Below are positions 1 to 59,458 of a stretch of 59,458 bases of DNA, piece by piece. Both the position numbers and the translations under genes were made by a program. Below the pieces are notes generated by a model, which was given only the letters and a program-made list of their open reading frames with translations, made no database searches and was not told the DNA's origin. The stretch is taken from the IMG/VR virus record IMGVR_UViG_3300042542_000678, positions 1-59,458 of that record, one strand, 5' to 3'. This DNA comes from a virus. Numbering within the stretch: the stretch's first letter is position 1; each line of letters opens with the position of its first letter.

Positions 1-110
1 GTTGTGCTTGCTGGAGCGTATGTCAGCGTGAAAGCAGTGGTAGTCCCGTCACCAGAAAACTGGTCAAACGGAAACGCTGCTGTGGTTGGCTCTGCGCCGA
101 TGTAGCTCAT
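1..110 (-). CDS. Tail fibre or tail-associated protein, N-terminal end (cut by window edge)
   Basis: The frame begins MSYIGAEPTT, the same opening as the fibre gene at 1155-2480 (MSYIGSTPTT), and runs off the left edge after 36 codons plus 2 bases. Proteins with this start are usually the short attachment domain of exchangeable podovirus fibres. The start overlaps the TGA of the preceding fibre gene in an ATGA arrangement. If the molecule is circular, the two leftover bases join the right end of the window in frame and the protein continues as the 58879-59458 frame. Compared with the 1155-2480 protein, about 20 residues of the N-terminal domain would be missing at that join. Confidence 0.7.
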   Translation of the reverse strand, partial: MSYIGAEPTTAAFPFDQFSGDGTTTAFTLTYAPAST

Positions 111-1168
111 GCTGCCTCCAGTGCGGTGATGCGGGTTGTCAGGGCTGTAAGCTCAGCTTGCTGGGCAACTATAAGGGCTTGTTGCTCTTTAATCGCTGCA
201 ACTAAAAGGGGAATCACTTCGGTATAAGACACACCCAAATACTCTGTTCCATCTATCTCGCTTTTACCAATTGCTTCTGGCAAGACTTGCTGCACATCTT
301 GGGCAATTAAGAAGGGCCTTGGTGTCTTGTTTTTATCAGCAATAAAATTACCAATGACTGAGCGCAGGGCTGATACCTTGCTAATTGCATCTGCAATCGG
401 CACAAGGTTTTCTTTTAAGCGTTCATCAGAGTTTGATACCCATGATGTGCCTGCGTTTGCTAAGTAAACACCATTAGTCCCGACAGATGTGCTTCCACTA
501 CCCACATAAAAGTTACTGTCTGTACTGGATTTAAATCCTAAAGTTGCCTCAACTTGTGTGTCCTTGAACATGTACAAAGACAGCGCTGTATTTGCGGCGC
601 TTCTCAATTCAAGTTTGGCTTGCGTTGTTCTTGCCGATGTAGCTCCTACCAGAACAATGCCGCTGGAGTCGATACGAGCGCGTTCTGCGCCGTTAGTCTG
701 AAAAGTCATTGCAGCGTTAGACTGCTGAATTAACTCAACATTTCCACTATTACCAATTTTGTTGATGTAGAAATAATCACCCCCACCAAAGTTTGCACCA
801 TCCGCATCTAACCAAACTTGGGCAAGGCGACTTCCAGCCGTTGCGCTTGAGGTGGCATTAAAGCCGCCACCCGCATTATTTGCAGCGGTTGCATCGCCCG
901 TCCGAAATAATCCTATGCCTAGACCGCCAGTTCCTGCTACAGCCTCAAATTTTACTGTTGGTGTAGTCGTACCAACTCCCACAAAACCCGCCGAGTCAAT
1001 CCGCATAGCCTCCGCACCACCTTCAGCAAAAGCTATGGTGTCAGCCGCAGGGAAGAAGATGCCGGTGTTGGTGTCGCCGGTAGTCGTGATGGCTGGGGCC
1101 GCTGCTGAACCCGCCGGTACGGTCAAAGGAGCGGTCAGGCTGTCGCTGTCTATTTTACTGAGTGGCAT
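107..1168 (-). CDS. Tail fibre with C-terminal intramolecular chaperone (peptidase S74)
   Basis: This 353-residue protein ends in an S74 chaperone domain: DERLKENL preceded by a Ser, then IAQDVQQVLPEA, YLGVSY, IPLLVAAIKEQQ and a coiled-coil tail. In this family the domain trimerises the fibre and then cleaves itself off at the Ser-Asp junction. The N-terminal part contains TTGDTNTGIFFPAAD, which also occurs in the next fibre gene. It lacks the MSYIG attachment domain, so it may join the virion through a neighbouring fibre or as a second fibre species. The start overlaps the end of the 1155-2480 gene by 14 bases. It is probably involved in host recognition. Confidence 0.85.
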   Translation of the reverse strand: MPLSKIDSDSLTAPLTVPAGSAAAPAITTTGDTNTGIFFPAADTIAFAEGGAEAMRIDSAGFVGVGTTTPTVKFEAVAGTGGLGIGLFRTGDATAANNAGGGFNATSSATAGSRLAQVWLDADGANFGGGDYFYINKIGNSGNVELIQQSNAAMTFQTNGAERARIDSSGIVLVGATSARTTQAKLELRSAANTALSLYMFKDTQVEATLGFKSSTDSNFYVGSGSTSVGTNGVYLANAGTSWVSNSDERLKENLVPIADAISKVSALRSVIGNFIADKNKTPRPFLIAQDVQQVLPEAIGKSEIDGTEYLGVSYTEVIPLLVAAIKEQQALIVAQQAELTALTTRITALEAA

Positions 1169-2480
1169 TGTTGTTCTCCAGTGCGGTGATGCGGGTTGTC
1201 AGGGCTGTGATGAGGGCTTGTTGCTCTTTGATGGCGGCGACCAAAAGCGGGATGGTGTCGGTGTACGAGACTCCAAGGTACTGCTCTTCGCTTTTCTTGT
1301 CTGCAACGCTGACGGCTTCTGGCAAGACTGCTTGCACATCTTGGGCAATCAGGAACGGATGCCGTTTTTCCTCGGGTTCGTAGTTGTAGCGACCAATTAC
1401 TGTACGCAGTTGGCAAACTTTGGTGATGGCATCCGTAATAGGCTCAATGATTGTTTTTAGACGCTCATCTGAAGCCGATGTCCATGAAGTACCACGGTCA
1501 TTGAGGTACACGCCCCCTGTCAAAGCAGTGGTAAGCGAACTTGCCCCTTGAATATAAAAGTCGTTGCCGTTATCAGAGCAAAAGAAGCCGTAACCTCTTG
1601 TGCCATCTATCATTGTGATGCCGCCGCCAAAAGAACCCGTTGTTGTCAAAGCGGCAGTAGTGTCCCAGCCAGCCCCCGTATCAAAACTACCGTTAGAAGT
1701 TATTTTTCCGTATGCAGTTGTAGTCCCCACCAGCAAGTTACCGCTGGAGTCGATACGCATACGCTCTGTGCCGTCATTGGTAAATGTAATATTGCTGGCA
1801 ATACTATTGGCGGTATCCGCTTCAATATTTAGAGAATCACTAGACCAAGAAATCTTGTGGACTGCATCCGTAGGATTAGCACTTCTGCCGTATCCCATAG
1901 TAATTGCATTGAAATTTCCTGTTATTCCGGGTCGAATATCAAGTCCAGATTCTGGAGACGATTTACCAATTCCAAAATATCCACTGCTGTTAACAAACAC
2001 TCTCCCTGAACCACCAGTGCTGACAGCTACTGCGTCAGCCGCAGGGAAGAAGATGCCGGTGTTGGTGTCGCCTGTGGTGGTGATGGCTGGTAATGCCGCT
2101 GAACCCGCCGCAAAGGTTGTAACGCCCGTTACAGCTAGGGTCGTTGCAGCCAGCGTTGTAGCCGTCAGGTTCGTAGCCGTCACCGTGTTAAACGTAGCCG
2201 AAGTGCCAGACGGAATAGCCAAGCTCAGGTTGGTCGTGCTCAAGTACCTCACATACACATTGCTCGTACCCGATGATGGCGCTGCTGAGAATGTCAGGGT
2301 TGTGCCCGACACAGAATAGCCACTGGGAATCTGTTCGACATTGTTGACGATCACCTCGATGTCATTGACCGAGTTGACTGCCCTGCTCAGGGTGAAGTTG
2401 ACAGTTGTCCCATCCCCGTTGAAGTAGTCCGTCCCAGCAATGAAGCTCTGGGTTGTCGGTGTGGAGCCTATATAAGACAT
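1155..2480 (-). CDS. Tail fibre with MSYIG attachment domain and S74 chaperone
   Basis: This 441-residue protein has three parts. Residues 1 to about 85 are a virion-attachment domain (MSYIGSTPTTQSF, YFNGDGTTVNFTLSR, VSGTTLTFSAAP). The variable shaft and tip contain TTGDTNTGIFFPAAD. From about residue 335 there is an S74 self-cleaving chaperone (SASDERLKTIIEP, FLIAQDVQAVLPEA, YLGVSYTDTIPLL). It shares near-identical DNA blocks with the adjacent fibre gene, which suggests duplication or module exchange. It is a structural, receptor-binding protein; the ligand cannot be read from sequence. Confidence 0.87.
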   Translation of the reverse strand: MSYIGSTPTTQSFIAGTDYFNGDGTTVNFTLSRAVNSVNDIEVIVNNVEQIPSGYSVSGTTLTFSAAPSSGTSNVYVRYLSTTNLSLAIPSGTSATFNTVTATNLTATTLAATTLAVTGVTTFAAGSAALPAITTTGDTNTGIFFPAADAVAVSTGGSGRVFVNSSGYFGIGKSSPESGLDIRPGITGNFNAITMGYGRSANPTDAVHKISWSSDSLNIEADTANSIASNITFTNDGTERMRIDSSGNLLVGTTTAYGKITSNGSFDTGAGWDTTAALTTTGSFGGGITMIDGTRGYGFFCSDNGNDFYIQGASSLTTALTGGVYLNDRGTSWTSASDERLKTIIEPITDAITKVCQLRTVIGRYNYEPEEKRHPFLIAQDVQAVLPEAVSVADKKSEEQYLGVSYTDTIPLLVAAIKEQQALITALTTRITALENNNATQ

Positions 2481-2806
2481 TAAGCAATCTCCAGCAGTGA
2501 GCAGACTGCATCAGCAGACGTAGCCGCCGAAGTCACAACCAGCAAGACATCAGCCGCCTCAAGCACCACCTTCTGGTCGCCACCTACTATGACCAGCGAA
2601 CCCCCTACAGGAACCACGCCCGACTTAATCAGGTAGTAGTTAACCGCGCTGGAGGTGATGTACGCATCACAGGTGATGGGAGACGCCGAAGTGTTGGCTA
2701 TCGAGAACCCGATGATGGTGGTCTGCGTAGCCGATGGGCATGTGTAGACCGTAGCAGCAGATGTGCCCACGTTCTTGCTCAGGAAGTTTTTAAAAGTATT
2801 AGCCAT
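2480..2806 (-). CDS. Small virion-associated protein
   Basis: A 108-residue beta-rich protein (TVYTCPSATQTTIIGFSIANTS, followed by a KSGVVPVGGSLVIVGG-type segment). The fold pattern resembles the 111-residue protein at 16363-16698, in which a YTVPS...ASVDSIIVSN motif occupies the same place. Such short proteins often lie beside fibre genes in podovirus genomes. The stop shares a base with the start of the downstream fibre gene, indicating coupled expression. The role is not established; a capsid or fibre accessory is a guess. Confidence 0.65.
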   Translation of the reverse strand: MANTFKNFLSKNVGTSAATVYTCPSATQTTIIGFSIANTSASPITCDAYITSSAVNYYLIKSGVVPVGGSLVIVGGDQKVVLEAADVLLVVTSAATSADAVCSLLEIA

Positions 2807-2819
2807 AATTTATCCTATT

Positions 2820-5063
2820 TTATCCTAACGCAATTGCCAAAGCAACAGCGGTTCCAGCGGGGTCCACTTGCAAACTAATCTGAGCATTAGCCACTGTTGA
2901 AGCGTTAGTGCCACCATTAGCAATAGCCACTATACCAGTTACATTAGCAGCCGTCCCTGTAGTGTTCTGATTCCATGTTGGAACAGTTCCAGTTAAACCG
3001 CTATAATCAACATTGGTTGCTGTAGCAGCAGTACCTGTAGTGTTCTGATTAAATGTAGGAAATGTAAAAGTGCCGGTGCTAAAGTTTCCAGATGTTGGAG
3101 TTCCAAGCGCTGGAGTAATTAGCGTAGGGCTAGTAGACATAACCACATCACCAGTACCAGTTATACCATTACTTACAAGGGCTTTTGTACCATCTGTAAA
3201 CACTGCCCTAGATGCAGTTAACGATGATAGCACAGGAGCGCTACTAAGTGTTTTTACACCAGCAACAGTTTGATTATTAACAACGTCTACGAAGTTAGCA
3301 GCTGTTAAAGTTGCCTGTGTCCAAGCACTGCCTGTCCACAAATACAATTCATTGCTTGTGCTATTCCAATATAACGCACCAACCAGCAAAGTGTTGCCAT
3401 CATTATCTACCGATGGAGCAGAAGCTTTTGGTCCAAGATAACGATCATCAAAGCTGTCGTAGCTGGCAGCAGCAGAAGTGGCGCTAGCAGAAGCATTGCT
3501 AGCAGAAGTAGAGGCATTGCTAGCTGAAGTGGCAGCGTTACTGGCAGAGGTGGCAGCGGCAGCGGCAGAAGCAGCAGCAGATGTTGTCGAGCCAAACAAC
3601 ACATCAATGTAGTTCTTTGTAGCAGCATCTTGTGCCAGCGTTGGGTCACCCATTCCAGTGATCTTGCTGGTACCCATTGCAATAGCACCAGACATTGTGC
3701 CGCCAGACAGTGACAACTTCAGCGCATCGGCAGTGTCAACATATACTTTAGTGGCAGCGTCTTGATTTGCTGAAGGATCACCCATACCAGTGATCTTGCT
3801 GGTACCCATAGCAATTGCACCCGACATTGTGCCACCAGCTAAGTTGAGTTTTAACGCATCAGCGGTGTCAACATATGTCTTAGTGGCTGCGTCTTGCGCC
3901 AGCGTTGGATCACCCATACCAGTGATCTTGTTAGTCCCCATAGCAATGGCACCAGACATAGTGCCGCCAGCAAGTGCCAGCTTAGCGGCAATAGAATTGG
4001 TTACAGTAGTGGAAAAGCTAGCGTCATCACCAAGAGCAGCAGCAAGTTCATCTAGTGTGTCTAACGCTCCGGGAGCAGCAGCTACTAAGTTGCTGATAGA
4101 AGTATCTACATATGTTTTAGTCGCAGCGTCTTGTGCAAGTGTCGGATCACCTAGTCCAGTGATCTTGCTTGTACCCATTGCAATGACACCAGACATGGTG
4201 CCACCACTAAGGTTTAGTTTTAATGCGTCAGCAGTGTCAACATATCCCTTGGTAGCAGCATCTCCGGTATTGGTGGGTGATGTAAGATTGGTAATGGTGG
4301 CAGCAGTGCCAGCATCCATATTCAAACCACCGTTGATGGTGACATCGTTAAATGTAGAAGTGCCGCTAGAAGCTGTTACATTACCAGTAAGATTACCAGT
4401 GACATTGCCGACAACAGCACCAGTGTGCGTACCGGCTGTATTACCAGTGACAGCACCAGTAAGACCACCAACAAAACCTGTACTGGCTGTAATAGTTGTA
4501 CCAGTAATTGCTTGAGCAGAAGAGCCACCAATCACTGCACCATCAATCGTACCAGCATTGATATCAGCAGACGCAATAACTGCTGCTGTGTTGACTGTCA
4601 AGTTAGTAACTGTAGCAGCAACAGGTGTTGTAGCTCCGATAACAGTGTTGTCAATAGTACCTGCATTGATGTCAGCAGTGTCAGCAACAAGACTATCAAT
4701 GTTTGCTGTGCCATCAATGTACAGGTCTTTAAACTCAAGAGCAGCAGTGCCAAGATCAATATCGTTATCTGTGACAGGAACAATGGCACCGTCTTGAACG
4801 CGCACTTGCTCAACAGCAGCAGCGGCAACTTCAACAAATACACCAACACGATTGTTGGCAGTGTCTACAGCAACTTTGTTAAGAGCGTCAGAGTCTGCAA
4901 TCAGGGTGACATAGTTACCCTCAGTGGCGCTGCCATCATGGCGGTGACCACTAGCAAGCAGGAAGGCATCACGCAACGCATTGAGTTCGTTATTGATTGG
5001 TGCTGCTCGTACAACGGCTGTTGGCACGATGTCGGCAGCAGATTGTCTTTGATATCCAGCCAA
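2820..5063 (-). CDS. Long tail fibre with tandem GGTMSG...GDP modules
   Basis: This 747-residue protein contains a run of roughly 45 to 70-residue repeats built on GGTMSGxIAMGTxKITGxGDP followed by DAATKxYVDT, with four to five copies between about residues 270 and 490. An Ala/Ser-rich linker follows (SAAASAAAAATSASNAAT). This repeat is common in phage tail fibre shafts. The C-terminus has TGTVPTWNQNTTGTA and IANGGTNAS modules typical of fibre stalks. It directly follows tail tubular protein B, the position of the T7 gp17 fibre. The N-terminus (MAGYQRQSAADI) probably docks to the tail. It is a structural host-range protein. Confidence 0.85.
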   Translation of the reverse strand: MAGYQRQSAADIVPTAVVRAAPINNELNALRDAFLLASGHRHDGSATEGNYVTLIADSDALNKVAVDTANNRVGVFVEVAAAAVEQVRVQDGAIVPVTDNDIDLGTAALEFKDLYIDGTANIDSLVADTADINAGTIDNTVIGATTPVAATVTNLTVNTAAVIASADINAGTIDGAVIGGSSAQAITGTTITASTGFVGGLTGAVTGNTAGTHTGAVVGNVTGNLTGNVTASSGTSTFNDVTINGGLNMDAGTAATITNLTSPTNTGDAATKGYVDTADALKLNLSGGTMSGVIAMGTSKITGLGDPTLAQDAATKTYVDTSISNLVAAAPGALDTLDELAAALGDDASFSTTVTNSIAAKLALAGGTMSGAIAMGTNKITGMGDPTLAQDAATKTYVDTADALKLNLAGGTMSGAIAMGTSKITGMGDPSANQDAATKVYVDTADALKLSLSGGTMSGAIAMGTSKITGMGDPTLAQDAATKNYIDVLFGSTTSAAASAAAAATSASNAATSASNASTSASNASASATSAAASYDSFDDRYLGPKASAPSVDNDGNTLLVGALYWNSTSNELYLWTGSAWTQATLTAANFVDVVNNQTVAGVKTLSSAPVLSSLTASRAVFTDGTKALVSNGITGTGDVVMSTSPTLITPALGTPTSGNFSTGTFTFPTFNQNTTGTAATATNVDYSGLTGTVPTWNQNTTGTAANVTGIVAIANGGTNASTVANAQISLQVDPAGTAVALAIALG
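3630..4265 (-). repeat. Tandem fibre-shaft repeats
   Basis: The DNA repeats here encode the GGTMSG/GDP/DAATK modules of the fibre at 2820-5063. On the plus strand each copy carries a near-identical stretch around cccataccagtgatcttg and gcaccagacatagtgccgcc. The copies sit near 3640, 3780, 3910 and 4150. They could mediate unequal recombination that changes fibre length. Confidence 0.75.
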
Positions 5064-5065
5064 GA

Positions 5066-6622
5066 TTATCTCCTGTCGTTAAATGAAAAGTTCAAGACCA
5101 TACCTTGAATGTTATGACTGGCATTTGTATCAAACGTAACATACTTAAATGAAACAGAGAAACCAGAACCTGAAATGTTTGTCTTCACCACTGGTGAAGG
5201 GTTGCCATCGTATATAACACCACTATCGTACACAGCAGTATTATAATACGCTGCTGCACCAGCCGTTGTTATAGCATAGTTTGAGGGATTAAAAACATTA
5301 ACGCTGTCTTCAAAGTCATAAGATACAGAAAAAACAATGTTAGTACTTCCTTCACTACGCAAGAATGTAGTTATATTGTAGAAGTTCTTGCGGATAGTGG
5401 GGTCTTCAAAGTAGAAATATGGAGTTTGATAGATGCTAAGAATTTCACGAGTATCAAAGTTGCTGCCAGTTTCTTGCTTATAAACCTTGCCATTAGATGC
5501 GCCATGAATAATAATTTCATTAAAACCAATGTAGCCACTGGTAGCGCATGACACCACCATGTCAAACAACAAGCTATATTCAAAGCCAGAGCCACGATCT
5601 GTTTTACGAATGCCACCAAGAAATCCAAACAAGCCTTCAGTTGGTAACATAAACCGAAACTGACTCTTCTTATTTAGCACGATCATGCTAACTGTCTCAG
5701 TGTCGATGCTACCTGCAACTAGTTCATCTACAATCGAAACAACAGTACTTTGTACCTGTTTAGAAATAGTCTCAAGTTCAATGTCACCAATACGAGCAGT
5801 GCCAGAGATTGGTCTAAATCCGTCATGGCTAAGAAATATTAAGTTACCAGCAATCTCAACAACACTATCAGAAGCAACACAACCAAGGTTGCTAGTAACT
5901 TCTTCAATCTTAAAGTCTGCAATACTTGTTCCAGAAAGACGATTGATTGCATTCTTACCGAAGATGTACAGCGAATCACGAAAGCTTTTAATTTGTACAA
6001 TTGGAAAACCAACATTAATAACACCAGCACCATTGGCTGGAGTAAAGTCTGTCTCAGCCAGCGGTGCAGAGAAATATAAGTTGTAAGGGTCAGTTGTATC
6101 ACCAGCTAGAAATAAATGATTAGCAAAATGCGTTACAAACTTAGGCTTTGCCGGTGCTGGTGAAGCAAGCTGTGTATAGGTTGTACCATCATAGACAGCA
6201 GCACGATTGATACCATCTGCCAGCACCATCTTATCGGTACCCCAAGACAGGTTCTCAAAACGAACCTTCTTGACACCAACCATTGTTGGACTACCAGCAA
6301 GGGTAATGGCGACCCATGCAGACGTAGAAGTATTCCAGCGATAGAAATAATCAGTCGATGGAGATGTGGGCTTACGGCAAGCAAATATCCCATTGTTAAG
6401 ATTCTCAGAGATGTTTACACCAAGTACAGAACCTTCGCCGGGAACTGTGCCATATGTATTTGTATAGCCACTAATGCGGCGATATCCACCAGTAATAGAT
6501 GGCTCATAATTAACAAGCTGAAGACCGCTGCCGGGATACAACTCTCCCTGCGCTAACATGTCCTTGTTGGTATCTAAGCCACCTTGACAGCTTACTTTAT
6601 ATGCCTGAATCTTATCAGCCAT
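5066..6622 (-). CDS. Tail tubular protein B-like (tail nozzle)
   Basis: A 518-residue protein immediately downstream of a gp11-like tail tubular protein A, overlapping it by 8 bases. Its opening, MADKIQAYKVSCQGGLDTNKDMLAQGE, and the features YEPSITGGYRRISGY and AAVYDGTTYTQ are typical of the podovirus nozzle family: a short head-contact domain, then a beta-propeller-like repeat region. The family usually runs from about 500 to 800 residues, so this is a compact member. In T7 the equivalent, gp12, forms the distal nozzle that binds the fibres, which fits the fibre gene next in line. Confidence 0.75.
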   Translation of the reverse strand: MADKIQAYKVSCQGGLDTNKDMLAQGELYPGSGLQLVNYEPSITGGYRRISGYTNTYGTVPGEGSVLGVNISENLNNGIFACRKPTSPSTDYFYRWNTSTSAWVAITLAGSPTMVGVKKVRFENLSWGTDKMVLADGINRAAVYDGTTYTQLASPAPAKPKFVTHFANHLFLAGDTTDPYNLYFSAPLAETDFTPANGAGVINVGFPIVQIKSFRDSLYIFGKNAINRLSGTSIADFKIEEVTSNLGCVASDSVVEIAGNLIFLSHDGFRPISGTARIGDIELETISKQVQSTVVSIVDELVAGSIDTETVSMIVLNKKSQFRFMLPTEGLFGFLGGIRKTDRGSGFEYSLLFDMVVSCATSGYIGFNEIIIHGASNGKVYKQETGSNFDTREILSIYQTPYFYFEDPTIRKNFYNITTFLRSEGSTNIVFSVSYDFEDSVNVFNPSNYAITTAGAAAYYNTAVYDSGVIYDGNPSPVVKTNISGSGFSVSFKYVTFDTNASHNIQGMVLNFSFNDRR

Positions 6623-7331
6623 TCATCACCCTAGTGGAAAGAGTTGGCCTAGTCAGCATAGCAGATCGCACCGATAGCGGCTCATCCATGAGCAGCCTTC
6701 GCATTGTCTTAACGCCTTGTTCAAACTTATCTTTGTGAATAGAAGCGCTTTGCTCATTACTGCGAAACAGCATCATGAACATCATAGCGCCATCAATAAT
6801 TACATTGTTGAAACGCTCTGGAATAATACATACATCAGAGAACAAAGAAAGAGAAGTTGGAAAGCTCCAGTATTTGTACTCAATAATATATGCTAAGTTT
6901 GGAGGTGGAGATACAATAAACTTATTCTCTTTAGTCTGGCTAACTATTCTAGGTGGTCCATATCCACCAGTGCCAGAAGATTCGTCTTTACCACGATATT
7001 CTTCAATGTATTGTGTATATGAAATAACTTCTAGATTGCCGGGTTCATTACTATTATTTAGCTGCTTAAGATAGAAGGTTTGCCAATCAACACTGTTCAA
7101 GGTTGCTGGAAAAGAATATGTTGCCTCACCAACAGTGAGGGTTTGTGGATATGTAACTAGTGTGAACGGCCATTCCTGTGCGGAATGCAACAGTTCCCTT
7201 ACGGATGAATTGATAGAGTCTTTAGCAAGAGCTTGGACATTACGGGAAGCGGCAAAGTTTGTAGAGTCAAGCTCTACTTCATTTAAGCGCCGTAGCAATT
7301 CATTCGTAAGGGCAAGGTAGGTTGATGACAT
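6615..7331 (-). CDS. Tail tubular protein A-like (head-tail adaptor)
   Basis: A 238-residue protein opening MSSTYLALTNELLRRLNEVEL, with a NFAASRNVQALAKDSINSSVRELLHSAQEWPF segment. This mostly helical N-terminal pattern is characteristic of the T7 gp11/P22 gp4-type adaptor family that sits between portal and nozzle. Position and length both fit. It overlaps the nozzle gene, so the two products are probably made together. A hairpin terminator lies just upstream, separating this gene from the highly expressed capsid genes. Confidence 0.78.
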   Translation of the reverse strand: MSSTYLALTNELLRRLNEVELDSTNFAASRNVQALAKDSINSSVRELLHSAQEWPFTLVTYPQTLTVGEATYSFPATLNSVDWQTFYLKQLNNSNEPGNLEVISYTQYIEEYRGKDESSGTGGYGPPRIVSQTKENKFIVSPPPNLAYIIEYKYWSFPTSLSLFSDVCIIPERFNNVIIDGAMMFMMLFRSNEQSASIHKDKFEQGVKTMRRLLMDEPLSVRSAMLTRPTLSTRVMNG

Positions 7332-7344
7332 ATTAGCTTTGTTA

Positions 7345-7376
7345 AAACAGAAAAGAAGAGGGCCAAAGCCCTCTTC
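7345..7376 (-). terminator. Rho-independent terminator downstream of the capsid accessory gene
   Basis: On the minus strand a 9-bp stem (GAAGAGGGC/GCCCTCTTC, 4-base loop) is followed by TTTTCTGTTTT. It lies between the 163-residue capsid protein gene and the tail adaptor gene, so it could lower tail gene transcription relative to capsid. Confidence 0.75.
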
Positions 7377-7390
7377 CTAGTTACTAGCTA

Positions 7391-7882
7391 TTAAGCCAGT
7401 TGGTCGCGGTCAACTTCATCGGTTGCAGGACGGCCATCAACATTCATCAACACAGCCCACACACGAGCAACACCAGAAGTAGGTGCAGTGGTAGCAGTGG
7501 CGATCAACAAGTCAATAGTGTCAGCAGTAGCGCCAATCACGACAGGCTGGAAAGCAGCAGCGTTCTGTGCATAATCACCAGCGGCAGCAGCGTCAGCATC
7601 AAAACCATCAACGAATACATCAGCGTCAACACCAGTGATACCCAAATCGAAAGTGGTGTCGCTTGACTCACCAGCGAGGAGCGTAGTGATTTCGATACCA
7701 GCATTCAAGATGACAGTATTGACGGGAACAGAGATGCACTCAATCACATCAGCAGCAGCCAAGGCAGAACCTTTAGCGGTTGCAGCAGTGGCAAAGTTAA
7801 TAGTTTTATCAACCAGATAAGGCACGGAGCCAGCGGTGCGACCAGCAGTCGCGCCACCAGCAAGAGTTGTAACAGTAGCCAT
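7391..7882 (-). CDS. Probable capsid decoration or accessory protein
   Basis: A 163-residue protein directly downstream of the major capsid gene, set between two hairpin terminators. It is rich in Ala, Thr, Val and Asp (FDLGITGVDADVFVDGFDAD) and has no enzyme motif. Similar beta-rich proteins next to podovirus capsid genes are usually annotated as virion structural or decoration proteins. Its place in the strongly expressed capsid block supports a high-copy particle component. The assignment rests on position and composition. Confidence 0.6.
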   Translation of the reverse strand: MATVTTLAGGATAGRTAGSVPYLVDKTINFATAATAKGSALAAADVIECISVPVNTVILNAGIEITTLLAGESSDTTFDLGITGVDADVFVDGFDADAAAAGDYAQNAAAFQPVVIGATADTIDLLIATATTAPTSGVARVWAVLMNVDGRPATDEVDRDQLA

Positions 7883-7895
7883 TTTAAATTTCCTT

Positions 7896-7937
7896 TATGT
7901 GTAAATATATAAACGGGGAAGCCTTGTGAGCCTCCCC
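7896..7937 (-). terminator. Hairpin after the major capsid gene
   Basis: On the minus strand GGGGAGGC pairs with GCTTCCCC (8 bp, one G-U), followed by GTTTATATATTT. It lies 8 bases past the major capsid stop codon. The tail is less uniform in U than a classic terminator, so partial termination or 3'-end protection is likely. Confidence 0.55.
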
Positions 7938-7944
7938 TGTTTCA

Positions 7945-9015
7945 TCAAGCCACGTTGTACTTGGCAGTCACGATGCCTTCAGGACGAAGGATTTTGCGAC
8001 CATAGAGGTGCATACCGCGAACAATGTCAGCGAAGCTGTCAGGGTCACGATAGCTCTCGGTCTTGGTGATCTGCTGAGCAGTTGCAACAGCGCTGTCATG
8101 ACCGGCAACCATAACACCATAGTTGGAGTTCTGGTTAGCGGAGCCAGCGGTGCCGGGACCAGTACCAACTTTTGGCAGGTTGTTTGACACATACACACGG
8201 AAGCCGTGCAGATTGTTGATGACCAAACCGTTTTGCAGACCAGAACCACCAAAGTCGCCATTCAGAAGACGGCTGTCTTCGTCTTTTAGCATCTCGATAA
8301 AGGTTGGGTCAACAACAACCCAGCGACCTTGCGTGTCAACAAACTGTTGATCAAGCAAACGACCCATGCGCGAAATCACCATCAATGGCGAAGCTGTAGC
8401 AGTGGGAAGAGCGGTAGCGCCGGGAAGGCGTGGAGCCAAAGGAATCGAATGATCACCAGCAGAAGCTGTGGTGATGTTGCCAAAGCTGCTCTTGATCAAC
8501 TTCATTGTAGTCAACAGTTCGTCTGAACCGGCAGTGCTGACGGCTTTAGTACCGGAAGCGGCAGTACGAGCAGTGTCAGCATTTGCATGCTTAGCAGACT
8601 GTTGGAAGCCGGTCAGATAGCCAAGAACGTCTTGGTCATACTGGTCGCGCAGACGATAGGCGGCACGGTCAGAAGCCATCTGCATGAAATTCACATGCGA
8701 ATGAGCAGCTTCGATGTCATCAATCTTGAATGCGTAGTAGTTAGCTTGGTCAACAACCAGCGAGAAATCTTCGTCATCGAGATCTTGAGCGGTGATCTGA
8801 GTACCACGAGCATAGGCTTGCACCGACACTTCAGGTTCTTTGATGATCTTAACGCTATCGCCCATTGCGGCGATCTCACCGAAGTAGTCACTGTTAGTGA
8901 TGTCTTCAACGGTAGATGCTTTACGGAAAGCGAGTTGTACTTGTTTGCTATAAATTACAGCAGAGAAATTACCATTGGGTAAATTGCCGTAACCGGAAGC
9001 TGATGGAAAAGCCAT
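7945..9015 (-). CDS. Major capsid protein (HK97 fold, T7/P22-like)
   Basis: A 356-residue protein between the scaffold and tail genes. Landmarks include an early helical segment (AVIYSKQVQLAFRKAS), ITAQDLDDEDFSLVVDQANYYAFKID and RWVVVDPTFIEMLKD. A C-terminal GMHLYGRKILRPEGIVTAKY strand is typical of the P22 coat/T7 gp10 branch of HK97-fold capsids. A strong ribosome binding site (ATAGGAGAT) precedes the ATG. No delta domain or protease gene is obvious, consistent with a separate scaffold protein at 9380-10246. It forms the icosahedral shell. Confidence 0.85.
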   Translation of the reverse strand: MAFPSASGYGNLPNGNFSAVIYSKQVQLAFRKASTVEDITNSDYFGEIAAMGDSVKIIKEPEVSVQAYARGTQITAQDLDDEDFSLVVDQANYYAFKIDDIEAAHSHVNFMQMASDRAAYRLRDQYDQDVLGYLTGFQQSAKHANADTARTAASGTKAVSTAGSDELLTTMKLIKSSFGNITTASAGDHSIPLAPRLPGATALPTATASPLMVISRMGRLLDQQFVDTQGRWVVVDPTFIEMLKDEDSRLLNGDFGGSGLQNGLVINNLHGFRVYVSNNLPKVGTGPGTAGSANQNSNYGVMVAGHDSAVATAQQITKTESYRDPDSFADIVRGMHLYGRKILRPEGIVTAKYNVA

Positions 9016-9048
9016 TTTTAAATCTCCTATAGATATATTGGCATATAT

Positions 9049-9231
9049 TTAAATACGCTGAACATACATACAGAGGCTGGCGTTAATGGGTGTATGTAGA
9101 GTGTTGAGTGCCCCCTCATCTACATAGGCCATCAAAACTTCAGGTAGTTCTGACAGTGCTATTTGCGTTACAGTTTGATCTTTAGTACAGGTTGCAAGCA
9201 AGTACTTAAGATACAAAGCAAAGCTACTCAT
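9049..9231 (-). CDS. Small ORF between tRNA-Met and the capsid gene
   Basis: A possible 60-residue protein (MSSFALYLKYLLATC...) filling the space between the tRNA and the capsid gene. An AAGG lies 7 bases upstream of the ATG. I recognise no family. It may be a real small gene or merely open leader sequence. Confidence 0.3.
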   Translation of the reverse strand: MSSFALYLKYLLATCTKDQTVTQIALSELPEVLMAYVDEGALNTLHTPINASLCMYVQRI

Positions 9232-9288
9232 GTAGCCTTGCTAAAAGTTATATCACTAAACTTAGGAAGTTGTCAAGCGATCTTAATT

Positions 9289-9364
9289 TGGTTGCGGAGG
9301 AGGGATTCGAACCCCCGATTCTTGGCTTATGAGGCCAAGCGGATGACCACTTCCATACTCCGCG
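9289..9364 (-). tRNA. tRNA-fMet-like (anticodon CAT)
   Basis: A complete 76-base cloverleaf on the minus strand with anticodon loop CTCATAA and encoded CCA. Acceptor CGCGGAG faces CTCCGCA, leaving a C1:A72 mismatch, the main identity mark of bacterial initiator tRNA. The D stem is TGGA/TCCG, giving purine 11:pyrimidine 24 as in initiators. The anticodon stem TTGGC/GCCAA has two of the three consecutive G:C pairs expected of an initiator; pair 31:39 is reversed. The T arm is GGGGG-TTCGAAT-CCCTC. It lies between the scaffold and major capsid genes. Confidence 0.93.
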
Positions 9365-9379
9365 CCATTAATTATTAAG

Positions 9380-10246
9380 TCATCGAGCTTTTCCGCTCAA
9401 ATCATAAACAAATTTACCACTACGCATTGCTTTAGCAATATCTTCTTGGTGATGTTCGTACTGCTTTGATGTTAGTTTAGCAACTTCTGATTCATAAATT
9501 ACACCATCTGTATCATTATCAGACGGGGCAGACTTACTACTGCGAGTGCCAACTCCTTGAGCAGCACTAGTATCTTCTTTAGGTTTCTTAGCCTTAGTCA
9601 AACCCATGTCGGCTTTGTAAAGATCAATGGCACGAGCAGCAGAACGAGCATCGTTATCATTCTCATACAGAGCCTGTTGAATCCAAGAAGGCTGTTCTTC
9701 AGCCCATGTATGGAACTCATCGGTGTCACGAATCTTGTCAAAGTCTGGATGCAAGCGGTTAAGTTCAAGCTCAGCTTTTTCACGAGCCGTTAGTTTCTCA
9801 CGCTCATCAAGCTTATTAAGGCGATCTTCAATGGCTAACGATTGTTCCTTTGCTTTTTTAATTGCAATGGTTTCAACAATCTTTGCAACATCTGGATAGG
9901 TCTTAGCCCATTCAGCAAGATCAGATTCAGATGTGGGAAGCTTAATTTGTTTCTCAGTGGACTTAGTAAGTTGTTCTTTCAACTCATCAATCTGCTTTTG
10001 AAAGGTTGTTTGCTGCTGTTGAGAATGACGGCGAAGATCACCATACCGCTTCTTAAAGCTTTTCTCTTCAGCATTCAACGAAGAGTCATCACCCTCTTCA
10101 GTCTCTTCTTTCTTTTTATCAGAGCCTTCCATAAGGCGTTTCAGTTCAGCCTCTTCAGTTTCGATACGCTCACGATTTGCATTGCGTGTACCGAATGGAA
10201 CCATTGCAGTCTTCTGCGTCTTTTGTTCAGCAACTACTTCTGTCAT
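9380..10246 (-). CDS. Capsid scaffolding protein
   Basis: A 288-residue, highly charged and mostly helical protein (ERIETEEAELKRLMEGSDKKKEE; LRRHSQQQQTTFQKQIDELKEQL). It has coiled-coil stretches and a basic C-terminus, the usual form of scaffolds that bind coat protein through a basic C-terminal segment. Position between portal and capsid genes matches the T7 gp9 and P22 gp8 positions. It should be needed in procapsid assembly and be absent from mature virions. Sequence identity to known scaffolds cannot be judged here; composition and synteny drive the call. Confidence 0.72.
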   Translation of the reverse strand: MTEVVAEQKTQKTAMVPFGTRNANRERIETEEAELKRLMEGSDKKKEETEEGDDSSLNAEEKSFKKRYGDLRRHSQQQQTTFQKQIDELKEQLTKSTEKQIKLPTSESDLAEWAKTYPDVAKIVETIAIKKAKEQSLAIEDRLNKLDEREKLTAREKAELELNRLHPDFDKIRDTDEFHTWAEEQPSWIQQALYENDNDARSAARAIDLYKADMGLTKAKKPKEDTSAAQGVGTRSSKSAPSDNDTDGVIYESEVAKLTSKQYEHHQEDIAKAMRSGKFVYDLSGKAR

Positions 10247-10367
10247 AAATACCTTTTAAAGTTGGGGCCATCTGTAGCTAGAAATCTAGGGAGTAGGTAG
10301 CCAATAATGGTGGGAAATTATTATTTACCAACCAGCCCACCACTGGCTTTGGTATCTATATTATATA

Positions 10368-11807
10368 TCACTTACGAGAAGCAAGTCCTCTTTTAGCTTT
10401 AACTGCTGGTTTGTTTTTCTTTGTAACGAAGCCGCCTTTAGCAAGTCCTTCTCCTGCCCCAATACCACCACCTTCGTTTCCTGCGCCAGTAGTACCCCCA
10501 CTGTAACCACTGTCAGCGCCTGTATTGCCACTGTAAGCACCTTGCGATTCCAAGCTAGTATCTACTTCAGGACCAAAGTTTGTTGTAGTAATATCTGGTG
10601 CGCTTACAGGACTACTAATTGCGCCAGTATTTTGAACAGCAACAGCTTCATTTTCTGCTGCAACGGTAAGGCCAGAATTATTCACACTTTCGGCAGCAAT
10701 GGCAGCAGCCACACCTGCTTGTGCAGCGGATGTAGCGTTTGCTCCACCAAGCGTAGCGTTGGCAGCGGCTTGTGCAGCAGCAGCAACAGCTTCCGAAGAA
10801 TATCCAGCAGCAACGGCAGCGGCAGCAGCAGCAGTGCCAGCATTAGCAGCTTGACCACCTGTGCCTTGAGGGCCAGCGGTGGCAGGTGTAGCACCGCCCG
10901 GAATACCCATTTCATTACCATCTACAATTCCTTGTACCACATCAGCCGCATCTTTTGCATAACCTTTATTTAATGTATCATTCATTTGTCTTCCAACAAG
11001 TCCAAGCAAAGGAACACCTGTTACCAGCCCAATTACCGTACCAAGAATACCAGCCTGTGTATTAGTAAGACCAGTATTAGCGGCAGTTACAACGCCTGTG
11101 TTACTAATACTTGGAACAGCACCACCTTGTGATGTCCCCGGTGCTGGTCCGCTTGTTGGACCATCTCCCCCACCGCCGGTATCGACAGTTTTACCAGCGG
11201 CTGCTTTTGCAGCCACAGCAGCAGGGTCTTCTATAGTTGGAAGAATACCCTTCTTAGCGATATAACCAGCAGGAACAGCCAGTAATGGTTTTCCATTTAC
11301 ATGCGGAATATAAATGGTGTTACCAGACTCGTTGGTCATGGTCACCATCTCAAACCCTTTAATTGGGGATGACTTATACAAAGGTGCGTTAGCGGGATCA
11401 ACATAACCACCCTCAGCAAAGGCTGGCTCTTCAGTGCCCATGTCTTCGTTCATAATGGAATCAACTTCAGCACCAAATGTTTCATCGTCCATTTCAGACT
11501 CACCACCATGAAGAGCTTCAGCATTAGGTACTTCTTCAGCGTTACCCATCTGCCCAATCTCTTCCATCTTTTTCAAGCCTTCTTTGGCTTTGTCGCGCAT
11601 CTTCATGAGCGTAGAAAGACCAATGTATCGAGTAACATCAGCAGGGAAAATAAACTCACCTTCACTTATTTGTGCATCAATGTCATCACGCACTTCTTCT
11701 TGCAAAGCACCGGGAGGTACATCATTGCCAGACACGGGGTCTACTGTGTTGCCCTCTTGCATTACGCCGCCTTCAGCAAGCATGCGATCTGTTTCAGTTG
11801 TGTACAT
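10368..11807 (-). CDS. Virion-region protein with AEGG/AKGG motifs
   Basis: A 479-residue protein of low complexity in its second half, with long Ala/Gly/Asn/Thr stretches. It carries three copies of a short motif: LAEGGV near the N-terminus, FAEGGYV near residue 130 and LAKGGFV near the C-terminus. There is a hydrophobic GILGTVIGLVTGVPLLGLVG segment that may be membrane-active. The ATG at 11807 is preferred over 11816 because AAGGA lies 8 bases upstream of it. It sits between portal and scaffold and is probably structural or ejected; the family is not recognised. Confidence 0.6.
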   Translation of the reverse strand: MYTTETDRMLAEGGVMQEGNTVDPVSGNDVPPGALQEEVRDDIDAQISEGEFIFPADVTRYIGLSTLMKMRDKAKEGLKKMEEIGQMGNAEEVPNAEALHGGESEMDDETFGAEVDSIMNEDMGTEEPAFAEGGYVDPANAPLYKSSPIKGFEMVTMTNESGNTIYIPHVNGKPLLAVPAGYIAKKGILPTIEDPAAVAAKAAAGKTVDTGGGGDGPTSGPAPGTSQGGAVPSISNTGVVTAANTGLTNTQAGILGTVIGLVTGVPLLGLVGRQMNDTLNKGYAKDAADVVQGIVDGNEMGIPGGATPATAGPQGTGGQAANAGTAAAAAAVAAGYSSEAVAAAAQAAANATLGGANATSAAQAGVAAAIAAESVNNSGLTVAAENEAVAVQNTGAISSPVSAPDITTTNFGPEVDTSLESQGAYSGNTGADSGYSGGTTGAGNEGGGIGAGEGLAKGGFVTKKNKPAVKAKRGLASRK

Positions 11808-12009
11808 TGATTTCATCCTTCAGATATTTAAGTTGCCTTAGTGCGCCAATTGCACCTTGCGCTTTAAAGACATCACTCATTTCATTTGATTGTTCCAGCT
11901 TACGCCGCTGCTGTTCAATTTGATATTCAAGCATTTCAACAAATGCATCCCACTGATGGGGAGCAGTGAGCATCCCCTTCAGCTTTGGTAGATATGTCTT
12001 ATCGCTCAT
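11794..12009 (-). CDS. Small protein following the portal gene
   Basis: A 71-residue helical, charged protein (WDAFVEMLEYQIEQQRRKLEQS...). The start overlaps the portal stop codon (ATGA) and the end overlaps the next gene. Short coiled-coil proteins in this spot are frequent in P22/T7-type operons. The function is unknown. Confidence 0.65.
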   Translation of the reverse strand: MSDKTYLPKLKGMLTAPHQWDAFVEMLEYQIEQQRRKLEQSNEMSDVFKAQGAIGALRQLKYLKDEINVHN

Positions 12010-14087
12010 GCCATCGGAGCCTGTGGAGGTGCAGCAGAGAAGCCTTGTTCGCCCGGAACTGGAGCAGCGCCAACACCAATGTTGCCACCACCACCACCAG
12101 ACATGTCAGCAACGCCCGGAGGTCCACCAACGCCTTGTGCTGGAACGCCACCGGCAGGAGGAGGTGTGGCACCAGATGTCTGTTGCAACAGAATGGCTTG
12201 CTTAGCTGCTTCTTCCATATTGTTAGTGACACGATCAGGGTCTAAGTCCATGCTCTTAGCAATTTCACGGATAATGTATGGGAACTTAGCAAACGGCATC
12301 AGAGATGGCTGGCTAGCTATCTGCAAGAATTGCATTAGACGCTGGCTGCGAACTTCATTTGCCATCAAGCTTTCAGTGCCACGAGCGTTAACTTCCAAGT
12401 CACCTTTAATCTCAGGGTCAAAGTCAAACTGCATGTTGAAGTTAAAGAATGCTTTACCCATTGGGCTAATAAGATAGTCATCAATGTTTTTAATGACAGT
12501 CTTTATTGAGCCACCGGCTGCGTTCATCAACATAGAAATGCCAGACGCTGTACGGCCTACACCGGACACTCCAGTTTGTCCGTGAGCAAACGATGGCATG
12601 CCAGTGGATTCATCAGCAAGCTGACGCGCCTTGTCAAACATCTGCATGTTTTCTTGAGACACGTTTGGAAACTTTGTACCGAAGATTGCTTGGCCGGGAG
12701 CGCCACCCTGACGGCGAAATACTTTGCCGGGATATACAGACATGTCTTGACCGGGCACCATGTTGGTTTCATCAACCTCAAAGATTAGATTGCCAGACAA
12801 GACGGCGTTATCAACGCCCATCCGCATGAAGCCATTCATCAATGTTTGGGTATCGTCCATGTTCTCAGCAACACCAACACCAGCAAGTGAGTATGGGTTC
12901 AGTTCGTATGGAGTTGCGTAGTAGGGAATACGAGATGGTTTAAACGGATTAAGGACAAGACGAATAATCTTGCCGTTGCAATACCAGATGTTGGCTTGCA
13001 TCTCATCACCGTCATCAAACTCTTCAGGAACATCAATCTCGTTTTCTTTGAGCAGTTCAATGGTGACATTGCCCCAATACTCCAACACTTCAAAACGATC
13101 AACTCCATAGTTCGGAGCGTAGTCTTTCAGATCGTCTTCCCAATACTTTTTAACATAGGACTCACCCTGCTCAATGAGTTGGTCAATGACATTCTTGCGG
13201 AAATGTGGACGGCGTTTCAGAGCGCGAAGCTGAGTGCGCGACATCTTGTGTCGTTCAATAATATACTGACAATCTTCTGTGTTGCTAGCGTCAGGGTCCC
13301 AATAGAAGTTCCAAAGAGAAACATGCGAACCCTCTGGTACAGTTTTGATTACTGGCTTGTACTCGCCTTGATCTGTCCAGTTTGGATATTCTTTGTTGAC
13401 TGCAAACGGACCCTTCATAACGCCTGTACCAAACAGTGCCATTTCAAATGCCGTAGCGCGAAGATGCTTACTCGCTCCACTCTCATCTAGCTGGTCATGG
13501 ATTTTCTTCTCCATCTTCTTAGCAGCCACCATAGCTGGACTAAATGTAAGTGACGATGGTGTAACGCCCGGACCCTTCTTAAGACCTTTAACATCCTTAA
13601 GGTCTTCTTTCAAAGCACCAAGCATATCTTCAATATTGTCTAAGCTGAAGTCTTTGCCAATGCTTGCAGAACCCTCATCGCCAAAAGGAATGGAAGGAAC
13701 ACTAGGAGCAGCAGCAGGGTCAAAATGTACAGCTTCAAGAACACCATCTGGTAAAACAGAAGGGTCGATGCTTAACGGGAACTTGTTGTTAGAAAACAAC
13801 ACATCTGTAATCTGACCATAGGCAGCAAGCGTTTTAGTCTTTGTAACCTTTACAAACACCCTGCTCTTTTCAGTAGAAGTAAACTGTACATCAGCACCAT
13901 ACAAACCACGATAGTTCCGATAAGCTTTGAGCCAACGAGTTTCATCAGATCGGCGGCTTTCTTCAGAACGACTAAATCGTTTCTCAATAAAGCTAAGCAA
14001 ACTATCCCCCTTGAAATCATCTGCTTTTTTAGAAGCATCATCAAGGGCTAATGACTTATCATTAGAGGGTTTATCAATTAGTGCCAT
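12006..14087 (-). CDS. Portal protein (head-tail connector)
   Basis: A 693-residue protein directly after the large terminase, close in size to P22-type portals and larger than T7 gp8. It opens with a charged helix region containing RRSDETRWLKAYRNYRGLYG and FVKVTKTKTLAAYGQITDVLF, a pattern familiar from portals of environmental podoviruses. The central wing has WNFYWDPDAS and IERHKMSRTQLRAL. The stem region has GVGVAENMDDTQTLMNGFMRM and SGVGRTASGISMLMNAA. The C-terminus is a Pro/Gly/Ala-rich barrel tail. It forms the dodecameric ring through which DNA is packaged and ejected. Confidence 0.87.
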   Translation of the reverse strand: MALIDKPSNDKSLALDDASKKADDFKGDSLLSFIEKRFSRSEESRRSDETRWLKAYRNYRGLYGADVQFTSTEKSRVFVKVTKTKTLAAYGQITDVLFSNNKFPLSIDPSVLPDGVLEAVHFDPAAAPSVPSIPFGDEGSASIGKDFSLDNIEDMLGALKEDLKDVKGLKKGPGVTPSSLTFSPAMVAAKKMEKKIHDQLDESGASKHLRATAFEMALFGTGVMKGPFAVNKEYPNWTDQGEYKPVIKTVPEGSHVSLWNFYWDPDASNTEDCQYIIERHKMSRTQLRALKRRPHFRKNVIDQLIEQGESYVKKYWEDDLKDYAPNYGVDRFEVLEYWGNVTIELLKENEIDVPEEFDDGDEMQANIWYCNGKIIRLVLNPFKPSRIPYYATPYELNPYSLAGVGVAENMDDTQTLMNGFMRMGVDNAVLSGNLIFEVDETNMVPGQDMSVYPGKVFRRQGGAPGQAIFGTKFPNVSQENMQMFDKARQLADESTGMPSFAHGQTGVSGVGRTASGISMLMNAAGGSIKTVIKNIDDYLISPMGKAFFNFNMQFDFDPEIKGDLEVNARGTESLMANEVRSQRLMQFLQIASQPSLMPFAKFPYIIREIAKSMDLDPDRVTNNMEEAAKQAILLQQTSGATPPPAGGVPAQGVGGPPGVADMSGGGGGNIGVGAAPVPGEQGFSAAPPQAPMA

Positions 14088-14130
14088 GTATTTTCCACAT
14101 TAAATTTATTGTACCGTTGAAGGTATACCA

Positions 14131-15708
14131 TCAATAACCCATAACAGGGTCTGCAATAATCATTCCAGATTGAGAAGTTAGTGGGTTATAATCAAATAAT
14201 CCGCTACGAGGACGGCTCATAAGCCCATAACGAAGGGCATCATAGGTGTGATCATTGCTCACTTTAGTGTTGATATCCTCTGGATTCACCTTACTTAAGG
14301 GCAATGTAGGGAGGTCACCAATGATCTGAATACATGTGTTAAAGAATGTAATGCGTGGATTTTCAGTAAAACCATCCACTTGCAAGCGCCTATGCACCTC
14401 ATTCTTACCAGCAACACGGCTACCAGAGCTACGATCAGCGGGTCGCCAGCGGCATCCCTTCATAATCATACGCTCTGCAATGGATGGACCAGTGTCGCCA
14501 CGCTTATGCCAGCAACTACTGTCCAATACACCATATCTAATCTTCTCATTACTTTCAAGATTCAAAATCTTGACGGCTAAATCCTCTGCTAGCACCTTGC
14601 TAACGTACAATTCTCGATATACCACCACAGAATCGTCAGGAGCTACAGCAAACCACAGCACAGCGCTGTAACTTCCGTAGCCATAGTCGCAACTTCTGAA
14701 TCTAGGCCAGCTATGTGGTATTTCGTAGGGTTCAACAACGTGAATCGCCCTGTTAAACTCAGAGAAAGCTGCACCTTCTGCAATATCCCAGTTGCCATCA
14801 AGCAATTGCTTGCGTTGATGCTCTGGAAGGGACAGCAGCATGGCCTCATAGTCACCAGACTCAGCCAAATACGGGTTATCTGACAGCTTTGCTGGTATAA
14901 ACTTGCGTTTAAATAGCGCTTCACCCTCTCTGCTATGCCCTTTAGGGAATCTCATCACCTCGCCTGTCTCAATATCGGTGGCAAGGAACGATTTATTCGG
15001 TGGAGAAGGAAGAATAAACATCTTCCTAACCCATTGGTGGCCGGGACCACCCGGATTCGTAGTGGCTCTCATGTACAAAGGCAGATCATGAGCAGCAGTA
15101 CGCAGCCGTGAACGCATATAGTTGTACGCAAAGGGGGTTGCCCACTGTGTAAGCTCATCAAAAGCTATGTACGAGAAGCTCAAACCCTGATATCGCATAA
15201 CGTCTTCATCTCTATCGAGGTAAGACATCCACAATCTAGCGCCCGAAGGAGCTTGCCACTGCATCTTTCGCTCACTCCACTTGATGCCGGGATATATCTT
15301 TGGATACATCTCCTGACTTTTCCAAATCAGTTCACGAAGTTCCTCAGTAGTGTGGCGTAGAACAAGTCCAGAAAACTGTGGATGACCCATGTAACGCAAC
15401 GGGTCTGCTAAAATCGCATAACTCTTACCACCACCAGCAGAGCCACCATACAATACTTCACGCTCTGGCGCTGCTAAGAAAGAAGTCTGTGGGCCAGCAT
15501 TAGGCTTGAAGATGATGTTCTGTAATTCAACTACGGGTGCTGCTGTCGCTGAAGGTATTTCTGATGGCTCCGTAACGATCTGTGGTAAAGAAACTTTCTT
15601 GGCCGGTGCCTGTTCTTTTTTCGTACTCTTCCGCTTTCTTAAGGGCTTCTTCGTACCTGTCGGCAAGCTTTCTATAAGTAGACGATTTTCGTTTGTGGGA
15701 CTGCTCAT
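14131..15708 (-). CDS. terL: Terminase large subunit
   Basis: A 525-residue packaging ATPase and nuclease. Walker A is GGSAGGGKS at residues 88-96, Walker B is SYIAFDEL near residue 190, and the coupling region is RATTNPGGPGH. The RNase H-like nuclease domain starts at RSCDYGYGS near residue 340, with a further acidic site at VSNDHTYDALRYG near the C-terminus. The first 60 residues are Lys/Pro-rich and lack conservation. They overlap the preceding gene for 182 bases in another frame. It works with the small subunit at 15982-16350. Confidence 0.93.
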   Translation of the reverse strand: MSSPTNENRLLIESLPTGTKKPLRKRKSTKKEQAPAKKVSLPQIVTEPSEIPSATAAPVVELQNIIFKPNAGPQTSFLAAPEREVLYGGSAGGGKSYAILADPLRYMGHPQFSGLVLRHTTEELRELIWKSQEMYPKIYPGIKWSERKMQWQAPSGARLWMSYLDRDEDVMRYQGLSFSYIAFDELTQWATPFAYNYMRSRLRTAAHDLPLYMRATTNPGGPGHQWVRKMFILPSPPNKSFLATDIETGEVMRFPKGHSREGEALFKRKFIPAKLSDNPYLAESGDYEAMLLSLPEHQRKQLLDGNWDIAEGAAFSEFNRAIHVVEPYEIPHSWPRFRSCDYGYGSYSAVLWFAVAPDDSVVVYRELYVSKVLAEDLAVKILNLESNEKIRYGVLDSSCWHKRGDTGPSIAERMIMKGCRWRPADRSSGSRVAGKNEVHRRLQVDGFTENPRITFFNTCIQIIGDLPTLPLSKVNPEDINTKVSNDHTYDALRYGLMSRPRSGLFDYNPLTSQSGMIIADPVMGY

Positions 15709-15982
15709 TTTTTAATCGTTTAGATAAACCGACATGGCTGATTTCTCGACCAGTTACTTTCGTTAGCCATATAGCCACCTTTCGCACAGCGTATTGTTTA
15801 ACATACAGCTTTGCTTTTTCAAGCGCTTCAAGTTCTTGTGGTATAGGGATAAGCCAGTTGTCATCGTTCTCATCTTTTCTATAACCAAAAGGAACTGTCC
15901 TAGCCAATCGTGGAATAGGAACATATTCTTTTTTATCTTCTGGTTGTGGCAGTATCCATTTACCAAGCTCAAGTTCTTGCAT
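15527..15982 (-). CDS. Conserved protein preceding the large terminase (HTH-like)
   Basis: A 151-residue basic protein with IPRLARTVPFGYRKDENDDNW, then ALEKAKLYVKQYAVRKVAIWL and TGREISHVGLSKRL, which reads as a helix-turn-helix of resolvase type. I recall similar proteins preceding terL in other podoviruses; this is memory, not a search. The last 60 residues are a charged helix overlapping the start of terL in a different frame. It starts exactly at the end of terS. It may assist packaging or terminase recruitment. Confidence 0.65.
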   Translation of the reverse strand: MQELELGKWILPQPEDKKEYVPIPRLARTVPFGYRKDENDDNWLIPIPQELEALEKAKLYVKQYAVRKVAIWLTKVTGREISHVGLSKRLKNEQSHKRKSSTYRKLADRYEEALKKAEEYEKRTGTGQESFFTTDRYGAIRNTFSDSSTRS

Positions 15983-16350
15983 CAGTCTTCCTCGCGTTCC
16001 TTTGCTGGCAAGATCATAACACCATTTGTAGCTTCAACTTGAATCTTATCTGTTTTGGCAAGACCAGCACGATCAAGCAAATCTTTGGCAGCACTCATCT
16101 TCTCTTTGATGCCAAGCTCTGTTGGGTCAAGAATACCATCAACCATAGCAAGAGCAGCGCGTGGCGCATTCATTGCAATGTAAAGCTGAGTGGCTTCAAT
16201 GATTTCTTCTTTGAGATAGTTGGTGAGCAGACGGCTGTTGTAGCCCTCAGAGAAACCAGCTAGCTGTTTAGCTTTGTTGATGCTACCTTTGGCTTCACCA
16301 AATAATACATCAAGGAATTTCTTATGTTGTTCTGTAAGTTCTTTTGCCAT
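15982..16350 (-). CDS. terS: Terminase small subunit
   Basis: A 122-residue protein with EQHKKFLDVLFGEAKGSINKAKQLAGFSEGYNSRLLTNYL, the DNA-binding helix-turn-helix of small terminases. A helical oligomerisation region follows (AALAMVDGILDPTELGIKEKMSAAKDLLDRAG), with an acidic C-terminal tail (AKEREED). It should recognise the packaging site and regulate the large subunit encoded just downstream. Confidence 0.82.
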   Translation of the reverse strand: MAKELTEQHKKFLDVLFGEAKGSINKAKQLAGFSEGYNSRLLTNYLKEEIIEATQLYIAMNAPRAALAMVDGILDPTELGIKEKMSAAKDLLDRAGLAKTDKIQVEATNGVMILPAKEREED

Positions 16351-16362
16351 TTTATTCTTTCG

Positions 16363-16698
16363 TTATTTGGTTGCTGCCAGATACTCTTCTTTAACTTTGA
16401 CAGATACGGTGATGACGTTGGCAACAGAAGCTAAGCCACGCAGAGTGTCATTAGGCTGAAGAATGAATCCGTCTGTCAGTTGAAGAACGCTATTTGGATA
16501 CATCACCACTTGCTCAGCAATGGTGTAAAATGTTGTAGTCTTTGAGTCATACCAATCAAGTGAGAAGGTGACATTGCTGCTAGACGCATTAGAAACAATA
16601 ATGCTGTCTACGCTAGCTTCAAAGCGTGAAGGTACGGTGTAGACAGTGCTGTTAGTTGTCAGCAACTCCTTACCAAGTGTTCTGTTTTTAGATGCCAT
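16363..16698 (-). CDS. Small beta-rich virion-associated protein
   Basis: A 111-residue protein (TVYTVPSRFEASVDSIIVSN, SLDWYDSKTTTFYTIAEQV, LTDGFILQPNDTLRGLAS). The layout resembles the protein at 2480-2806, suggesting two paralogues with the same fold. It lies 2 bases from the 413-residue protein upstream, and the two may act together on the virion surface. The function is unknown. Confidence 0.65.
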   Translation of the reverse strand: MASKNRTLGKELLTTNSTVYTVPSRFEASVDSIIVSNASSSNVTFSLDWYDSKTTTFYTIAEQVVMYPNSVLQLTDGFILQPNDTLRGLASVANVITVSVKVKEEYLAATK

Positions 16699-16700
16699 GT

Positions 16701-17942
16701 TTATGTAAGATCATAAAAAGTAAGAGAACCAATACCACCACCAGTTCCTGTCAATGTTCTAGCAGCCAGTGTATAAATATCACTATCACCAGCTAAAGAA
16801 CTGCCAAGTTGTAAATCCCAGTTGTAACCAGACCCTGTAGCTAATGGCACTCTACCTGATTTTCCTGTGGTAAATTCAGTGTAACAAATAGTTCCACCAC
16901 TCATTGATGTTGATGCTATATCTTGTTCAACATTATTAGTAGAAGAAGCTGTTGTCCATGTTGGCGTTGTTAGTGTTGTATTTTTAAACAGGGCCAACTC
17001 ATAATTATCCGAAGTGGTTGGTAAGAAATTTAAATTGTATGGCAAAACTACAGCACCAAATGCTGCTGAGGCTAGTCTAATAGACACCAGTGGCTTGAAT
17101 GTTGTTGTTAAAAATGTACCTGTTGTAGCAGATGTCATCCTAGCTGAATGTTCTTGTGACACCGCTTCATATCCACCTTCAGACATTACTGAAGAACAAA
17201 TTTGTTTCAATGCTGATGAAGAAGCTACAGTGCCAGTATTAGTAATTTCATACCTGACAGGCAAGATTGCTGTTGTCATATACACAGCTGTTTGCTCATT
17301 GGCATTGTGAAACGTATGAGCAACAATAAACACTCCATTGATTACAAATCCACACCTAACACTACCAACACCCAACCATTCAAAATCTAGAAATAAAATC
17401 TGAGTTTTAGTTAAGTCTAGCGTAATTCCGCTAGAACCTGTACCATCTAGCTTATCCCCATTCCAACTAGCCTTAGCTGCATATCGCGCATCACTTGCGC
17501 TGCCGCTTGTGGATGTTCTTAAAACAAATGTAATGCCATTAGCACCTTGTTCTAAGAATACACCATTGCCTGTATTAAAGTAACCAACTCGCTGTCTTAG
17601 ATTGGTCTTGGCTGTATCCATTTTAAATGTAGCCAACAACAACAAACTCTTACCCGGCTGATAAGGAAACACTCTGAATGTCTGTCTTACTACTTCATCA
17701 GCTGAAGTTGTTGACACAGCCATACTTACAGAAGACTCATTAGATAAATGAGTGGCTGCTCCACTACCAGCAGTAGAGGTGCTAAACTGCCCATCAATAG
17801 CATATCTGTTCTGACTATCGAACAACGTGTAAGGCTCACTAACACGAAGTCTACCAAAGGCATCTGTGTTAGTACCGCCAAAGCTAACAGTGTTGCCACT
17901 GCTAGCAATGCGTACAAGTTCTGGATAGGAGGTTATGCTCAT
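16701..17942 (-). CDS. Probable virion surface protein
   Basis: A 413-residue Ser/Thr-rich beta protein beginning MSITSYPELVRIASSGNTVSFGG, with GRLRVSEPYTLFDSQNRY and FVLRTSTSGSASDARYAAKASWNGDKLDGTG. The last pattern looks like a lectin-like sandwich. It has no catalytic motif. Proteins with this opening are common in uncultivated podoviruses and are usually called structural. Its location upstream of terminase, far from the fibres, suggests a head-associated fibre. Confidence 0.55.
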   Translation of the reverse strand: MSITSYPELVRIASSGNTVSFGGTNTDAFGRLRVSEPYTLFDSQNRYAIDGQFSTSTAGSGAATHLSNESSVSMAVSTTSADEVVRQTFRVFPYQPGKSLLLLATFKMDTAKTNLRQRVGYFNTGNGVFLEQGANGITFVLRTSTSGSASDARYAAKASWNGDKLDGTGSSGITLDLTKTQILFLDFEWLGVGSVRCGFVINGVFIVAHTFHNANEQTAVYMTTAILPVRYEITNTGTVASSSALKQICSSVMSEGGYEAVSQEHSARMTSATTGTFLTTTFKPLVSIRLASAAFGAVVLPYNLNFLPTTSDNYELALFKNTTLTTPTWTTASSTNNVEQDIASTSMSGGTICYTEFTTGKSGRVPLATGSGYNWDLQLGSSLAGDSDIYTLAARTLTGTGGGIGSLTFYDLT

Positions 17943-17958
17943 TATTTCTTTTTCTGTT

Positions 17959-18063
17959 TCACTTTAACTTCAGACAATATTTCAAACGATCTTTAAGTTT
18001 GACTACCAACAGCTTTACACTTTCTAAAGTTTCTTTAATGAAACGCTCTATATTATCTTTCAT
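17959..18063 (-). CDS. Tiny basic protein
   Basis: A 34-residue Lys-rich helix (MKDNIERFIKETLESVKLL...) whose ATG overlaps the stop codon of the 152-residue gene in ATGA form. It is too short for family assignment and is supported mainly by the coupling geometry. Confidence 0.4.
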   Translation of the reverse strand: MKDNIERFIKETLESVKLLVVKLKDRLKYCLKLK

Positions 18064-18518
18064 TTCTTAGCTTTCTGTGTTGGTGGTACTGAAGCGCCAC
18101 AGTTTGCCATGATCATGCCGCCTTTGGCATACTTTTTAGCCATGCCACCTTTGTTAAAATCCATAGCATCTGATTCACGATCAGCAGCTTTTTGAATGCT
18201 GTCGCGCATACTTTCGCTACTCATTGGTCTTTTCTTATTGGCATCAATTCTGTTTTCAACTTGCTTCTTGCTGAGTGAACCTTCGCGTTCTTTCTCTTTC
18301 AAAGACTTAACTGTTTCTTTGTTTTCTGATCTGCGTTCAAGTTCCATTTTAGAATAGTACTTATCGTCCGTTTCACCTGATTTGGCAATGGATTCAAGCT
18401 CAGCCTTTTTCTTTGAAACCATTTCCCTCATTTTAGTTAGATGCTCAACCTCAGATTGCACAGCGCCGGTAGCATCTTTCTTAATTGCCTTTGCTGCAAA
18501 TTTACCTAGAATAGACAT
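18060..18518 (-). CDS. Lys/Glu-rich protein with KGG motifs
   Basis: A 152-residue strongly charged protein with long helices (EHLTKMREMVSKKKAELESI; ETVKSLKEKEREGSLSKKQV) and a C-terminus carrying FNKGGMAKKYAKGGMIM. The KGG motif recurs in other proteins of the late region. Possibly a DNA-binding internal head protein; the family is not recognised. Confidence 0.6.
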   Translation of the reverse strand: MSILGKFAAKAIKKDATGAVQSEVEHLTKMREMVSKKKAELESIAKSGETDDKYYSKMELERRSENKETVKSLKEKEREGSLSKKQVENRIDANKKRPMSSESMRDSIQKAADRESDAMDFNKGGMAKKYAKGGMIMANCGASVPPTQKAKK

Positions 18519-18520
18519 GA

Positions 18521-18691
18521 TTATTTACCCTTCTTAGCTATTGGCTTAGCAGCTGGCTTAGCAACACCAATCATGATGGCAATAGCTGGCTTACCACCCT
18601 TGCCCTCTTTAGCCATACACTTACCGGCAGCTTTACATTTGGCTGGTGTAGGGCATCCCTCACAAGGTTTAAACGCTTTCTTAGTAGCCAT
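18521..18691 (-). CDS. Small Cys/Lys-rich protein, possible zinc ribbon
   Basis: A 56-residue protein with Cys at positions 10, 13, 19 and 25 (CEGCPTPAKCKAAGKC), spaced as a small metal-binding knuckle. A Lys/Ala tail follows (KPAAKPIAKKGK). It sits 2 bases from the gene on either side, within a set of basic small genes. Nucleic acid binding is likely but unproven. Confidence 0.6.
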   Translation of the reverse strand: MATKKAFKPCEGCPTPAKCKAAGKCMAKEGKGGKPAIAIMIGVAKPAAKPIAKKGK

Positions 18692-18693
18692 TA

Positions 18694-18984
18694 TCATTTA
18701 CCTTTCTTAGCCGAAGTGGGTTTCTTAGCCACACCACCCTTAGCCATCATTGGTGTCTTCATTGCATAACCACCACCCATCATCTTTGTCTCTTTATGCT
18801 TGGCTGTGCGGCTACCCCTTACAGGCAACATTGCACCACCCTTGTTCATTGTAGGCTTAGCAGCTGCTTTCTCAACAGCGTTGGCTTTGTCGAGATAGGT
18901 GTTACGGACAGCTTGTGGCAAGCTCTTGTCTTCAGCCATCTTACGGAATCGTGCAGCCATTTGTTCAGGAGTTTCAGTAGCCAT
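18694..18984 (-). CDS. Small basic protein with KGG motifs
   Basis: A 96-residue protein opening MATETPEQMAARFRKMAEDKSLP, a short helical hairpin. The tail is rich in Lys, Gly and Met, with MNKGGAML and MAKGGVAKK. It is one of a row of basic small proteins and may bind DNA inside the head. The family is unknown. Confidence 0.6.
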   Translation of the reverse strand: MATETPEQMAARFRKMAEDKSLPQAVRNTYLDKANAVEKAAAKPTMNKGGAMLPVRGSRTAKHKETKMMGGGYAMKTPMMAKGGVAKKPTSAKKGK

Positions 18985-18998
18985 TATATTTCTTTCAA

Positions 18999-19199
18999 TT
19001 AAATAATGCTGTTAGTGCGATCTATACAGACAACCGCTACAGCTTCAATAGGTTTGTCTTTCAACAAAACCACCAACTCTTTCATTTGCATAGACGCTGC
19101 AAGTTTGCAGCTTCCTATGTTGGTGTGCATAACATATGGCTCTCGTTCTAACAAAGTACACACCTGTGCCATGCATACAATGAACTGCGCTATATACAT
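18999..19199 (-). CDS. Hypothetical small protein
   Basis: A 66-residue frame that fills the space between two basic small genes and begins 2 bases past the preceding TAG. A conserved-looking part is MKELVVLLKDKPIEAVAVVCIDR. There is no clear Shine-Dalgarno sequence, so expression would depend on translational coupling. Confidence 0.42.
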   Translation of the reverse strand: MYIAQFIVCMAQVCTLLEREPYVMHTNIGSCKLAASMQMKELVVLLKDKPIEAVAVVCIDRTNSII

Positions 19200-19201
19200 A
19201 A

Positions 19202-19435
19202 CTAACGATATTTAGCCGTCTTCTTTGCTACGCTCTTTGGCTGAGCAACAAACTGTTTACCCTTTGCTGTGCCCTCACGCTTGGCTTTGGTGGTGGCAGC
19301 ATATTCCTGTGAAGACAAAGCCTTGATGGCCTTCTCAGGCAGGTAGCGCTCCCCTGTCTCAGAGGAAGGCTTACCAGACTTTGTTTTCCATTTCTGATCG
19401 CCCCAATCCTTCAAAGACTTCTGAGGAGCTTTCAT
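19202..19435 (-). CDS. DUF5872-like basic protein
   Basis: A 77-residue protein matching, from memory, the DUF5872 pattern: MKAPQKSLKDW, KWKTKSGKPSSETGERYLP, KAIKALSSQEYAATT and a basic end KKTAKYR. The family occurs in phages and large DNA viruses and is of unknown function. The start overlaps the stop of the 58-residue gene upstream (ATGA). Its strong positive charge suggests nucleic acid contact. Confidence 0.72.
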   Translation of the reverse strand: MKAPQKSLKDWGDQKWKTKSGKPSSETGERYLPEKAIKALSSQEYAATTKAKREGTAKGKQFVAQPKSVAKKTAKYR

Positions 19436-19608
19436 TTGTATCCACCACCCTTAGCTTTATATTCTTTGGCAACCATCTGCGCCTTACGAGCGCTCCACTC
19501 GCCGGGGTCACCACCCTTGCTACCAGCCTTCACTTTAGCCACCAACGCCTTACGCATTGTTGGTTTGGTGTAATTGCCAGCAGCATTAACAGTAGATTTT
19601 ATTTTCAT
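19432..19608 (-). CDS. Conserved small phage protein (MKIKSTVNAAGNYTKP type)
   Basis: A 58-residue basic protein, MKIKSTVNAAGNYTKPTMRK, then KAGSKGGDPGEWSARKAQMV and KGGGYK. I recall this pattern as widespread in phages next to DUF5872-type genes, but no function is known. Starts ATG AAA ATA with GGTGAATAATG upstream. Confidence 0.68.
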   Translation of the reverse strand: MKIKSTVNAAGNYTKPTMRKALVAKVKAGSKGGDPGEWSARKAQMVAKEYKAKGGGYK

Positions 19609-19621
19609 TATTCACCTTTAT

Positions 19622-19695
19622 TGGCACACCCCCAGAGATTCGAACTCCGACTAACAGTTTTGGAGACTGCTATGCTGCCGTTACATCAGAGGCAT
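19622..19695 (-). tRNA. tRNA-Trp (anticodon CCA)
   Basis: A 74-base cloverleaf with encoded CCA. The acceptor ATGCCTC/GGGGTGT is wobble-rich with all seven positions paired. The D arm is ATGT/GCAT with a 7-base loop containing GG. The anticodon stem is GCAGT/ACTGT with loop CTCCAAA, and the T arm is CGGAG-TTCGAAT-CTCTG. It lies between two small basic protein genes. Phage tRNA genes are often also integration targets or supplements; which applies here cannot be told. Confidence 0.9.
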
Positions 19696-19709
19696 ATTCT
19701 TAACAAGTA

Positions 19710-19979
19710 TTACCACTTAACCTTATCAGCCCAATAGGCTGCTGACATCTTGCCTTTAGCAATGTTGCTGGCATGCCTAGCCTTGAAGCTCTCTTGCCTG
19801 TTCTTGTCCTTCTCAGTCTTTGGAGAAGCACCAGCACCGCTAACACCCTGCTGTCCAAACCTAATGAGCTTCACGCTGTCACCCTCTTTGGCTAACACAA
19901 CATGACTCTTAGTTGGATGCTTCGGTGTAGCTTTAGGCTTGTTATACCCTGAAAACTCTTCTTTGCCACGTTTAATCAT
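19710..19979 (-). CDS. Conserved basic phage protein (KRGKEEFSGYNKPK type)
   Basis: An 89-residue Lys-rich protein with three recognisable blocks: RGKEEFSGYNKPKATPKHP, KLIRFGQQGVSG and RQESFKARHASNIAKGKMSAAYWA. I recall this set of blocks from many podoviruses and siphoviruses. The tripartite pattern is reminiscent of a compact nucleic-acid-binding domain, but the role is unknown. It overlaps its upstream neighbour by one base. Confidence 0.7.
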   Translation of the reverse strand: MIKRGKEEFSGYNKPKATPKHPTKSHVVLAKEGDSVKLIRFGQQGVSGAGASPKTEKDKNRQESFKARHASNIAKGKMSAAYWADKVKW

Positions 19980-20257
19980 TAGTAACGACCCTTGCCTTTC
20001 CTATCGCGCCAGCCCTCAGCCTTCATAGCCGCTTCAACTCTGTCTAACGGAAAATAGAAACCTGTATGCTTTTCCAGCGCCGCTCTAACAAAGTAAACAT
20101 CAGAATGAGGGATGTGAACAGTTTCAGCTTTGTCTTTATATATAGCTTTATAGACATGAGTCGCCGCGCTATAGGGTAACACATCAAGAAGACCTGCATT
20201 AATCACTTGTTCTTTTGTTGAACAAACATTCAGTTTAATGGCATTAGTGCATTTCAT
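19979..20257 (-). CDS. Hypothetical protein, near the start of the minus-strand late operon
   Basis: A 92-residue protein (KEQVINAGLLDVLPYSAATHVYKAIY; HIPHSDVYFVRAALEKHTGFYFPLDRVEAAM). No family recognised. It is followed by the small basic protein gene at 19710-19979 with a one-base overlap. Confidence 0.6.
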   Translation of the reverse strand: MKCTNAIKLNVCSTKEQVINAGLLDVLPYSAATHVYKAIYKDKAETVHIPHSDVYFVRAALEKHTGFYFPLDRVEAAMKAEGWRDRKGKGRY

Positions 20258-20580
20258 ATCGTGAATTATTATTGTTATTCTATCTATTGTCTACTATATA
20301 GACTTTAAAGCTCTTTAGCGCTACAGGGATTCATTAATTACTATATTAATTGTTTGTTGTTTGTTACACAGAAGCTACAAGCATCATCAGCGTTGTTGTC
20401 TTCTAAGCCCCCTAATCCCCCAATAGAGGTAGTTTTACCGTTTTGAGAAATCTTGTCAAGTGTTATTTTTACATGGTGTTGCTTTCATGTTGAATTGTAG
20501 CACACTTAGGAAGACAAACAACAATGGCCCTAGTGCAAATAGCATCCGTCTATGTCTGCTACAGCATAGCTTAGCATGGA
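20258..20580. other. AT-rich intergenic region
   Basis: No convincing gene. It is AT-rich near 20260-20370 (tattctatctattgtctac, attaattactatattaatt) and holds a candidate minus-strand promoter. It probably drives the late operon to the left. Confidence 0.5.
20432..20459 (-). promoter_or_regulatory. Candidate minus-strand promoter for the late operon
   Basis: On the minus strand TTGACA (20459-20454) is followed after 16 bases by TAAAAC (4 of 6 to TATAAT). The -35 is perfect and the -10 is weak, so activation by a phage or host factor would be plausible. It lies about 175 bases upstream of the 92-residue gene. Confidence 0.45.
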
Positions 20581-20718
20581 TTAAACGACTGTGGTGGCAT
20601 TTGTTTTAGATGGCTGAGGGGTGGGTAGCTTAACCACTTTAAACGCCTGTGTTATTGCTCTCCACAAATCATAGCGTGTGGGAATGGCTGTAGAAAGCTG
20701 TGTGGTTAACAGACTCAT
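20581..20718 (-). CDS. Small hypothetical protein
   Basis: A 45-residue protein (MSLLTTQLSTAIPTRYDLWR...) with AGGA 3 bases upstream of the ATG. The longer frame from 20874 has an improbable Cys-rich extension, so the internal start is preferred. Family unknown. Confidence 0.45.
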   Translation of the reverse strand: MSLLTTQLSTAIPTRYDLWRAITQAFKVVKLPTPQPSKTNATTVV

Positions 20719-21328
20719 TTTCCTGATTTTTGAGTGTGGCTGTATACATATAGCGCCGTACCCCCCACTGGCCCACACCCGCCCACGCTTAGCCGCGCAC
20801 TGGCGCACACTCGCGCAGCCCTGCACATCCAGCGGCAGGTGAGCGCTACAGCCCTGCGTAAATTCACCCGTCATTCAAAAGAGTCTTAAGAATCAATGAC
20901 TTATAAGACTCTTGAAACTGATTCAAAATCAGCTGCGACATGATATGTTACTGACTAACCGGTCATTAAATACCATACCCCTACACTGTGAAGGGTCGGT
21001 ATATCTATATCCCTATACATCGTATAGTGACTACTCAGTCTACATTGCAACTAATGAGTCAATGCTGCAATGCAATAAACGATGCAAATAATCAACAGCT
21101 TATATATCCCAATGCTGCAATGCAACAAACGACAATGTTGATGAAAGCCTCGCACAAACCGAAGGCTTGTCTACGCCAAGCTTCAGGCATACATACGCAG
21201 CAGCTTTGCTGCCAACAACAAACAACAAAACAATTAAATGACGAAAAGCCTCGCATGACATAGGCATCACTCGCGCATGTAATGCAAGCGTCATACGCCG
21301 CAGCTTTGCTGCCTGAGAAACCCTACAC
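20719..21328. other. Divergent control region
   Basis: No gene is visible between the leftward late genes and the rightward early genes. The segment 20755-20870 is GC-rich with repeated short CGC/GCGCAC words. The segment 20880-20985 has short inverted pieces (agactcttgaaactgattc). The part from 21045 onwards holds degenerate repeats. This is the best place for an origin or main regulatory region, by inference from the divergent transcription. Confidence 0.5.
21045..21315. repeat. Degenerate direct repeats in the control region
   Basis: A block reading caatgctgcaatgcaa plus aaacga occurs at about 21060 and again at about 21115. A second, longer unit (aaagcctcgca ... catacgc(a/c)gcagctttgctgcc) occurs at about 21144-21213 and 21243-21313. 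Each copy of the second unit ends in the inverted repeat GCAGC-TTT-GCTGC. Repeats like this are usual in replication origins and operators. Confidence 0.6.
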
Positions 21329-21383
21329 TTGACAGGGCTATTGAAATGTTTGTATAATTGAGGCCGAAACAGCGATGTTGCTG
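21329..21383 (+). promoter_or_regulatory. Early promoter 1 with leader palindrome
   Basis: Perfect TTGACA (21329-21334), an 18-base spacer and perfect TATAAT (21353-21358). Twelve bases further is CAGC-N6-GCTG (21370-21383), which would lie at the very 5' end of the transcript. It drives the first early gene cluster. The same geometry is repeated at 22427 and 29084. Confidence 0.88.
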
Positions 21384-21416
21384 CTTCAAAACGCTACACT
21401 ACCGAAGGTAAACACC

Positions 21417-21647
21417 ATGAAAAAATCACTCAAACGCATTTTCTTTATCTATAGCGAAGCTACTCTCGCTGTGTTCTTTGCCGCCATGTCACTGCTTGAA
21501 GTAGCTTGCTACTTTGCTATTCCGTCATCGGTAAGCTTTGCTGGTGAGCTTGCCCTAGGTGCTGCAATAGGCTTTGCCTTGATGACAGTTGTGTTGGTAA
21601 ATGTAATTTACCGGAATGAAAAGCGTAACAGCATTAACATTATCTGA
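21417..21647 (+). CDS. Small membrane protein, first early gene
   Basis: A 76-residue protein starting MKKSLKRIFFIYSEATL, with two membrane segments (LAVFFAAMSLLEVACYFAI and LGAAIGFALMTVVLVNVIY). GAAGG lies 7 bases before the ATG. An upstream ATG at 21375 would add 14 residues but lies inside the promoter leader, so it is not favoured. First early genes of this kind often act on the host envelope; no function can be assigned here. Confidence 0.7.
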   Translation: MKKSLKRIFFIYSEATLAVFFAAMSLLEVACYFAIPSSVSFAGELALGAAIGFALMTVVLVNVIYRNEKRNSINII

Positions 21648-21654
21648 AAGATAA
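21640..21654 (+). promoter_or_regulatory. TGAAA stem-loop before the 21660 gene
   Basis: TTATC-TGAAA-GATAA, a 5-bp stem with the constant TGAAA loop. The loop TGA is the stop codon of the preceding gene, and the next ATG is 5 bases downstream. Confidence 0.7.
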
Positions 21655-21659
21655 ACATC

Positions 21660-21857
21660 ATGCAAACCGAACAAATTATCACTGCCTTACACAATGCGAA
21701 GCTGTACGAAGCAGCGAAGCTGCAATGCAATAACTCTAACATTGACAAACTGTCAATGATTATTGCAGTGGCGACAGGGAATGTTGCAACATACAAAGTA
21801 TTGTATGAAATGTTTTGCGAATTGCAAAGCGGCAGCCAAACCTACAACATTATCTGA
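21660..21857 (+). CDS. Hypothetical early protein
   Basis: A 65-residue helical protein (MQTEQIITALHNAKLYEAAKL...). It is preceded and followed by TGAAA stem-loops. Family unknown. Confidence 0.6.
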   Translation: MQTEQIITALHNAKLYEAAKLQCNNSNIDKLSMIIAVATGNVATYKVLYEMFCELQSGSQTYNII

Positions 21858-21864
21858 AAGATAA
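21850..21864 (+). promoter_or_regulatory. TGAAA stem-loop before the 21866 gene
   Basis: TTATC-TGAAA-GATAA, with the loop TGA as stop codon of the upstream gene and the ATG one base after the stem. Confidence 0.65.
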
Positions 21865-21865
21865 C

Positions 21866-21973
21866 ATGAAACATTTGCTCAATTGGCTGACAAACCCTCA
21901 GCCTGTGTCATTAATGACATTCATGTCACCCGTCATAGTGCTTGCTGTGATGTTCGCCATTTTCACTTACTGA
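21866..21973 (+). CDS. Tiny single-pass membrane protein
   Basis: A 35-residue peptide (MKHLLNWLTNPQPVSLM...) with one hydrophobic segment (SPVIVLAVMFAIFTY). It fits exactly between two TGAAA stem-loops. Missed by length filters but supported by this context. Confidence 0.5.
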   Translation: MKHLLNWLTNPQPVSLMTFMSPVIVLAVMFAIFTY

Positions 21974-21979
21974 AAGTAA
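21967..21979 (+). promoter_or_regulatory. TGAAA stem-loop before the 21983 gene
   Basis: TTAC-TGAAA-GTAA, with a different stem sequence but the same loop. The loop TGA is the stop codon of the tiny membrane protein. Confidence 0.65.
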
Positions 21980-21982
21980 CTT

Positions 21983-22174
21983 ATGCAAATCGTCACATTG
22001 AAAACCGCCAAAATTGGTGAATACATTAAACGCAAAGCTGACAGCAAAGCTGTATACATCAAGGGTGCATATGACAGAACGACAAAGTCGTTTAGCTGCA
22101 TTGATGTCGAAGACATTTGCCGTGAGATATTTATCAAGGCTGATAAGCCTGTCGTAATCGGCTTCACATATTAA
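21983..22174 (+). CDS. Hypothetical early protein
   Basis: A 63-residue protein (MQIVTLKTAKIGEYIKRKADS, VYIKGAYDRTTKSFSCIDVED). Resembles, from memory, small conserved proteins of proteobacterial plasmids and phages. Function unknown. Confidence 0.65.
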   Translation: MQIVTLKTAKIGEYIKRKADSKAVYIKGAYDRTTKSFSCIDVEDICREIFIKADKPVVIGFTY

Positions 22175-22182
22175 ATCGTAGA

Positions 22183-22198
22183 TTTACCTGAAAGTAAA
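22183..22198 (+). promoter_or_regulatory. TGAAA stem-loop before the 22201 gene
   Basis: TTTAC-CTGAAA-GTAAA: a 5-bp stem, the loop one base longer. Here it is separate from the upstream stop codon, so its conservation cannot be explained by stop codon context alone. Confidence 0.62.
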
Positions 22199-22200
22199 CA

Positions 22201-22455
22201 ATGCAAACTATCCGCAACATTCTCGCAAAAGCCGTAGGCTTTACAGTCATTGGTAAGGGCAGCAAGAAACGCCATTACACATTCACATTCAGCGAAGCTG
22301 CTGAGTGGGCAGCATGCTATGGCAGACATGGTGGTGCAAGCATATACAAGGGTGGCATATGGGTAGCATCCAGAGGCAAGCATACGAAACCGCAGGTTTA
22401 TAAAGCTTGGGATGAAAGCCCTAGACTTGACAGGGTTATTGCAAAGTCGTTATAA
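22201..22455 (+). CDS. Hypothetical early protein
   Basis: An 84-residue protein with RNILAKAVGFTVIGKGSKKRHYTF and AAEWAACYGRHGGASIY. Basic, no recognised family. Its C-terminal codons contain the second early promoter. Confidence 0.6.
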   Translation: MQTIRNILAKAVGFTVIGKGSKKRHYTFTFSEAAEWAACYGRHGGASIYKGGIWVASRGKHTKPQVYKAWDESPRLDRVIAKSL

Positions 22456-22481
22456 TTGAGGCCGAAACAGCAATTTCGCTG
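22427..22481 (+). promoter_or_regulatory. Early promoter 2 with leader palindrome
   Basis: Perfect TTGACA (22427-22432), 18-base spacer, perfect TATAAT (22451-22456), then 12 bases downstream CAGC-N6-GCTG (22468-22481). It shares attgaggccgaaacagc with promoter 1. It lies inside the end of the upstream gene and drives the genes from 22505. Confidence 0.88.
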
Positions 22482-22504
22482 TGTCACTTACCATAGGTAA
22501 ACAA

Positions 22505-22714
22505 ATGGAAATTATCGTTGAAATTAAAAATGTCTACGGAGTAGAGCAAGTCTACCCTGTATGCAATAAAGCAAAGCTTTTTGCTTCAATTGCAGGGACT
22601 AAAACACTTACTTACAAAGTACTTGCCGATGTTGCGGTACTAGGTTACAAAGTAACCTTGAAAGTGCCAACATTCAATCAATCCCACATTTTGCGTTTGA
22701 AAAATTATTCCTGA
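22505..22714 (+). CDS. Conserved small protein (IVEIKNVYGVEQVYPVC type)
   Basis: A 69-residue protein starting MEIIVEIKNVYGVEQVYPVC, with CNKAKLFASIAGTKTLT. Recalled as conserved among plasmids and phages of betaproteobacteria, with unknown function. The frame is open back to 22481, but the ATG at 22505 follows an AGGTAA and matches the usual start. Confidence 0.65.
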   Translation: MEIIVEIKNVYGVEQVYPVCNKAKLFASIAGTKTLTYKVLADVAVLGYKVTLKVPTFNQSHILRLKNYS

Positions 22715-22720
22715 AAGGAA
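22708..22720 (+). promoter_or_regulatory. TGAAA stem-loop with built-in Shine-Dalgarno
   Basis: TTCC-TGAAA-GGAA; the 3' stem strand is the Shine-Dalgarno (AAAGGAAA), 7 bases before the ATG at 22728. The loop TGA is the stop codon of the upstream gene. Confidence 0.7.
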
Positions 22721-22727
22721 ACACATC

Positions 22728-23483
22728 ATGTTCAAGTCTAAAGCTTTGCTTTCCATCAATGCCGATGCAAAAACTAGCAAGGGTGAAACCTTCGGTTTTC
22801 TGACAGGCATTCTCTATCTAGCACCTTACCTTTCCACAAAGTGGAATACATGCAGCATGGCTAAGATCGCTGAGTGCGGCGAAGCTTGCTTGTACACTGC
22901 TGGCCGTGGTGCGATGTCCACTGTGGCAAATGGCCGTATCAACAAAACCATTTGGTTTTTTACTGAACGAAACAGCTTCATGCAACAGCTTGCTGTAAAC
23001 ATTCGACAGCTAGTGAGCAAAGCTGCTAAGCAAAGCTTAATCCCATTGGTTAGACTCAATGGTACTAGCGACATTCGCTGGGAAAGCGTAGCTTTTACAG
23101 ACACCGATGGTGTGGAATACTCTAGCATCTTCGATGCTTTCCCTACAGTGCAATTCTACGACTACACAAAGGATGTGAATCGTAAGGCTTTGCCTTTAAA
23201 TTACGATCTTACATTCAGCTACAGTGGTGTTGTAGGCTTTCAGCCTTTTGTAAACAAAGCCATTGAAAATGGTATGCGACTCGCTGTTGTTTTCCGTAGT
23301 GTTGCTGCTATACCGAAGGTATTTAAAGGCATGTCGGTCATCGGTGGCGACAACAGTGACATTCGTCACTTAGAGGATAAGGGTGTGGTTGTTGCGCTGT
23401 ATGCCAAGGGCAAAGCGAAGCTTGATATGACAGGCTTTGTCGTTGATGCAGCTAAGCCTGTATTCATGCTGCAAGCCGCCTAA
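22728..23483 (+). CDS. GP88-like phage protein
   Basis: A 251-residue protein fitting the mycobacteriophage gp88-like family by pattern: GILYLAPY, a Cys cluster CSMAKIAECGEACLYTAGRGAM (shown in part), KTIWFFTERNSF near residue 80 and LVRLNGTSDIRWE near residue 115. Three Cys residues within 15 positions and a conserved Arg/Gly segment suggest metal or cluster binding. The family's function is unknown. It is the last gene of the first early block, followed by a long intergenic leader. Confidence 0.68.
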   Translation: MFKSKALLSINADAKTSKGETFGFLTGILYLAPYLSTKWNTCSMAKIAECGEACLYTAGRGAMSTVANGRINKTIWFFTERNSFMQQLAVNIRQLVSKAAKQSLIPLVRLNGTSDIRWESVAFTDTDGVEYSSIFDAFPTVQFYDYTKDVNRKALPLNYDLTFSYSGVVGFQPFVNKAIENGMRLAVVFRSVAAIPKVFKGMSVIGGDNSDIRHLEDKGVVVALYAKGKAKLDMTGFVVDAAKPVFMLQAA

Positions 23484-23659
23484 GCTTAGGCATTCCGTGT
23501 AAGGTTGCGAGTCAGCCTTATGCAGAGTGTCTGTGCCATGATGATGCGAATAGCCATGTGATGATGGGTTGCATTGTGGCACAGGGATCTAGGCCAAGCT
23601 AAGCATATGTTATGCGAGGCAAAAGCCGACTAAGTTGTAGGGTTGTTTTTCTGCAACAG
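23484..23659. other. Gene-free segment after the GP88-like gene
   Basis: No supported gene or clear terminator. Short runs such as atgatgatgcgaatagccatg and gatgatgggttgcattgtgg are degenerate repeats without an obvious role. Confidence 0.4.
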
Positions 23660-23710
23660 TTGACAAGCGAAGCAAGATGTTTGTATAATGTAAGGGCACT
23701 GATCGTAGTG
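23660..23710 (+). promoter_or_regulatory. Early promoter 3 with palindrome
   Basis: Perfect TTGACA (23660-23665), 18-base spacer, perfect TATAAT (23684-23689). A palindrome GCACT-GATCGT-AGTGC (23696-23711) follows about 7 bases later; its 6-base centre mirrors the CAGC-N6-GCTG leaders, but the sequence and spacing differ. It starts the long early operon. Confidence 0.85.
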
Positions 23711-23719
23711 CAGCAAGTC

Positions 23720-23731
23720 GCTCTTTAAAAA
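23720..23731 (+). promoter_or_regulatory. rrn-like boxA in the early leader
   Basis: GCTCTTTAAAAA lies about 30 bases past the -10, close to the rRNA boxA consensus TGCTCTTTAAC bound by NusB-NusE. A roughly 235-base leader to the first ATG contains gcatgc pairs and gtacagggtgaatgtacagg. It would suit antitermination over the many-gene operon. Confidence 0.5.
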
Positions 23732-23965
23732 TCTAATGCTAGTGTCGGTGAGGGTGTGTGTTTCTTAGCAGGGCATGCATCACCACTATGGACTAGCCCA
23801 ATCTGTACAGGGTGAATGTACAGGGCATGCTGACATATCATGCTGATAATATGTGAGTGAATCCATTGTGGCTGTTGGGTGATGGCTAGACAATGGGTTT
23901 CAGACAGTGTATTTTGATGCATTGCCTGAAGCTATTTCGCTTCGCTTTCCTATAAGGAAATAAAC

Positions 23966-24394
23966 ATGGCTAAAACAATTATCCCTGTCACTGCTGGTGT
24001 ATCAACATGGGGTGAGAGTGCAGACTGTACAGTCAGGGCACTAGCTAACAGCACTGGTCTACGATATGGCAATGCCCATAACATACTGCGTCAACATGGC
24101 AGGAAAGACAAGCGAGGCTGCACCTGTAATGTGTGGCACGATGCATACATTTCCAATGGCATGTCACTGGTAGGTGTCTACGGCACAACCAAAGGGGCAC
24201 GATACCTAGCGAAGAAGATATCTGTTGTGGCACAGAATGGCACAACCCTTGGCAGCATATTGCCTAAGCTTACAAATGGCAGCTACATAGTCATCATTAC
24301 ACGGCATGCATTGGCTGTGGTCAATGGTGGTGTCGTTGACATGAATTTAAATCGGTCTAACAGCCGTGTCATTGCAGTGTATAAACATTCCTGA
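23966..24394 (+). CDS. Putative papain-like cysteine peptidase-fold protein
   Basis: A 142-residue protein with SADCTVRALANSTGLRYGNAHNIL (Cys21), GTTLGSILPKL, then GSYIVIITRHALAVVNGGVVDM (His114, Asp125). The order Cys, His, Asp and the DC-x-RA / H-A-x-x-V-x-G-x-V-x-D signatures are those of small papain-like (NlpC-type) folds in phage genomes. Peptidase, amidase or an inactive binding role are all possible. It is the first gene of the long early operon, a position often used for host-targeting proteins. Confidence 0.55.
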   Translation: MAKTIIPVTAGVSTWGESADCTVRALANSTGLRYGNAHNILRQHGRKDKRGCTCNVWHDAYISNGMSLVGVYGTTKGARYLAKKISVVAQNGTTLGSILPKLTNGSYIVIITRHALAVVNGGVVDMNLNRSNSRVIAVYKHS

Positions 24395-24400
24395 AAGGAA
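24388..24400 (+). promoter_or_regulatory. TGAAA stem-loop before the 24408 gene
   Basis: TTCC-TGAAA-GGAA, with the loop TGA as stop codon of the upstream gene and the GGAA stem strand as Shine-Dalgarno 7 bases before the ATG. Confidence 0.7.
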
Positions 24401-24407
24401 ACATATT

Positions 24408-24659
24408 ATGACTTATTGCCAAAAACACAATTATACAATTACCCTTTACCCATATGGTGAGGATGTGGGCATGGGTATCGTCAAGATATCACCCTCTACA
24501 CAGTATGGGTATTGGGAACATGGATACGGCAGCGAGGGTGGTGGGCTGTGGTTTGAGGGTAAAGAACTGGCAGATTTTGATGGTGATTATATGCTGCCAA
24601 AGGCAGTGGTTAAAATGCTGCGAGATAATGGTTATGCATTAGATGAATCGTTTGATTAA
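24408..24659 (+). CDS. Hypothetical early protein
   Basis: An 83-residue acidic, aromatic-rich protein (NYTITLYPYGEDVGMGIVKIS; GYGSEGGGLWFEGKELADFDGDY). The start follows AAAGGAAACATATT. Family unknown; composition recalls small DNA-mimic or inhibitor proteins, which is only a guess. Confidence 0.6.
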   Translation: MTYCQKHNYTITLYPYGEDVGMGIVKISPSTQYGYWEHGYGSEGGGLWFEGKELADFDGDYMLPKAVVKMLRDNGYALDESFD

Positions 24660-24660
24660 C

Positions 24661-24671
24661 TCCTGAAAGGA
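24661..24671 (+). promoter_or_regulatory. TGAAA stem-loop before the 24680 gene
   Basis: TCC-TGAAA-GGA, a 3-bp version after a TAA stop codon, followed by AACATATT and ATG. Confidence 0.55.
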
Positions 24672-24679
24672 AACATATT

Positions 24680-25048
24680 ATGTTAGGCATTAATGTTAGA
24701 AACACAAAGGACAAACCCTTTGCTGATTTAATTGTCGATGGTTTTAAAACTATAGAGACACGGGAAAGCAATAGCTTATATCCCTATGTTGGCAAGCGAA
24801 TAGCAATTGTCAGGACAGGTATGGGTAAGGCATTTGCCATAGGCGAAGTTACTATCACTGGTTTTAGTTGGACAAATAGTAAATCAATTTTCGATACCTA
24901 TCAGCCCCTGCACATGGTGACTGAGGACAATGCCTTTTATTTTAAAGAAGGCACAGGCAAGTTCATGTATTTCTTAGAGAATGCTGTGCGTTATAAAACA
25001 CCTGTTGCTGTTGGCAAGGGTATAGTGGCTAGACAATTAATATCCTGA
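24680..25048 (+). CDS. ASCH-like (PUA-superfamily) protein
   Basis: A 122-residue protein with MLGINVRNTKDKPFADLIVDGFKTIETR, then YPYVGKRIAIVRTG and AFAIGEVTITGF. The pattern (conserved G-x-K-T-I-E-x-R, then a barrel with G-x-R-I-A-I) is that of ASCH domains, which bind RNA or modified nucleotides. A nucleic acid-binding regulatory role in early infection is likely; the ligand is unknown. Confidence 0.62.
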   Translation: MLGINVRNTKDKPFADLIVDGFKTIETRESNSLYPYVGKRIAIVRTGMGKAFAIGEVTITGFSWTNSKSIFDTYQPLHMVTEDNAFYFKEGTGKFMYFLENAVRYKTPVAVGKGIVARQLIS

Positions 25049-25053
25049 AAGGA
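25043..25053 (+). promoter_or_regulatory. TGAAA stem-loop before the 25062 gene
   Basis: TCC-TGAAA-GGA, with the loop TGA as stop codon of the ASCH-like gene and AAGGAAA as Shine-Dalgarno before the ATG. Confidence 0.6.
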
Positions 25054-25061
25054 AACATATT

Positions 25062-25451
25062 ATGAAAGTATTCGTATACTTTAACCTGCACCGCAAGCTG
25101 TTCAGTATCAAGGCACTTGAGGGTGACATGAAGGGGCGTGTCATAGCACATCGTCAACAGGTGCTGCTCAATGATGCGACATTCAAGGTGTCTGAGGCAG
25201 GACGGCAGCGTGTCATCCGTGAGCGGCGTAAGAATGTACATGCTGGTGTCAGTGGCACATGGTTTGGCGATGATGATGTTCAGGGCAGGACTATTGCATT
25301 CACCACCATCAATGGCTCTGCCATTATGTACAACCCTTACAGGTACAGCACATTCGTTCACTTGTATGGTGAGCATCCGATAACATCTGCCCGACTTGTA
25401 GCGCTGAATGTCAGCGACAGCAAGCGTCCATCCATCCACACTTGGGACTAA
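25062..25451 (+). CDS. Conserved phage/plasmid protein (KVFVYFNLHRKLFSI type)
   Basis: A 129-residue basic protein: MKVFVYFNLHRKLFSIKALEG, then KVSEAGRQRVIRERRKNVHAG and YNPYRYSTFVH. I recall this pattern as widespread in phages and mobile elements, without known function. Its central Arg/Lys helix suggests contact with nucleic acid. Confidence 0.65.
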   Translation: MKVFVYFNLHRKLFSIKALEGDMKGRVIAHRQQVLLNDATFKVSEAGRQRVIRERRKNVHAGVSGTWFGDDDVQGRTIAFTTINGSAIMYNPYRYSTFVHLYGEHPITSARLVALNVSDSKRPSIHTWD

Positions 25452-25456
25452 ATAAT

Positions 25457-25759
25457 ATGTTACTTAAACTAGGCATATGGAATGTTCGCATTGTTAATAT
25501 TGGCGATCAATATGGCGGGTGGCGTCTTCCTAATGACAAAGCACCGATGGTAGAGTTCTACGATAATAGATATCCGCATACTGACTATGGGCAGTTTGTC
25601 TCACGCTATTATATCTCCACTATACTTAGTCAAGACAGCCGTGGAGGTGAGTACTCTAACGGACTGTGCCTAGATGGTGGAGTGCCAGCATGGCAGGTAT
25701 CTGCTGAGGATATGGCACAGGTTATAACCTTTCTGAAAGAACACAATGGAAACACCTAA
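25457..25759 (+). CDS. Hypothetical protein
   Basis: A 100-residue protein (LLKLGIWNVRIVNIGDQYGGWRL; RYYISTILSQDSRGGEYSNGLCLDGG). The TTG at 25442 would give a longer form; the ATG at 25457 is preferred. It overlaps the next gene by 14 bases. Family unknown. Confidence 0.6.
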   Translation: MLLKLGIWNVRIVNIGDQYGGWRLPNDKAPMVEFYDNRYPHTDYGQFVSRYYISTILSQDSRGGEYSNGLCLDGGVPAWQVSAEDMAQVITFLKEHNGNT

Positions 25760-25958
25760 ATGTTATTACAGCTTTTCTCAATCAGCCGATGACGATATTA
25801 ATAATTGGAGCGTCATTGTAGATGGGTCACCAATATGCAGCAAGCGTACATTCCCTGAAGCTGTGCGCTGTGCTGAGAGTTTTAAACTAAACCCTTGCCT
25901 ATACTTTTGGAATGGTGTTATAGGACAGTTTGTTCAACTAGGTATATTGAAGAGGTGA
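25746..25958 (+). CDS. Hypothetical protein
   Basis: A 70-residue protein (METPKCYYSFSQSADDDINNW; FPEAVRCAESFKLNPCLYFW). A weak TTC-TGAAA-GAA element lies just before the start, but inside the previous gene. Family unknown. Confidence 0.58.
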   Translation: METPKCYYSFSQSADDDINNWSVIVDGSPICSKRTFPEAVRCAESFKLNPCLYFWNGVIGQFVQLGILKR

Positions 25959-25962
25959 GAGC

Positions 25963-26181
25963 ATGACAACATACATAGACATGTTTAATGTAGACAACTA
26001 CTACACATGGGAGATGGCAGAGTTACAAGGTGCTGTATACACAGTGAAGATATACTCTGTTGATGACCCCAATGAGTTTCCCGGCTCATATATTATATCA
26101 GACATACTTGATGCCATCAATGTAACATGTGAGATGTTAGATGGTAGCCCACATGTTAGAACCCGTATTAGGAGCGAATAA
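25963..26181 (+). CDS. Hypothetical protein
   Basis: A 72-residue acidic protein (MTTYIDMFNVDNYYTWEMAEL; VDDPNEFPGSYIISDILDAI). AGAGGTGAGAGC precedes the ATG. Family unknown. Confidence 0.58.
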   Translation: MTTYIDMFNVDNYYTWEMAELQGAVYTVKIYSVDDPNEFPGSYIISDILDAINVTCEMLDGSPHVRTRIRSE

Positions 26182-26182
26182 A

Positions 26183-26734
26183 ATGGCTAAAGCAGAACAA
26201 TCCCACGAAGACCAATTAAGCAATGTATTTTTTGCGGATGCATTTCCCGATGCTGATAGTCCCGCTGAACTGTATCGCCAAGTGTACAAATACACCGCTT
26301 GTGGTGCATATCTAAGTATGCAAATCGAATACTACAAAACCATAGAACCCGATGGGTTTAATGACTTTCCTTTTGACAAACTTATCAGCGAGTGGGTTCA
26401 TAGTGACGCACTACACCAACTTGGAACTTGGAAAGACTTAGACCAACAGGGAGTGCTGGTCACTGCAATGATGGTTGGCAGCATTGTCGAAGGCATAGAC
26501 CAATGCACAGAAAGTATTGAAGTCGAAGCCAATCAATTGGACGAAGAACCAGAGGAATTTCACAAGCGCTTTTATGCTGCCTTGGGTGAAGTTGAACAGG
26601 AAGCTGAGTCTATTTGGAATGATACTCATGGATGCGAAACATGTGCCGAACATTGGGGCATTAACCTTGACGAAAAACTGTCCCCTGTTTGGACTAAATG
26701 CCCTGATTGTCAAGGGCATGGTACACCAATTTAA
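26183..26734 (+). CDS. Acidic protein with C-terminal zinc ribbon
   Basis: A 183-residue acidic helical protein; near the C-terminus are CETCAEHWG and CPDCQGHGTP, two CxxC knuckles 30 residues apart (the second of DnaJ CxxCxGxG type). Start ATG 26183 follows AGGAGCGAATAA; upstream in-frame starts lie within the preceding gene. The family is unknown. Confidence 0.62.
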   Translation: MAKAEQSHEDQLSNVFFADAFPDADSPAELYRQVYKYTACGAYLSMQIEYYKTIEPDGFNDFPFDKLISEWVHSDALHQLGTWKDLDQQGVLVTAMMVGSIVEGIDQCTESIEVEANQLDEEPEEFHKRFYAALGEVEQEAESIWNDTHGCETCAEHWGINLDEKLSPVWTKCPDCQGHGTPI

Positions 26735-26752
26735 TTATTAGGAGCAAATGAA

Positions 26753-26983
26753 ATGGCTAAAGTAGTATTTGAAAACAATCAATATATTCTCAGGAATGAT
26801 TGGGGTATTGATGATGTTCGTGCTGTTATAGAATCCACTGACAATGCACGAATTAAATCTTTCACAGATGACGATTGTGTCCGTGTGCTTGAGATGGTAG
26901 CGGAGAGTTTCGATGCTAACTATGGCATCACATGGGATAGTTTGGAGCATGCCATCACTACATATATAGAGGATTCAAAATGA
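26753..26983 (+). CDS. Hypothetical protein
   Basis: A 76-residue acidic protein (NNQYILRNDWGIDDVRAVI; DDDCVRVLEMVAESFDANYGITWDSLE). AGGAGCAAATGAA before the ATG. It looks like a small helical domain found singly in many phages; function unknown. Confidence 0.58.
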   Translation: MAKVVFENNQYILRNDWGIDDVRAVIESTDNARIKSFTDDDCVRVLEMVAESFDANYGITWDSLEHAITTYIEDSK

Positions 26984-27045
26984 GTGACGCAGTTATATAC
27001 TTGCTGCACATGATTGAGATCGTTATACTTTTTATTATCCATTGA
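26980..27045 (+). CDS. Possible 21-residue membrane peptide
   Basis: MSDAVIYLLHMIEIVILFIIH starts in an ATGA overlap with the previous gene and is almost entirely hydrophobic. It fills the only gap between neighbours. Very short, so uncertain. Confidence 0.33.
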   Translation: MSDAVIYLLHMIEIVILFIIH

Positions 27046-27058
27046 TGGAGCATTGCAA

Positions 27059-27235
27059 ATGAAAACATTTACAATAGTTATGACCCGTACAGTTTATCAA
27101 TGTGCTGAAATTGAAATAGAAGCGTCCTCTAAATCAGAAGCTGTGCAGCAAGTATTAGATACTCCAGAGCAGCATGTGTGGGAGACAGACTTTATATTAG
27201 ATTATGAAATTGCTTACCTAGAGGAAACAAAATGA
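27059..27235 (+). CDS. Hypothetical protein
   Basis: A 58-residue protein (MKTFTIVMTRTVYQCAEIEIEA..., KSEAVQQVLDTPEQH). A beta-hairpin plus helix pattern as in small phage proteins of unknown role. Preceded by GATGGAGCATTGCAA. Confidence 0.58.
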   Translation: MKTFTIVMTRTVYQCAEIEIEASSKSEAVQQVLDTPEQHVWETDFILDYEIAYLEETK

Positions 27236-27408
27236 AACTAGAAGATGTTCAGATAGCGTTATTCGCTGCATATGATCTAAGTAATTCCATGATTGTCATG
27301 GGTTTAGGTTCACGACCAACTGAGAATGATACATTTGAGGAAAGCATTGCAGTGATCATTGATTTTTTAATTAGTCTTGAAACACAAATAGTAGAGGAAT
27401 CAAAATGA
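27232..27408 (+). CDS. Hypothetical small acidic protein
   Basis: A 58-residue protein (MKLEDVQIALFAAYDLSNSM..., FEESIAVIIDFLISLE) with ATGA overlaps at both ends (27232 and 27405). The coupling supports expression; family unknown. Confidence 0.58.
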   Translation: MKLEDVQIALFAAYDLSNSMIVMGLGSRPTENDTFEESIAVIIDFLISLETQIVEESK

Positions 27409-27638
27409 AACAATCAGACTATTCAAGACTTGAAGACATGTTAGGTCGTGCCTATGAATTGGCAGTACAGGTGGTGAACGGAGACAAGGCATCCATCTCA
27501 CTTGCTGAGGAAGTATCAGGTGAGTGCGCTGAGTTGCTAGCTCTAATGGATGGCGACATGGGTGCATTCGGTGAAGAGGAATTAATCGATAAAGAACTGC
27601 AATCTCTGGCTTTCGCATTAAACAAGGAAACAAAATGA
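27405..27638 (+). CDS. Hypothetical small acidic protein
   Basis: A 77-residue helical acidic protein (YSRLEDMLGRAYELAVQVVNG; AEEVSGECAELLALMDGDMG). ATGA overlaps on both sides. Family unknown. Confidence 0.58.
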   Translation: MKQSDYSRLEDMLGRAYELAVQVVNGDKASISLAEEVSGECAELLALMDGDMGAFGEEELIDKELQSLAFALNKETK

Positions 27639-27907
27639 AAACATTCACAGTTATTGTATACTCCGATGCAGGGCATGCATGGGGTAAGGTGAAGCGTCAA
27701 GTGCTGGTGAATCTAGGCATTGCAGACAAGGTGTCTACATACAGCTACCAGTACAAGGACAATGTATATCTTGAAGAAGATTGCGATCTTAGGCTATTAA
27801 TGGAGGCACTGCCTGAAACAACTCGCATTAAGTTTGTTGAGAAGCACACTGATAATAACAGCCGCATCCGTTCATACTCTAGTTACTCCACAGAAAGCGC
27901 AACATGA
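27635..27907 (+). CDS. Hypothetical protein
   Basis: A 90-residue protein (FTVIVYSDAGHAWGKVKRQVL; KVSTYSYQYKDNVYLEEDCDL). I recall similar GHAWGKV proteins as widespread in phages and mobile elements without known function. Coupled to both neighbours by ATGA overlaps. Confidence 0.62.
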   Translation: MKTFTVIVYSDAGHAWGKVKRQVLVNLGIADKVSTYSYQYKDNVYLEEDCDLRLLMEALPETTRIKFVEKHTDNNSRIRSYSSYSTESAT

Positions 27908-28050
27908 TTGATACTAGAGTGCCATCAATTACACTGGTATATAAACTAGTGAACGCTGCCATACATGAGTTTAAAGATAAAGAATATGAAGAGGCTATTG
28001 AGTCACTTGAGATGGCGAAAAGAACTCTTGAGGATATAGCAGATGTCTAA
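27904..28050 (+). CDS. Hypothetical small protein
   Basis: A 48-residue helical protein (VYKLVNAAIHEFKDKEYEEA) that fills the space between two overlapping genes. Family unknown. Confidence 0.52.
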   Translation: MIDTRVPSITLVYKLVNAAIHEFKDKEYEEAIESLEMAKRTLEDIADV

Positions 28051-28291
28051 TCTAATAAAGGTTACAATTTTCTGTGCGTTAGTATTAGCATCTAATGTAG
28101 CAAACTTTTGGGCAGGTGGTGAATATGAGCGCATGAAGCAAGAGCTTGTTGATGCACATGTTCAAAGTAGATGTTATGCTAAAGATAAGTTCGAAGCCTT
28201 CGTGGCTAAGGATGGTGTGGACTACGCTTGTTTCAAACAAAACATTGAGACAAAGAAGATTAGCAGATCATCAATTGTGTTAGATAATTAA
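28043..28291 (+). CDS. Small protein with N-terminal membrane segment
   Basis: An 82-residue protein with an N-terminal hydrophobic segment (IKVTIFCALVLASNVANFWAGG) and a charged remainder containing two Cys (RCYAKDK, YACFKQ). It may be membrane-anchored or secreted. Function unknown. Confidence 0.55.
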   Translation: MSNLIKVTIFCALVLASNVANFWAGGEYERMKQELVDAHVQSRCYAKDKFEAFVAKDGVDYACFKQNIETKKISRSSIVLDN

Positions 28292-28292
28292 T

Positions 28293-28457
28293 ATGTCACT
28301 AGAATATATGCTTGGATATATGCAAGGACGCAGAGGACAATTTCGTTTCCGGCAAAATGTCAGTGATGAATACAATGCCGGATACTTAAAAGGGTTTGCG
28401 TTATATGAGGGTGACATAATGATACTGAGACAACTAGTTAATAGGTACAACAAATGA
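28293..28457 (+). CDS. Hypothetical small protein
   Basis: A 54-residue protein (MSLEYMLGYMQGRRGQFRFRQ; YNAGYLKGFALYEG) with ATGA overlap to the next gene. Family unknown. Confidence 0.52.
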   Translation: MSLEYMLGYMQGRRGQFRFRQNVSDEYNAGYLKGFALYEGDIMILRQLVNRYNK

Positions 28458-28807
28458 CAAAGAAACAATACACCATTGCAGATATATTACATACCGCTGC
28501 TGATAAATATTTAGTTTCTAATTCACGATATGAGGCAGATCATTTAAAAGAAAGGTTCTCATGCTGTGCAGTCTACTATGCCATCCGTGACATAACTGGT
28601 AACTTTTATGGTTTTGATTCAGAAATATTGCGTGATCAAGTCATGAAAGGATTAACTAATATGGGATGTAAAGTAGGAAGTCATACTTTGTTTGAGAAAT
28701 ATGGCGACCAACCTGATGTGTATGAAAGCATCACCCACGATGTGCAAGGTATGCGTTATATGTGGCTCAAGTGGGCAGCACTGATGGCTGAAGAGCAAGG
28801 GATTTAA
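28454..28807 (+). CDS. Hypothetical protein
   Basis: A 117-residue protein (YTIADILHTAADKYLVSNSRY; FSCCAVYYAIRDITGNFYGF; GMRYMWLKWAALMAEEQG). A helical fold with the 'SCCAVYYA' patch; I recall this as a repeated phage hypothetical but cannot name a family. Confidence 0.6.
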   Translation: MTKKQYTIADILHTAADKYLVSNSRYEADHLKERFSCCAVYYAIRDITGNFYGFDSEILRDQVMKGLTNMGCKVGSHTLFEKYGDQPDVYESITHDVQGMRYMWLKWAALMAEEQGI

Positions 28808-28808
28808 A

Positions 28809-29087
28809 ATGAAAGGCGCTTATATGATTACCGCAATTGATATCAATGACTTTGAAATCCATCCTGTCCGTGAGCTTTACAAGTGTAGGCCAAGGAGCTA
28901 TGTGCAGCTACCAACTGGTGATGTGTTCTACTACGATCACATTGACGGCTCGTACAGCTACTGCCTGAACATGTTCGGTGAGGTGTGTCACTTGGCTGCA
29001 TGGCAGAGTGTGCATCCGCTTGAAAGGGTCAGGCTTCGAATACCAGCACTTGATAAAGACCCTTCACCTGAGTCGGACATTACTTGA
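28809..29087 (+). CDS. Hypothetical protein
   Basis: A 92-residue protein (IDINDFEIHPVRELYKCRPRS; PTGDVFYYDHIDGSYSYCLNMFG). AGGG lies 8 bases upstream of the first ATG; an internal ATG at 28824 is an alternative. The stop codon lies within the next promoter. Confidence 0.58.
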   Translation: MKGAYMITAIDINDFEIHPVRELYKCRPRSYVQLPTGDVFYYDHIDGSYSYCLNMFGEVCHLAAWQSVHPLERVRLRIPALDKDPSPESDIT

Positions 29088-29138
29088 CAAACATTTAACT
29101 TATCGTTTACACTCTAACCCCTAGCAGCAATGTCGCTG
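29084..29138 (+). promoter_or_regulatory. Early promoter 4 with leader palindrome
   Basis: Perfect TTGACA (29084-29089), an 18-base spacer, TACACT (29108-29113, 4 of 6), then after 12 bases CAGC-N6-GCTG (29125-29138). The same spacing as promoters 1 and 2 supports the weaker -10. It drives the DUF932 gene and what follows. Confidence 0.75.
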
Positions 29139-29158
29139 TGTCTTTTAAGGAAACTTCA

Positions 29159-30001
29159 ATGTCTAAACATGTCATCTTCTCCCGCAATGCAAACAACACG
29201 GCCCTGACAACAGAGCGCATCCAACAGCTATCCCCTGCTGTGTTTGCCACTACCAAGCATGACCGCTTGACTGATCGTTATGTTGCGCTGCACACTAGCG
29301 ACCTCATCCCTGTGATGCAGGACTATGGATATGCTCCAGTGCAAGCAGCACAGAAGCGTAGCCGTAAGGTAGCTGCTGAGCATTCGGCCCACATGATTGC
29401 CTTTGCTCGTACTATCGACACTGACTTTGCTCAGGGTGATGTGCGTCCTGAAATCATCTTGTACAACAGCCATGATGGCAGCAGCAGCGTCAAGTTGTTT
29501 GCTGGTGCATTCCGTTTCATCTGCTCTAACGGCATCGTTGCTGGTGACGGCTTCCAGAATCGTATGTATCACAACACCTCTGCATTGTCAGGCTTTGAAG
29601 ACATGCTGCGTAACACAGTGGCTAACCTGCCAGCTATGATGGAGCGTATCAACCTGCTCAAGAGTGTGCAACTGTCCAGTGCATCAGCGTATGAGATGGC
29701 TAAGCGTAGCGTTGCTACTCGTTGGGACATGTACGATACACAGGAGAAGGGTGTCTATGCCATCGAGAAAACCATCACCGATGTGCTTGCCATCAACCGC
29801 AATGAGGATGACCACATGGATGCATTCACTGTGTTCAACCGCATTCAAGAGAGCGTCATCCGTGGCAAGGCATTCGTCAAGAGCCTGACTGAGGCAACAC
29901 CATACGGCTCTATCCGTAAGGCTCGACCCATCAACAGCGTGAAAGAAAACATCCGCATCAATGGCGAGTTGTGGGACATTGCTGAAGAGATGGCTGCGTA
30001 A
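29159..30001 (+). CDS. DUF932 protein
   Basis: A 280-residue protein of the DUF932 (phage/plasmid-like) family: HTSDLIPVMQDYGYAPVQAAQ, then EIILYNSHDGSSSVKLFAGAFRFICSNGIV, the usual signature block. The family occurs in phages, plasmids and near CRISPR or defence loci, with no settled function. Its own promoter and a strong TTAAGGAAAC site imply high early expression. The ATG at 29159 is preferred to 29138, which lies in the leader palindrome. Confidence 0.82.
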   Translation: MSKHVIFSRNANNTALTTERIQQLSPAVFATTKHDRLTDRYVALHTSDLIPVMQDYGYAPVQAAQKRSRKVAAEHSAHMIAFARTIDTDFAQGDVRPEIILYNSHDGSSSVKLFAGAFRFICSNGIVAGDGFQNRMYHNTSALSGFEDMLRNTVANLPAMMERINLLKSVQLSSASAYEMAKRSVATRWDMYDTQEKGVYAIEKTITDVLAINRNEDDHMDAFTVFNRIQESVIRGKAFVKSLTEATPYGSIRKARPINSVKENIRINGELWDIAEEMAA

Positions 30002-30069
30002 CTAGTGTAGTACTTGATGCACATCATTTAAGTATGGTGTGCATTGACAACAACACAAGGGGTATATGT

Positions 30070-30900
30070 ATGGATAAAGACTATGCAATTGGCATGTTCA
30101 TTGGCACAGCTATCGGTGATGCGCTTGGCGCACCGCTAGAATTTACACAGCCAAACACAGGGCATCCGCTCACTGAGATGGTGGGTGGTGGCGCTCACGA
30201 TACTGCTGTTGGTGAGTGGACAGATGACACAGCCATGATGGTATGCATTGCCGATGCGTACATCAACTTCAAAACCTTTTCACCGAAGGTGATTGCTAAT
30301 AATTTCGTTGATTGGAAACGCTACGGCACACATGGTACTCGTGACTATTGCTTTGACATTGGCCGTACAACATCTGATGCACTGTCGAGCATTGAGAAGT
30401 CCCGCATCTATGGTGGCAGCACAGACTACAAGACCAGCGGCAATGGTTCTATCATGCGAATGGCAGCTAATGTTATGGTCAATCATCGATGCATGGCACT
30501 GGCTATTGGTGAGTCTGTTGCGACAGCACTGATTACACACGGCACAAAAGACACTGTGCAATATGTATCGGCACTGGCTGAAGAGCTTCATCGTGGCAGC
30601 AGACTGTCTTGCTATGATGGTCTGCGTGTCAAAGGTGCAGCAAAGCCTGATGGTTCTGTGATGGGCTGCTATGCTTCAGCATGGGATAGCATTGCTCGTA
30701 CAACAAGCTTTAAAGACGCTGTTGTACATGCCATCAACAAGGGTGGTGACGCTGACACAGTGGGTGCTGTCACTGGTATGATTGCTGGCCGTATCTATGG
30801 CTACTCTGCCATCCCTCAGCGCTGGCTCGACAAGCTGGTCAAGCATGATGAGTTGCTTGTCATGGCAAACGATTTGTACTATCTGTACGAAGGAGAATGA
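30070..30900 (+). CDS. ADP-ribosylglycohydrolase family protein
   Basis: A 276-residue enzyme with all the family landmarks: GTAIGDALGAPLEF, EWTDDTAMM (residues 49-57), TSGNGSIMRMAA and GGDADTVGAVTGMIAG (225-240). The Asp pairs bind two magnesium ions in DraG/ARH enzymes, which hydrolyse ADP-ribose from Arg or other acceptors, or act on ADP-ribose metabolites. In a phage it could reverse ADP-ribosylation by host defence toxins, or balance a virion ADP-ribosyltransferase. Lies between DUF932 and the integrase. The ATG at 30070 removes a poor N-terminal extension. Confidence 0.88.
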   Translation: MDKDYAIGMFIGTAIGDALGAPLEFTQPNTGHPLTEMVGGGAHDTAVGEWTDDTAMMVCIADAYINFKTFSPKVIANNFVDWKRYGTHGTRDYCFDIGRTTSDALSSIEKSRIYGGSTDYKTSGNGSIMRMAANVMVNHRCMALAIGESVATALITHGTKDTVQYVSALAEELHRGSRLSCYDGLRVKGAAKPDGSVMGCYASAWDSIARTTSFKDAVVHAINKGGDADTVGAVTGMIAGRIYGYSAIPQRWLDKLVKHDELLVMANDLYYLYEGE

Positions 30901-30902
30901 CA

Positions 30903-31175
30903 ATGAAAAGAATGTGTGACGGGATGGGCGGGAATACCCCTTGCCCACACCCACAGGATTGCACAGTGAGTTGCGGGTTTAACAATGCAGGACTTGATCC
31001 TGTGGAGACTCGTAAGATCAAACCATATCCGTCCGTTCCAGATGATATTGAAGAGCTTAGCATAGAGTGGTACAGCATTGGACAGATGCTTATCGGTGCA
31101 ATATTTGCAGCACTTATAGTGGCGGCTGCGCTTTTAATATTCACTGGTATGTACATAGGCAGGATGCTCATATGA
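30903..31175 (+). CDS. Cys-rich membrane-anchored protein
   Basis: A 90-residue protein with an N-terminal Cys-rich part (MKRMCDGMGGNTPCPHPQDC, CGFNNAG) and a C-terminal membrane segment (IGAIFAALIVAAALLIFTGMYIG). AAGGAG lies 7 bases before the ATG at 30903; the ATG at 30897 is an alternative in ATGA overlap. Function unknown. Confidence 0.58.
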   Translation: MKRMCDGMGGNTPCPHPQDCTVSCGFNNAGLDPVETRKIKPYPSVPDDIEELSIEWYSIGQMLIGAIFAALIVAAALLIFTGMYIGRMLI

Positions 31176-32269
31176 AACTACCACGCTACCTATTATCCTT
31201 CATCCGCTATGACACTACACACTACCGCTACAACCCTCCAGTAGATGCGATTGATGCTGGTATAGTTGAGCGTAAGGCGTGTGGCACAGACTACGAAGCT
31301 GCTGTCGAGTATGCTGAGAAGCATAATGCAATCATGGACTCGTGGCGTAAGGAACACCGCTACTTAAAAGACTTGTCTGAGAAGTCAAGGGTTGAAGACC
31401 TGTTCAAGTCTTACATCAACAGCATAGGCTACAAAGCCCTGTCTCCAAAGAGCAAGACTGATTATGTCTACTACCTGAAGCAATGGTTTCATGATGCTAC
31501 AGTGTCACAGGAGCTACTCAACACAAGGCTGTGTGACATTGCCACACCAATGTGCCAGCGTATCTACGACAAGCATGCAGAGAACAGTGTTAGCCTTGCC
31601 AATCACACACTGGCAGTCTATCGTTTGTTGTTTAGCTTTGCTATCCGCAATGGCTTTACAAAGCACAACCCCTTCACTGAGGTGAGCAGACGGCAAGACA
31701 AGCCGCGCCGTGTGGTGTGGGAAAAGAAACACATCAAGCAATTCATGGACAAGGCATTCACCAAGTATGAGTGGCGTAACATTGGGTTGCTGGTGTACAT
31801 GGCCTACTCATGGGGTCAGAGGCTAGGCGACATGCGACTGCTCACATGGGACAACTACGATGCTGACACAGGGGTGATGAAGCTGGAGCAGAGCAAGCGT
31901 AGGGCAAGGGTGGAGATACCAACCAGTGCTGCCTTGCGTGAGATGCTGGCACAGCAGAAGGCTGACATTGGCTGGCAGAAGTACATTGTTCCGTCCCCTA
32001 TTGGCGATGGTAGTGGTGGATTTAAACCTTACACCCTATTGCAATTGGCTAAGGTTGGTGGCACAATCATGCGAGAGTCTGGCATACCAGATCACCTTAA
32101 GATGATGGACATGAGGCGAACAGCAGTGACTGAAATGATTGAAGCTGGTGTACCGCTGACCAATGTCATGTCTGTCACAGGACATGCAACAACACACAGC
32201 CTTACACCCTACATTAAGAACACATTAAAGAGTGCATCTGTTGCACAAGATATGAGGGACATGATATGA
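31172..32269 (+). CDS. Tyrosine recombinase (integrase-like)
   Basis: A 365-residue protein with an N-terminal SAM-like core-binding domain (about residues 72-165) and a catalytic domain with Arg217 (SWGQRLGD), Arg315 (MDMRRTA), His338 (VTGHA) and nucleophile Tyr347 (LTPYI). The usual His of HxxR is Met312 here, a tolerated change in part of the family. The 5' end couples to the membrane protein gene by ATGA. A role in integration or in resolving multimers are both open; no repressor or excisionase was recognised nearby. Confidence 0.85.
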   Translation: MKLPRYLLSFIRYDTTHYRYNPPVDAIDAGIVERKACGTDYEAAVEYAEKHNAIMDSWRKEHRYLKDLSEKSRVEDLFKSYINSIGYKALSPKSKTDYVYYLKQWFHDATVSQELLNTRLCDIATPMCQRIYDKHAENSVSLANHTLAVYRLLFSFAIRNGFTKHNPFTEVSRRQDKPRRVVWEKKHIKQFMDKAFTKYEWRNIGLLVYMAYSWGQRLGDMRLLTWDNYDADTGVMKLEQSKRRARVEIPTSAALREMLAQQKADIGWQKYIVPSPIGDGSGGFKPYTLLQLAKVGGTIMRESGIPDHLKMMDMRRTAVTEMIEAGVPLTNVMSVTGHATTHSLTPYIKNTLKSASVAQDMRDMI

Positions 32270-32427
32270 GTTACGCTCTTTCTACACCGCCCAAACCTGT
32301 TGGCGGTTATCGTATGGGTGATGAAGACAATGGTGGCTGGATTCTTTTCAGTTTGCCAAAGAAGCCCTGCTGGATTCACCGCATGGGTGTGCGTCTGGTG
32401 CTGGGCTGGAAGTGGGTGGACGCATGA
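32266..32427 (+). CDS. Hypothetical small protein
   Basis: A 53-residue protein (PPKPVGGYRMGDEDNGGWIL; WIHRMGVRLVLGWKW). ATGA overlaps with the integrase before and with the gene after it. Family unknown. Confidence 0.55.
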   Translation: MSYALSTPPKPVGGYRMGDEDNGGWILFSLPKKPCWIHRMGVRLVLGWKWVDA

Positions 32428-32840
32428 TCAAAGACGCAGCCCTGAAGCTGGCGCTGGGATATGTGGAGCGTAATTGCCCTGCTCTTGTATTTGGAGAAAT
32501 CAAAGAAGCCTTGGCACAGCCAGCGCAGGAGGCTACCTGCCCCGAATGCACAGCAGCAGTGTTGTATGAGTGCGTAGCTTGCAGTAGCAACAACTACCCA
32601 CCTAAGCCAGAGCAGGAGCCTGTGGGTCAAGTGGGTGAAGACAAGCATGGTCTTGTGGGTGATATTTATGATGATCGCAAAGTCAAAATCGGTGACAAGC
32701 TTTACACATCTTTACCACAGCGCACATGGGTAGGGCTGACGGATGAGGAAATTAATGCCTGTGACCCATCAGAGGAATGCTGGGGCTTGCATAAGATTGC
32801 CCGAGCCATTGAAGACAAGCTAAAGGAGAAAAACGCTTGA
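32424..32840 (+). CDS. Hypothetical protein with ALKLAL / GLTDEEI modules
   Basis: A 138-residue protein with an N-terminal DAALKLALGYVERN helix, a Cys segment (CPECTAAVLYECVAC) and a C-terminal KLYTSLPQRTWVGLTDEEI block. The ALKLAL and WVGLTDEEI blocks are mosaic modules seen in many phage hypotheticals; another ALKLAL module occurs at 33522-33791. Function unknown. Confidence 0.6.
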   Translation: MIKDAALKLALGYVERNCPALVFGEIKEALAQPAQEATCPECTAAVLYECVACSSNNYPPKPEQEPVGQVGEDKHGLVGDIYDDRKVKIGDKLYTSLPQRTWVGLTDEEINACDPSEECWGLHKIARAIEDKLKEKNA

Positions 32841-33520
32841 AAGTAACAATTGGTAAATATAAAAACTGGTTTGGTCCTTATCAACTAGCTCAGGCTCTTT
32901 GCTTTTGGATGAAGGATGACACTGATCGTGTACACAAGTTTGGTGAGTGGTTGGCACATGGTAGTGTGCGTCCTACACCAAAGAAAGGTGACACGATTGT
33001 GTTGAGGGATGATCGACCTATGACAATGCTGTATAAGTTTTTAACTTGGATACACACTTTTCGTGAACAAAAGATTGAGGTACGGATAGACCCGTGGGAT
33101 ACATGGAGTATGGATAATACACTTGCCCACATCGTATTGCCAATGCTTAAGCAGCTAGAGGCAAGTAAACATGGTGCGCCTCATGTTGATGACAAGGATG
33201 TGCCAGCTGAGTTGCGATCAACAGCAGCACCGCCCAAAGAAAATGAATATTGTGTTGATGATAATCATTTCAAACGATGGGATTGGGTGATGGCAGAAAT
33301 GATCTTTGCTTTTGAAAGTCAATTCAATGATTGGGAAGATGGCTTTCACACTGGCACTCATGACATAAGCTGGGTTCATAATGACAGTGGAATATATGAA
33401 ATGATTAAAGGTGACAGGGATACATACAAGTATGACTTGAAAGGTGCAGCCGTCTATCAGAAGCGGATATCCAATGGATATAAATTGTTCGGTAAATATT
33501 ACGAAAACTTATGGGATTAA
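32837..33520 (+). CDS. Conserved phage protein of unknown function, TTG start
   Basis: A 227-residue protein with KVTIGKYKNWFGPYQLA at the N-terminus, RIDPWDTWSMDNTLAHIVLPML near residue 85 and RWDWVMAEMIFAFE near 150. I recall this combination in many phages, unnamed in function. The start is TTG at 32837, with AAAGGAG about 8 bases upstream; no ATG fits the conserved N-terminus. Confidence 0.68.
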   Translation: MKVTIGKYKNWFGPYQLAQALCFWMKDDTDRVHKFGEWLAHGSVRPTPKKGDTIVLRDDRPMTMLYKFLTWIHTFREQKIEVRIDPWDTWSMDNTLAHIVLPMLKQLEASKHGAPHVDDKDVPAELRSTAAPPKENEYCVDDNHFKRWDWVMAEMIFAFESQFNDWEDGFHTGTHDISWVHNDSGIYEMIKGDRDTYKYDLKGAAVYQKRISNGYKLFGKYYENLWD

Positions 33521-33521
33521 T

Positions 33522-33791
33522 ATGACTAAAGACGAAGCATTGAAGCTGGCGCTGAAGGCGCTGGATGTTGTGAAATTACAGTACACACAAAACCGCCATG
33601 TAAACGAAGCCCTCGCCGCCGTCAATCAATCCTTGGCACAGCCAGCGCAGCCATCAAAAGCAAAGCTACTAACCGACCAACAGATTCGTGACATGTGTGT
33701 GAAGTATGGATGGGATGATTCGTATCAATCAATCAAAGCCTATCGCACTGTTGAAGCTATGTCGCTTGAACTAAATCAACTGGAGAAATAA
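33522..33791 (+). CDS. Small protein with ALKLAL module
   Basis: An 89-residue protein opening MTKDEALKLALKALDVVKLQY, with SLAQPAQPSKAK and LLTDQQIRDMCVKYGWDDSY. Related in layout to the 32424-32840 product. Function unknown. Confidence 0.6.
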   Translation: MTKDEALKLALKALDVVKLQYTQNRHVNEALAAVNQSLAQPAQPSKAKLLTDQQIRDMCVKYGWDDSYQSIKAYRTVEAMSLELNQLEK

Positions 33792-33944
33792 ATGTCAGCA
33801 TGGCTTATCGCCTATATCGGCGTAGTATATTTAGTGGTTGCTGTTGATTTAATTATCAATGGCAACACGGGATTGGGCGTAGCATTCATTGGATATAGTT
33901 TAGGTAATGTTGGTTTGTACATTGCAGCAAAGGGAGCAGTATGA
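33792..33944 (+). CDS. Two-pass membrane peptide
   Basis: A 50-residue protein with two hydrophobic segments (WLIAYIGVVYLVVAVDLII and LGVAFIGYSLGNVGLYIAA). GGAGAAATAA precedes the ATG, and the end couples to the next gene by ATGA. Function unknown. Confidence 0.5.
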   Translation: MSAWLIAYIGVVYLVVAVDLIINGNTGLGVAFIGYSLGNVGLYIAAKGAV

Positions 33945-34198
33945 CATGTAAATGCGCTAGCGACAATCCGTTTCTTTGGGATGTAAATCGTAGACCATCA
34001 TCGTTTGCCAATGACCCTTTGTATACAGCAAGACTTAGTAGCGGAAAAACAACAGGTCAAATTATGACGGATGTTGTAAAGAAGAAACGCGAAGACAATG
34101 TAAACTATGGCTCAATTTATGGGCTGAACAATGATAGAGAGGCTGCATTGCTTCGCACTAAATTGTTTAACATCTTTGCAAAAACTCCACCAAAATAG
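33941..34198 (+). CDS. Hypothetical protein upstream of primase-helicase
   Basis: An 85-residue basic protein (MTCKCASDNPFLWDVNRRPSS; KKREDNVNYGSIYGLNNDRE). Family unknown. Confidence 0.58.
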   Translation: MTCKCASDNPFLWDVNRRPSSFANDPLYTARLSSGKTTGQIMTDVVKKKREDNVNYGSIYGLNNDREAALLRTKLFNIFAKTPPK

Positions 34199-34202
34199 AG
34201 AC

Positions 34203-35813
34203 ATGGCTTTTATAAAGACACATACCCGATGTGACAAATGTGGTAGCAGTGATGGATGCGCTATCAATAATGATAGGTCAACCTATTGTTTTGTTTGTTC
34301 TGTATATACACCACCCGATGATGAGAAAGAATACACTGTGATTGATGTAGATATTAAAGTGCCAGACATGGCCTTCCTTAAGAATTATAATAAGGGAAAC
34401 TCAGTATCTGTTGTTGACAGACGCATTACTAAAACAACAATGGAACGCTTCGGTGTTGTTCGTGATGAGGACAAGTACTACTTCCCTTACTACGACAAAG
34501 ACCTACAGCTTGTAGCTGCTAAGGTCAGAGGTGTAAAGGACAAGACCTTTGTTGCCAGTGGTGCATGGTCTAGGGGCACACTGTTTGGGCAGAATCTTTT
34601 CCCCACTGCTGGCAAGTACATCACCATTGTTGAGGGTGAGTTTGATGCACTGGCTGCATACCAAATGACAGGTAGCAAATGGCCTGTCGTTAGCATCCGC
34701 AATGGTGCAGCTTCTGCTGTCAAAGACTGTCGTGCCAACTACGAATACTTGAACAGCTTTGAAACCATTGTCGTTTGCTTTGATGGTGATGCTGCTGGTA
34801 TCAAGGCCAGCAAAGAAGTGGCTGAGCTTTTCGGTAGCAAGTGCAAGGTGTTCAAGCCTGTTGCTGATCATAAGGATGCCTGTGATTGGCTTGCTGAAAG
34901 CAAGGAAGCAGCATTCGTTGATCGCTGGTGGAAGGCTGAATCGTTTGTGCCTGATGGCATTGTTGCTGGCAGCAGCCTATGGGATGTCGTGTGTACACCT
35001 ATGGCACCAGCCGATTGCAACTACCCGTGGGCAGGGTTGAATGAACTCACTTATGGCCTACGCTTTGGTGAGCTTGTCACTGTCACTGCTGGTAGCGGCT
35101 TAGGCAAGAGCCAAGTGCTGCGTGAGGTGGTGTGGCATCTGTTGCAGAAGACTAAGGACAACATAGGTCTGATGTTCCTTGAAGAGAGTGTTCGCAAGAC
35201 AGCGCTGTCAATGATGAGCTTGGCTGCTAACGCACCATTGCATCTACCTGATTCTGTTGTGTCCAATGAAGAGCGTGAACGAGCCTTTGCTGAGACACTT
35301 GGCACAGACAGACTGTTCTTGTTTGATCACTTTGGCAGCACATCAGTGGAGAACATTATCAATCGTGTACGCTACATGGCAAAGGGCATGGGATGTAAGT
35401 ACATATTCCTTGATCACCTGTCCATCATTGTGTCAGCACAAGACAATGGTGATGAGCGCAAAGCCATTGATGAAATCATGACGAAGCTGCGTATGCTGGT
35501 GCAAGAAACCAACATTGCCCTCATCATTGTTAGTCACTTGAAACGACCAGCCAATGAAGGCCATGAAGAAGGTGCGCTTACATCACTGTCACAGCTTCGC
35601 GGCTCTGCCGCAATTGCACAGCTGTCAGACATGGTGATTGGTCTTGAACGCAATGGACAATCTGAAGACCCTGTGATTCGCAACACCACTAAGGTGAGGG
35701 TGTTGAAGAATAGATACAGTGGGCAGACAGGACCAGCCTGTCACTTGCATTACAATAAGCACACTGGTAGGATGTTGGAAGTTGAACCTGAACCTGATGG
35801 AGAATTGCTATGA
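34203..35813 (+). CDS. Primase-helicase (T7 gp4-like)
   Basis: A 536-residue bifunctional protein. The N-terminal zinc site has Cys10, Cys13, Cys29 and Cys32. The Toprim primase has VEGEFDA (about 143) and FDGDAAG (about 193). The C-terminal RecA-fold helicase has Walker A GSGLGKS (297-303), Walker B FLDHLS (about 402) and SHLKRP. It makes primers and unwinds DNA for the family A polymerase encoded two genes on. The ATG at 34203 sits right before the zinc domain. Confidence 0.93.
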   Translation: MAFIKTHTRCDKCGSSDGCAINNDRSTYCFVCSVYTPPDDEKEYTVIDVDIKVPDMAFLKNYNKGNSVSVVDRRITKTTMERFGVVRDEDKYYFPYYDKDLQLVAAKVRGVKDKTFVASGAWSRGTLFGQNLFPTAGKYITIVEGEFDALAAYQMTGSKWPVVSIRNGAASAVKDCRANYEYLNSFETIVVCFDGDAAGIKASKEVAELFGSKCKVFKPVADHKDACDWLAESKEAAFVDRWWKAESFVPDGIVAGSSLWDVVCTPMAPADCNYPWAGLNELTYGLRFGELVTVTAGSGLGKSQVLREVVWHLLQKTKDNIGLMFLEESVRKTALSMMSLAANAPLHLPDSVVSNEERERAFAETLGTDRLFLFDHFGSTSVENIINRVRYMAKGMGCKYIFLDHLSIIVSAQDNGDERKAIDEIMTKLRMLVQETNIALIIVSHLKRPANEGHEEGALTSLSQLRGSAAIAQLSDMVIGLERNGQSEDPVIRNTTKVRVLKNRYSGQTGPACHLHYNKHTGRMLEVEPEPDGELL

Positions 35814-36055
35814 GACAAGAAGCTCAGAAGATTGCTAATTATTATATGACTAGAGCAAGTCAATTTGCGAATCTTGAACAAGCTGCTATAGAGTTTGATG
35901 AGGGCCATACGGGGGAGTGGATGTGGGATTTTCTATTTGAATACGCTCTCCATAAAGAAGAAGCTGACAAGATGTTTGATCTTCTTGATGACAAGACGAT
36001 TGATATGTTAGCTGGATTTAAAGTAAGTTTTATTATTGGTATTGCAGATGAGTGA
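35810..36055 (+). CDS. Hypothetical acidic protein
   Basis: An 81-residue acidic helical protein (YYMTRASQFANLEQAAIEFDE; EWMWDFLFEYALHKEEADK). ATGA overlap with the primase-helicase, so co-translated. Function unknown. Confidence 0.58.
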   Translation: MRQEAQKIANYYMTRASQFANLEQAAIEFDEGHTGEWMWDFLFEYALHKEEADKMFDLLDDKTIDMLAGFKVSFIIGIADE

Positions 36056-36114
36056 TTGCAAACTGTCGGCATATGTTTACAACTACCTACCAAATGCAAC
36101 ATTAAGGATATCTA

Positions 36115-36498
36115 ATGACATGGCTTGATCGAACCCTGATAAGGGGTGACTACCTTTGTCTGTGTACAAATGAGGCTGAGTTTATAAAAGAACTTAAGCG
36201 AACAAAGGTGCCTACCCCGTGGCCTAAGTGGATTGATGATGATGCTCTTGCTATGACACACTATATTGTCACAGCAAAAGGAAACAGAGTTAGTTTTGTA
36301 TGTCTTTCTGAAAAGAAACTGGATGGTATACCAACAGCAGGACTGTTAGTACACGAGGCTGTACATGTAGTGCAAGAATACTTCAGATACATTGGTGAGG
36401 AATCACCAAGCATTGAGTTTCAGGCATATGCTATACAGGAGGTGAGCAATCATTTGATGTATGCGTATTCAGATAAACTATTAAAGAAAACCAAATGA
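36115..36498 (+). CDS. Putative zinc metallopeptidase-like protein (HExxH)
   Basis: A 127-residue protein with HEAVH at residues 80-84, and downstream Glu residues (EESPSIEFQAYAIQE, Glu101 seventeen positions on) that could be the third ligand, as in zincins. It directly precedes the DNA polymerase, with overlap. I recall similar small HExxH proteins in replication blocks of podoviruses, without known substrate. Whether it is catalytic is unproven. Confidence 0.6.
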   Translation: MTWLDRTLIRGDYLCLCTNEAEFIKELKRTKVPTPWPKWIDDDALAMTHYIVTAKGNRVSFVCLSEKKLDGIPTAGLLVHEAVHVVQEYFRYIGEESPSIEFQAYAIQEVSNHLMYAYSDKLLKKTK

Positions 36499-38207
36499 CA
36501 GTCTACCTAGACATAGAGACAAATCTAAAACACGACACTATTTGGTTATGTGTAACGAGGAAGGGACAAGAAACGATTCACTGGAGAACACCTGAAGGAC
36601 TACAAAGTTATTTAGACAACAGTTTAGTTGTCGCACATAATTTAATTGGCTTTGATGCTCCAATGCTTAAGAAGGTTTGGGGTGTTGGCATTCCCGCCAA
36701 CATGTTGGTAGATACATTGGTGATGTCGAGGCTTTATAAACCTGACATTGAAATGATTGTGCCTGATCAAGGTAAAGCACCCACTCCACACAGCCTTGAG
36801 GCATGGGGGTATCGCTTAGGTAGTCACAAGATAGGCTTCACTGACTTTGATGGTGGCTACACTCTAGAGATGGCTTCCTACTGTGAGCAAGATGTTCTCT
36901 TGCTAGAGAAACTGCACAACCACCTGACAGCAGCAATGGAGAGGGAAGGGTTTTCCCTACAGAGTATACAGCTTGAACATGAGGTGGCATTAATCTGCCG
37001 TGCTATGGAAGACAATGGGTTCATGCTTGATATGCCTAAAGCTATGACTCTTCATGCTCAGCTAAGTGGACGCATGATGGATATTGAAGCAGCTATGCAA
37101 CAAACTTTCCTGCCCATTGTAGAGCAGCGTATCTCAGAGAAAACAGGTAAAGTCTTGAAGGACAAGATCACTGTGTTTAATCCGGGGAGCCGTCAACAAA
37201 TTGCGGAGCGTCTTACTAGCATTGGGGTTAAGTTTACAAAGCATACAGAGAAAGGGTCTGTAATTGTAGATGAGACAGTGTTAGAAAAGATTGACCTACC
37301 CGAAGCTAAACTGGTAGCTGAATATTTAATGGTTCAAAAGAGAGTGGCTCAAGTGAGTAGCTGGTTAGAGCTAGTAGGTGATGATGGTAGGGTGCATGGT
37401 AGAGTTACCACCAATGGCGCTATCACTGGTAGAGCCACACACAGTAGCCCTAACATGGCACAGATACCAGCTGTGGGTAATCCCTATGGAGCAGAGTGCC
37501 GTGAGGTTTGGACAGTGCCTAAAGGGTATAAGCAGGTTGGGGTTGACCTATCTGGTATTGAGCTTCGCTGCTTAGGTCACTACCTGAATGATCAAGAATG
37601 GATGGATGAGTTGCTTAAAGGGGATATCCACTGGTTCAATGCACAAAGCTTTGGGCTGGTTGCAAAGGGTACAGTCAAGGATGACAAAAATCCTGAGCAT
37701 AAGAAGGCTAGGAATGTTACTAAAACTTTGACATATGGGGTGCTGTATGGAGCAGGTGCTACCAAGGCAGGTGCAATTGTTGGTGGTAACAGCAGCAAAG
37801 GTAAGAAACTTATTAATAGTTTTATTGACAACACTCCCAATCTAGCTACCTTGAAGAGCAAAATATCTAGGATGATGTCTAAGGGTCATCTTCCTGCACT
37901 GGATGGTAGGCGTGTGTGGGTTAGGTCAGAGCATGCAGCATTGAACACCCTGCTTCAAAGTGCTGGTGCTATCATAGCAAAACAATGGCTAGTGGAATCA
38001 ACAAAGCTGTTGCAAGCAAATGAAATTGATGCTAAACTGTTAGCGTTTGTTCATGATGAGACACAATGGGAAGTTAGAGAAGATCAAGCGGAGAAAGCAG
38101 CTAGACTAATAGAACAAGCAGCAGTCAAAGCAGGTGAAGCTTTAGGCTTTCGCTGTCCTGTTAATGCTGAAGGTAAGTTGGGTAACAACTGGCGTGAGTG
38201 CCATTAA
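36495..38207 (+). CDS. DNA polymerase, family A (T7-like)
   Basis: A 570-residue polymerase, shorter than T7 gp5 (704). The 3'-5' exonuclease is intact: DIET (Asp6, Glu8), HNLIGFD (Asp54), YCEQDV (Asp133). Polymerase motif A is DLSGIELR (Asp351), motif B is RNVTKTLTYGVLYGAG (Arg406, Lys410, Tyr414) and motif C is HDE (520-522). The residue equivalent to E. coli Phe762 is Tyr, as in T7. A T7-like thioredoxin-binding insertion is not evident from the length. The replicative enzyme with the primase-helicase and the SSB. Confidence 0.94.
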   Translation: MTVYLDIETNLKHDTIWLCVTRKGQETIHWRTPEGLQSYLDNSLVVAHNLIGFDAPMLKKVWGVGIPANMLVDTLVMSRLYKPDIEMIVPDQGKAPTPHSLEAWGYRLGSHKIGFTDFDGGYTLEMASYCEQDVLLLEKLHNHLTAAMEREGFSLQSIQLEHEVALICRAMEDNGFMLDMPKAMTLHAQLSGRMMDIEAAMQQTFLPIVEQRISEKTGKVLKDKITVFNPGSRQQIAERLTSIGVKFTKHTEKGSVIVDETVLEKIDLPEAKLVAEYLMVQKRVAQVSSWLELVGDDGRVHGRVTTNGAITGRATHSSPNMAQIPAVGNPYGAECREVWTVPKGYKQVGVDLSGIELRCLGHYLNDQEWMDELLKGDIHWFNAQSFGLVAKGTVKDDKNPEHKKARNVTKTLTYGVLYGAGATKAGAIVGGNSSKGKKLINSFIDNTPNLATLKSKISRMMSKGHLPALDGRRVWVRSEHAALNTLLQSAGAIIAKQWLVESTKLLQANEIDAKLLAFVHDETQWEVREDQAEKAARLIEQAAVKAGEALGFRCPVNAEGKLGNNWRECH

Positions 38208-38227
38208 GCTTGTTGTACAATAGGGTT

Positions 38228-38284
38228 TTCTTCTTTAGTAAAAGAAGCGGTGTGGGTGGCCTCGTTAGCGCCACTGTTTTTAAA
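38228..38284 (+). terminator. Stem-loops between polymerase and SSB, possible attenuator
   Basis: First CTTCTTT-AGTA-AAAGAAG (38230-38247), then GTGGC-N9-GCCAC (38256-38274) followed by TGTTTTT. The second resembles a rho-independent terminator within the SSB 5' leader. It may lower polymerase readthrough, or protect a separate SSB message. Confidence 0.45.
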
Positions 38285-38295
38285 AAGGAAATGAT

Positions 38296-38709
38296 ATGAC
38301 TGAAGAAGTTAAGGCTATCAAGATCAAGGCAGATGTGTTTTGGTGTCAGCATGACAAGATTAATGAGATGAGTGGCAAGTTCCAACTCAACCTGTGCAAT
38401 CTTTCTGACGCAGCTGTTGCTGCGTTTGAACAGATGGGCATCAGTGTGCAGATCGGTGAAGACAAGAAAGCCGACATGGGTAAATACATCACATGCAAAT
38501 CTGAGAAGCCTATTCGGGTATATGATACAGATGGTGATGAAGTTACTGGACAGATCGGTAATGGCAGCAAGTGCAAAGCGCTAGTTGGTAGTTACGATTG
38601 GACATATAAAAACAAGAAGGGTGTTAGCCCTGCACTGCGTAAGGTTGTCATTACTGACTTGGTTGAATATGCCGCTGGTGGCAACCTTGATGATGAAGAT
38701 ATTCTTTAA
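38296..38709 (+). CDS. Single-stranded DNA-binding protein (T7 gp2.5-like)
   Basis: A 137-residue protein with an OB-fold pattern and an acidic C-terminus ending DDEDIL, the usual contact tail for polymerase and helicase. KFQLNLCNLSDAAVAAFEQMG and a GNGSKCKALVGSYDWTYKNKKGV block match gp2.5-like proteins of podoviruses. AAAAAGGAAATGAT precedes the ATG, a strong site. Confidence 0.78.
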   Translation: MTEEVKAIKIKADVFWCQHDKINEMSGKFQLNLCNLSDAAVAAFEQMGISVQIGEDKKADMGKYITCKSEKPIRVYDTDGDEVTGQIGNGSKCKALVGSYDWTYKNKKGVSPALRKVVITDLVEYAAGGNLDDEDIL

Positions 38710-38720
38710 TCTTCACATGT

Positions 38721-39428
38721 ATGACAACAGCACTGATCGACAGTGACATTGTTGCATATCGTATAGCATTCGCATGCCAGAATGAAAATGAAGTCACTGC
38801 TAGGCGTAGGCTTGACAGCTACTTAACAGACATTCTTGTGTGCGGTGTTGATAGCACATACCCTGCTTGCTTCGTAGATAGTTGGCAATTGTTTCTCACT
38901 GGAAAGAATAACTTCCGGTATGACATTGCAACAACAGCTGTCTACAAAGGAAATAGGATTGCCCCAAAGCCCGAACATTTGCCAGCATTACGCAAGCATA
39001 TGATAGAGGAATGGGGCGCTTGTGTTTCCGATGGTCACGAAGCTGACGATGATGTAGCTATAGCTGGCACTACAATGGGCGATGATGGCATCATGGTGTC
39101 ATTGGATAAGGACATTGATCAGGTGGCAGGGTGGCATTACAACTTCGTGAAGAAGACAGGCTACTATGTCTCTGAAGCAGAAGGCTTATTCAAACTGTAC
39201 TGTCAGATATTGACAGGAGACACAGCAGATAACATTATTGGTATCAAAGGTGTTGGTCCAGTGAAGGCTAACAAGATACTAGAAGACAGCACTGATGAGT
39301 ACGACATGTACTGTCGTTGTGTTGAAGCATATGATGGTAATGAAGATCGTGTAATTGAGAATGCTCGATTACTTTATTTACGCAGAACAAAGGACGAACC
39401 TTTATGGACCCCACCAGAGAAGACATGA
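38721..39428 (+). CDS. 5'-3' exonuclease (FEN/T7 gp6-like)
   Basis: A 235-residue nuclease with an N-terminal LIDSDIVAYR (Asp7, Asp9), GHEADDDVAI, SLDKDIDQV, and the helix-three-turn-helix GDTADNIIGIKGVGPVKANKIL. These are the metal-binding and DNA-clamping motifs of flap exonucleases. Probably removes primers and degrades host DNA. It follows the SSB in the replication block. Confidence 0.87.
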   Translation: MTTALIDSDIVAYRIAFACQNENEVTARRRLDSYLTDILVCGVDSTYPACFVDSWQLFLTGKNNFRYDIATTAVYKGNRIAPKPEHLPALRKHMIEEWGACVSDGHEADDDVAIAGTTMGDDGIMVSLDKDIDQVAGWHYNFVKKTGYYVSEAEGLFKLYCQILTGDTADNIIGIKGVGPVKANKILEDSTDEYDMYCRCVEAYDGNEDRVIENARLLYLRRTKDEPLWTPPEKT

Positions 39429-39751
39429 AACCAAATGATGTGGCGATGATACTGCGTCCAATTATTGTAGAAGGCGAAGAATGGGATGGAGGTTTTGAAG
39501 TATTAATTGCTGGTATTGGACCTATAACAATGCCAGAAGACAGCATCCGTGAGTTGATCAGCATGGCAATGTTGGTAGCTACTACTATTCCTATGATGGA
39601 GAGTGATTCAGAGCTTACAGAAAAGATCATGATTGAGTGCGCTAAGGTGTACGGCGATGCTGATGATGTTGATATTCAAACCATGATAGACAGCACAGAG
39701 GGAGGCTCATCTTTTACAATTAATAGTAAGACTGTTGGGGGTATGCAATGA
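39425..39751 (+). CDS. Hypothetical protein
   Basis: A 108-residue acidic protein (MKPNDVAMILRPIIVEGEEWDGGFEV, in part; PEDSIRELISMAMLVATTIPMM). ATG 39425 is chosen because it overlaps the exonuclease stop as ATGA; ATG 39404 also lies in frame. Function unknown. Confidence 0.6.
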   Translation: MKPNDVAMILRPIIVEGEEWDGGFEVLIAGIGPITMPEDSIRELISMAMLVATTIPMMESDSELTEKIMIECAKVYGDADDVDIQTMIDSTEGGSSFTINSKTVGGMQ

Positions 39752-40185
39752 GGAGCAATTGCAATGGTTGTTTTTATCTAGACCAAGAGAGAGAACAGGA
39801 GCCTTGCTACACCTGTCATAGCTATTGCAACTGGGTTGCCAAAGACTTTTTAGCTAGCGTTCCTGATACACCTGTTACACTGAAGTCGGGCGTTAAATTT
39901 GATCAGGACAAGCCTCAGTGGACACTAGTACCCTTCAAAGCATTGGACGAAGTGGTGGAGGTGCTAACCATTGGTGCAAGGAAGTATGCTCCTGACAACT
40001 GGAAGAAAGTTCCTAACGCACGGCAGCGCTACATTGATGCAGCGTTCCGTCACATGTCAGCCTACGCTGCTGGTGAAAAGCTTGATGTTGAGACAGGTAA
40101 GAATCATTTGGCACATGCTATGTGCTGCTTGTTGTTCTTGCTAGCGTTTGATCTTGATAAAACTTTGGAGAAAACTAATGGCTAA
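39748..40185 (+). CDS. dATP/dGTP pyrophosphohydrolase-like protein with N-terminal Cys cluster
   Basis: A 145-residue protein. Residues 5-27 form a Cys cluster (Cys5, 8, 20, 23, 27), a probable zinc knuckle. The rest fits the dATP/dGTP diphosphohydrolase (MazG-like) family: KFDQDKPQWTLVPFKALDEV, GARKYAPDNWKKV, FRHMSAYAAGEKLD, GKNHLAHAMCCLLFLL. It could hydrolyse a specific dNTP and so shape the pool for the adjacent polymerase. No PurZ, DatZ or base-modification enzyme was recognised. Confidence 0.78.
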   Translation: MRSNCNGCFYLDQEREQEPCYTCHSYCNWVAKDFLASVPDTPVTLKSGVKFDQDKPQWTLVPFKALDEVVEVLTIGARKYAPDNWKKVPNARQRYIDAAFRHMSAYAAGEKLDVETGKNHLAHAMCCLLFLLAFDLDKTLEKTNG

Positions 40186-40351
40186 GGTTACTGTCACTGT
40201 TGAGTTTCATGTAGATGTAGACGATCTTGGCGCTGCTTATAGCAATGAAGATTATCTCATTGAAGAAATCAAAGATCAGATATCATATGGGTTGTACAGG
40301 TTTGATGCTCAAGAGATTGTCTTCACTCGTGTTGATATTGAAGGACTATAA
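40178..40351 (+). CDS. Hypothetical small protein
   Basis: A 57-residue acidic protein (MAKVTVTVEFHVDVDDLGAA; EIKDQISYGLYRFDAQEIVF). Overlaps its upstream neighbour by 8 bases and shares its final base with the next start. Function unknown. Confidence 0.58.
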   Translation: MAKVTVTVEFHVDVDDLGAAYSNEDYLIEEIKDQISYGLYRFDAQEIVFTRVDIEGL

Positions 40352-40551
40352 TGGATAGTATTGTTATTCGATTAGCAGCTAATGGTTTTATCGTTAGTTA
40401 CATGGGTGATGAGGATAATGGTTTTTGTCAGCAAGACTACATTGCGTATGACATTACAGAAGTTTGTAGCATTGTTCGTGACATCTTACGGGCAGAGACA
40501 TACAATGTTGACATGTCCAATGTGGTAACAGACACTGTGCCAGATGCATAA
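40351..40551 (+). CDS. Hypothetical small protein
   Basis: A 66-residue acidic protein (DSIVIRLAANGFIVSYMGDED; YDITEVCSIVRDILRAE). The start is base-shared with the upstream stop. Function unknown. Confidence 0.55.
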   Translation: MDSIVIRLAANGFIVSYMGDEDNGFCQQDYIAYDITEVCSIVRDILRAETYNVDMSNVVTDTVPDA

Positions 40552-40912
40552 CTCTGGTGAATGGACTGACGCGAGGTTCCGAAGCTTCATCACTTCGGCG
40601 CTTCGTGCTGCGTCCAGACGCTGGCCTCCTAAGTACAAGTCTTTGAAAGAAGCCTTTGTCGGTAAGAAAGTTAATGCAAAAACTGGTAAGATTGCAATGC
40701 ACTACAAGTGCGTTACCTGTGACGGCATCTTTGTTGCTGCTGATGTACAGGTAGACCACATCGATCCTGTTGTAGACCCAAGGAAGGGCTTCATTAGTTG
40801 GGATGTGTACATCACTAGGATGTTCTGTGAGATAGAAGGACTTCAGGTGATGTGTAGGCCATGTCATAAAGAGAAAACTACACAAGAGAAACTTGAAAGG
40901 AAAACGAAATGA
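40544..40912 (+). CDS. HNH endonuclease
   Basis: A 122-residue HNH nuclease: YKCVTC (Cys56, Cys59), VQVDHIDPV (Asp71, His72) and MCRPCHKEKT (Cys104, Cys107, His108). It binds a zinc ion and cuts through the His-Me motif. In podovirus replication blocks such nucleases may serve in branched DNA resolution or host DNA breakdown. It is small and free-standing, not obviously homing-type. Confidence 0.82.
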   Translation: MHNSGEWTDARFRSFITSALRAASRRWPPKYKSLKEAFVGKKVNAKTGKIAMHYKCVTCDGIFVAADVQVDHIDPVVDPRKGFISWDVYITRMFCEIEGLQVMCRPCHKEKTTQEKLERKTK

Positions 40913-41115
40913 AAATTACAGTTGAATCTATTAAAGAGAATGAAGACGGGTCTGCTGATTGCAACATCTATCTTGATGAAGATGCTAAAGAATTTTTAAT
41001 TCGGTATGCCATCATTGCCTGTCTAACAGAGGCTGTTGAAAATGGTAGGAAAGCAACCCCTCCTGTTGCAGAAACAACACAGGATGAGAATAAAGAAAGC
41101 AAGGCAGATGAGTAG
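40909..41115 (+). CDS. Hypothetical acidic protein
   Basis: A 68-residue acidic protein (MKITVESIKENEDGSADCNIY; DEDAKEFLIRYAIIACLTEAV). Last gene before a strong terminator, ATGA overlap to the HNH gene. Function unknown. Confidence 0.58.
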   Translation: MKITVESIKENEDGSADCNIYLDEDAKEFLIRYAIIACLTEAVENGRKATPPVAETTQDENKESKADE

Positions 41116-41141
41116 GGTATAACTGTCTTCCATCTTTTATC

Positions 41142-41160
41142 GGGGCTTCGGCCCCTTTTT
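41142..41160 (+). terminator. Strong rho-independent terminator before ribonucleotide reductase
   Basis: GGGGC-TTCG-GCCCC followed by TTTTT, a tetraloop hairpin with U-run. It ends the early operon before nrdA, so reductase expression probably depends on readthrough or a separate promoter. Confidence 0.9.
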
Positions 41161-41179
41161 CACCTGCCTGAATAGCATT

Positions 41180-42985
41180 ATGAATAGGAACATGAATAGC
41201 ATTATGAATAAATACCCAGTGGTATTGGACATTTCTAGAGACTCTTTATTTGATGAACTTGGACTTCAAAGGCTTAAAGAAAGCTACATGCGCGAGGATG
41301 AGACTAGCCCACAGGAGCGCTTTGCTGCTGTATCGTCAGCGTTTGCAACAAATGCTGCACATGCTCAGAGGCTTTATGAATACAGTAGTAAGCACTGGCT
41401 TAGTTATTCTACACCTATCTTATCTTTCGGTAGGTCTAAGCGTGGTCTGCCTATCAGTTGCTTTCTTAACTATATTGATGATAGTGCAGAGGGTCTTGTT
41501 GATAATCTATCTGAAACTAACTGGCTTTCGATGTTAGGTGGTGGTGTCGGTATCCACATGGGTATCCGCAACAGCGATGACAAGTCTGCTGGCATCATGC
41601 CTCACTTGAAAATCTATGACGCTAGTTCATTGGCCTACAAGCAGGGTAGCACACGCCGTGGTAGCTATGCTGCCTACCTGAACATCAATCATCCAGACAT
41701 CATTGCCTTCCTTGAGATGCGTAAGCCAACAGGTGATCAGAACCTACGCACATTGAACCTGCATCATGGTGTCAATCTGTCTGACAAGTTCATGTCCCTC
41801 ATTGATGAGTGCATGAAAGACCCTGATGCTGACGATGCCTTTGAGCTAGTCAATCCATCTAATCAACAGGTTGTTGAGGTGGTGTCTGCTAAGTATCTGT
41901 GGCAAAAGATACTTGATCTTCGCATGCAAACTGGTGAACCCTATCTTGTCTTCATTGATACAGCCAATGCTGCTGTGCCACAATGGCTCAAGGACAAAGG
42001 ACTCACCATCAATGGCAGCAATCTATGCACTGAAATCTTCTTGCCAACAAGTGAGAAGCGCACGGCTGTATGCTGCTTGTCCTCTTTGAATCTTGAATAC
42101 TACGATGATTGGAAGAACAATGAATATTTTATCAACGATGTTATGGAAATGCTGGACAATGTACTTCAGTATTTTATCGACAATGCTCCTACCCACATTA
42201 GTCGCGCTAAAGTCAGTGCCACTATGGAGCGTAGTGTCGGGTTGGGCGCGTTAGGCTTTCATGCCTATCTGCAAAAGAAACGCATTAGCTTCAATGGTGT
42301 GCTGGCAAAGAGTATCAACATTGAAATGTTTAAGCACATTCACAAACAATGTCTCAAAGCAGATGAGCTTTTGGTTGAGCTTCGTGGTCCATGTCCTGAC
42401 TCTATGTTCTCTGAGAAGCCTCGCCGCTTCAGCCATCACATGGCAGTAGCACCTAACGCTAGCAGCAGCCTCATCATGGGCAATACATCCCCATCAATCG
42501 AGCCTTATCGCGCTAATGTATACCGTCAGGATACATTAAGTGGCGCATTCGTTCACAAGAACAGGTTCCTTGTTAAAGAGCTTGAGGCGCTTGGAATGAA
42601 TGACGATGACACATGGGCATCAATCATTGGCAATGACGGCTCTGTGCAGCATCTAGACATCCCTGACATCATCAAGGGAGTGTTCCAGACAGCGATGGAG
42701 ATTGACCAGCGATGGATTATTGAGCATGCTGCTGACCGCCAGAAGTACATTGATCAGGGTCAGAGTGTGAATCTTTTCTTTCCAGCAACTGTGAGTATCA
42801 AGTATTTGCACAGCGTCCACTTTATGGCATGGAAGAATGGACTAAAGAGCTTATACTATCTGCGTAGTGAGAAGGTCAAGAAGGCTGACAAGGTTGGCTC
42901 ACAGATTAAACGACAGCGCATTGAAGATGATATTGATTTAAAACAAATTGCAGATGGTGACACCTGCTTAGCTTGCGAAGGATGA
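41180..42985 (+). CDS. nrdA: Ribonucleotide reductase large subunit (class Ia)
   Basis: A 601-residue alpha subunit without an N-terminal ATP cone, hence likely free of dATP inhibition. Active-site Cys94 (SCFLNYID), NLCTEI with catalytic Asn, Cys and Glu, and CCLSSLN. The C-terminal redox pair is in TCLACEG. It pairs with the beta subunit just downstream to make dNTPs. Four in-frame ATGs fall near 41180, 41192, 41204 within a repeated ATGAATAGCATT, so the exact start is uncertain. Confidence 0.93.
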   Translation: MNRNMNSIMNKYPVVLDISRDSLFDELGLQRLKESYMREDETSPQERFAAVSSAFATNAAHAQRLYEYSSKHWLSYSTPILSFGRSKRGLPISCFLNYIDDSAEGLVDNLSETNWLSMLGGGVGIHMGIRNSDDKSAGIMPHLKIYDASSLAYKQGSTRRGSYAAYLNINHPDIIAFLEMRKPTGDQNLRTLNLHHGVNLSDKFMSLIDECMKDPDADDAFELVNPSNQQVVEVVSAKYLWQKILDLRMQTGEPYLVFIDTANAAVPQWLKDKGLTINGSNLCTEIFLPTSEKRTAVCCLSSLNLEYYDDWKNNEYFINDVMEMLDNVLQYFIDNAPTHISRAKVSATMERSVGLGALGFHAYLQKKRISFNGVLAKSINIEMFKHIHKQCLKADELLVELRGPCPDSMFSEKPRRFSHHMAVAPNASSSLIMGNTSPSIEPYRANVYRQDTLSGAFVHKNRFLVKELEALGMNDDDTWASIIGNDGSVQHLDIPDIIKGVFQTAMEIDQRWIIEHAADRQKYIDQGQSVNLFFPATVSIKYLHSVHFMAWKNGLKSLYYLRSEKVKKADKVGSQIKRQRIEDDIDLKQIADGDTCLACEG

Positions 42986-42986
42986 T

Positions 42987-43943
42987 ATGAATAAAGTTGG
43001 CGATATTACCGAAGAGCGTATTACATTTAAACCATTCAAGTATCCGTGGGCATACGATGCTTGGCTGCAACATGAGCAGAGCCACTGGCTGCACACTGAA
43101 GTGCCAATGTCTGAGGATGTTAAAGACTACAAGAAGCTAACGAAAGAGGAGCAGGAGTTTCTGACAAAGATACTTCGCTTCTTTGTGCAAGGTGACTTGG
43201 ATATTGGTAGTGGTTATCATGACCATTACATCCCTGTGTTCAAGCAGCCAGAGGTGAAGATGATGCTGTCAGGCTTTGCCTCACGCGAAGCTTTGCATGT
43301 GGCAGCATACGCTCACTTGATTGAAACACTTGGCTTGCCTGAGTCTACATACAATGAGTTCTTGCAGCACAAAGAAATGGTGGAGAAGCATGACTATGTG
43401 CAGGGGCTGGACGATGCACCAATGGCTGCAAAGATTGCCACCATCAGCGCATTCGGTGAAGGTATGCAGCTATTCTCCAGCTTCGTTATGTTGCTAAACT
43501 TCGCAAGAAATGGTAAGCTAAAGGGGTTGGGTCAGATCATTGCATGGTCTATTGTTGATGAAACACAGCATGCTGAAGGCATGATAAAGGTATATCGTGA
43601 ATATGTTAAACACCACAAAGATGAAACTACACCTGAGCAAATTAAAGCTATCGCTGAAGAAATGGTTCAGATCGAAGACGCTTTCATTGATCTTGCTTTT
43701 GGAATGCTTGATGTCGAAAGGCTTACCAAAGAAGAAGTGAAGAAATATATCCGCTACATTGCAGACAGACGGCTGATATCTATGGGGATGAAGGGCATCT
43801 ACAAGATCAAGAAGAATCCTCTGCCGTGGGTTGATGGTATGCTTGGTACATCACACACCAACTTCTTTGAGCAGCGTGTCACAGACTACAGCAAGGGTGC
43901 TACCACTGGCACATGGGATGATGTATGGGGGAAAGCAGCATGA
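42987..43943 (+). CDS. nrdB: Ribonucleotide reductase small subunit (class Ia)
   Basis: A 318-residue ferritin-like protein with iron ligands Glu101, His104 (REALHVAAYAH), Glu158 (FGEGMQ), Glu192 and His195 (DETQHAEG). Tyr108, four residues after His104, fits the radical Tyr. The C-terminal tail (GTWDDVWGKAA) would bind the large subunit. It follows nrdA by one base and provides the radical. Confidence 0.93.
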   Translation: MNKVGDITEERITFKPFKYPWAYDAWLQHEQSHWLHTEVPMSEDVKDYKKLTKEEQEFLTKILRFFVQGDLDIGSGYHDHYIPVFKQPEVKMMLSGFASREALHVAAYAHLIETLGLPESTYNEFLQHKEMVEKHDYVQGLDDAPMAAKIATISAFGEGMQLFSSFVMLLNFARNGKLKGLGQIIAWSIVDETQHAEGMIKVYREYVKHHKDETTPEQIKAIAEEMVQIEDAFIDLAFGMLDVERLTKEEVKKYIRYIADRRLISMGMKGIYKIKKNPLPWVDGMLGTSHTNFFEQRVTDYSKGATTGTWDDVWGKAA

Positions 43944-44140
43944 ACGATGATGAACGACTTAAGAAAATAGTAGCGGAGTTCTTTACAAACTACTTAGACT
44001 ACACTGAGGATAGCGATAGCGGTGTAATGTTTAACCCTATTTACATCTCATGTTGCAGGGCATTAAAGCTTGAGCCGCTAGAGAAACTTCTTATTGAAAT
44101 GAAGACACTTGCTGGTGTTAGCAACAAAGGGCAAGAATGA
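43940..44140 (+). CDS. Hypothetical small acidic protein
   Basis: A 66-residue protein (MNDDERLKKIVAEFFTNYLDY; CCRALKLEPLEKLLIEMKTL). ATGA overlap with nrdB and with the next gene. Function unknown. Confidence 0.58.
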   Translation: MNDDERLKKIVAEFFTNYLDYTEDSDSGVMFNPIYISCCRALKLEPLEKLLIEMKTLAGVSNKGQE

Positions 44141-44613
44141 TTGAGGTAGCTGTTAGTGCGGCTATGCTTGTCGAAGCAAGAGATAAAGCAGCAGAGATGG
44201 GCAGGTTGTACAACAGTATTATCAGGGGTGCTGGCAACATTGCTGGATTCATTGGTGAAGACATAGCTCGACAAGTGTTAGGTGGAGAACTAAACAACAC
44301 CTATGACTATGATCTTGTGTTACCATGTGGCAAGACTATTGATGTAAAGACAAAGCAGACCAGTGTTAAGCCTCTTGAAACCTATGAGTGTTCTATTGCT
44401 GCACTTAATACAACCCAAGAGTGCGACTACTACTGCTTTGTTCGCGTCAAGAATGACTTCACTGTAGGCTGGTATCTTGGTGTGTATGACAAGAAACAAT
44501 ACATGCTTGATTCAGTCTTTATGAAGAAAGGAACTGTTGACGCTAGCAATGGTTATACAGTAAAATCTGATTGTTACAATCTTAAAATCTCTAGCTTGAA
44601 AGACATGATATGA
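44137..44613 (+). CDS. PD-(D/E)XK-like nuclease
   Basis: A 158-residue protein with a likely nuclease core: Glu41 (FIGEDIARQVLGG), Asp59 (YDYDLVLPCG) and Asp69-x-Lys71 (IDVKTKQTS). This is the PD-(D/E)XK arrangement of restriction-type nucleases and small phage resolvases. It may degrade host DNA or process concatemers. Stands with reductase genes in a nucleotide-supply block. Confidence 0.68.
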   Translation: MIEVAVSAAMLVEARDKAAEMGRLYNSIIRGAGNIAGFIGEDIARQVLGGELNNTYDYDLVLPCGKTIDVKTKQTSVKPLETYECSIAALNTTQECDYYCFVRVKNDFTVGWYLGVYDKKQYMLDSVFMKKGTVDASNGYTVKSDCYNLKISSLKDMI

Positions 44614-44903
44614 ATCACCCTAACAATTTACCAGAAAAGAAAACAGTAGTTGATATGACCAGCTTGTCAGCAAGGATTAAGGAGGTTGTGTACACAACTG
44701 TGCCAAACAGCACCCTTACCCTGTGTCTGTTGTACATGAAGAACGGATATGTTGTTCTTGGTAAGAGCGCATGCGTTGATGCTTCTAAGTTTAATACTGC
44801 TGTTGGCGAGAAGTATGCGTATGAGGATGCGCTTAATAATCTGTGGCCTCTTGAGGGCTATCTGATGGCAGAACGACTGATGGAGAGTAAAGATGCAGAT
44901 TAA
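44610..44903 (+). CDS. N4 gp49 / Sf6 gene 66 family protein
   Basis: A 97-residue protein fitting the N4 gp49/Sf6 gene 66 family: VDMTSLSARIKEVVYTTVP, STLTLCLLYMKNGYVVLGKSACV, FNTAVGEKYAYEDALNNLWPLEGYLM. Found widely in phages; function unknown. It was identified from its pattern of conserved residues. Confidence 0.78.
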   Translation: MNHPNNLPEKKTVVDMTSLSARIKEVVYTTVPNSTLTLCLLYMKNGYVVLGKSACVDASKFNTAVGEKYAYEDALNNLWPLEGYLMAERLMESKDAD

Positions 44904-45090
44904 GGCAGAACGATTTCCACCACTGCGTATCCAAGCAGAGCAAGGCTACAAAGCTTTCTACAAAGGATGGATGGTCAACAGCTACAATCCTGATACCATT
45001 GCTGGTAAGGAGTGGCAGCGAGGCTTTGACTATGCTTACTTTGAAAACATCCACTATCTAACAAACCCGAAGCCAGCACAACAGCACTAA
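44893..45090 (+). CDS. Hypothetical small protein, last plus-strand gene
   Basis: A 65-residue protein (MQIKAERFPPLRIQAEQGYKA; SYNPDTIAGKEWQRGFDYAYF). Ends at the bidirectional terminator. Family unknown. Confidence 0.6.
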   Translation: MQIKAERFPPLRIQAEQGYKAFYKGWMVNSYNPDTIAGKEWQRGFDYAYFENIHYLTNPKPAQQH

Positions 45091-45091
45091 A

Positions 45092-45120
45092 AAGAAAGCC
45101 AGCAACTAAGCTGGCTTTTT
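45092..45120. terminator. Bidirectional terminator between convergent arms
   Basis: AAAGCCAGC-AACTAA-GCTGGCTTT, a 9-bp stem with A-run upstream and T-run downstream, so it serves both strands. It lies between the stop codons at 45090 (plus) and 45124 (minus), where the two arms meet. Confidence 0.9.
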
Positions 45121-45123
45121 CAT

Positions 45124-48100
45124 TTATCGTCTAGTAGCTAGGCCACCTCTTGCAAGCTTGGGAGTCATCTCCCTCACCTTCTGCAATGACAGCTTTCGTT
45201 TGTCTTCTTTTATTGCGGGTGTGCCAGTAGCATTGTCTGTTGCTGAAAACTCACGAAGTCTATCCCGCAGTTCCAACAGGTTCTTAGCTTTTTGAGTTGC
45301 CCCAACACTTCTAAGAATGTCAGCAACATCTGGCAGTTTATCAACAACGCCTCCGTGAAAAGCATCATCAATAAATTGGTCAATGCTGGATTGATATTGC
45401 TGACCTGTGCCAGAGCGAACAGTACCCTTAGACATGTTCATATAGTCATTCATTAAGTTACGAACAGCCGTGTAGGACTTATAAGCAAACTTAGCAGATT
45501 CTCTTTCATCAAAAGAATCTAAAGCATTGTCCATTAACTCTTTCAATTCATCTCGTGTTTTAATTATTTCAGCTTTTGGTTTAATGCCAATAAGTGCCCT
45601 GTTAAAAACTTCATCTTTAGGGTTAAGAGCTTTCAGTTTAACATTGTTACCTTTAACACTAAGCTTATTAGCTTCAATTATCATATCTTCTGTTTCATTA
45701 AATCCAGCGCGTGGCAATGATATTGGACGAACAAAGTCTGGCACACCAGTAACAGCACGAATAATAGTGTTCATATCCTTAGCATCATATCCCTTTGGTG
45801 GCATGTTGATGCGAGAGAACTTGTAATCAGCATATGGAATATCAGTATACATAAAGTTATCTACATTGCGCCCACCAAAAGAATTGGCATTAAATCCAAG
45901 ATTCAAATCTTTTGTAAATGAAGGACCACCCACATTCATTTCAAAATGTCCAGTTGTACTTCTTGTTGGGTCATAGAATCCAGACCTATTAAGCTTTTCC
46001 ATTTTCTCTGGTAGACCACCATGATACAAGCGAATGGGTGGAACATCTTTATACTGTTCACGCAATTGTTCAAGCTTGTTTTGTAGCCGCATAGCCATGT
46101 CTTTAGCTTCAGCCATTCCCTCTTTAGTCTTAGGTGAAAGTTCTACATTATACTTTGCACGATATTCGCCTAACAATGTACCAAGAACTTCATCATCAAT
46201 GGTAGCAAAGTTGATGTCATCTCGTAGCCTGAAGAAAGAATCTTCTCGCTTGTTCCTAATCTCTTTAATGATTGCATTGCGCTGAGTAACAGAAGTTTTA
46301 TTAACTTGTTTGTTCAAGTCGCCTATATAAATCTTATCGATCTTTTCTTCAGATAGTGATAGTCTTGGTTTAAGGAATGCTTTAATATCTGATATTGAGT
46401 CGCCTATTGGATTTCCATTATCATCGTACAAAACTTCATCCGTCAAAGATGTAGCGCTATCATCTGTCTTCTTACCAAACGGATTTGCTGGCATCTCATT
46501 CCATTTAACACCAGCAGCTTGACCAGTGTACGAGTGAGCAGTACTCATGTAGTCATCGTAGTTGGCAATCTTCCAGTTCTTAACAAACTCTGGAGTGTAG
46601 TTCTCAGCCATCAGCTTTTCACCAGCGGCGTACTGATCAGGGGTAAAGCCACCAGTGGGCGGTATGACATCATCAAGCTGCTTAGAAGCATCTTGCAAGT
46701 CATCTGCCAGATTAGGCATAGGAGCGGTTTCAACAGCAGCAGCAGGGGGAGGCATGACCTCTTCCATTTGACTCGCCATAGGGGCTTCTGGCTCGATTGG
46801 TGGCACTGGCTCAGAGGCAGCAACAGTCTTCTTGGCAGCAGCCTTCTTAACTGTTGGGATAGCTGTAGTTGTTTGAGGAGCAACAGCTGGTGTTGGTAGA
46901 TTCTTATTAAGAATGTTATCAATAGTAGAAGTATCTACAGGAATGTCAGGAGTGTTTATTGTTCTGAGCCTAGATAAGAAGCCTTGAACTGGAATGTTAG
47001 AGGCTGCTTTACCAGCAAACTTAGATGCCATACCACCAACAGCAAACCTTAAGTCACCAAGCATTGCCTTATATGCGTCAACTTGCATATAGTCATTGGC
47101 TTCTTCAAGCGTCTTACCTTGATTGTCTTTGGCATATCGTTCATTAATAACCTTACGCTCATCACTGGTAAGCTTATTAAATTGCATCTTCTTAACACGA
47201 AGAAGATCATCACTCATAAACTTAGCATCGGTAATATCCCGTGCTATGCTAGTCATTTCGCTAACAGAATTACCAAGCGCCATCTTCTGTTCTGTTGGGC
47301 TTAGTTTCTGATATCGCTCATCATTCATTGCCCGTTTAATTGTTTCAATAACTAATGGGTTTGCCGTTTCAACAAAGGCACGATCATAGCTCTTGTCACC
47401 AGACGAAGGACCATACAGCTTGTATGGGTCAATACCAAGTCTAACGATTTCAGATTCAGCAGGAGTCTTTGCTGGAGTTTCACGGACACCCACCAAGCTG
47501 TAGAAGAACTCACCTTCTTTGTACACTGGACCATCACGCAAGCGAGGAACAGCTTCAGGTAAGCTCTCTTTAAGGATTGGCAGCTTGCTTTGAACACGCT
47601 GTGCGCCAGCTTCAACCAACGTAGGAACGGGCATTCCCATAACTGTCTTATCACCAGTGATGACATTAGGGTCACGCTGGATAGAGCCTTCCTCACGGAA
47701 CAAATCAAGAAACTCATAGGCACTCTTGAATACAAACGGCTGTGAGAATCGTGCAGTGAAGTCACCCAATACTTTACCAATTGCAATCTCAAGCTTATCT
47801 GCGTCTTTCTCAGAAGACACAGCAGCGAATACCTGATCAAGTAATTGAGCTTGTGTACCAGCTGGCATTTTCATACCAACAATGGCTTCAACCATTTCAG
47901 CTGTCTTTGGCTCAAGGCCAAGCTTGCGTTTGGCTAAGAAGTCAGCAACGGCAAGTGTTGGTCCAAGCGGAAAGATTGAGCGAGTATCATAAGTACCGCC
48001 ATCATCCTTCTTCATATTAAACCAATCAGTGTCTTGGTTGTTTAGACGATAGTCATACGCAGCAGCAAGCGCTGCCGTACCAACAATACCTTTAGCGATG

Positions 48101-50361
48101 TTCTCTTGACCTTGACGAATCAAACCATCACCGGCATTAGAGCCAGAGGCTTTCATAAGTGCGCCACGATAAATGTCTTCTGCTCCAGATGCTGCACCAA
48201 AAACGCTGTAGCGATATTGGAAGGCAATAGCATTAGACATAAAGCGTGGGAAGGTGACAAGTAAACTACCACCGGGAAATTCAGCTGCCTTAACAAATAG
48301 ATTACCAGCTGCTTCCGCACCGGCTTCAAAGGTTTGAATACCTTTCTTCTGCACCTTCGGTGTATACGAGAAGGTTGCCTTCAGAGTTTCGTCTGTAGCT
48401 TGTTGCAAGATAGATGCAGGAATTGCCTTGCCTTCACCAATTACCTGATACATGTCCATACCAGCACGGCGCATGTGCTTCTCAACAGCAGCGTTAAAGA
48501 TTGCTTTACGGAAGAAAGCATCCTGTGCTACGTTCAATGTGTTAAAGACTTGAGCAGCTTTAGAAAGCTGGTTAGTAGAAGACTCCTGTGTAGCGCTCAA
48601 TAGATTGTTACGCAGAGCAGGATTGTGCTGAAGCAAGTTGTTCGTCACTTCAGTGGACAAACCATTCTTAGCCATATATCCATACACGCTGAATGCGTCA
48701 CGGAATGTATCACCAAGACTGCTCATTGCTGTCTCAACACGCTTACCGCTGGCGGCACCATCCAGTGTTCTGCCAACAGTGTACATTGCCCCTTCAATCA
48801 ACGATCCTGCTGAACTGTAAGTAAGGCCGACTGATGTACCCATAATGTTACGCACTGTAGTACCAATGCCGCTAACAACAAATGCTTTTGATTCACGCTC
48901 TACTGTTCGTATAACTTGACCGATACGCCCAAGGGCAGATACATATTCATCTGGTTTATTAAACAAGCCATCGACAATCTTAGCAGCTTCAGGGTCAATC
49001 TGAGTCATGCGAGTAAGAATCTTAGACGCAGCAGAATATTGCTGCATCACACGAGCAGCATCGGAAACAGTCATCAAGTTTGCTTGTGCAAATTGCTCAA
49101 CACTCAGTCCTTCTCTACGGATGGCTTGTTCAAGAACAGCATCGTCAATGGTGTCTAGATTTGAGAAGACGCTGGCGATAGCGTCACTTGTTTTTTGATT
49201 GGGCTTTAAACGAAAGGTTGGGTCAGCATCAATGACATGCATTGCCACCCGTACAGCACGAGCAGACAAATCACTTTGAATCTTTGAATCAGTTAATGCA
49301 GTGGCAGGGTCAATCTCATCTAAAATCCTACGACCTTCTTGTTTGTTAAACTGAGACACAAGCTCATCCATGTTTTGTGAAATAGGATCAGCAACCATTC
49401 TCTCAAACTCTGTGACAGGAGCATTGGGGTCTTTAGGTACTTTAGCCTTGAGAAGCTTTTCACTAAACTGTTCAGCACCAGACTTACCACCGGTTATAGC
49501 AAGAGCGCCACGGCCTTCAAGGAATCCACCAACACTACCAAACAATGCTGCCACACCTAATTGTGCAGGGTCAAGGTCTTTTGGTTCTTCACGCATTGCC
49601 TTAGCAACTTCTTGCTTCTTCTTTTGTTCAATTACGTTTTGACCAACAGCAAGGCCAGCTTCTGTAGCTGTAGTGACAGCAGTGATGCCAGTAGGTGTAA
49701 GCAAGCTAGCAATCTTAGACTTGGCAGCAGCCTCACCAGCCTCACCAATGATAGCTTTAGTAGCAAGCTCTGTAGCTTCTTTAGCAGCCTTCTTCTTTAA
49801 ACCAGTACCAACACCAAAACCAATATAGTTTGTCAGGTCAGTCAATGCTGCTTTAGCAATGTCTACATATGGACCAGCACCCGGTTGACCACCTTTAGTA
49901 CCAGCGCTTGCAATCTCATCATACAGACGATTACCAAGTGCCAGCTTCTCTTGATCTGGCAAGGGAGAGTTTCGCAGCTTGTTCAGCGCAGCAACATTAG
50001 AGAATGTATTCCATTCTTCACCACGCATGTTAGCCATGAAGCTGTTAACAAACTCTTTCTTGTCAGTGCCTTCCTTGTATGTGGAGTTCATTGCCACTTT
50101 AGAATAGTCAGTGATGACCTTAAAGATTTCGGGATTGCTATACAACTCATCGTAAGTAAACTTAGGCTTGTTGCGCTCAGCTTCTGCTTCTGCGCGGACC
50201 TTCTGAGCAGCATCATCCCTACGAAACGGGCGTGACATCGTGCCAAAGGCTGGCTTAGTTAGATCAACTTCTGGTGCAGGTGGCTTTGCTGGAATTAAAT
50301 CAGCATAGGTGTCTGCACCACCGGCTTTAGCAGCGGGTATCAAATCAGCATAATCAGCCAT
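45124..50361 (-). CDS. Giant virion or ejection protein with a possible ADP-ribosyltransferase-like segment
   Basis: A 1745-residue protein, the largest of the genome. The N-terminus repeats YADLIPA twice (residues 4-26). A helical, membrane-active-looking middle covers about residues 160-800, including LLVTFPRFMSNAIAFQYRYS and GIVGTAALAAAYDYRL. A Pro/Ala-rich linker lies near 1150-1220. From about 1435 to 1600 is RLYHGGLPEKMEKL, then GGPSFTKDLNLGF and FNETEDMIIEA, in the R / S-x-T / E-x-E order of ADP-ribosyltransferases. The C-terminus is KLARGGLATRR. It is probably an internal virion protein injected with the DNA; the transferase reading is a hypothesis. Confidence 0.7.
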   Translation of the reverse strand: MADYADLIPAAKAGGADTYADLIPAKPPAPEVDLTKPAFGTMSRPFRRDDAAQKVRAEAEAERNKPKFTYDELYSNPEIFKVITDYSKVAMNSTYKEGTDKKEFVNSFMANMRGEEWNTFSNVAALNKLRNSPLPDQEKLALGNRLYDEIASAGTKGGQPGAGPYVDIAKAALTDLTNYIGFGVGTGLKKKAAKEATELATKAIIGEAGEAAAKSKIASLLTPTGITAVTTATEAGLAVGQNVIEQKKKQEVAKAMREEPKDLDPAQLGVAALFGSVGGFLEGRGALAITGGKSGAEQFSEKLLKAKVPKDPNAPVTEFERMVADPISQNMDELVSQFNKQEGRRILDEIDPATALTDSKIQSDLSARAVRVAMHVIDADPTFRLKPNQKTSDAIASVFSNLDTIDDAVLEQAIRREGLSVEQFAQANLMTVSDAARVMQQYSAASKILTRMTQIDPEAAKIVDGLFNKPDEYVSALGRIGQVIRTVERESKAFVVSGIGTTVRNIMGTSVGLTYSSAGSLIEGAMYTVGRTLDGAASGKRVETAMSSLGDTFRDAFSVYGYMAKNGLSTEVTNNLLQHNPALRNNLLSATQESSTNQLSKAAQVFNTLNVAQDAFFRKAIFNAAVEKHMRRAGMDMYQVIGEGKAIPASILQQATDETLKATFSYTPKVQKKGIQTFEAGAEAAGNLFVKAAEFPGGSLLVTFPRFMSNAIAFQYRYSVFGAASGAEDIYRGALMKASGSNAGDGLIRQGQENIAKGIVGTAALAAAYDYRLNNQDTDWFNMKKDDGGTYDTRSIFPLGPTLAVADFLAKRKLGLEPKTAEMVEAIVGMKMPAGTQAQLLDQVFAAVSSEKDADKLEIAIGKVLGDFTARFSQPFVFKSAYEFLDLFREEGSIQRDPNVITGDKTVMGMPVPTLVEAGAQRVQSKLPILKESLPEAVPRLRDGPVYKEGEFFYSLVGVRETPAKTPAESEIVRLGIDPYKLYGPSSGDKSYDRAFVETANPLVIETIKRAMNDERYQKLSPTEQKMALGNSVSEMTSIARDITDAKFMSDDLLRVKKMQFNKLTSDERKVINERYAKDNQGKTLEEANDYMQVDAYKAMLGDLRFAVGGMASKFAGKAASNIPVQGFLSRLRTINTPDIPVDTSTIDNILNKNLPTPAVAPQTTTAIPTVKKAAAKKTVAASEPVPPIEPEAPMASQMEEVMPPPAAAVETAPMPNLADDLQDASKQLDDVIPPTGGFTPDQYAAGEKLMAENYTPEFVKNWKIANYDDYMSTAHSYTGQAAGVKWNEMPANPFGKKTDDSATSLTDEVLYDDNGNPIGDSISDIKAFLKPRLSLSEEKIDKIYIGDLNKQVNKTSVTQRNAIIKEIRNKREDSFFRLRDDINFATIDDEVLGTLLGEYRAKYNVELSPKTKEGMAEAKDMAMRLQNKLEQLREQYKDVPPIRLYHGGLPEKMEKLNRSGFYDPTRSTTGHFEMNVGGPSFTKDLNLGFNANSFGGRNVDNFMYTDIPYADYKFSRINMPPKGYDAKDMNTIIRAVTGVPDFVRPISLPRAGFNETEDMIIEANKLSVKGNNVKLKALNPKDEVFNRALIGIKPKAEIIKTRDELKELMDNALDSFDERESAKFAYKSYTAVRNLMNDYMNMSKGTVRSGTGQQYQSSIDQFIDDAFHGGVVDKLPDVADILRSVGATQKAKNLLELRDRLREFSATDNATGTPAIKEDKRKLSLQKVREMTPKLARGGLATRR

Positions 50362-51761
50362 TACAAATCCTGACCTGTGGTTTGTTTAAATCGTGCTTTA
50401 ACAGCAGCGGAATCAGCGCCTCCACTAATTGCAGCATTTGCTTTTCTACGCTCCTCTTGTATATTAACTTGAGGTGCTGCCTCTGTCCTACCACCACTTG
50501 ATGATGGGGGCAATGCTGGTGCAGCCGGTGCTGGTGTAGTTGGAGCAGCTTCTTGCATTTGTGCTGGTGCTTTAAAGCTATTCAATACGCTAGCAACATC
50601 CCTATTGATTGGCATGCCCTTGCTGTCGGTATACAACGACAAAGCAGTTTGGGCAGCACTGGCTTGCAAATCAAGAATAGCTTTACGAGTGGTGGCATCT
50701 GTTCCAACATAGCTAAATCGGGTGCTACCATCTGCATTTTCAATAATAGCAAGTTGTTTTGATTTAAGCAAATCACCATACTTCGCAGCAAGTGCGCGAC
50801 CAACAGCAGCGCCGGTAAAGGTATTAAGCGTAGACAGGTTTGGAACCTTACCTTCACCATCATCTCCACGAACTTTCTTAGCCTCAGCCTCACGGCGTTC
50901 AAGCTCCCATATCCTAAGCAACTCTGTGTCAGCGCGTTTCTTTTCTTCAGGAGTTCCATTTAAAGAAGCGTTCTTAAGAGTGACAATCCTTTCAGAGAAT
51001 TTTACCTGTTCGCTACTCATACTATCTTTAATACTATTAACAATTGCCAAGTCTGCTTGTGCCAATTTAGTGGCAGTAGGGTCATTATTTTTAGTAGCTA
51101 AAAGAATCCTAGCCTTAGCATCATCTTCTTGTTGAGCAAAAGTCTTCGGAGGACGAAGCTTAGACATATCGTATGTAGCATTAACCTCAGCTGTTGGACG
51201 AACAAATCCCTGTGCCGCTTTAAGACGCTCAAGCGGAACACCAAGCGCCTGTGCCTGTTCAAGCATGGCTTTCTCTTTAGCAGAGCCACTAGACTTACTC
51301 AGCATATCCCTGATGATGTTGCCAGAAGAAGGCTCAAGCTGTTTAGTAATTGTATCCCTAGCGGCAGTAGGAAGAACAGACAACATCTTGACGCGCTCAA
51401 GAGCGGTGGCTGTTGATGAGTTGTCGTTTACAACCTTGGCAAAGTTACCAAGCTTAAAGCTTCCAGCATCAAAGCCATCCTTCTTGATGTAGTCAGTAAT
51501 CGAAGTCATGACAGGTGCGCTAGTAGCAACAGCGTACAACTCACTCTCACTAGCTGTTGGGTCATACGTCTTCAAGATGTTAATGTTGTTGACTAGCTCT
51601 GCTTCTTTCTTTTTATTATCTTCAACTACAGTTTTGTAATTGGTATAAAGATTCTTAACAGCCTCAGTTCCTCTAAGCTCTGCAAGCTTTCGTTCTTTTT
51701 GAATGTCATCAACAGCAGCTTCAGCAAAGCCACCAGCGAATGAGCTTAAATTAAATCCCAT
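50361..51761 (-). CDS. Probable internal virion/ejection protein
   Basis: A 466-residue helical protein with an N-terminal FAGGFAEAAVDDIQKERKLAE and a long charged region. A Pro/Ala linker (TTPAPAAPALPPSSSGG) precedes a short C-terminal ARFKQTTGQDL domain. The ATG at 51761 follows GGAG by 6 bases and is preferred to 51767. The next gene encodes the giant protein, and such helical proteins often form the ejection conduit together. Family not named. Confidence 0.6.
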   Translation of the reverse strand: MGFNLSSFAGGFAEAAVDDIQKERKLAELRGTEAVKNLYTNYKTVVEDNKKKEAELVNNINILKTYDPTASESELYAVATSAPVMTSITDYIKKDGFDAGSFKLGNFAKVVNDNSSTATALERVKMLSVLPTAARDTITKQLEPSSGNIIRDMLSKSSGSAKEKAMLEQAQALGVPLERLKAAQGFVRPTAEVNATYDMSKLRPPKTFAQQEDDAKARILLATKNNDPTATKLAQADLAIVNSIKDSMSSEQVKFSERIVTLKNASLNGTPEEKKRADTELLRIWELERREAEAKKVRGDDGEGKVPNLSTLNTFTGAAVGRALAAKYGDLLKSKQLAIIENADGSTRFSYVGTDATTRKAILDLQASAAQTALSLYTDSKGMPINRDVASVLNSFKAPAQMQEAAPTTPAPAAPALPPSSSGGRTEAAPQVNIQEERRKANAAISGGADSAAVKARFKQTTGQDL

Positions 51762-52269
51762 TTGCATTCTCCATTGTTGTAGGCTTACGCGCCATCAATC
51801 CAGACAATTCAACAACAGGCGCTGCTATTTCATCTGCTGTAGTTTCTTTCTTAGCCATTGCTTTTTTAATAGCAGCATTAATAACTCGTACAGGTATCTG
51901 TGTATCATCAGGATCAGCAGGGAATATTGTGTATTCAACCTTGTGTATTTCAGCAACAGTCTTCAGCATCTCAATGATGACAGGCATAACCAATAGGCCA
52001 GCATCAATTGTATGAACACCAGCAGCAACACCAGAAAGCATTAAGGCTTCTGCCATAGAAGCCAAAGGAACTTTTGTTTCAACTACGTCTAGCGTACTAT
52101 TAATAACATCAGGGGAAGATAGTTTATCAATATACTTTTGAGCAATCTCATCAGTCTTAACAAGCTTAGGCGGGTTTAACCAATTGTGACTCTTAGGCAT
52201 ATCTGTCCAAGAACCACCAATCGGTACTGGTTTAATGACATCAACTGGTGAAAGATCATTTGCGGCCAT
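51751..52269 (-). CDS. Virion-region protein of unknown function
   Basis: A 172-residue protein with helical segments (EIAQKYIDKLSSPDVINSTL; ALMLSGVAAGVHTIDAGLLVMPVIIEML). It overlaps genes on both sides, so it is expressed with the ejection proteins. No recognised family; a virion accessory is likely by place. Confidence 0.55.
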   Translation of the reverse strand: MAANDLSPVDVIKPVPIGGSWTDMPKSHNWLNPPKLVKTDEIAQKYIDKLSSPDVINSTLDVVETKVPLASMAEALMLSGVAAGVHTIDAGLLVMPVIIEMLKTVAEIHKVEYTIFPADPDDTQIPVRVINAAIKKAMAKKETTADEIAAPVVELSGLMARKPTTMENANGI

Positions 52270-52468
52270 TGGTCATTTCCTCTTTAGCTTTACGAATACC
52301 ATAAACAAATTGAGCAATGACATCAAGCTCACTACGCTTCTCATTACCACTGTCTTTCTCAGGCATCCTTGACGAAAGAAATCCTTTAGACTTTGGTTTG
52401 TTTTCTTTAGAAGATTGTACAGCAAGTATTGCTTCAATTTTATCAATATAGCTTTTAATGTGTTTCAT
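52256..52468 (-). CDS. Small charged protein
   Basis: A 70-residue protein (IKSYIDKIEAILAVQSSKENKPK; ELDVIAQFVYGIRKAKEEM). It overlaps the next gene by 14 bases and has no recognised family. Confidence 0.5.
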   Translation of the reverse strand: MKHIKSYIDKIEAILAVQSSKENKPKSKGFLSSRMPEKDSGNEKRSELDVIAQFVYGIRKAKEEMTNGRK

Positions 52469-52473
52469 AATAC

Positions 52474-54480
52474 TTACCAGCCTTTAATAACTTCATACGC
52501 AAGCTTTCCCCAAGCAGCATTGCTAGCGGCATCTGCTGTTGTTTCTGCCGCTGACACGGCAGCAGACTTGTTGATAGACGCAACCGCTAAGTCCCTAATC
52601 CTGTCCTTCTCGCTTTCGCCTGTCTTGAATGAGTATGATAACAGATCACGATATGTTTGTGATAGCTGTGCATATGAGGCAGAGGATAAGTCTGAAGCAT
52701 TCTTAGCATTGATCGCATTAGCTGCATTAATGGCAGCAGTGTTTGCTGTTGAAATGTCAGCCAATATTTTAGCGTTAGCTACATTAATCTCAGCAGACAT
52801 GCGTGAGTTAAACTCAGAACGATCATTAGCTTCTTGTGCGTTAAACTTAACCAACTCATTAGCAGCATTCAGATTTGCAACCCTAACCTTGTTGGTTTCA
52901 GAAGCATTATATTGCTGAGCAGTGAGAGCAAGTGTAGCAGATATCTTATCGGCTTCCAGTTTATTGCTGGCATTAGTTGCAGCAGCAGCATTGGCGTAGC
53001 CAGCATCACTGGTCAACGAATCAGCAATTGCCTTTGCTTTAAACACAGAAGTTTGCTGTGCAATGTCAAGATTCTTGAGGTCCATGTTCAAGAAAGCTTT
53101 GGCATTATCAACAGCAACAAGTTGTCGATTGTTTAGATTAGCTGTTTCAAGAGAAGCAACCTGTGCTGCTTCAGCAAGCTGCATAGCATTACGCGCTGAC
53201 AGATTGGCAATGTTTGTAGTGCTGGCAATACGGGCATTCTCAAGAGCAATGGTGACAGTGGCATCAAAGTTCTTGTTAGCAATGTCGCTGATTGTGGCAG
53301 CATTCTTAACACGAGTTTGAAAAGCTTGATCAAACTCTTGCCCAAGAAAAGCAGCACGTTGCTTACCAAGATCAAGGGCAATAGCCTGTCGATTGGACAA
53401 GTTCTGTAAAGCCATTGTCTCTTGTATCTTTGCATCAGCAGCAGCAATCGGTGACGCAGCCTCAAGCGTTGCTTGAATAATTGCTTGACCAGCCATGCTG
53501 GAAGCGCCAACACCACGAGCAGCCATCAGTGCTGTAGCTGCTCTCATAGAAGCAGCAGCCCATGCGGGTGGCTTACCAGCGTCAAAGTTTGTCAGCAGCT
53601 TATTAAGCTGACCTTGTACAGTCATCTCTTCAGCAACAACACCCTGAGCAGCCTGAGTCTTAGCAAGGCTTTCTTCAACCTTTGCCATATCAACAGCAGG
53701 ACCAGCCACCATTTCACCAGCTTGCACTGTACGCTCAGCAACTGGAGCGACAGTAGTGGCTGTTGCCTGAGCAGCTTCAACACCGCCAACGGCAGTGGTT
53801 GTTGGCTCTTGTGTGACGGCTTTTGCCGTTGCTGCATCAGATACAGCACCCTGCACAGCTGGCATAGCAGCCAAACTTTCAGCAACAGAAGGAGCAGCAA
53901 ATGTTGGAGCAACAGTGGCAGCAGTCACTGGAGCAGAAGGAGCAGCAGTGGCGGCTTCAGCAATCTGTGCTGGTATAGCTTGTGCAGCAGCTGGTGCTGT
54001 AGGAGATGCTATTTTCATTGCATCCGTAACAGCGGTTGTTGCTGCTGTATAACCCGGCGCAGTAGTCAGCACTGGAGCGCCAGCGTCTGGTGCAACAGTT
54101 GAGATTGGTGTAGTTATTAGCTTAGGAGGAGTGGTTGGTGGTCCTGATCTTGGAACTTGAATACGTTCACCCGTTGGTGAATATGCGTATACCATTCCCT
54201 CATTTGGTATCACCGCTGTATAAGCCCCCATAGGAGGGGCATCGTAGCTATAGCCTTCTGGTAAAACATTACCACCCTCAGCATACTTACGCATCGGAAC
54301 TTTGGCGACAACCATACCACCCTTAGCCATACGCTCTGCAAACTTAGAAGTTACAGCAGCATAGCGTTGAGCGTCAGAAGGTGTAGATGCAAGATACTCA
54401 TCGAACATCTGCATTGGACCATCATAGCCCATCTTACGAGCTACAATCTCTTTTTGTTTTGCTGTAAAGTTTTCAGCCAT
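52474..54480 (-). CDS. Ala-rich helical internal virion protein with KGG/EGG motifs
   Basis: A 668-residue protein. The opening, FTAKQKEIVARKMGYDGPMQMFDEYLAS, followed by MAKGGM and KYAEGGNV, is a pattern I recall from virion-region proteins of environmental podoviruses. Then comes an Ala/Thr/Pro-rich stretch (about 130-270) and long Asn/Ala-rich helices (about 330-640, NAANELVKFNAQEANDRSEF), like a coiled-coil conduit. Probably ejected or internal. Position upstream of the lysis cluster boundary is unusual for T7 but found in mosaic podoviruses. Confidence 0.6.
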   Translation of the reverse strand: MAENFTAKQKEIVARKMGYDGPMQMFDEYLASTPSDAQRYAAVTSKFAERMAKGGMVVAKVPMRKYAEGGNVLPEGYSYDAPPMGAYTAVIPNEGMVYAYSPTGERIQVPRSGPPTTPPKLITTPISTVAPDAGAPVLTTAPGYTAATTAVTDAMKIASPTAPAAAQAIPAQIAEAATAAPSAPVTAATVAPTFAAPSVAESLAAMPAVQGAVSDAATAKAVTQEPTTTAVGGVEAAQATATTVAPVAERTVQAGEMVAGPAVDMAKVEESLAKTQAAQGVVAEEMTVQGQLNKLLTNFDAGKPPAWAAASMRAATALMAARGVGASSMAGQAIIQATLEAASPIAAADAKIQETMALQNLSNRQAIALDLGKQRAAFLGQEFDQAFQTRVKNAATISDIANKNFDATVTIALENARIASTTNIANLSARNAMQLAEAAQVASLETANLNNRQLVAVDNAKAFLNMDLKNLDIAQQTSVFKAKAIADSLTSDAGYANAAAATNASNKLEADKISATLALTAQQYNASETNKVRVANLNAANELVKFNAQEANDRSEFNSRMSAEINVANAKILADISTANTAAINAANAINAKNASDLSSASYAQLSQTYRDLLSYSFKTGESEKDRIRDLAVASINKSAAVSAAETTADAASNAAWGKLAYEVIKGW

Positions 54481-54495
54481 TATTAACCTTTTATA

Positions 54496-54960
54496 TTAAG
54501 CCACAAGGCCGTTCAGATATACAGTCTTACCATCTTTTTTGACAGCTGTCAACGCTTGGCACTTGAGATTGTTACTATCGTATGATACATGAACCCATCC
54601 GCTATCTGGAATACCCGGAGTATAAAACTCCAAAATCAATTGTGTATATTGTAAACTATCTTTGATATATTGTGCAAGTGTTGCGTTAGGAATACCAGCA
54701 ATTTCAATGTCAGCAGCTTGTCCTTTGCAATGGTCGCTAGTGCGACTGCCACCAACAGCAGCATTAACATCTGGACTGCGATAGCCACTGTTGACTTTAA
54801 TGCCAACACCATAGTGGTCACGCAATGGCTGCAACACTTTCTCAGCCAGCAGCTTTAGATTTGCAATGTCAGCTTCTGTTGGTTCATTGGGCATGCCTTT
54901 ACGCAGAGCAGTCTCGCTCTTTGTCATTTCATGCAAGGAGAAGTTTGCTGTCAGATTCAT
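54496..54960 (-). CDS. Endolysin, M15 D,D-peptidase type
   Basis: A 154-residue protein with the M15 zinc site: SDHCKGQAADIE (His77, Asp84) and WVHVSYD (His124), after GYRSPDVNAAVGG. It cuts peptidoglycan peptide bonds at the end of infection. No signal peptide is evident, so release relies on the adjacent holin. The 3TM-type holin gene follows with overlap. Confidence 0.88.
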   Translation of the reverse strand: MNLTANFSLHEMTKSETALRKGMPNEPTEADIANLKLLAEKVLQPLRDHYGVGIKVNSGYRSPDVNAAVGGSRTSDHCKGQAADIEIAGIPNATLAQYIKDSLQYTQLILEFYTPGIPDSGWVHVSYDSNNLKCQALTAVKKDGKTVYLNGLVA

Positions 54961-55367
54961 TTCTTAACTTTCATATCCATAATCTTTTCTAATGTGCGTC
55001 CACCAAAATAGAAACTCATCACAAGCATACCCCATTGTCCTAACAAAGTAACATATACTTCATTGGCATCTAGTCCAAAGGCGCTCATCATTGCAAACGT
55101 AAAGTAACCAACAAAGATGGCGACCAGTGTCATTGGCCTAATATTCTTAGACAACCAAGAGTCTGATGCCATGTCTGACTTCAATCTATCGGTCAGATTA
55201 TTCTGTTCAGTTTTGTACAAGTCAGTATCATTAGCCATCTTAGCCAATTCACCATCCTGTGCCATTTGAGCCAAGTCAAGTTGTGCCTTAGCTTTAGCTT
55301 GAGGATCAGGAATAAGTTTGTCAATCAACTTACCGCCAACATTTAAAAGTGCGTCAAGACCAATCAT
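54957..55367 (-). CDS. Holin (3TM family)
   Basis: A 136-residue protein whose pattern fits the 'holin of 3TMs' family: LIDKLIPDPQAKAKAQLDLA, SWLSKNIRPMTLVAIFVGYF and WGMLVMSFYFGGRTLEKIM, two to three membrane segments with a charged N-terminus. It overlaps the endolysin start by ATGA. It should form the lesions that release the endolysin. Confidence 0.85.
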   Translation of the reverse strand: MIGLDALLNVGGKLIDKLIPDPQAKAKAQLDLAQMAQDGELAKMANDTDLYKTEQNNLTDRLKSDMASDSWLSKNIRPMTLVAIFVGYFTFAMMSAFGLDANEVYVTLLGQWGMLVMSFYFGGRTLEKIMDMKVKK

Positions 55368-55972
55368 TGTTTACTCCTAGATAACATAGTTGCTGCAATT
55401 TGTAGCATTGCACGAGTCTTTTCTAAATTGTCAGGTGGTGATGCCCATCCAACAGTAATCTGTCCAACGAACCTACCCGGTTCTGGTGGAACACTAATAC
55501 GACAAGTATAACCAACACCTTTTTCAATATACCAAATTCCCATTTCGCTTTGCGCTGATGTATATTCACCGCATGGAATTTCATTTGCCATCAGCTTAAC
55601 TACATCCGCATTATTAGATGCGTTCTGAGTAAACAATCCAACATCAAGGCCGTCATTAGTTTTATCTCGACCTTCTCTGGTGTAAGCCCTGTGCAATATA
55701 CGAGTTCCAAACATACTATTCACTTTAAACACTGCCACTATGACAGCACCACTTTGTTTGAATAGATGACCAGCTGCATCCTCTACACGATCTTCAGCAA
55801 TGCTTGGAATCTTTTTAGATTCTTTATAAGCACCAATCAAAAGCTCTTGGTTTGTATATACAAAATAACCACTGAAGGCAAGCACTGCCATCAATACCAT
55901 TGCGAACAGACGAAAAGGACTGCTGACATATGCCAGCACTTTATCAATTATACTAAGACGCTCATCACTCAT
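55364..55972 (-). CDS. Membrane-anchored periplasmic protein of the lysis cluster
   Basis: A 202-residue protein with an N-terminal membrane segment (LFAMVLMAVLAFSGYFVYTN) and a soluble remainder with two Cys (IPCGEY, YTCRIS) that could form a disulfide. It overlaps the holin gene. It may help disrupt the envelope or exclude other phages; it does not resemble Rz, lacking a lipobox and coiled coil. Confidence 0.6.
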   Translation of the reverse strand: MSDERLSIIDKVLAYVSSPFRLFAMVLMAVLAFSGYFVYTNQELLIGAYKESKKIPSIAEDRVEDAAGHLFKQSGAVIVAVFKVNSMFGTRILHRAYTREGRDKTNDGLDVGLFTQNASNNADVVKLMANEIPCGEYTSAQSEMGIWYIEKGVGYTCRISVPPEPGRFVGQITVGWASPPDNLEKTRAMLQIAATMLSRSKQ

Positions 55973-56460
55973 TTCTGAAAACTACAATTACCGGCACACT
56001 GTGTAAGTATCTCAATTGAGAAATAACCAATGGCACCTACCATAATAAAAAATACAAGTGCTATCAGAACAATTTCAATAAGCTCATCCATTTCTTTTTT
56101 ATGCTTTGCCGCTGCTTCTCGCTCACGCCTAGCATCATGGGCTGACTCAACATCCATTGCCGCTGCTCGTGATTTAATCTTGTTCCAAACATCTACTTTG
56201 CCACTCTGCATAAACAAAAGCTGTAGCTCATCTTCAAAGCGCTTAGCTTGATCAAGCGCCATCTCGATTTGGATGGCAGTACCCATTGATGACTTAGACT
56301 TCTTTGCCTGTACAACCGCTTTAGTTGCTGTTGACTTGGCATCGAAGTACTTTCCCAAAACAGGACCAAGCGAAGACACATCGTCAACAGTTTTGCTAAC
56401 CTTCTTGATTAGCGCAACCGCCGCCTGTATACCTGCTAGTGCTGTTAAAGGATCAATCAT
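55969..56460 (-). CDS. Coiled-coil protein with C-terminal membrane anchor (lysis cluster)
   Basis: A 163-residue protein: MIDPLTALAGIQAAVALIKKV, a charged coiled coil (about 45-125) and a C-terminal membrane segment (LIEIVLIALVFFIMVGAIGYF). ATG 56460 is preferred over 56487, as GGAAAG lies upstream and homologues recalled begin MIDP. Perhaps spanin-like in topology but reversed; function unknown. Confidence 0.6.
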   Translation of the reverse strand: MIDPLTALAGIQAAVALIKKVSKTVDDVSSLGPVLGKYFDAKSTATKAVVQAKKSKSSMGTAIQIEMALDQAKRFEDELQLLFMQSGKVDVWNKIKSRAAAMDVESAHDARREREAAAKHKKEMDELIEIVLIALVFFIMVGAIGYFSIEILTQCAGNCSFQK

Positions 56461-56573
56461 TTCTTTTCTTTCCAAACAAGACACCAAACGTGCTGTCTAT
56501 CGGAAGACCACGACCATCTCTTGCACTCATAAACGGCATAAGCAGCAGGAGGAGGTGGTGGCAGAGCATCCAT
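56457..56573 (-). CDS. Small Trp/Cys-containing protein
   Basis: A 38-residue protein (MDALPPPPPAAYAVYECKRW...) in tight coupling, TAATG before and ATGA after. Short but the overlap at both ends supports it. Function unknown. Confidence 0.45.
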   Translation of the reverse strand: MDALPPPPPAAYAVYECKRWSWSSDRQHVWCLVWKEKK

Positions 56574-56800
56574 TAGTGACTCTTAAAGTCTTGGATGAAG
56601 ACAGCTATAGCAGCAATGAGGCCACCAATCCAAAGCAAAGGCTTTGCCAGCTTGCTCAGGGTTTCTAACACTTTAAATGCTCCTTGAGCAGCAGCAAAGG
56701 CTGTTGTTACATCAGCCGTGCGATCAGTCAAGGCATCAACCTTAGCTTCAACAGCCACCAGCCTGTCGTAGATTTCTCGGTGAGTGATGTCTTCGGTCAT
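56573..56800 (-). CDS. Holin-like protein (XhlA-type topology)
   Basis: A 75-residue protein with an N-terminal coiled coil (IYDRLVAVEAKVDALTDRTAD) and a C-terminal membrane segment (LLWIGGLIAAIAVFIQDF). This order is that of haemolysin XhlA-like phage proteins. It may be a second holin or antiholin next to the 3TM holin. Confidence 0.62.
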   Translation of the reverse strand: MTEDITHREIYDRLVAVEAKVDALTDRTADVTTAFAAAQGAFKVLETLSKLAKPLLWIGGLIAAIAVFIQDFKSH

Positions 56801-56949
56801 GGTGCATCAGCCGGTAATGGCGTGTTGCCCTCTGCCAGCCATGCGAGGTATTGCTGGTAGTCGGTGTTGTCTGGGTCAAAGGGGATGCTATCAATAGCGC
56901 CGTCTTGCTTTTTAAAAACAATATTTGGATATTTTGACAATATATACAT
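56797..56949 (-). CDS. Small tail-fibre accessory protein
   Basis: A 50-residue protein: MYILSKYPNIVFKKQDGAID and DPDNTDYQQYLAWLAEGNTP. The YQQYLAWLAEGNTP stretch resembles the C-terminus of phage tail fibre assembly proteins. Coupled to the next gene by ATGA. It is likely a fibre chaperone or attachment peptide. Confidence 0.55.
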   Translation of the reverse strand: MYILSKYPNIVFKKQDGAIDSIPFDPDNTDYQQYLAWLAEGNTPLPADAP

Positions 56950-56950
56950 T

Positions 56951-58009
56951 TTATAACTCCGCAGTAAATGCTACAGACGCAGAAGCATTACTCGTATAAA
57001 CATACGCAGACGCTCCAGAAGTGCCTGATGCCTCAGCAGTATTATATAAAAAACTACAAGTTGTTGATATTTGATACGCAGTAAAAGAATCAAATACATC
57101 AGCGGCAGCTCGGGCGGCCGTATAGTAGCCAGTGCCAGATGCGGCTGAAAGTGTGGGCGTAGATCGCATTGTTACAGGGAAATAAACCCCGCATGCAACT
57201 TCTGCTGCTTGAACATATCCTCCAATGCCAACACATTTTCCAGAACCACTAGCGTGAAGGTAATAATAGCGTTGTGCTAATTGCAGTTCCGTCCCATAAG
57301 GCCGGTAGTCAAACGATGTGGCTGTGCTGCCTTTTTCAAGCTGTACGCCTGTGATATTTAGGGTTGAGCCGTTTACTTGAGAGATAAACTTTAAATTGCC
57401 AGTTACCCCATAGACATTTGAAGCTAGCCATGAGCCAGCAGTTGAGTATCGTGATGCGTCACTACCCATATCAAAACCAAGATACATTCCAGCCGCATTA
57501 GTTGTAGGCCATGTTCCTGAAGTATCTCCAGTAATTGAAACTGTTTGATAAGCCCAAGAAGTAGTTACAGGAACTGACACAAGATATGACCGACCTGCGT
57601 TGTTTCCTAAAAAAGCAGAATAATTACCTGCAACACTTCCTTTAATCCAAAAACCCACGGCAATAGTTTGCGCTCCGGCAGCACCAAAACCAAGGTCAAT
57701 AACATTAAACCCCTCAATTGGTTGCCAAAGAATGTTATACGATGCCGGTGTAGCCGATGAGGCCACAGTAACTTTTAAAGAGAACTTAAAACCAGCAGGA
57801 GCGTCTGCCACTTGTTGGTAGGTGAGTTTTGACGCATCACTGGGTACGGCTTGCCAACGATCAACAAGGTAGGTGTTAGTAGCAGGAGTCACCGCCGCCC
57901 CAGCGTTCCTCTGATCCAAAACCATTTGGCCGTTGATGATGCGGTTCTTGAAGCCGTTGTACTGGGCTTGGGTGTCCAGCATCCCTGCGTTTACTGTTGT
58001 GAGTGTCAT
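56951..58009 (-). CDS. Tail fibre or spike-tip protein
   Basis: A 352-residue protein with FKNRIINGQMVLDQRNAGAAV and TYLVDRWQ, then a beta-rich body. The NRIINGxMxxDQRN and DRW signature is seen in many phage tail fibre and receptor-binding proteins. It has no enzymatic residues of a depolymerase. It is one of the exchangeable fibre cassettes of this region. Confidence 0.75.
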   Translation of the reverse strand: MTLTTVNAGMLDTQAQYNGFKNRIINGQMVLDQRNAGAAVTPATNTYLVDRWQAVPSDASKLTYQQVADAPAGFKFSLKVTVASSATPASYNILWQPIEGFNVIDLGFGAAGAQTIAVGFWIKGSVAGNYSAFLGNNAGRSYLVSVPVTTSWAYQTVSITGDTSGTWPTTNAAGMYLGFDMGSDASRYSTAGSWLASNVYGVTGNLKFISQVNGSTLNITGVQLEKGSTATSFDYRPYGTELQLAQRYYYLHASGSGKCVGIGGYVQAAEVACGVYFPVTMRSTPTLSAASGTGYYTAARAAADVFDSFTAYQISTTCSFLYNTAEASGTSGASAYVYTSNASASVAFTAEL

Positions 58010-58167
58010 GCCAGTTGCTCCTCAGTGGGTCGTGCCAGCGTGGGGTGTTCCCACTTGGCTATGTAGTCACCCCTGCCGTCAGAGTCGTTCTGGAGGGTAA
58101 TGGTGGTCAGGAAGTCCTGCTGTGTCAGCGCAGGGTACAGCGCCATGATTTTGTCGTAGAGGGTCAT
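58006..58167 (-). CDS. Small fibre-associated protein (tail assembly chaperone-like)
   Basis: A 53-residue protein (MTLYDKIMALYPALTQQDFL..., DSDGRGDYIAKWEHPTLARP). I recall this as a conserved XkdW-like small protein beside phage fibre genes. ATGA overlaps at both ends. Likely helps fibre folding or attachment. Confidence 0.62.
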   Translation of the reverse strand: MTLYDKIMALYPALTQQDFLTTITLQNDSDGRGDYIAKWEHPTLARPTEEQLA

Positions 58168-58625
58168 ACTGCGCTCCTAACCATTGCACCGCTAAAAGTA
58201 TTGTCGCCTGATCCTGTTTGAAAAACCAACGCGCCACCAGAACTTTGCCAAGCATAAAATTCTACATAATCAGTAGAACCATTTAAAGATATAACACTTG
58301 ATGCTGTTGCCATCCCACCAATAGATGTGTTGTTAATTATTCCGCTGCCGCCTGCAATTTTTACACCATTTTTATATATTGCCACCATAACATAACCTAC
58401 AGCAGACCCAGCAAACGATATATTCCCATTTATTTGGTAATACCCCGCCACAGTTGGCGTAAAACGATAATTAGTTGTTGGGTCGTAATTTGAATTTGTG
58501 TCAAAAGTTTCTACGTTAAATTGAACTTTAGTAAAAGTAGAATTTGAAAACGATTGCGCCGTAACTGTGTTGGCACTAAACGCAGGGCCGTTGCCCAGTG
58601 CTGCGAGAGTTACTGCTGCTGTCAT
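58164..58625 (-). CDS. C1q-like fibre domain protein
   Basis: A 153-residue beta protein with VQFNVETFDTNSNYD, FTPTVAGYYQING, AIYKNGVKI and GSGDNTFSGAMVRS, the strand order of C1q/TNF-like jelly-rolls used as receptor-binding tips of phage fibres. It starts 3 bases from the end of the upstream gene and has no separate attachment domain, so it should trimerise. Confidence 0.68.
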   Translation of the reverse strand: MTAAVTLAALGNGPAFSANTVTAQSFSNSTFTKVQFNVETFDTNSNYDPTTNYRFTPTVAGYYQINGNISFAGSAVGYVMVAIYKNGVKIAGGSGIINNTSIGGMATASSVISLNGSTDYVEFYAWQSSGGALVFQTGSGDNTFSGAMVRSAV

Positions 58626-58870
58626 GGTGTGACTCTTTCAGCTTGTGCGGCTTGGTAGGCTGCGATGACTTCCGCTGTCCACGCTGCGTTGCAGATTGCC
58701 ACGACATTGGCAGGTTGACCAGTGAGGTCTTGTGCTGGTGTCAGGCTTGTGCGGTGGTAGGTCTGAGCAATCTGGTCGCCGTCTTTTAGGATGCGTGTAG
58801 CCTCGCGGTACAGCACAATGCCGTTCTCGGTAACGGTGATTTGGTCGATGACTTTGGTTTCGGTTAGCAT
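58622..58870 (-). CDS. Conserved fibre-cassette protein
   Basis: An 82-residue protein (VIDQITVTENGIVLYREATRI; YHRTSLTPAQDLTGQPANVVA). I recall it as common between fibre genes in environmental phages. It may be an assembly factor. ATGA-type overlap with the next gene. Confidence 0.6.
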   Translation of the reverse strand: MLTETKVIDQITVTENGIVLYREATRILKDGDQIAQTYHRTSLTPAQDLTGQPANVVAICNAAWTAEVIAAYQAAQAERVTP

Positions 58871-58878
58871 GTTTTTCC

Positions 58879-59458
58879 TTAAACTATATAAAAGAAAGTA
58901 AATATAATTGTGGCTGTCCCTGCTGTATACGCGGGGTTGTAAACGCCGTTGGTGGTATTTTCAAAAAAACCAGTGCCCGGATAACTTAAATTATCGCCAA
59001 CAAAAACAACAGGGCAAGAAGATGTACTTGTAAATGGCATGCCGGTTACTCGCGTATTACCACCGGCAGAAGTTAAAGATGTTGCAGCTTGAAGTGTGCC
59101 GCGAACAAATACAGTTCGGCCTATTTTTGTGTATGTTCCCGTTAGCGTTGTTGCACCAACAGCGGTAAAACCTACAGCCAAAACAGGAGTCCAAGTCCCT
59201 TCCTCATAGTCATCCAGCGTGTTTGCGTCAGATGATGCCACTTGGGTTGCGGGGAACTGAATACCGCCGCCGTTGGCTGCAACAATCCCGCTGAACGTAG
59301 CTGCTGCTCCTGTTATGGCTGAATTAAAAGTCACCGTCCCCGTTACTGTGCCGCCTGTCAGTGGGAGGGCGTTGGTCAGCGAAGTCAGGGTGTAGTACTC
59401 AATCGTGACCAGATCACCCGCAGTTGCTGCGCTTGCCAGCGTGATTGTTGTGCCGTTG
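58879..59458 (-). CDS. Tail fibre / tail-associated protein, C-terminal portion (enters at window edge)
   Basis: An open frame without a start inside the window. It carries GTTITLASAATAGDLVTIEYYT at the edge (shown in part), TGGTVTGTVTFNSAITG, and the recurrent phage fibre block LDDYEEGTWTP. The internal ATG (59334) would drop the shared attachment strand, so the gene most likely starts beyond the window. In a circular molecule it would continue from the 110-1 frame. A receptor-binding or decorating beta-sandwich is expected. Confidence 0.75.
   Translation of the reverse strand, partial: NGTTITLASAATAGDLVTIEYYTLTSLTNALPLTGGTVTGTVTFNSAITGAAATFSGIVAANGGGIQFPATQVASSDANTLDDYEEGTWTPVLAVGFTAVGATTLTGTYTKIGRTVFVRGTLQAATSLTSAGGNTRVTGMPFTSTSSCPVVFVGDNLSYPGTGFFENTTNGVYNPAYTAGTATIIFTFFYIV

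Follow-up and report, generated by a model that had tools for sequence, protein, structure and literature searches.

Two groups of uncultured phages from fresh water, unrelated to each other, carry dozens of short perfect hairpins in their first-expressed genes; the ability to form a hairpin, rather than a particular sequence, is conserved. We saw such an array in the window (the whole stretch of 59 458 nt analyzed here, IMG/VR record IMGVR_UViG_3300042542_000678), and saw the same arrays (93 versus 12.5) in a second, unrelated phage lineage that has no early gene in common with the window. The array can tentatively be read as a set of DNA mini-hairpins; structure at the RNA level is the less likely reading.

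The hairpin array of the early region

A typical hairpin has a Watson–Crick stem of 5–7 bp closed by C-G and, mostly, a loop of 3 nt. Perfect hairpins with stems of at least 5 bp and 3-nt loops numbered 44 in the 20.4–26.0 kb region, versus 4–20 for every other loop length; the majority of the 44 sit within genes. Non-overlapping stems of at least 5 bp with 3–4-nt loops numbered 50 between 21190 and 25760. Hairpin density was 6.8/kb versus 1.4/kb far upstream; triloop hairpins reached 9–15 per kb in the core versus ∼1.4 elsewhere, with about one hairpin per 50 bp inside coding sequence throughout 21.4–23.5 kb. Regular spacing was considered and rejected (gap CV 0.99 versus 0.96 simulated).

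Stems were in excess at 5–7 bp, the probability of a next pair dropping to 0.19 after 7. The closing pair was C-G in 531 cases versus G-C in 65. Among loops, AAA and TTT were enriched and GCA, a favourable d(GNA) loop, was not, which speaks against the DNA reading; among tetraloops, GTAA and GAGA were enriched, while GAAA (8 versus 6.6 expected) and GCAA (6 versus 5.3) were not.

There is a single array region per genome. Its onset lies near the first putative early promoter (promoters of the window in Table 1), and it tracks the early operons, not the late genes across the promoter region. The position of the onset would suit an RNA role or a transcription-coupled role equally well. No described Rfam element was found: covariance models gave no match in 20200–25800 at E ≤ 0.5, and two tRNAs were the total for the window. 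We found no description of such a hairpin array in the literature searched.

Table 1. Putative promoters, hairpins and the GP88-family gene in the array region of the window
Feature	Coordinates	Strand	Remark
Hairpin array over immediate-early operons	20918..25741	.	dense core 21400–23500, ∼1 per 50 bp
Putative promoter P1, sigma70-type consensus (TTGACA-18-TATAAT)	21329..21358	+	from sequence
Start hairpin TACC-GAA-GGTA, before gene 21417	21400..21410	+	
Start hairpin TTATCT-GAA-AGATAA	21640..21654	+	loop TGA is stop of upstream gene
Coding hairpin GCAGC-GAA-GCTGC	21711..21723	.	
Coding hairpin CATTGACA-AAC-TGTCAATG	21740..21758	.	
Start hairpin TTATCT-GAA-AGATAA	21850..21864	+	1 nt 5′ of ATG 21866
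Start hairpin TTACT-GAA-AGTAA, before ATG 21983	21967..21979	+	
Coding hairpin AACGAC-AAA-GTCGTT	22078..22092	.	
Start hairpin TTTAC-CTGAAA-GTAAA, before ATG 22201	22183..22198	+	
Coding hairpin AAAGCC-GTA-GGCTTT	22228..22242	.	
Putative promoter P2, consensus (TTGACA-18-TATAAT)	22427..22456	+	from sequence
Start hairpin TTACC-ATA-GGTAA, before ATG 22505	22488..22500	+	
Coding hairpin AGGTTAC-AAA-GTAACCT	22642..22658	.	
Start hairpin TTCCT-GAA-AGGAA, before GP88 gene	22708..22720	+	
GP88-family gene (PF17338), 251 aa	22728..23483	+	
Coding hairpin AAACC-TTC-GGTTT (GETFGF)	22786..22798	.	covariation; relatives GCC..GGC, TCC..GGA
Coding hairpin AAAGC-GTA-GCTTT (ESVAF)	23083..23095	.	covariation; relatives ACC..GGT, GCT..AGC, ACT..AGT
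Coding hairpin AGGCT-TTC-AGCCT	23234..23246	.	several different paired stems in relatives
Putative promoter P3, consensus (TTGACA-18-TATAAT)	23660..23689	+	from sequence
Start hairpin TTTCCT-ATA-AGGAAA, before ATG 23966	23946..23960	+	
Start hairpin TTCCT-GAA-AGGAA, before ATG 24408	24388..24400	+	
Start hairpin TCCT-GAA-AGGA, before ATG 24680	24661..24671	+	
Start hairpin TCCT-GAA-AGGA, before ATG 25062	25043..25053	+	
Start hairpin TTCT-GAA-AGAA, before ATG 25746	25731..25741	+	

Conservation of structure in relatives

The GP88 coding sequence of the window contains 12 triloop hairpins versus 1.9 after synonymous shuffling. GP88 genes of 41 non-redundant relatives contained 340 versus 62 after the same shuffling, and those of 20 array-less relatives 21 versus 20. 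Codon or amino-acid composition as the cause is thus ruled out, by the shuffling together with the array-less homologues.

The covariation score within the gene was 0.193 versus 0.025–0.069 for slid controls, and doubly changed cells numbered 173 versus 19–39. At one coding hairpin the amino acids change in pairs (ESVAF/EAVSF/ETVGF/ETVSF); in another case the register of the pairing partner is shifted, the stem being kept with a 4-nt loop (AAACC-CTTG-GGTTT). Since sequences change while pairing persists, selection appears to act on the hairpin shape as such.

A preliminary description of this DNA, made from the window sequence, had proposed that structure and not sequence is conserved at early gene starts, and had named covariation in relatives as the check; covariation upheld the proposal. 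Stem covariation was indeed present; it was strongest, however, in coding hairpins and not at start sites, because the start hairpin TTCCTGAAAGGAAAC is nearly invariant in most relatives.

DNA or RNA

Coding-interior loops, summed over the two lineages, were strand-symmetric, as duplex DNA would have it: 37 were GNA and 37 TNC (expected 8.6 and 10.4). Stems with a single mismatch, G-T versus A-C, gave counts of 100/87, 24/23 and 46/38, at or near control levels. The compensatory change expected of a conserved sense-mRNA structure was seen, while tolerance of G-U above A-C and strand asymmetry, also expected of one, were not. Strand symmetry and the lack of G-U tolerance speak for d(C-GNA-G)-type mini-hairpins in DNA, like those of N4 early promoters, over ordinary mRNA structure. 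In d(GNA) triloops C-G closure lifted Tm from 48.9 to 68.9°C (PMC5815330), and the dominance of C-G closing pairs in the array is as in those triloops. The missing G-U excess could also mean that RNA stems of 5 bp cannot afford wobble.

The reading that we favour, and would call quite possible rather than probable, is that the array consists of DNA mini-hairpins under selection for hairpin formation, extruded by supercoiling as at N4 early promoters. Perfect 5–7-bp palindromes round a 3-nt centre, mostly C-closed and with GNA on either strand, would be extruded from the duplex by negative supercoiling arising from host gyrase and early transcription. The extruded hairpins may act via a general host property or factor; they might buffer torsion, or an SSB-like or hairpin-binding protein might dock on them. 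The array, its confinement, its conservation as structure, its strand symmetry and its presence in two unrelated lineages are observed, whereas we infer that extrusion takes place in vivo and that there is a host factor and a benefit.

It is rather unlikely that early transcripts are instead selected for short local hairpins every ∼50 nt that block RNases, Rho or R-loops, with translational coupling gating the Shine–Dalgarno sequence at starts. Such selection would agree with an array whose onset coincides with, or closely follows, the first putative early promoter, with start hairpins that contain the Shine–Dalgarno sequence and, in six of eight, hold the upstream stop in the loop, and with predicted RNA folding above that of shuffles (z = −4.2 for the GP88 mRNA and −4.3 for the L178 leader). 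It agrees poorly with the intolerance of G-U, with the strand symmetry of coding-interior loops and with the ordinary frequency of the classic RNA tetraloops GAAA and GCAA, though GTAA and GAGA are enriched. A boxA-like GCTCTTTAA lies downstream of GP88 in several relatives; the idea that anti-Rho hairpins are replaced by boxA in the third operon was rejected, since no sharp fall in hairpin density follows the boxA-like sequence.

One could also imagine an origin by mutation, in which transient DNA hairpins template repair or misreplication (quasipalindrome correction), so that perfect palindromes arise, and stems seem to covary, with no selection at work. Arms are either perfect or absent, stems with one mismatch not being in excess; strand symmetry is expected and was observed, and local conversion can mimic compensatory change. 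We nevertheless consider this origin improbable: stems stop at 5–7 bp with no further growth, hairpins are placed at gene starts in a strongly non-random way, the stem was kept where the pairing partner shifted register, and the process would be needed in one region of 3–4 kb only.

Hairpins at gene starts

Eight stem-loops just before start codons, with a constant TGAAA loop and variable stems, made up the preliminary description. All eight were found in their places with the arms given, and in six of them, as the description had said, the preceding gene ends with the TGA of the loop (21640, 21850, 21967, 22708, 24388 and 25043; not in 22183 and 24661). The TGAAA sequence is there; the true loop, however, has 3 nt (GAA), as the T and the A on either side of it join the stem, and the corrected stems are TTATCT-GAA-AGATAA, TTACT-GAA-AGTAA, TTCCT-GAA-AGGAA and TCCT-GAA-AGGA, the element at 22183 being a long-loop exception. 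The family had been under-counted, with four more members before ATG codons (21400, 22488, 23946 and 25731), and its loop is not constant, as ATA and GTA loops also occur at starts.

A 3-nt-loop hairpin ends 2–9 nt upstream of 10 of the 13 early starts (21.4–25.8 kb), a distance typical of a Shine–Dalgarno sequence, with 1.4 starts expected by position within the same region (P = 5.5e-8). Of the remaining three, 21866 has a hairpin separated by 1 nt from its ATG, 22201 has the long-loop element and 25458 lacks a hairpin; a hairpin or close variant is present at 12 of the 13. Placement at start sites points to translation for this subset.

The original proposal had been an element specific to starts: either a ribosome that terminates at the loop opens the Shine–Dalgarno hairpin, or a protein binds the TGAAA loop. 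The 12 of 13 starts, the stop codon in the loop and the recurrence of the start hairpin TTCCTGAAAGGAAAC in many phages speak for it. Still, coding sequence and a leader are full of hairpins of the same kind that have other loops; hairpins in genes and leaders are the majority and have the strongest covariation, and neither the ribosome nor the loop-binding protein explains them; ATA and GTA among the start loops likewise do not fit. A start-only element is rejected because most hairpins lie inside genes, and we regard the proposal as a whole as very improbable. For those start hairpins that include the Shine–Dalgarno sequence, translational coupling is plausible: the 3′ arm is the Shine–Dalgarno sequence and the loop often holds the upstream stop, and under the DNA reading the hairpin would probably add coupling to its other action.

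Array-less phages and candidate factors

In array-bearing phages we found no shared hairpin-binding protein. Nor did a trans-acting phage protein that they share come to light: no protein of the window was both common to the array-bearing genomes of the second lineage and absent from their array-less relative. GP88 was rejected as cognate factor, since array-less phages carry GP88 too; its AlphaFold model (pLDDT 69.8) had no significant PDB match. The largest gene of the window (1745 aa) matched nothing in Pfam or PDB and lacked RNAP motif B, so that an N4-like vRNAP in this gene is unsupported; no vRNAP-like protein was identified among the window genes scanned. No array was seen in the cultured phages Curvibacter P26059A/B and DT57C (first 36 kb), nor in the 16.7-kb GP88 region profiled in Limnohabitans DC31. 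As host of the window's phage, a betaproteobacterium is suggested.

The least credible explanation, that hairpins in the first-injected DNA make either-strand CRISPR spacers or Argonaute guides self-fold, would by inference need Watson–Crick pairing on both strands, dense early coverage and unrelated phages, all of which were seen, but a whole hairpin falls in only an estimated ∼40% of 32-nt windows (one hairpin per ∼50 bp) and the array follows early operons, not neighbouring late genes beyond the promoter region.

Comparison with known systems

Stems of N4 vRNAP promoter hairpins are about 5–7 bp, and the array shares this stem length and the 3-nt loop. The N4 early-promoter hairpins are extruded by gyrase supercoiling around a 3-nt loop, and those of their stem bases that are not conserved count only through pairing (PMC4496689). 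Both systems have small 3-nt-loop hairpins in the first-expressed region, with stem bases variable but paired. However, N4 relies on three promoters, in which the contact bases are conserved, and on a vRNAP; the array has dozens of hairpins, mostly in genes and in both loop orientations, alongside consensus sigma70-type promoters, and its diverse stems and several loops lack promoter bases conserved across sites.

The DGR target of phage BPP-1 forms a hairpin/cruciform in supercoiled DNA, with a GRNA loop and a stem whose structure matters and not its sequence (PMC3240598). The DNA-hairpin reading of the array is similar in that pairing counts rather than stem sequence; unlike the DGR target, one GC-rich hairpin of 7–10 bp with a 4-nt loop beside the variable repeat, the array comprises many 5–7-bp hairpins over 3–4 kb. 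The proteins scanned for families included no DGR reverse transcriptase.

In cluster K mycobacteriophages, SAS/ESAS are a repeated Shine–Dalgarno-containing motif before many starts, ESAS having inverted repeats (PMC3203893), and the start hairpins of the window are likewise such a motif. SAS, however, is a fixed 13-bp GGGATAGGAGCCC confined to positions just before starts; the hairpins of the array differ from it in sequence, their stems are variable and most of them lie within genes.

Genomes of RNA viruses may carry genome-scale ordered RNA structure, pervasive in coding sequence without fixed sequence and tolerant of GU. The array also pervades coding sequence without fixed sequence, but it belongs to a dsDNA phage, consists of perfect short palindromes and occupies one early region only.

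Implications

Selection on shape strong enough to recode proteins, in the first-expressed kilobases of two lineages without shared early genes, indicates an unrecognised constraint on early infection. With similar caution, the arrays may be a new DNA-level layer of information: dense, sequence-free, supercoil-extrudable mini-hairpins in the protein-coding immediate-early operons of unrelated tailed phages, whose effect would pass through a host factor or through DNA topology and would suffice to dictate amino-acid pairs. If the hairpins form in DNA, the N4 precedent, with its three promoters, would be extended to entire operons, and one could directly test what supercoiling and small cruciforms do early in infection; if they form in RNA, they would represent a novel type of structured mRNA in phages.

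Hairpin array of the early region

Tallying all perfect hairpins by loop length, we saw between 20.4 and 26.0 kb of the window (an IMG/VR virus record of 59,458 bases) 44 hairpins with a 3-nt loop and a stem of 5 bp or more vs 4–20 for every other loop length; examples inside genes are AACGAC-AAA-GTCGTT, AAAGCC-GTA-GGCTTT and AGGTTAC-AAA-GTAACCT. Hairpin density is 6.8 per kb in the early region, compared with 1.4 per kb far upstream and 1.5 per kb in array-less relatives. In the core (21.4–23.5 kb) spacing is ∼50 bp, and the probability of a fifth pair given four is 0.77, that of a sixth being back to 0.33, near background. Across all array-bearing relatives the excess of stem lengths is mainly at 5–7 bp, with none beyond; in each inspected genome the array is one patch of 3–4 kb.

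The eight stem-loops with TGAAA loops reported before early start codons in the preliminary description are present as described. Seven of them, put in register, are perfect palindromes with a 3-base loop (e.g. TTATCT-GAA-AGATAA), stem-loop 22183 (TTTAC-CTGAAA-GTAAA) being the exception; the same device occurs at four more starts (21400, 22488, 23946 and 25731). A triloop hairpin lies 2–9 nt upstream of 10 of the 13 early starts (11% expected for random positions in the same region; P = 5.5e-8), and two further starts have close variants. Starts are only part of the pattern, most triloop hairpins of 20.4–26.0 kb being inside genes. Start-associated sequences are known in cluster K mycobacteriophages (PMC3203893); our search of the open-access literature, with subscription papers outside it, found no description of such hairpin arrays.

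The window's terminase shows 71% identity with its counterpart in phage HMO-2011 and 80% with the one in uncultured podovirus MW202701. A boxA resembling the rRNA-leader type (GCTCTTTAAAAATCTA) lies 3′ of promoter P3, and GCTCTTTAA is found ∼100–240 bp past GP88 in several relatives; such boxA-like sites suggest that the later early operon may be under Nus-type antitermination. Upstream of promoter P1 are two imperfect direct repeats (GCCTCGC ... GCAGCTTTGCTGCC), both terminating in a triloop hairpin. A motif like GGCTGTATACATATAGCGC...CCCACTGGCCCACRCCCGCC, seen also in two contigs with GP88, L152 and L131, may serve as the first early promoter and mark where the array begins on the left.

Coordinates of features in the window and in compared contigs
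Feature	Location	Remark
Motif GGCTGTATACATATAGCGC...CCCACTGGCCCACRCCCGCC	20732-20800	window
Direct repeats	21150-21320	window
Promoter P1	21329..21358 (+)	consensus sigma70-type
GP88 family member	22728-23483	PF17338
Promoter P3	23660..23689 (+)	consensus sigma70-type
boxA-like site	23720-23735	window
ASCH-domain protein	24680-25048	early/middle region of window
Mycobacteriophage L5 gp82 homologue	25062-25451	early/middle region of window
ADP-ribosylglycohydrolase	30070-30900	early/middle region of window
Tyrosine integrase	31172-32269	early/middle region of window
Betaproteobacteria-1 sRNA	L152:12926-13057	RF02932; intergenic, adjoining array
Betaproteobacteria-1 sRNA	L131:4487-4618	RF02932; intergenic, adjoining array
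Promoter-like site and leader	L178:566-1045	second lineage

Relatives and a second lineage

GP88 relatives are encoded on 172 viral contigs, all those compared being metagenomic; 80 GP88 loci were retrieved. Across 41 non-redundant members that have the array, 340 triloop hairpins fall within the gene vs 62 after synonymous-codon shuffling, and across 20 array-less members 21 vs 20, kinship among the counted sequences being handled only by dropping near-identical sequences and duplicate stems. Shuffling and the array-less members rule out chance or codon usage as the source of the array.

Array-bearing contigs that lack GP88 were reached through the start hairpin TTCCTGAAAGGAAAC. Contig L178 and 8 of its 11 relatives, phages with an AAA/MoxR-like ATPase gene and GC of ∼51 to 60%, carry the same array over genes of their own; three relatives lack it. 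Eight array-bearing ATPase genes contain 93 hairpins vs 12.5 after synonymous shuffling. Only distant structural and replication genes are common to this lineage and the window, and no common early proteins were found; the second array-bearing lineage is unrelated to the first. In L178, a promoter-like TTGACA site is followed by a ∼430-nt leader dense in triloop hairpins, terminating in an intrinsic-terminator-like AAGCCCC-TTT-GGGGCTTTTTTT; the leader folds much better than its shuffles (z −4.3) and has no significant match in Rfam.

The Rfam sRNA Betaproteobacteria-1, found in two first-lineage contigs that have the array, suggests a betaproteobacterial host; this sRNA was not detected in the window region 20200–25800. 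No array was seen in Curvibacter phages P26059A and P26059B, in the T5-like DT57C segment or in the GP88 region of Limnohabitans phage DC31.

Conservation of structure

The codon alignment of GP88 has at one site GAA AGC GTA GCT TTT (ESVAF) or GAA GCT GTA AGC TTC (EAVSF) and, in other members, GAA ACC GTA GGT TTT (ETVGF) or GAA ACT GTA AGT TTC (ETVSF); at a second site, encoding GETFGF, GEAIGF or GESIGF, the glycine codons match. Where the pairing partner has shifted, the stem is retained and the loop becomes 4-nt (AAACC-CTTG-GGTTT). For 13 named hairpins in a 40-sequence alignment the covariation score was 0.193 vs 0.025–0.069 with slid partners, a comparison somewhat in their favour, the 13 having been picked from the alignment tested. 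Doubly changed cells numbered 173 vs 19–39 (rows are related and events not independent). Between closely related pairs, compensated double substitutions made up 58 of 136 in triloop stems vs 88 of 452 in long-loop controls. The earlier proposal of covarying stems is borne out by the codon alignment, the score and the compensated pairs: hairpin structure is conserved, sequence is not.

DNA or RNA

In single-mismatch stems G-T is about as frequent as A-C (100/87, 24/23 and 46/38), both being at control levels or close to them; therefore, there is no G-U tolerance, which speaks against hairpins in mRNA, although RNA stems as short as 5 bp may be unable to tolerate wobble. Loop identity matters, yet in coding sequence loops are strand-symmetric (GNA 37, expected 8.6; TNC 37, expected 10.4), again unlike mRNA hairpins. 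So, too, GAAA and GCAA, which as RNA tetraloops are the most stable, show no enrichment, though GTAA and GAGA do. The closing pair is C-G in 531 cases vs G-C in 65, a preference shared by d(C-GNA-G) mini-hairpins, whose melting temperature rises from 48.9 to 68.9°C with C-G closure (PMC5815330). Duplex DNA is thus the more likely seat of the hairpins, favoured by the lack of G-U tolerance, strand-symmetric loops and C-G closure. One of two main rivals, action in mRNA, is less likely, even with the array starting near what is putatively the first early promoter and RNA folding likewise unusually strong.

The second main rival, a palindrome-making mutational process, would account for perfect arms and could mimic covariation; however, it accounts neither for placement at starts nor for the 5–7-bp limit nor for confinement to one region.

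Possible function

The closest physical precedent is the early promoters of phage N4, small triloop DNA hairpins that are extruded in vivo by gyrase-driven supercoiling and whose uncontacted stem bases are free to vary if paired (PMC4496689). Membership of that promoter family is rejected, as the array lacks conserved contact bases, its copies are far too numerous, consensus sigma70-type promoters are present in the window and no vRNAP was identified among the window proteins scanned. In the DGR target hairpin of BPP-1, also a DNA structure, stem pairing rather than sequence counts (PMC3240598), as in the array hairpins.

The subset of hairpins bearing a Shine-Dalgarno sequence probably also couples translation. 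For hairpins of duplex DNA, torsion in the early region would drive extrusion; once extruded, they could act as a buffer of supercoiling or attract a host protein that binds single strands or hairpins, and the phage may benefit.
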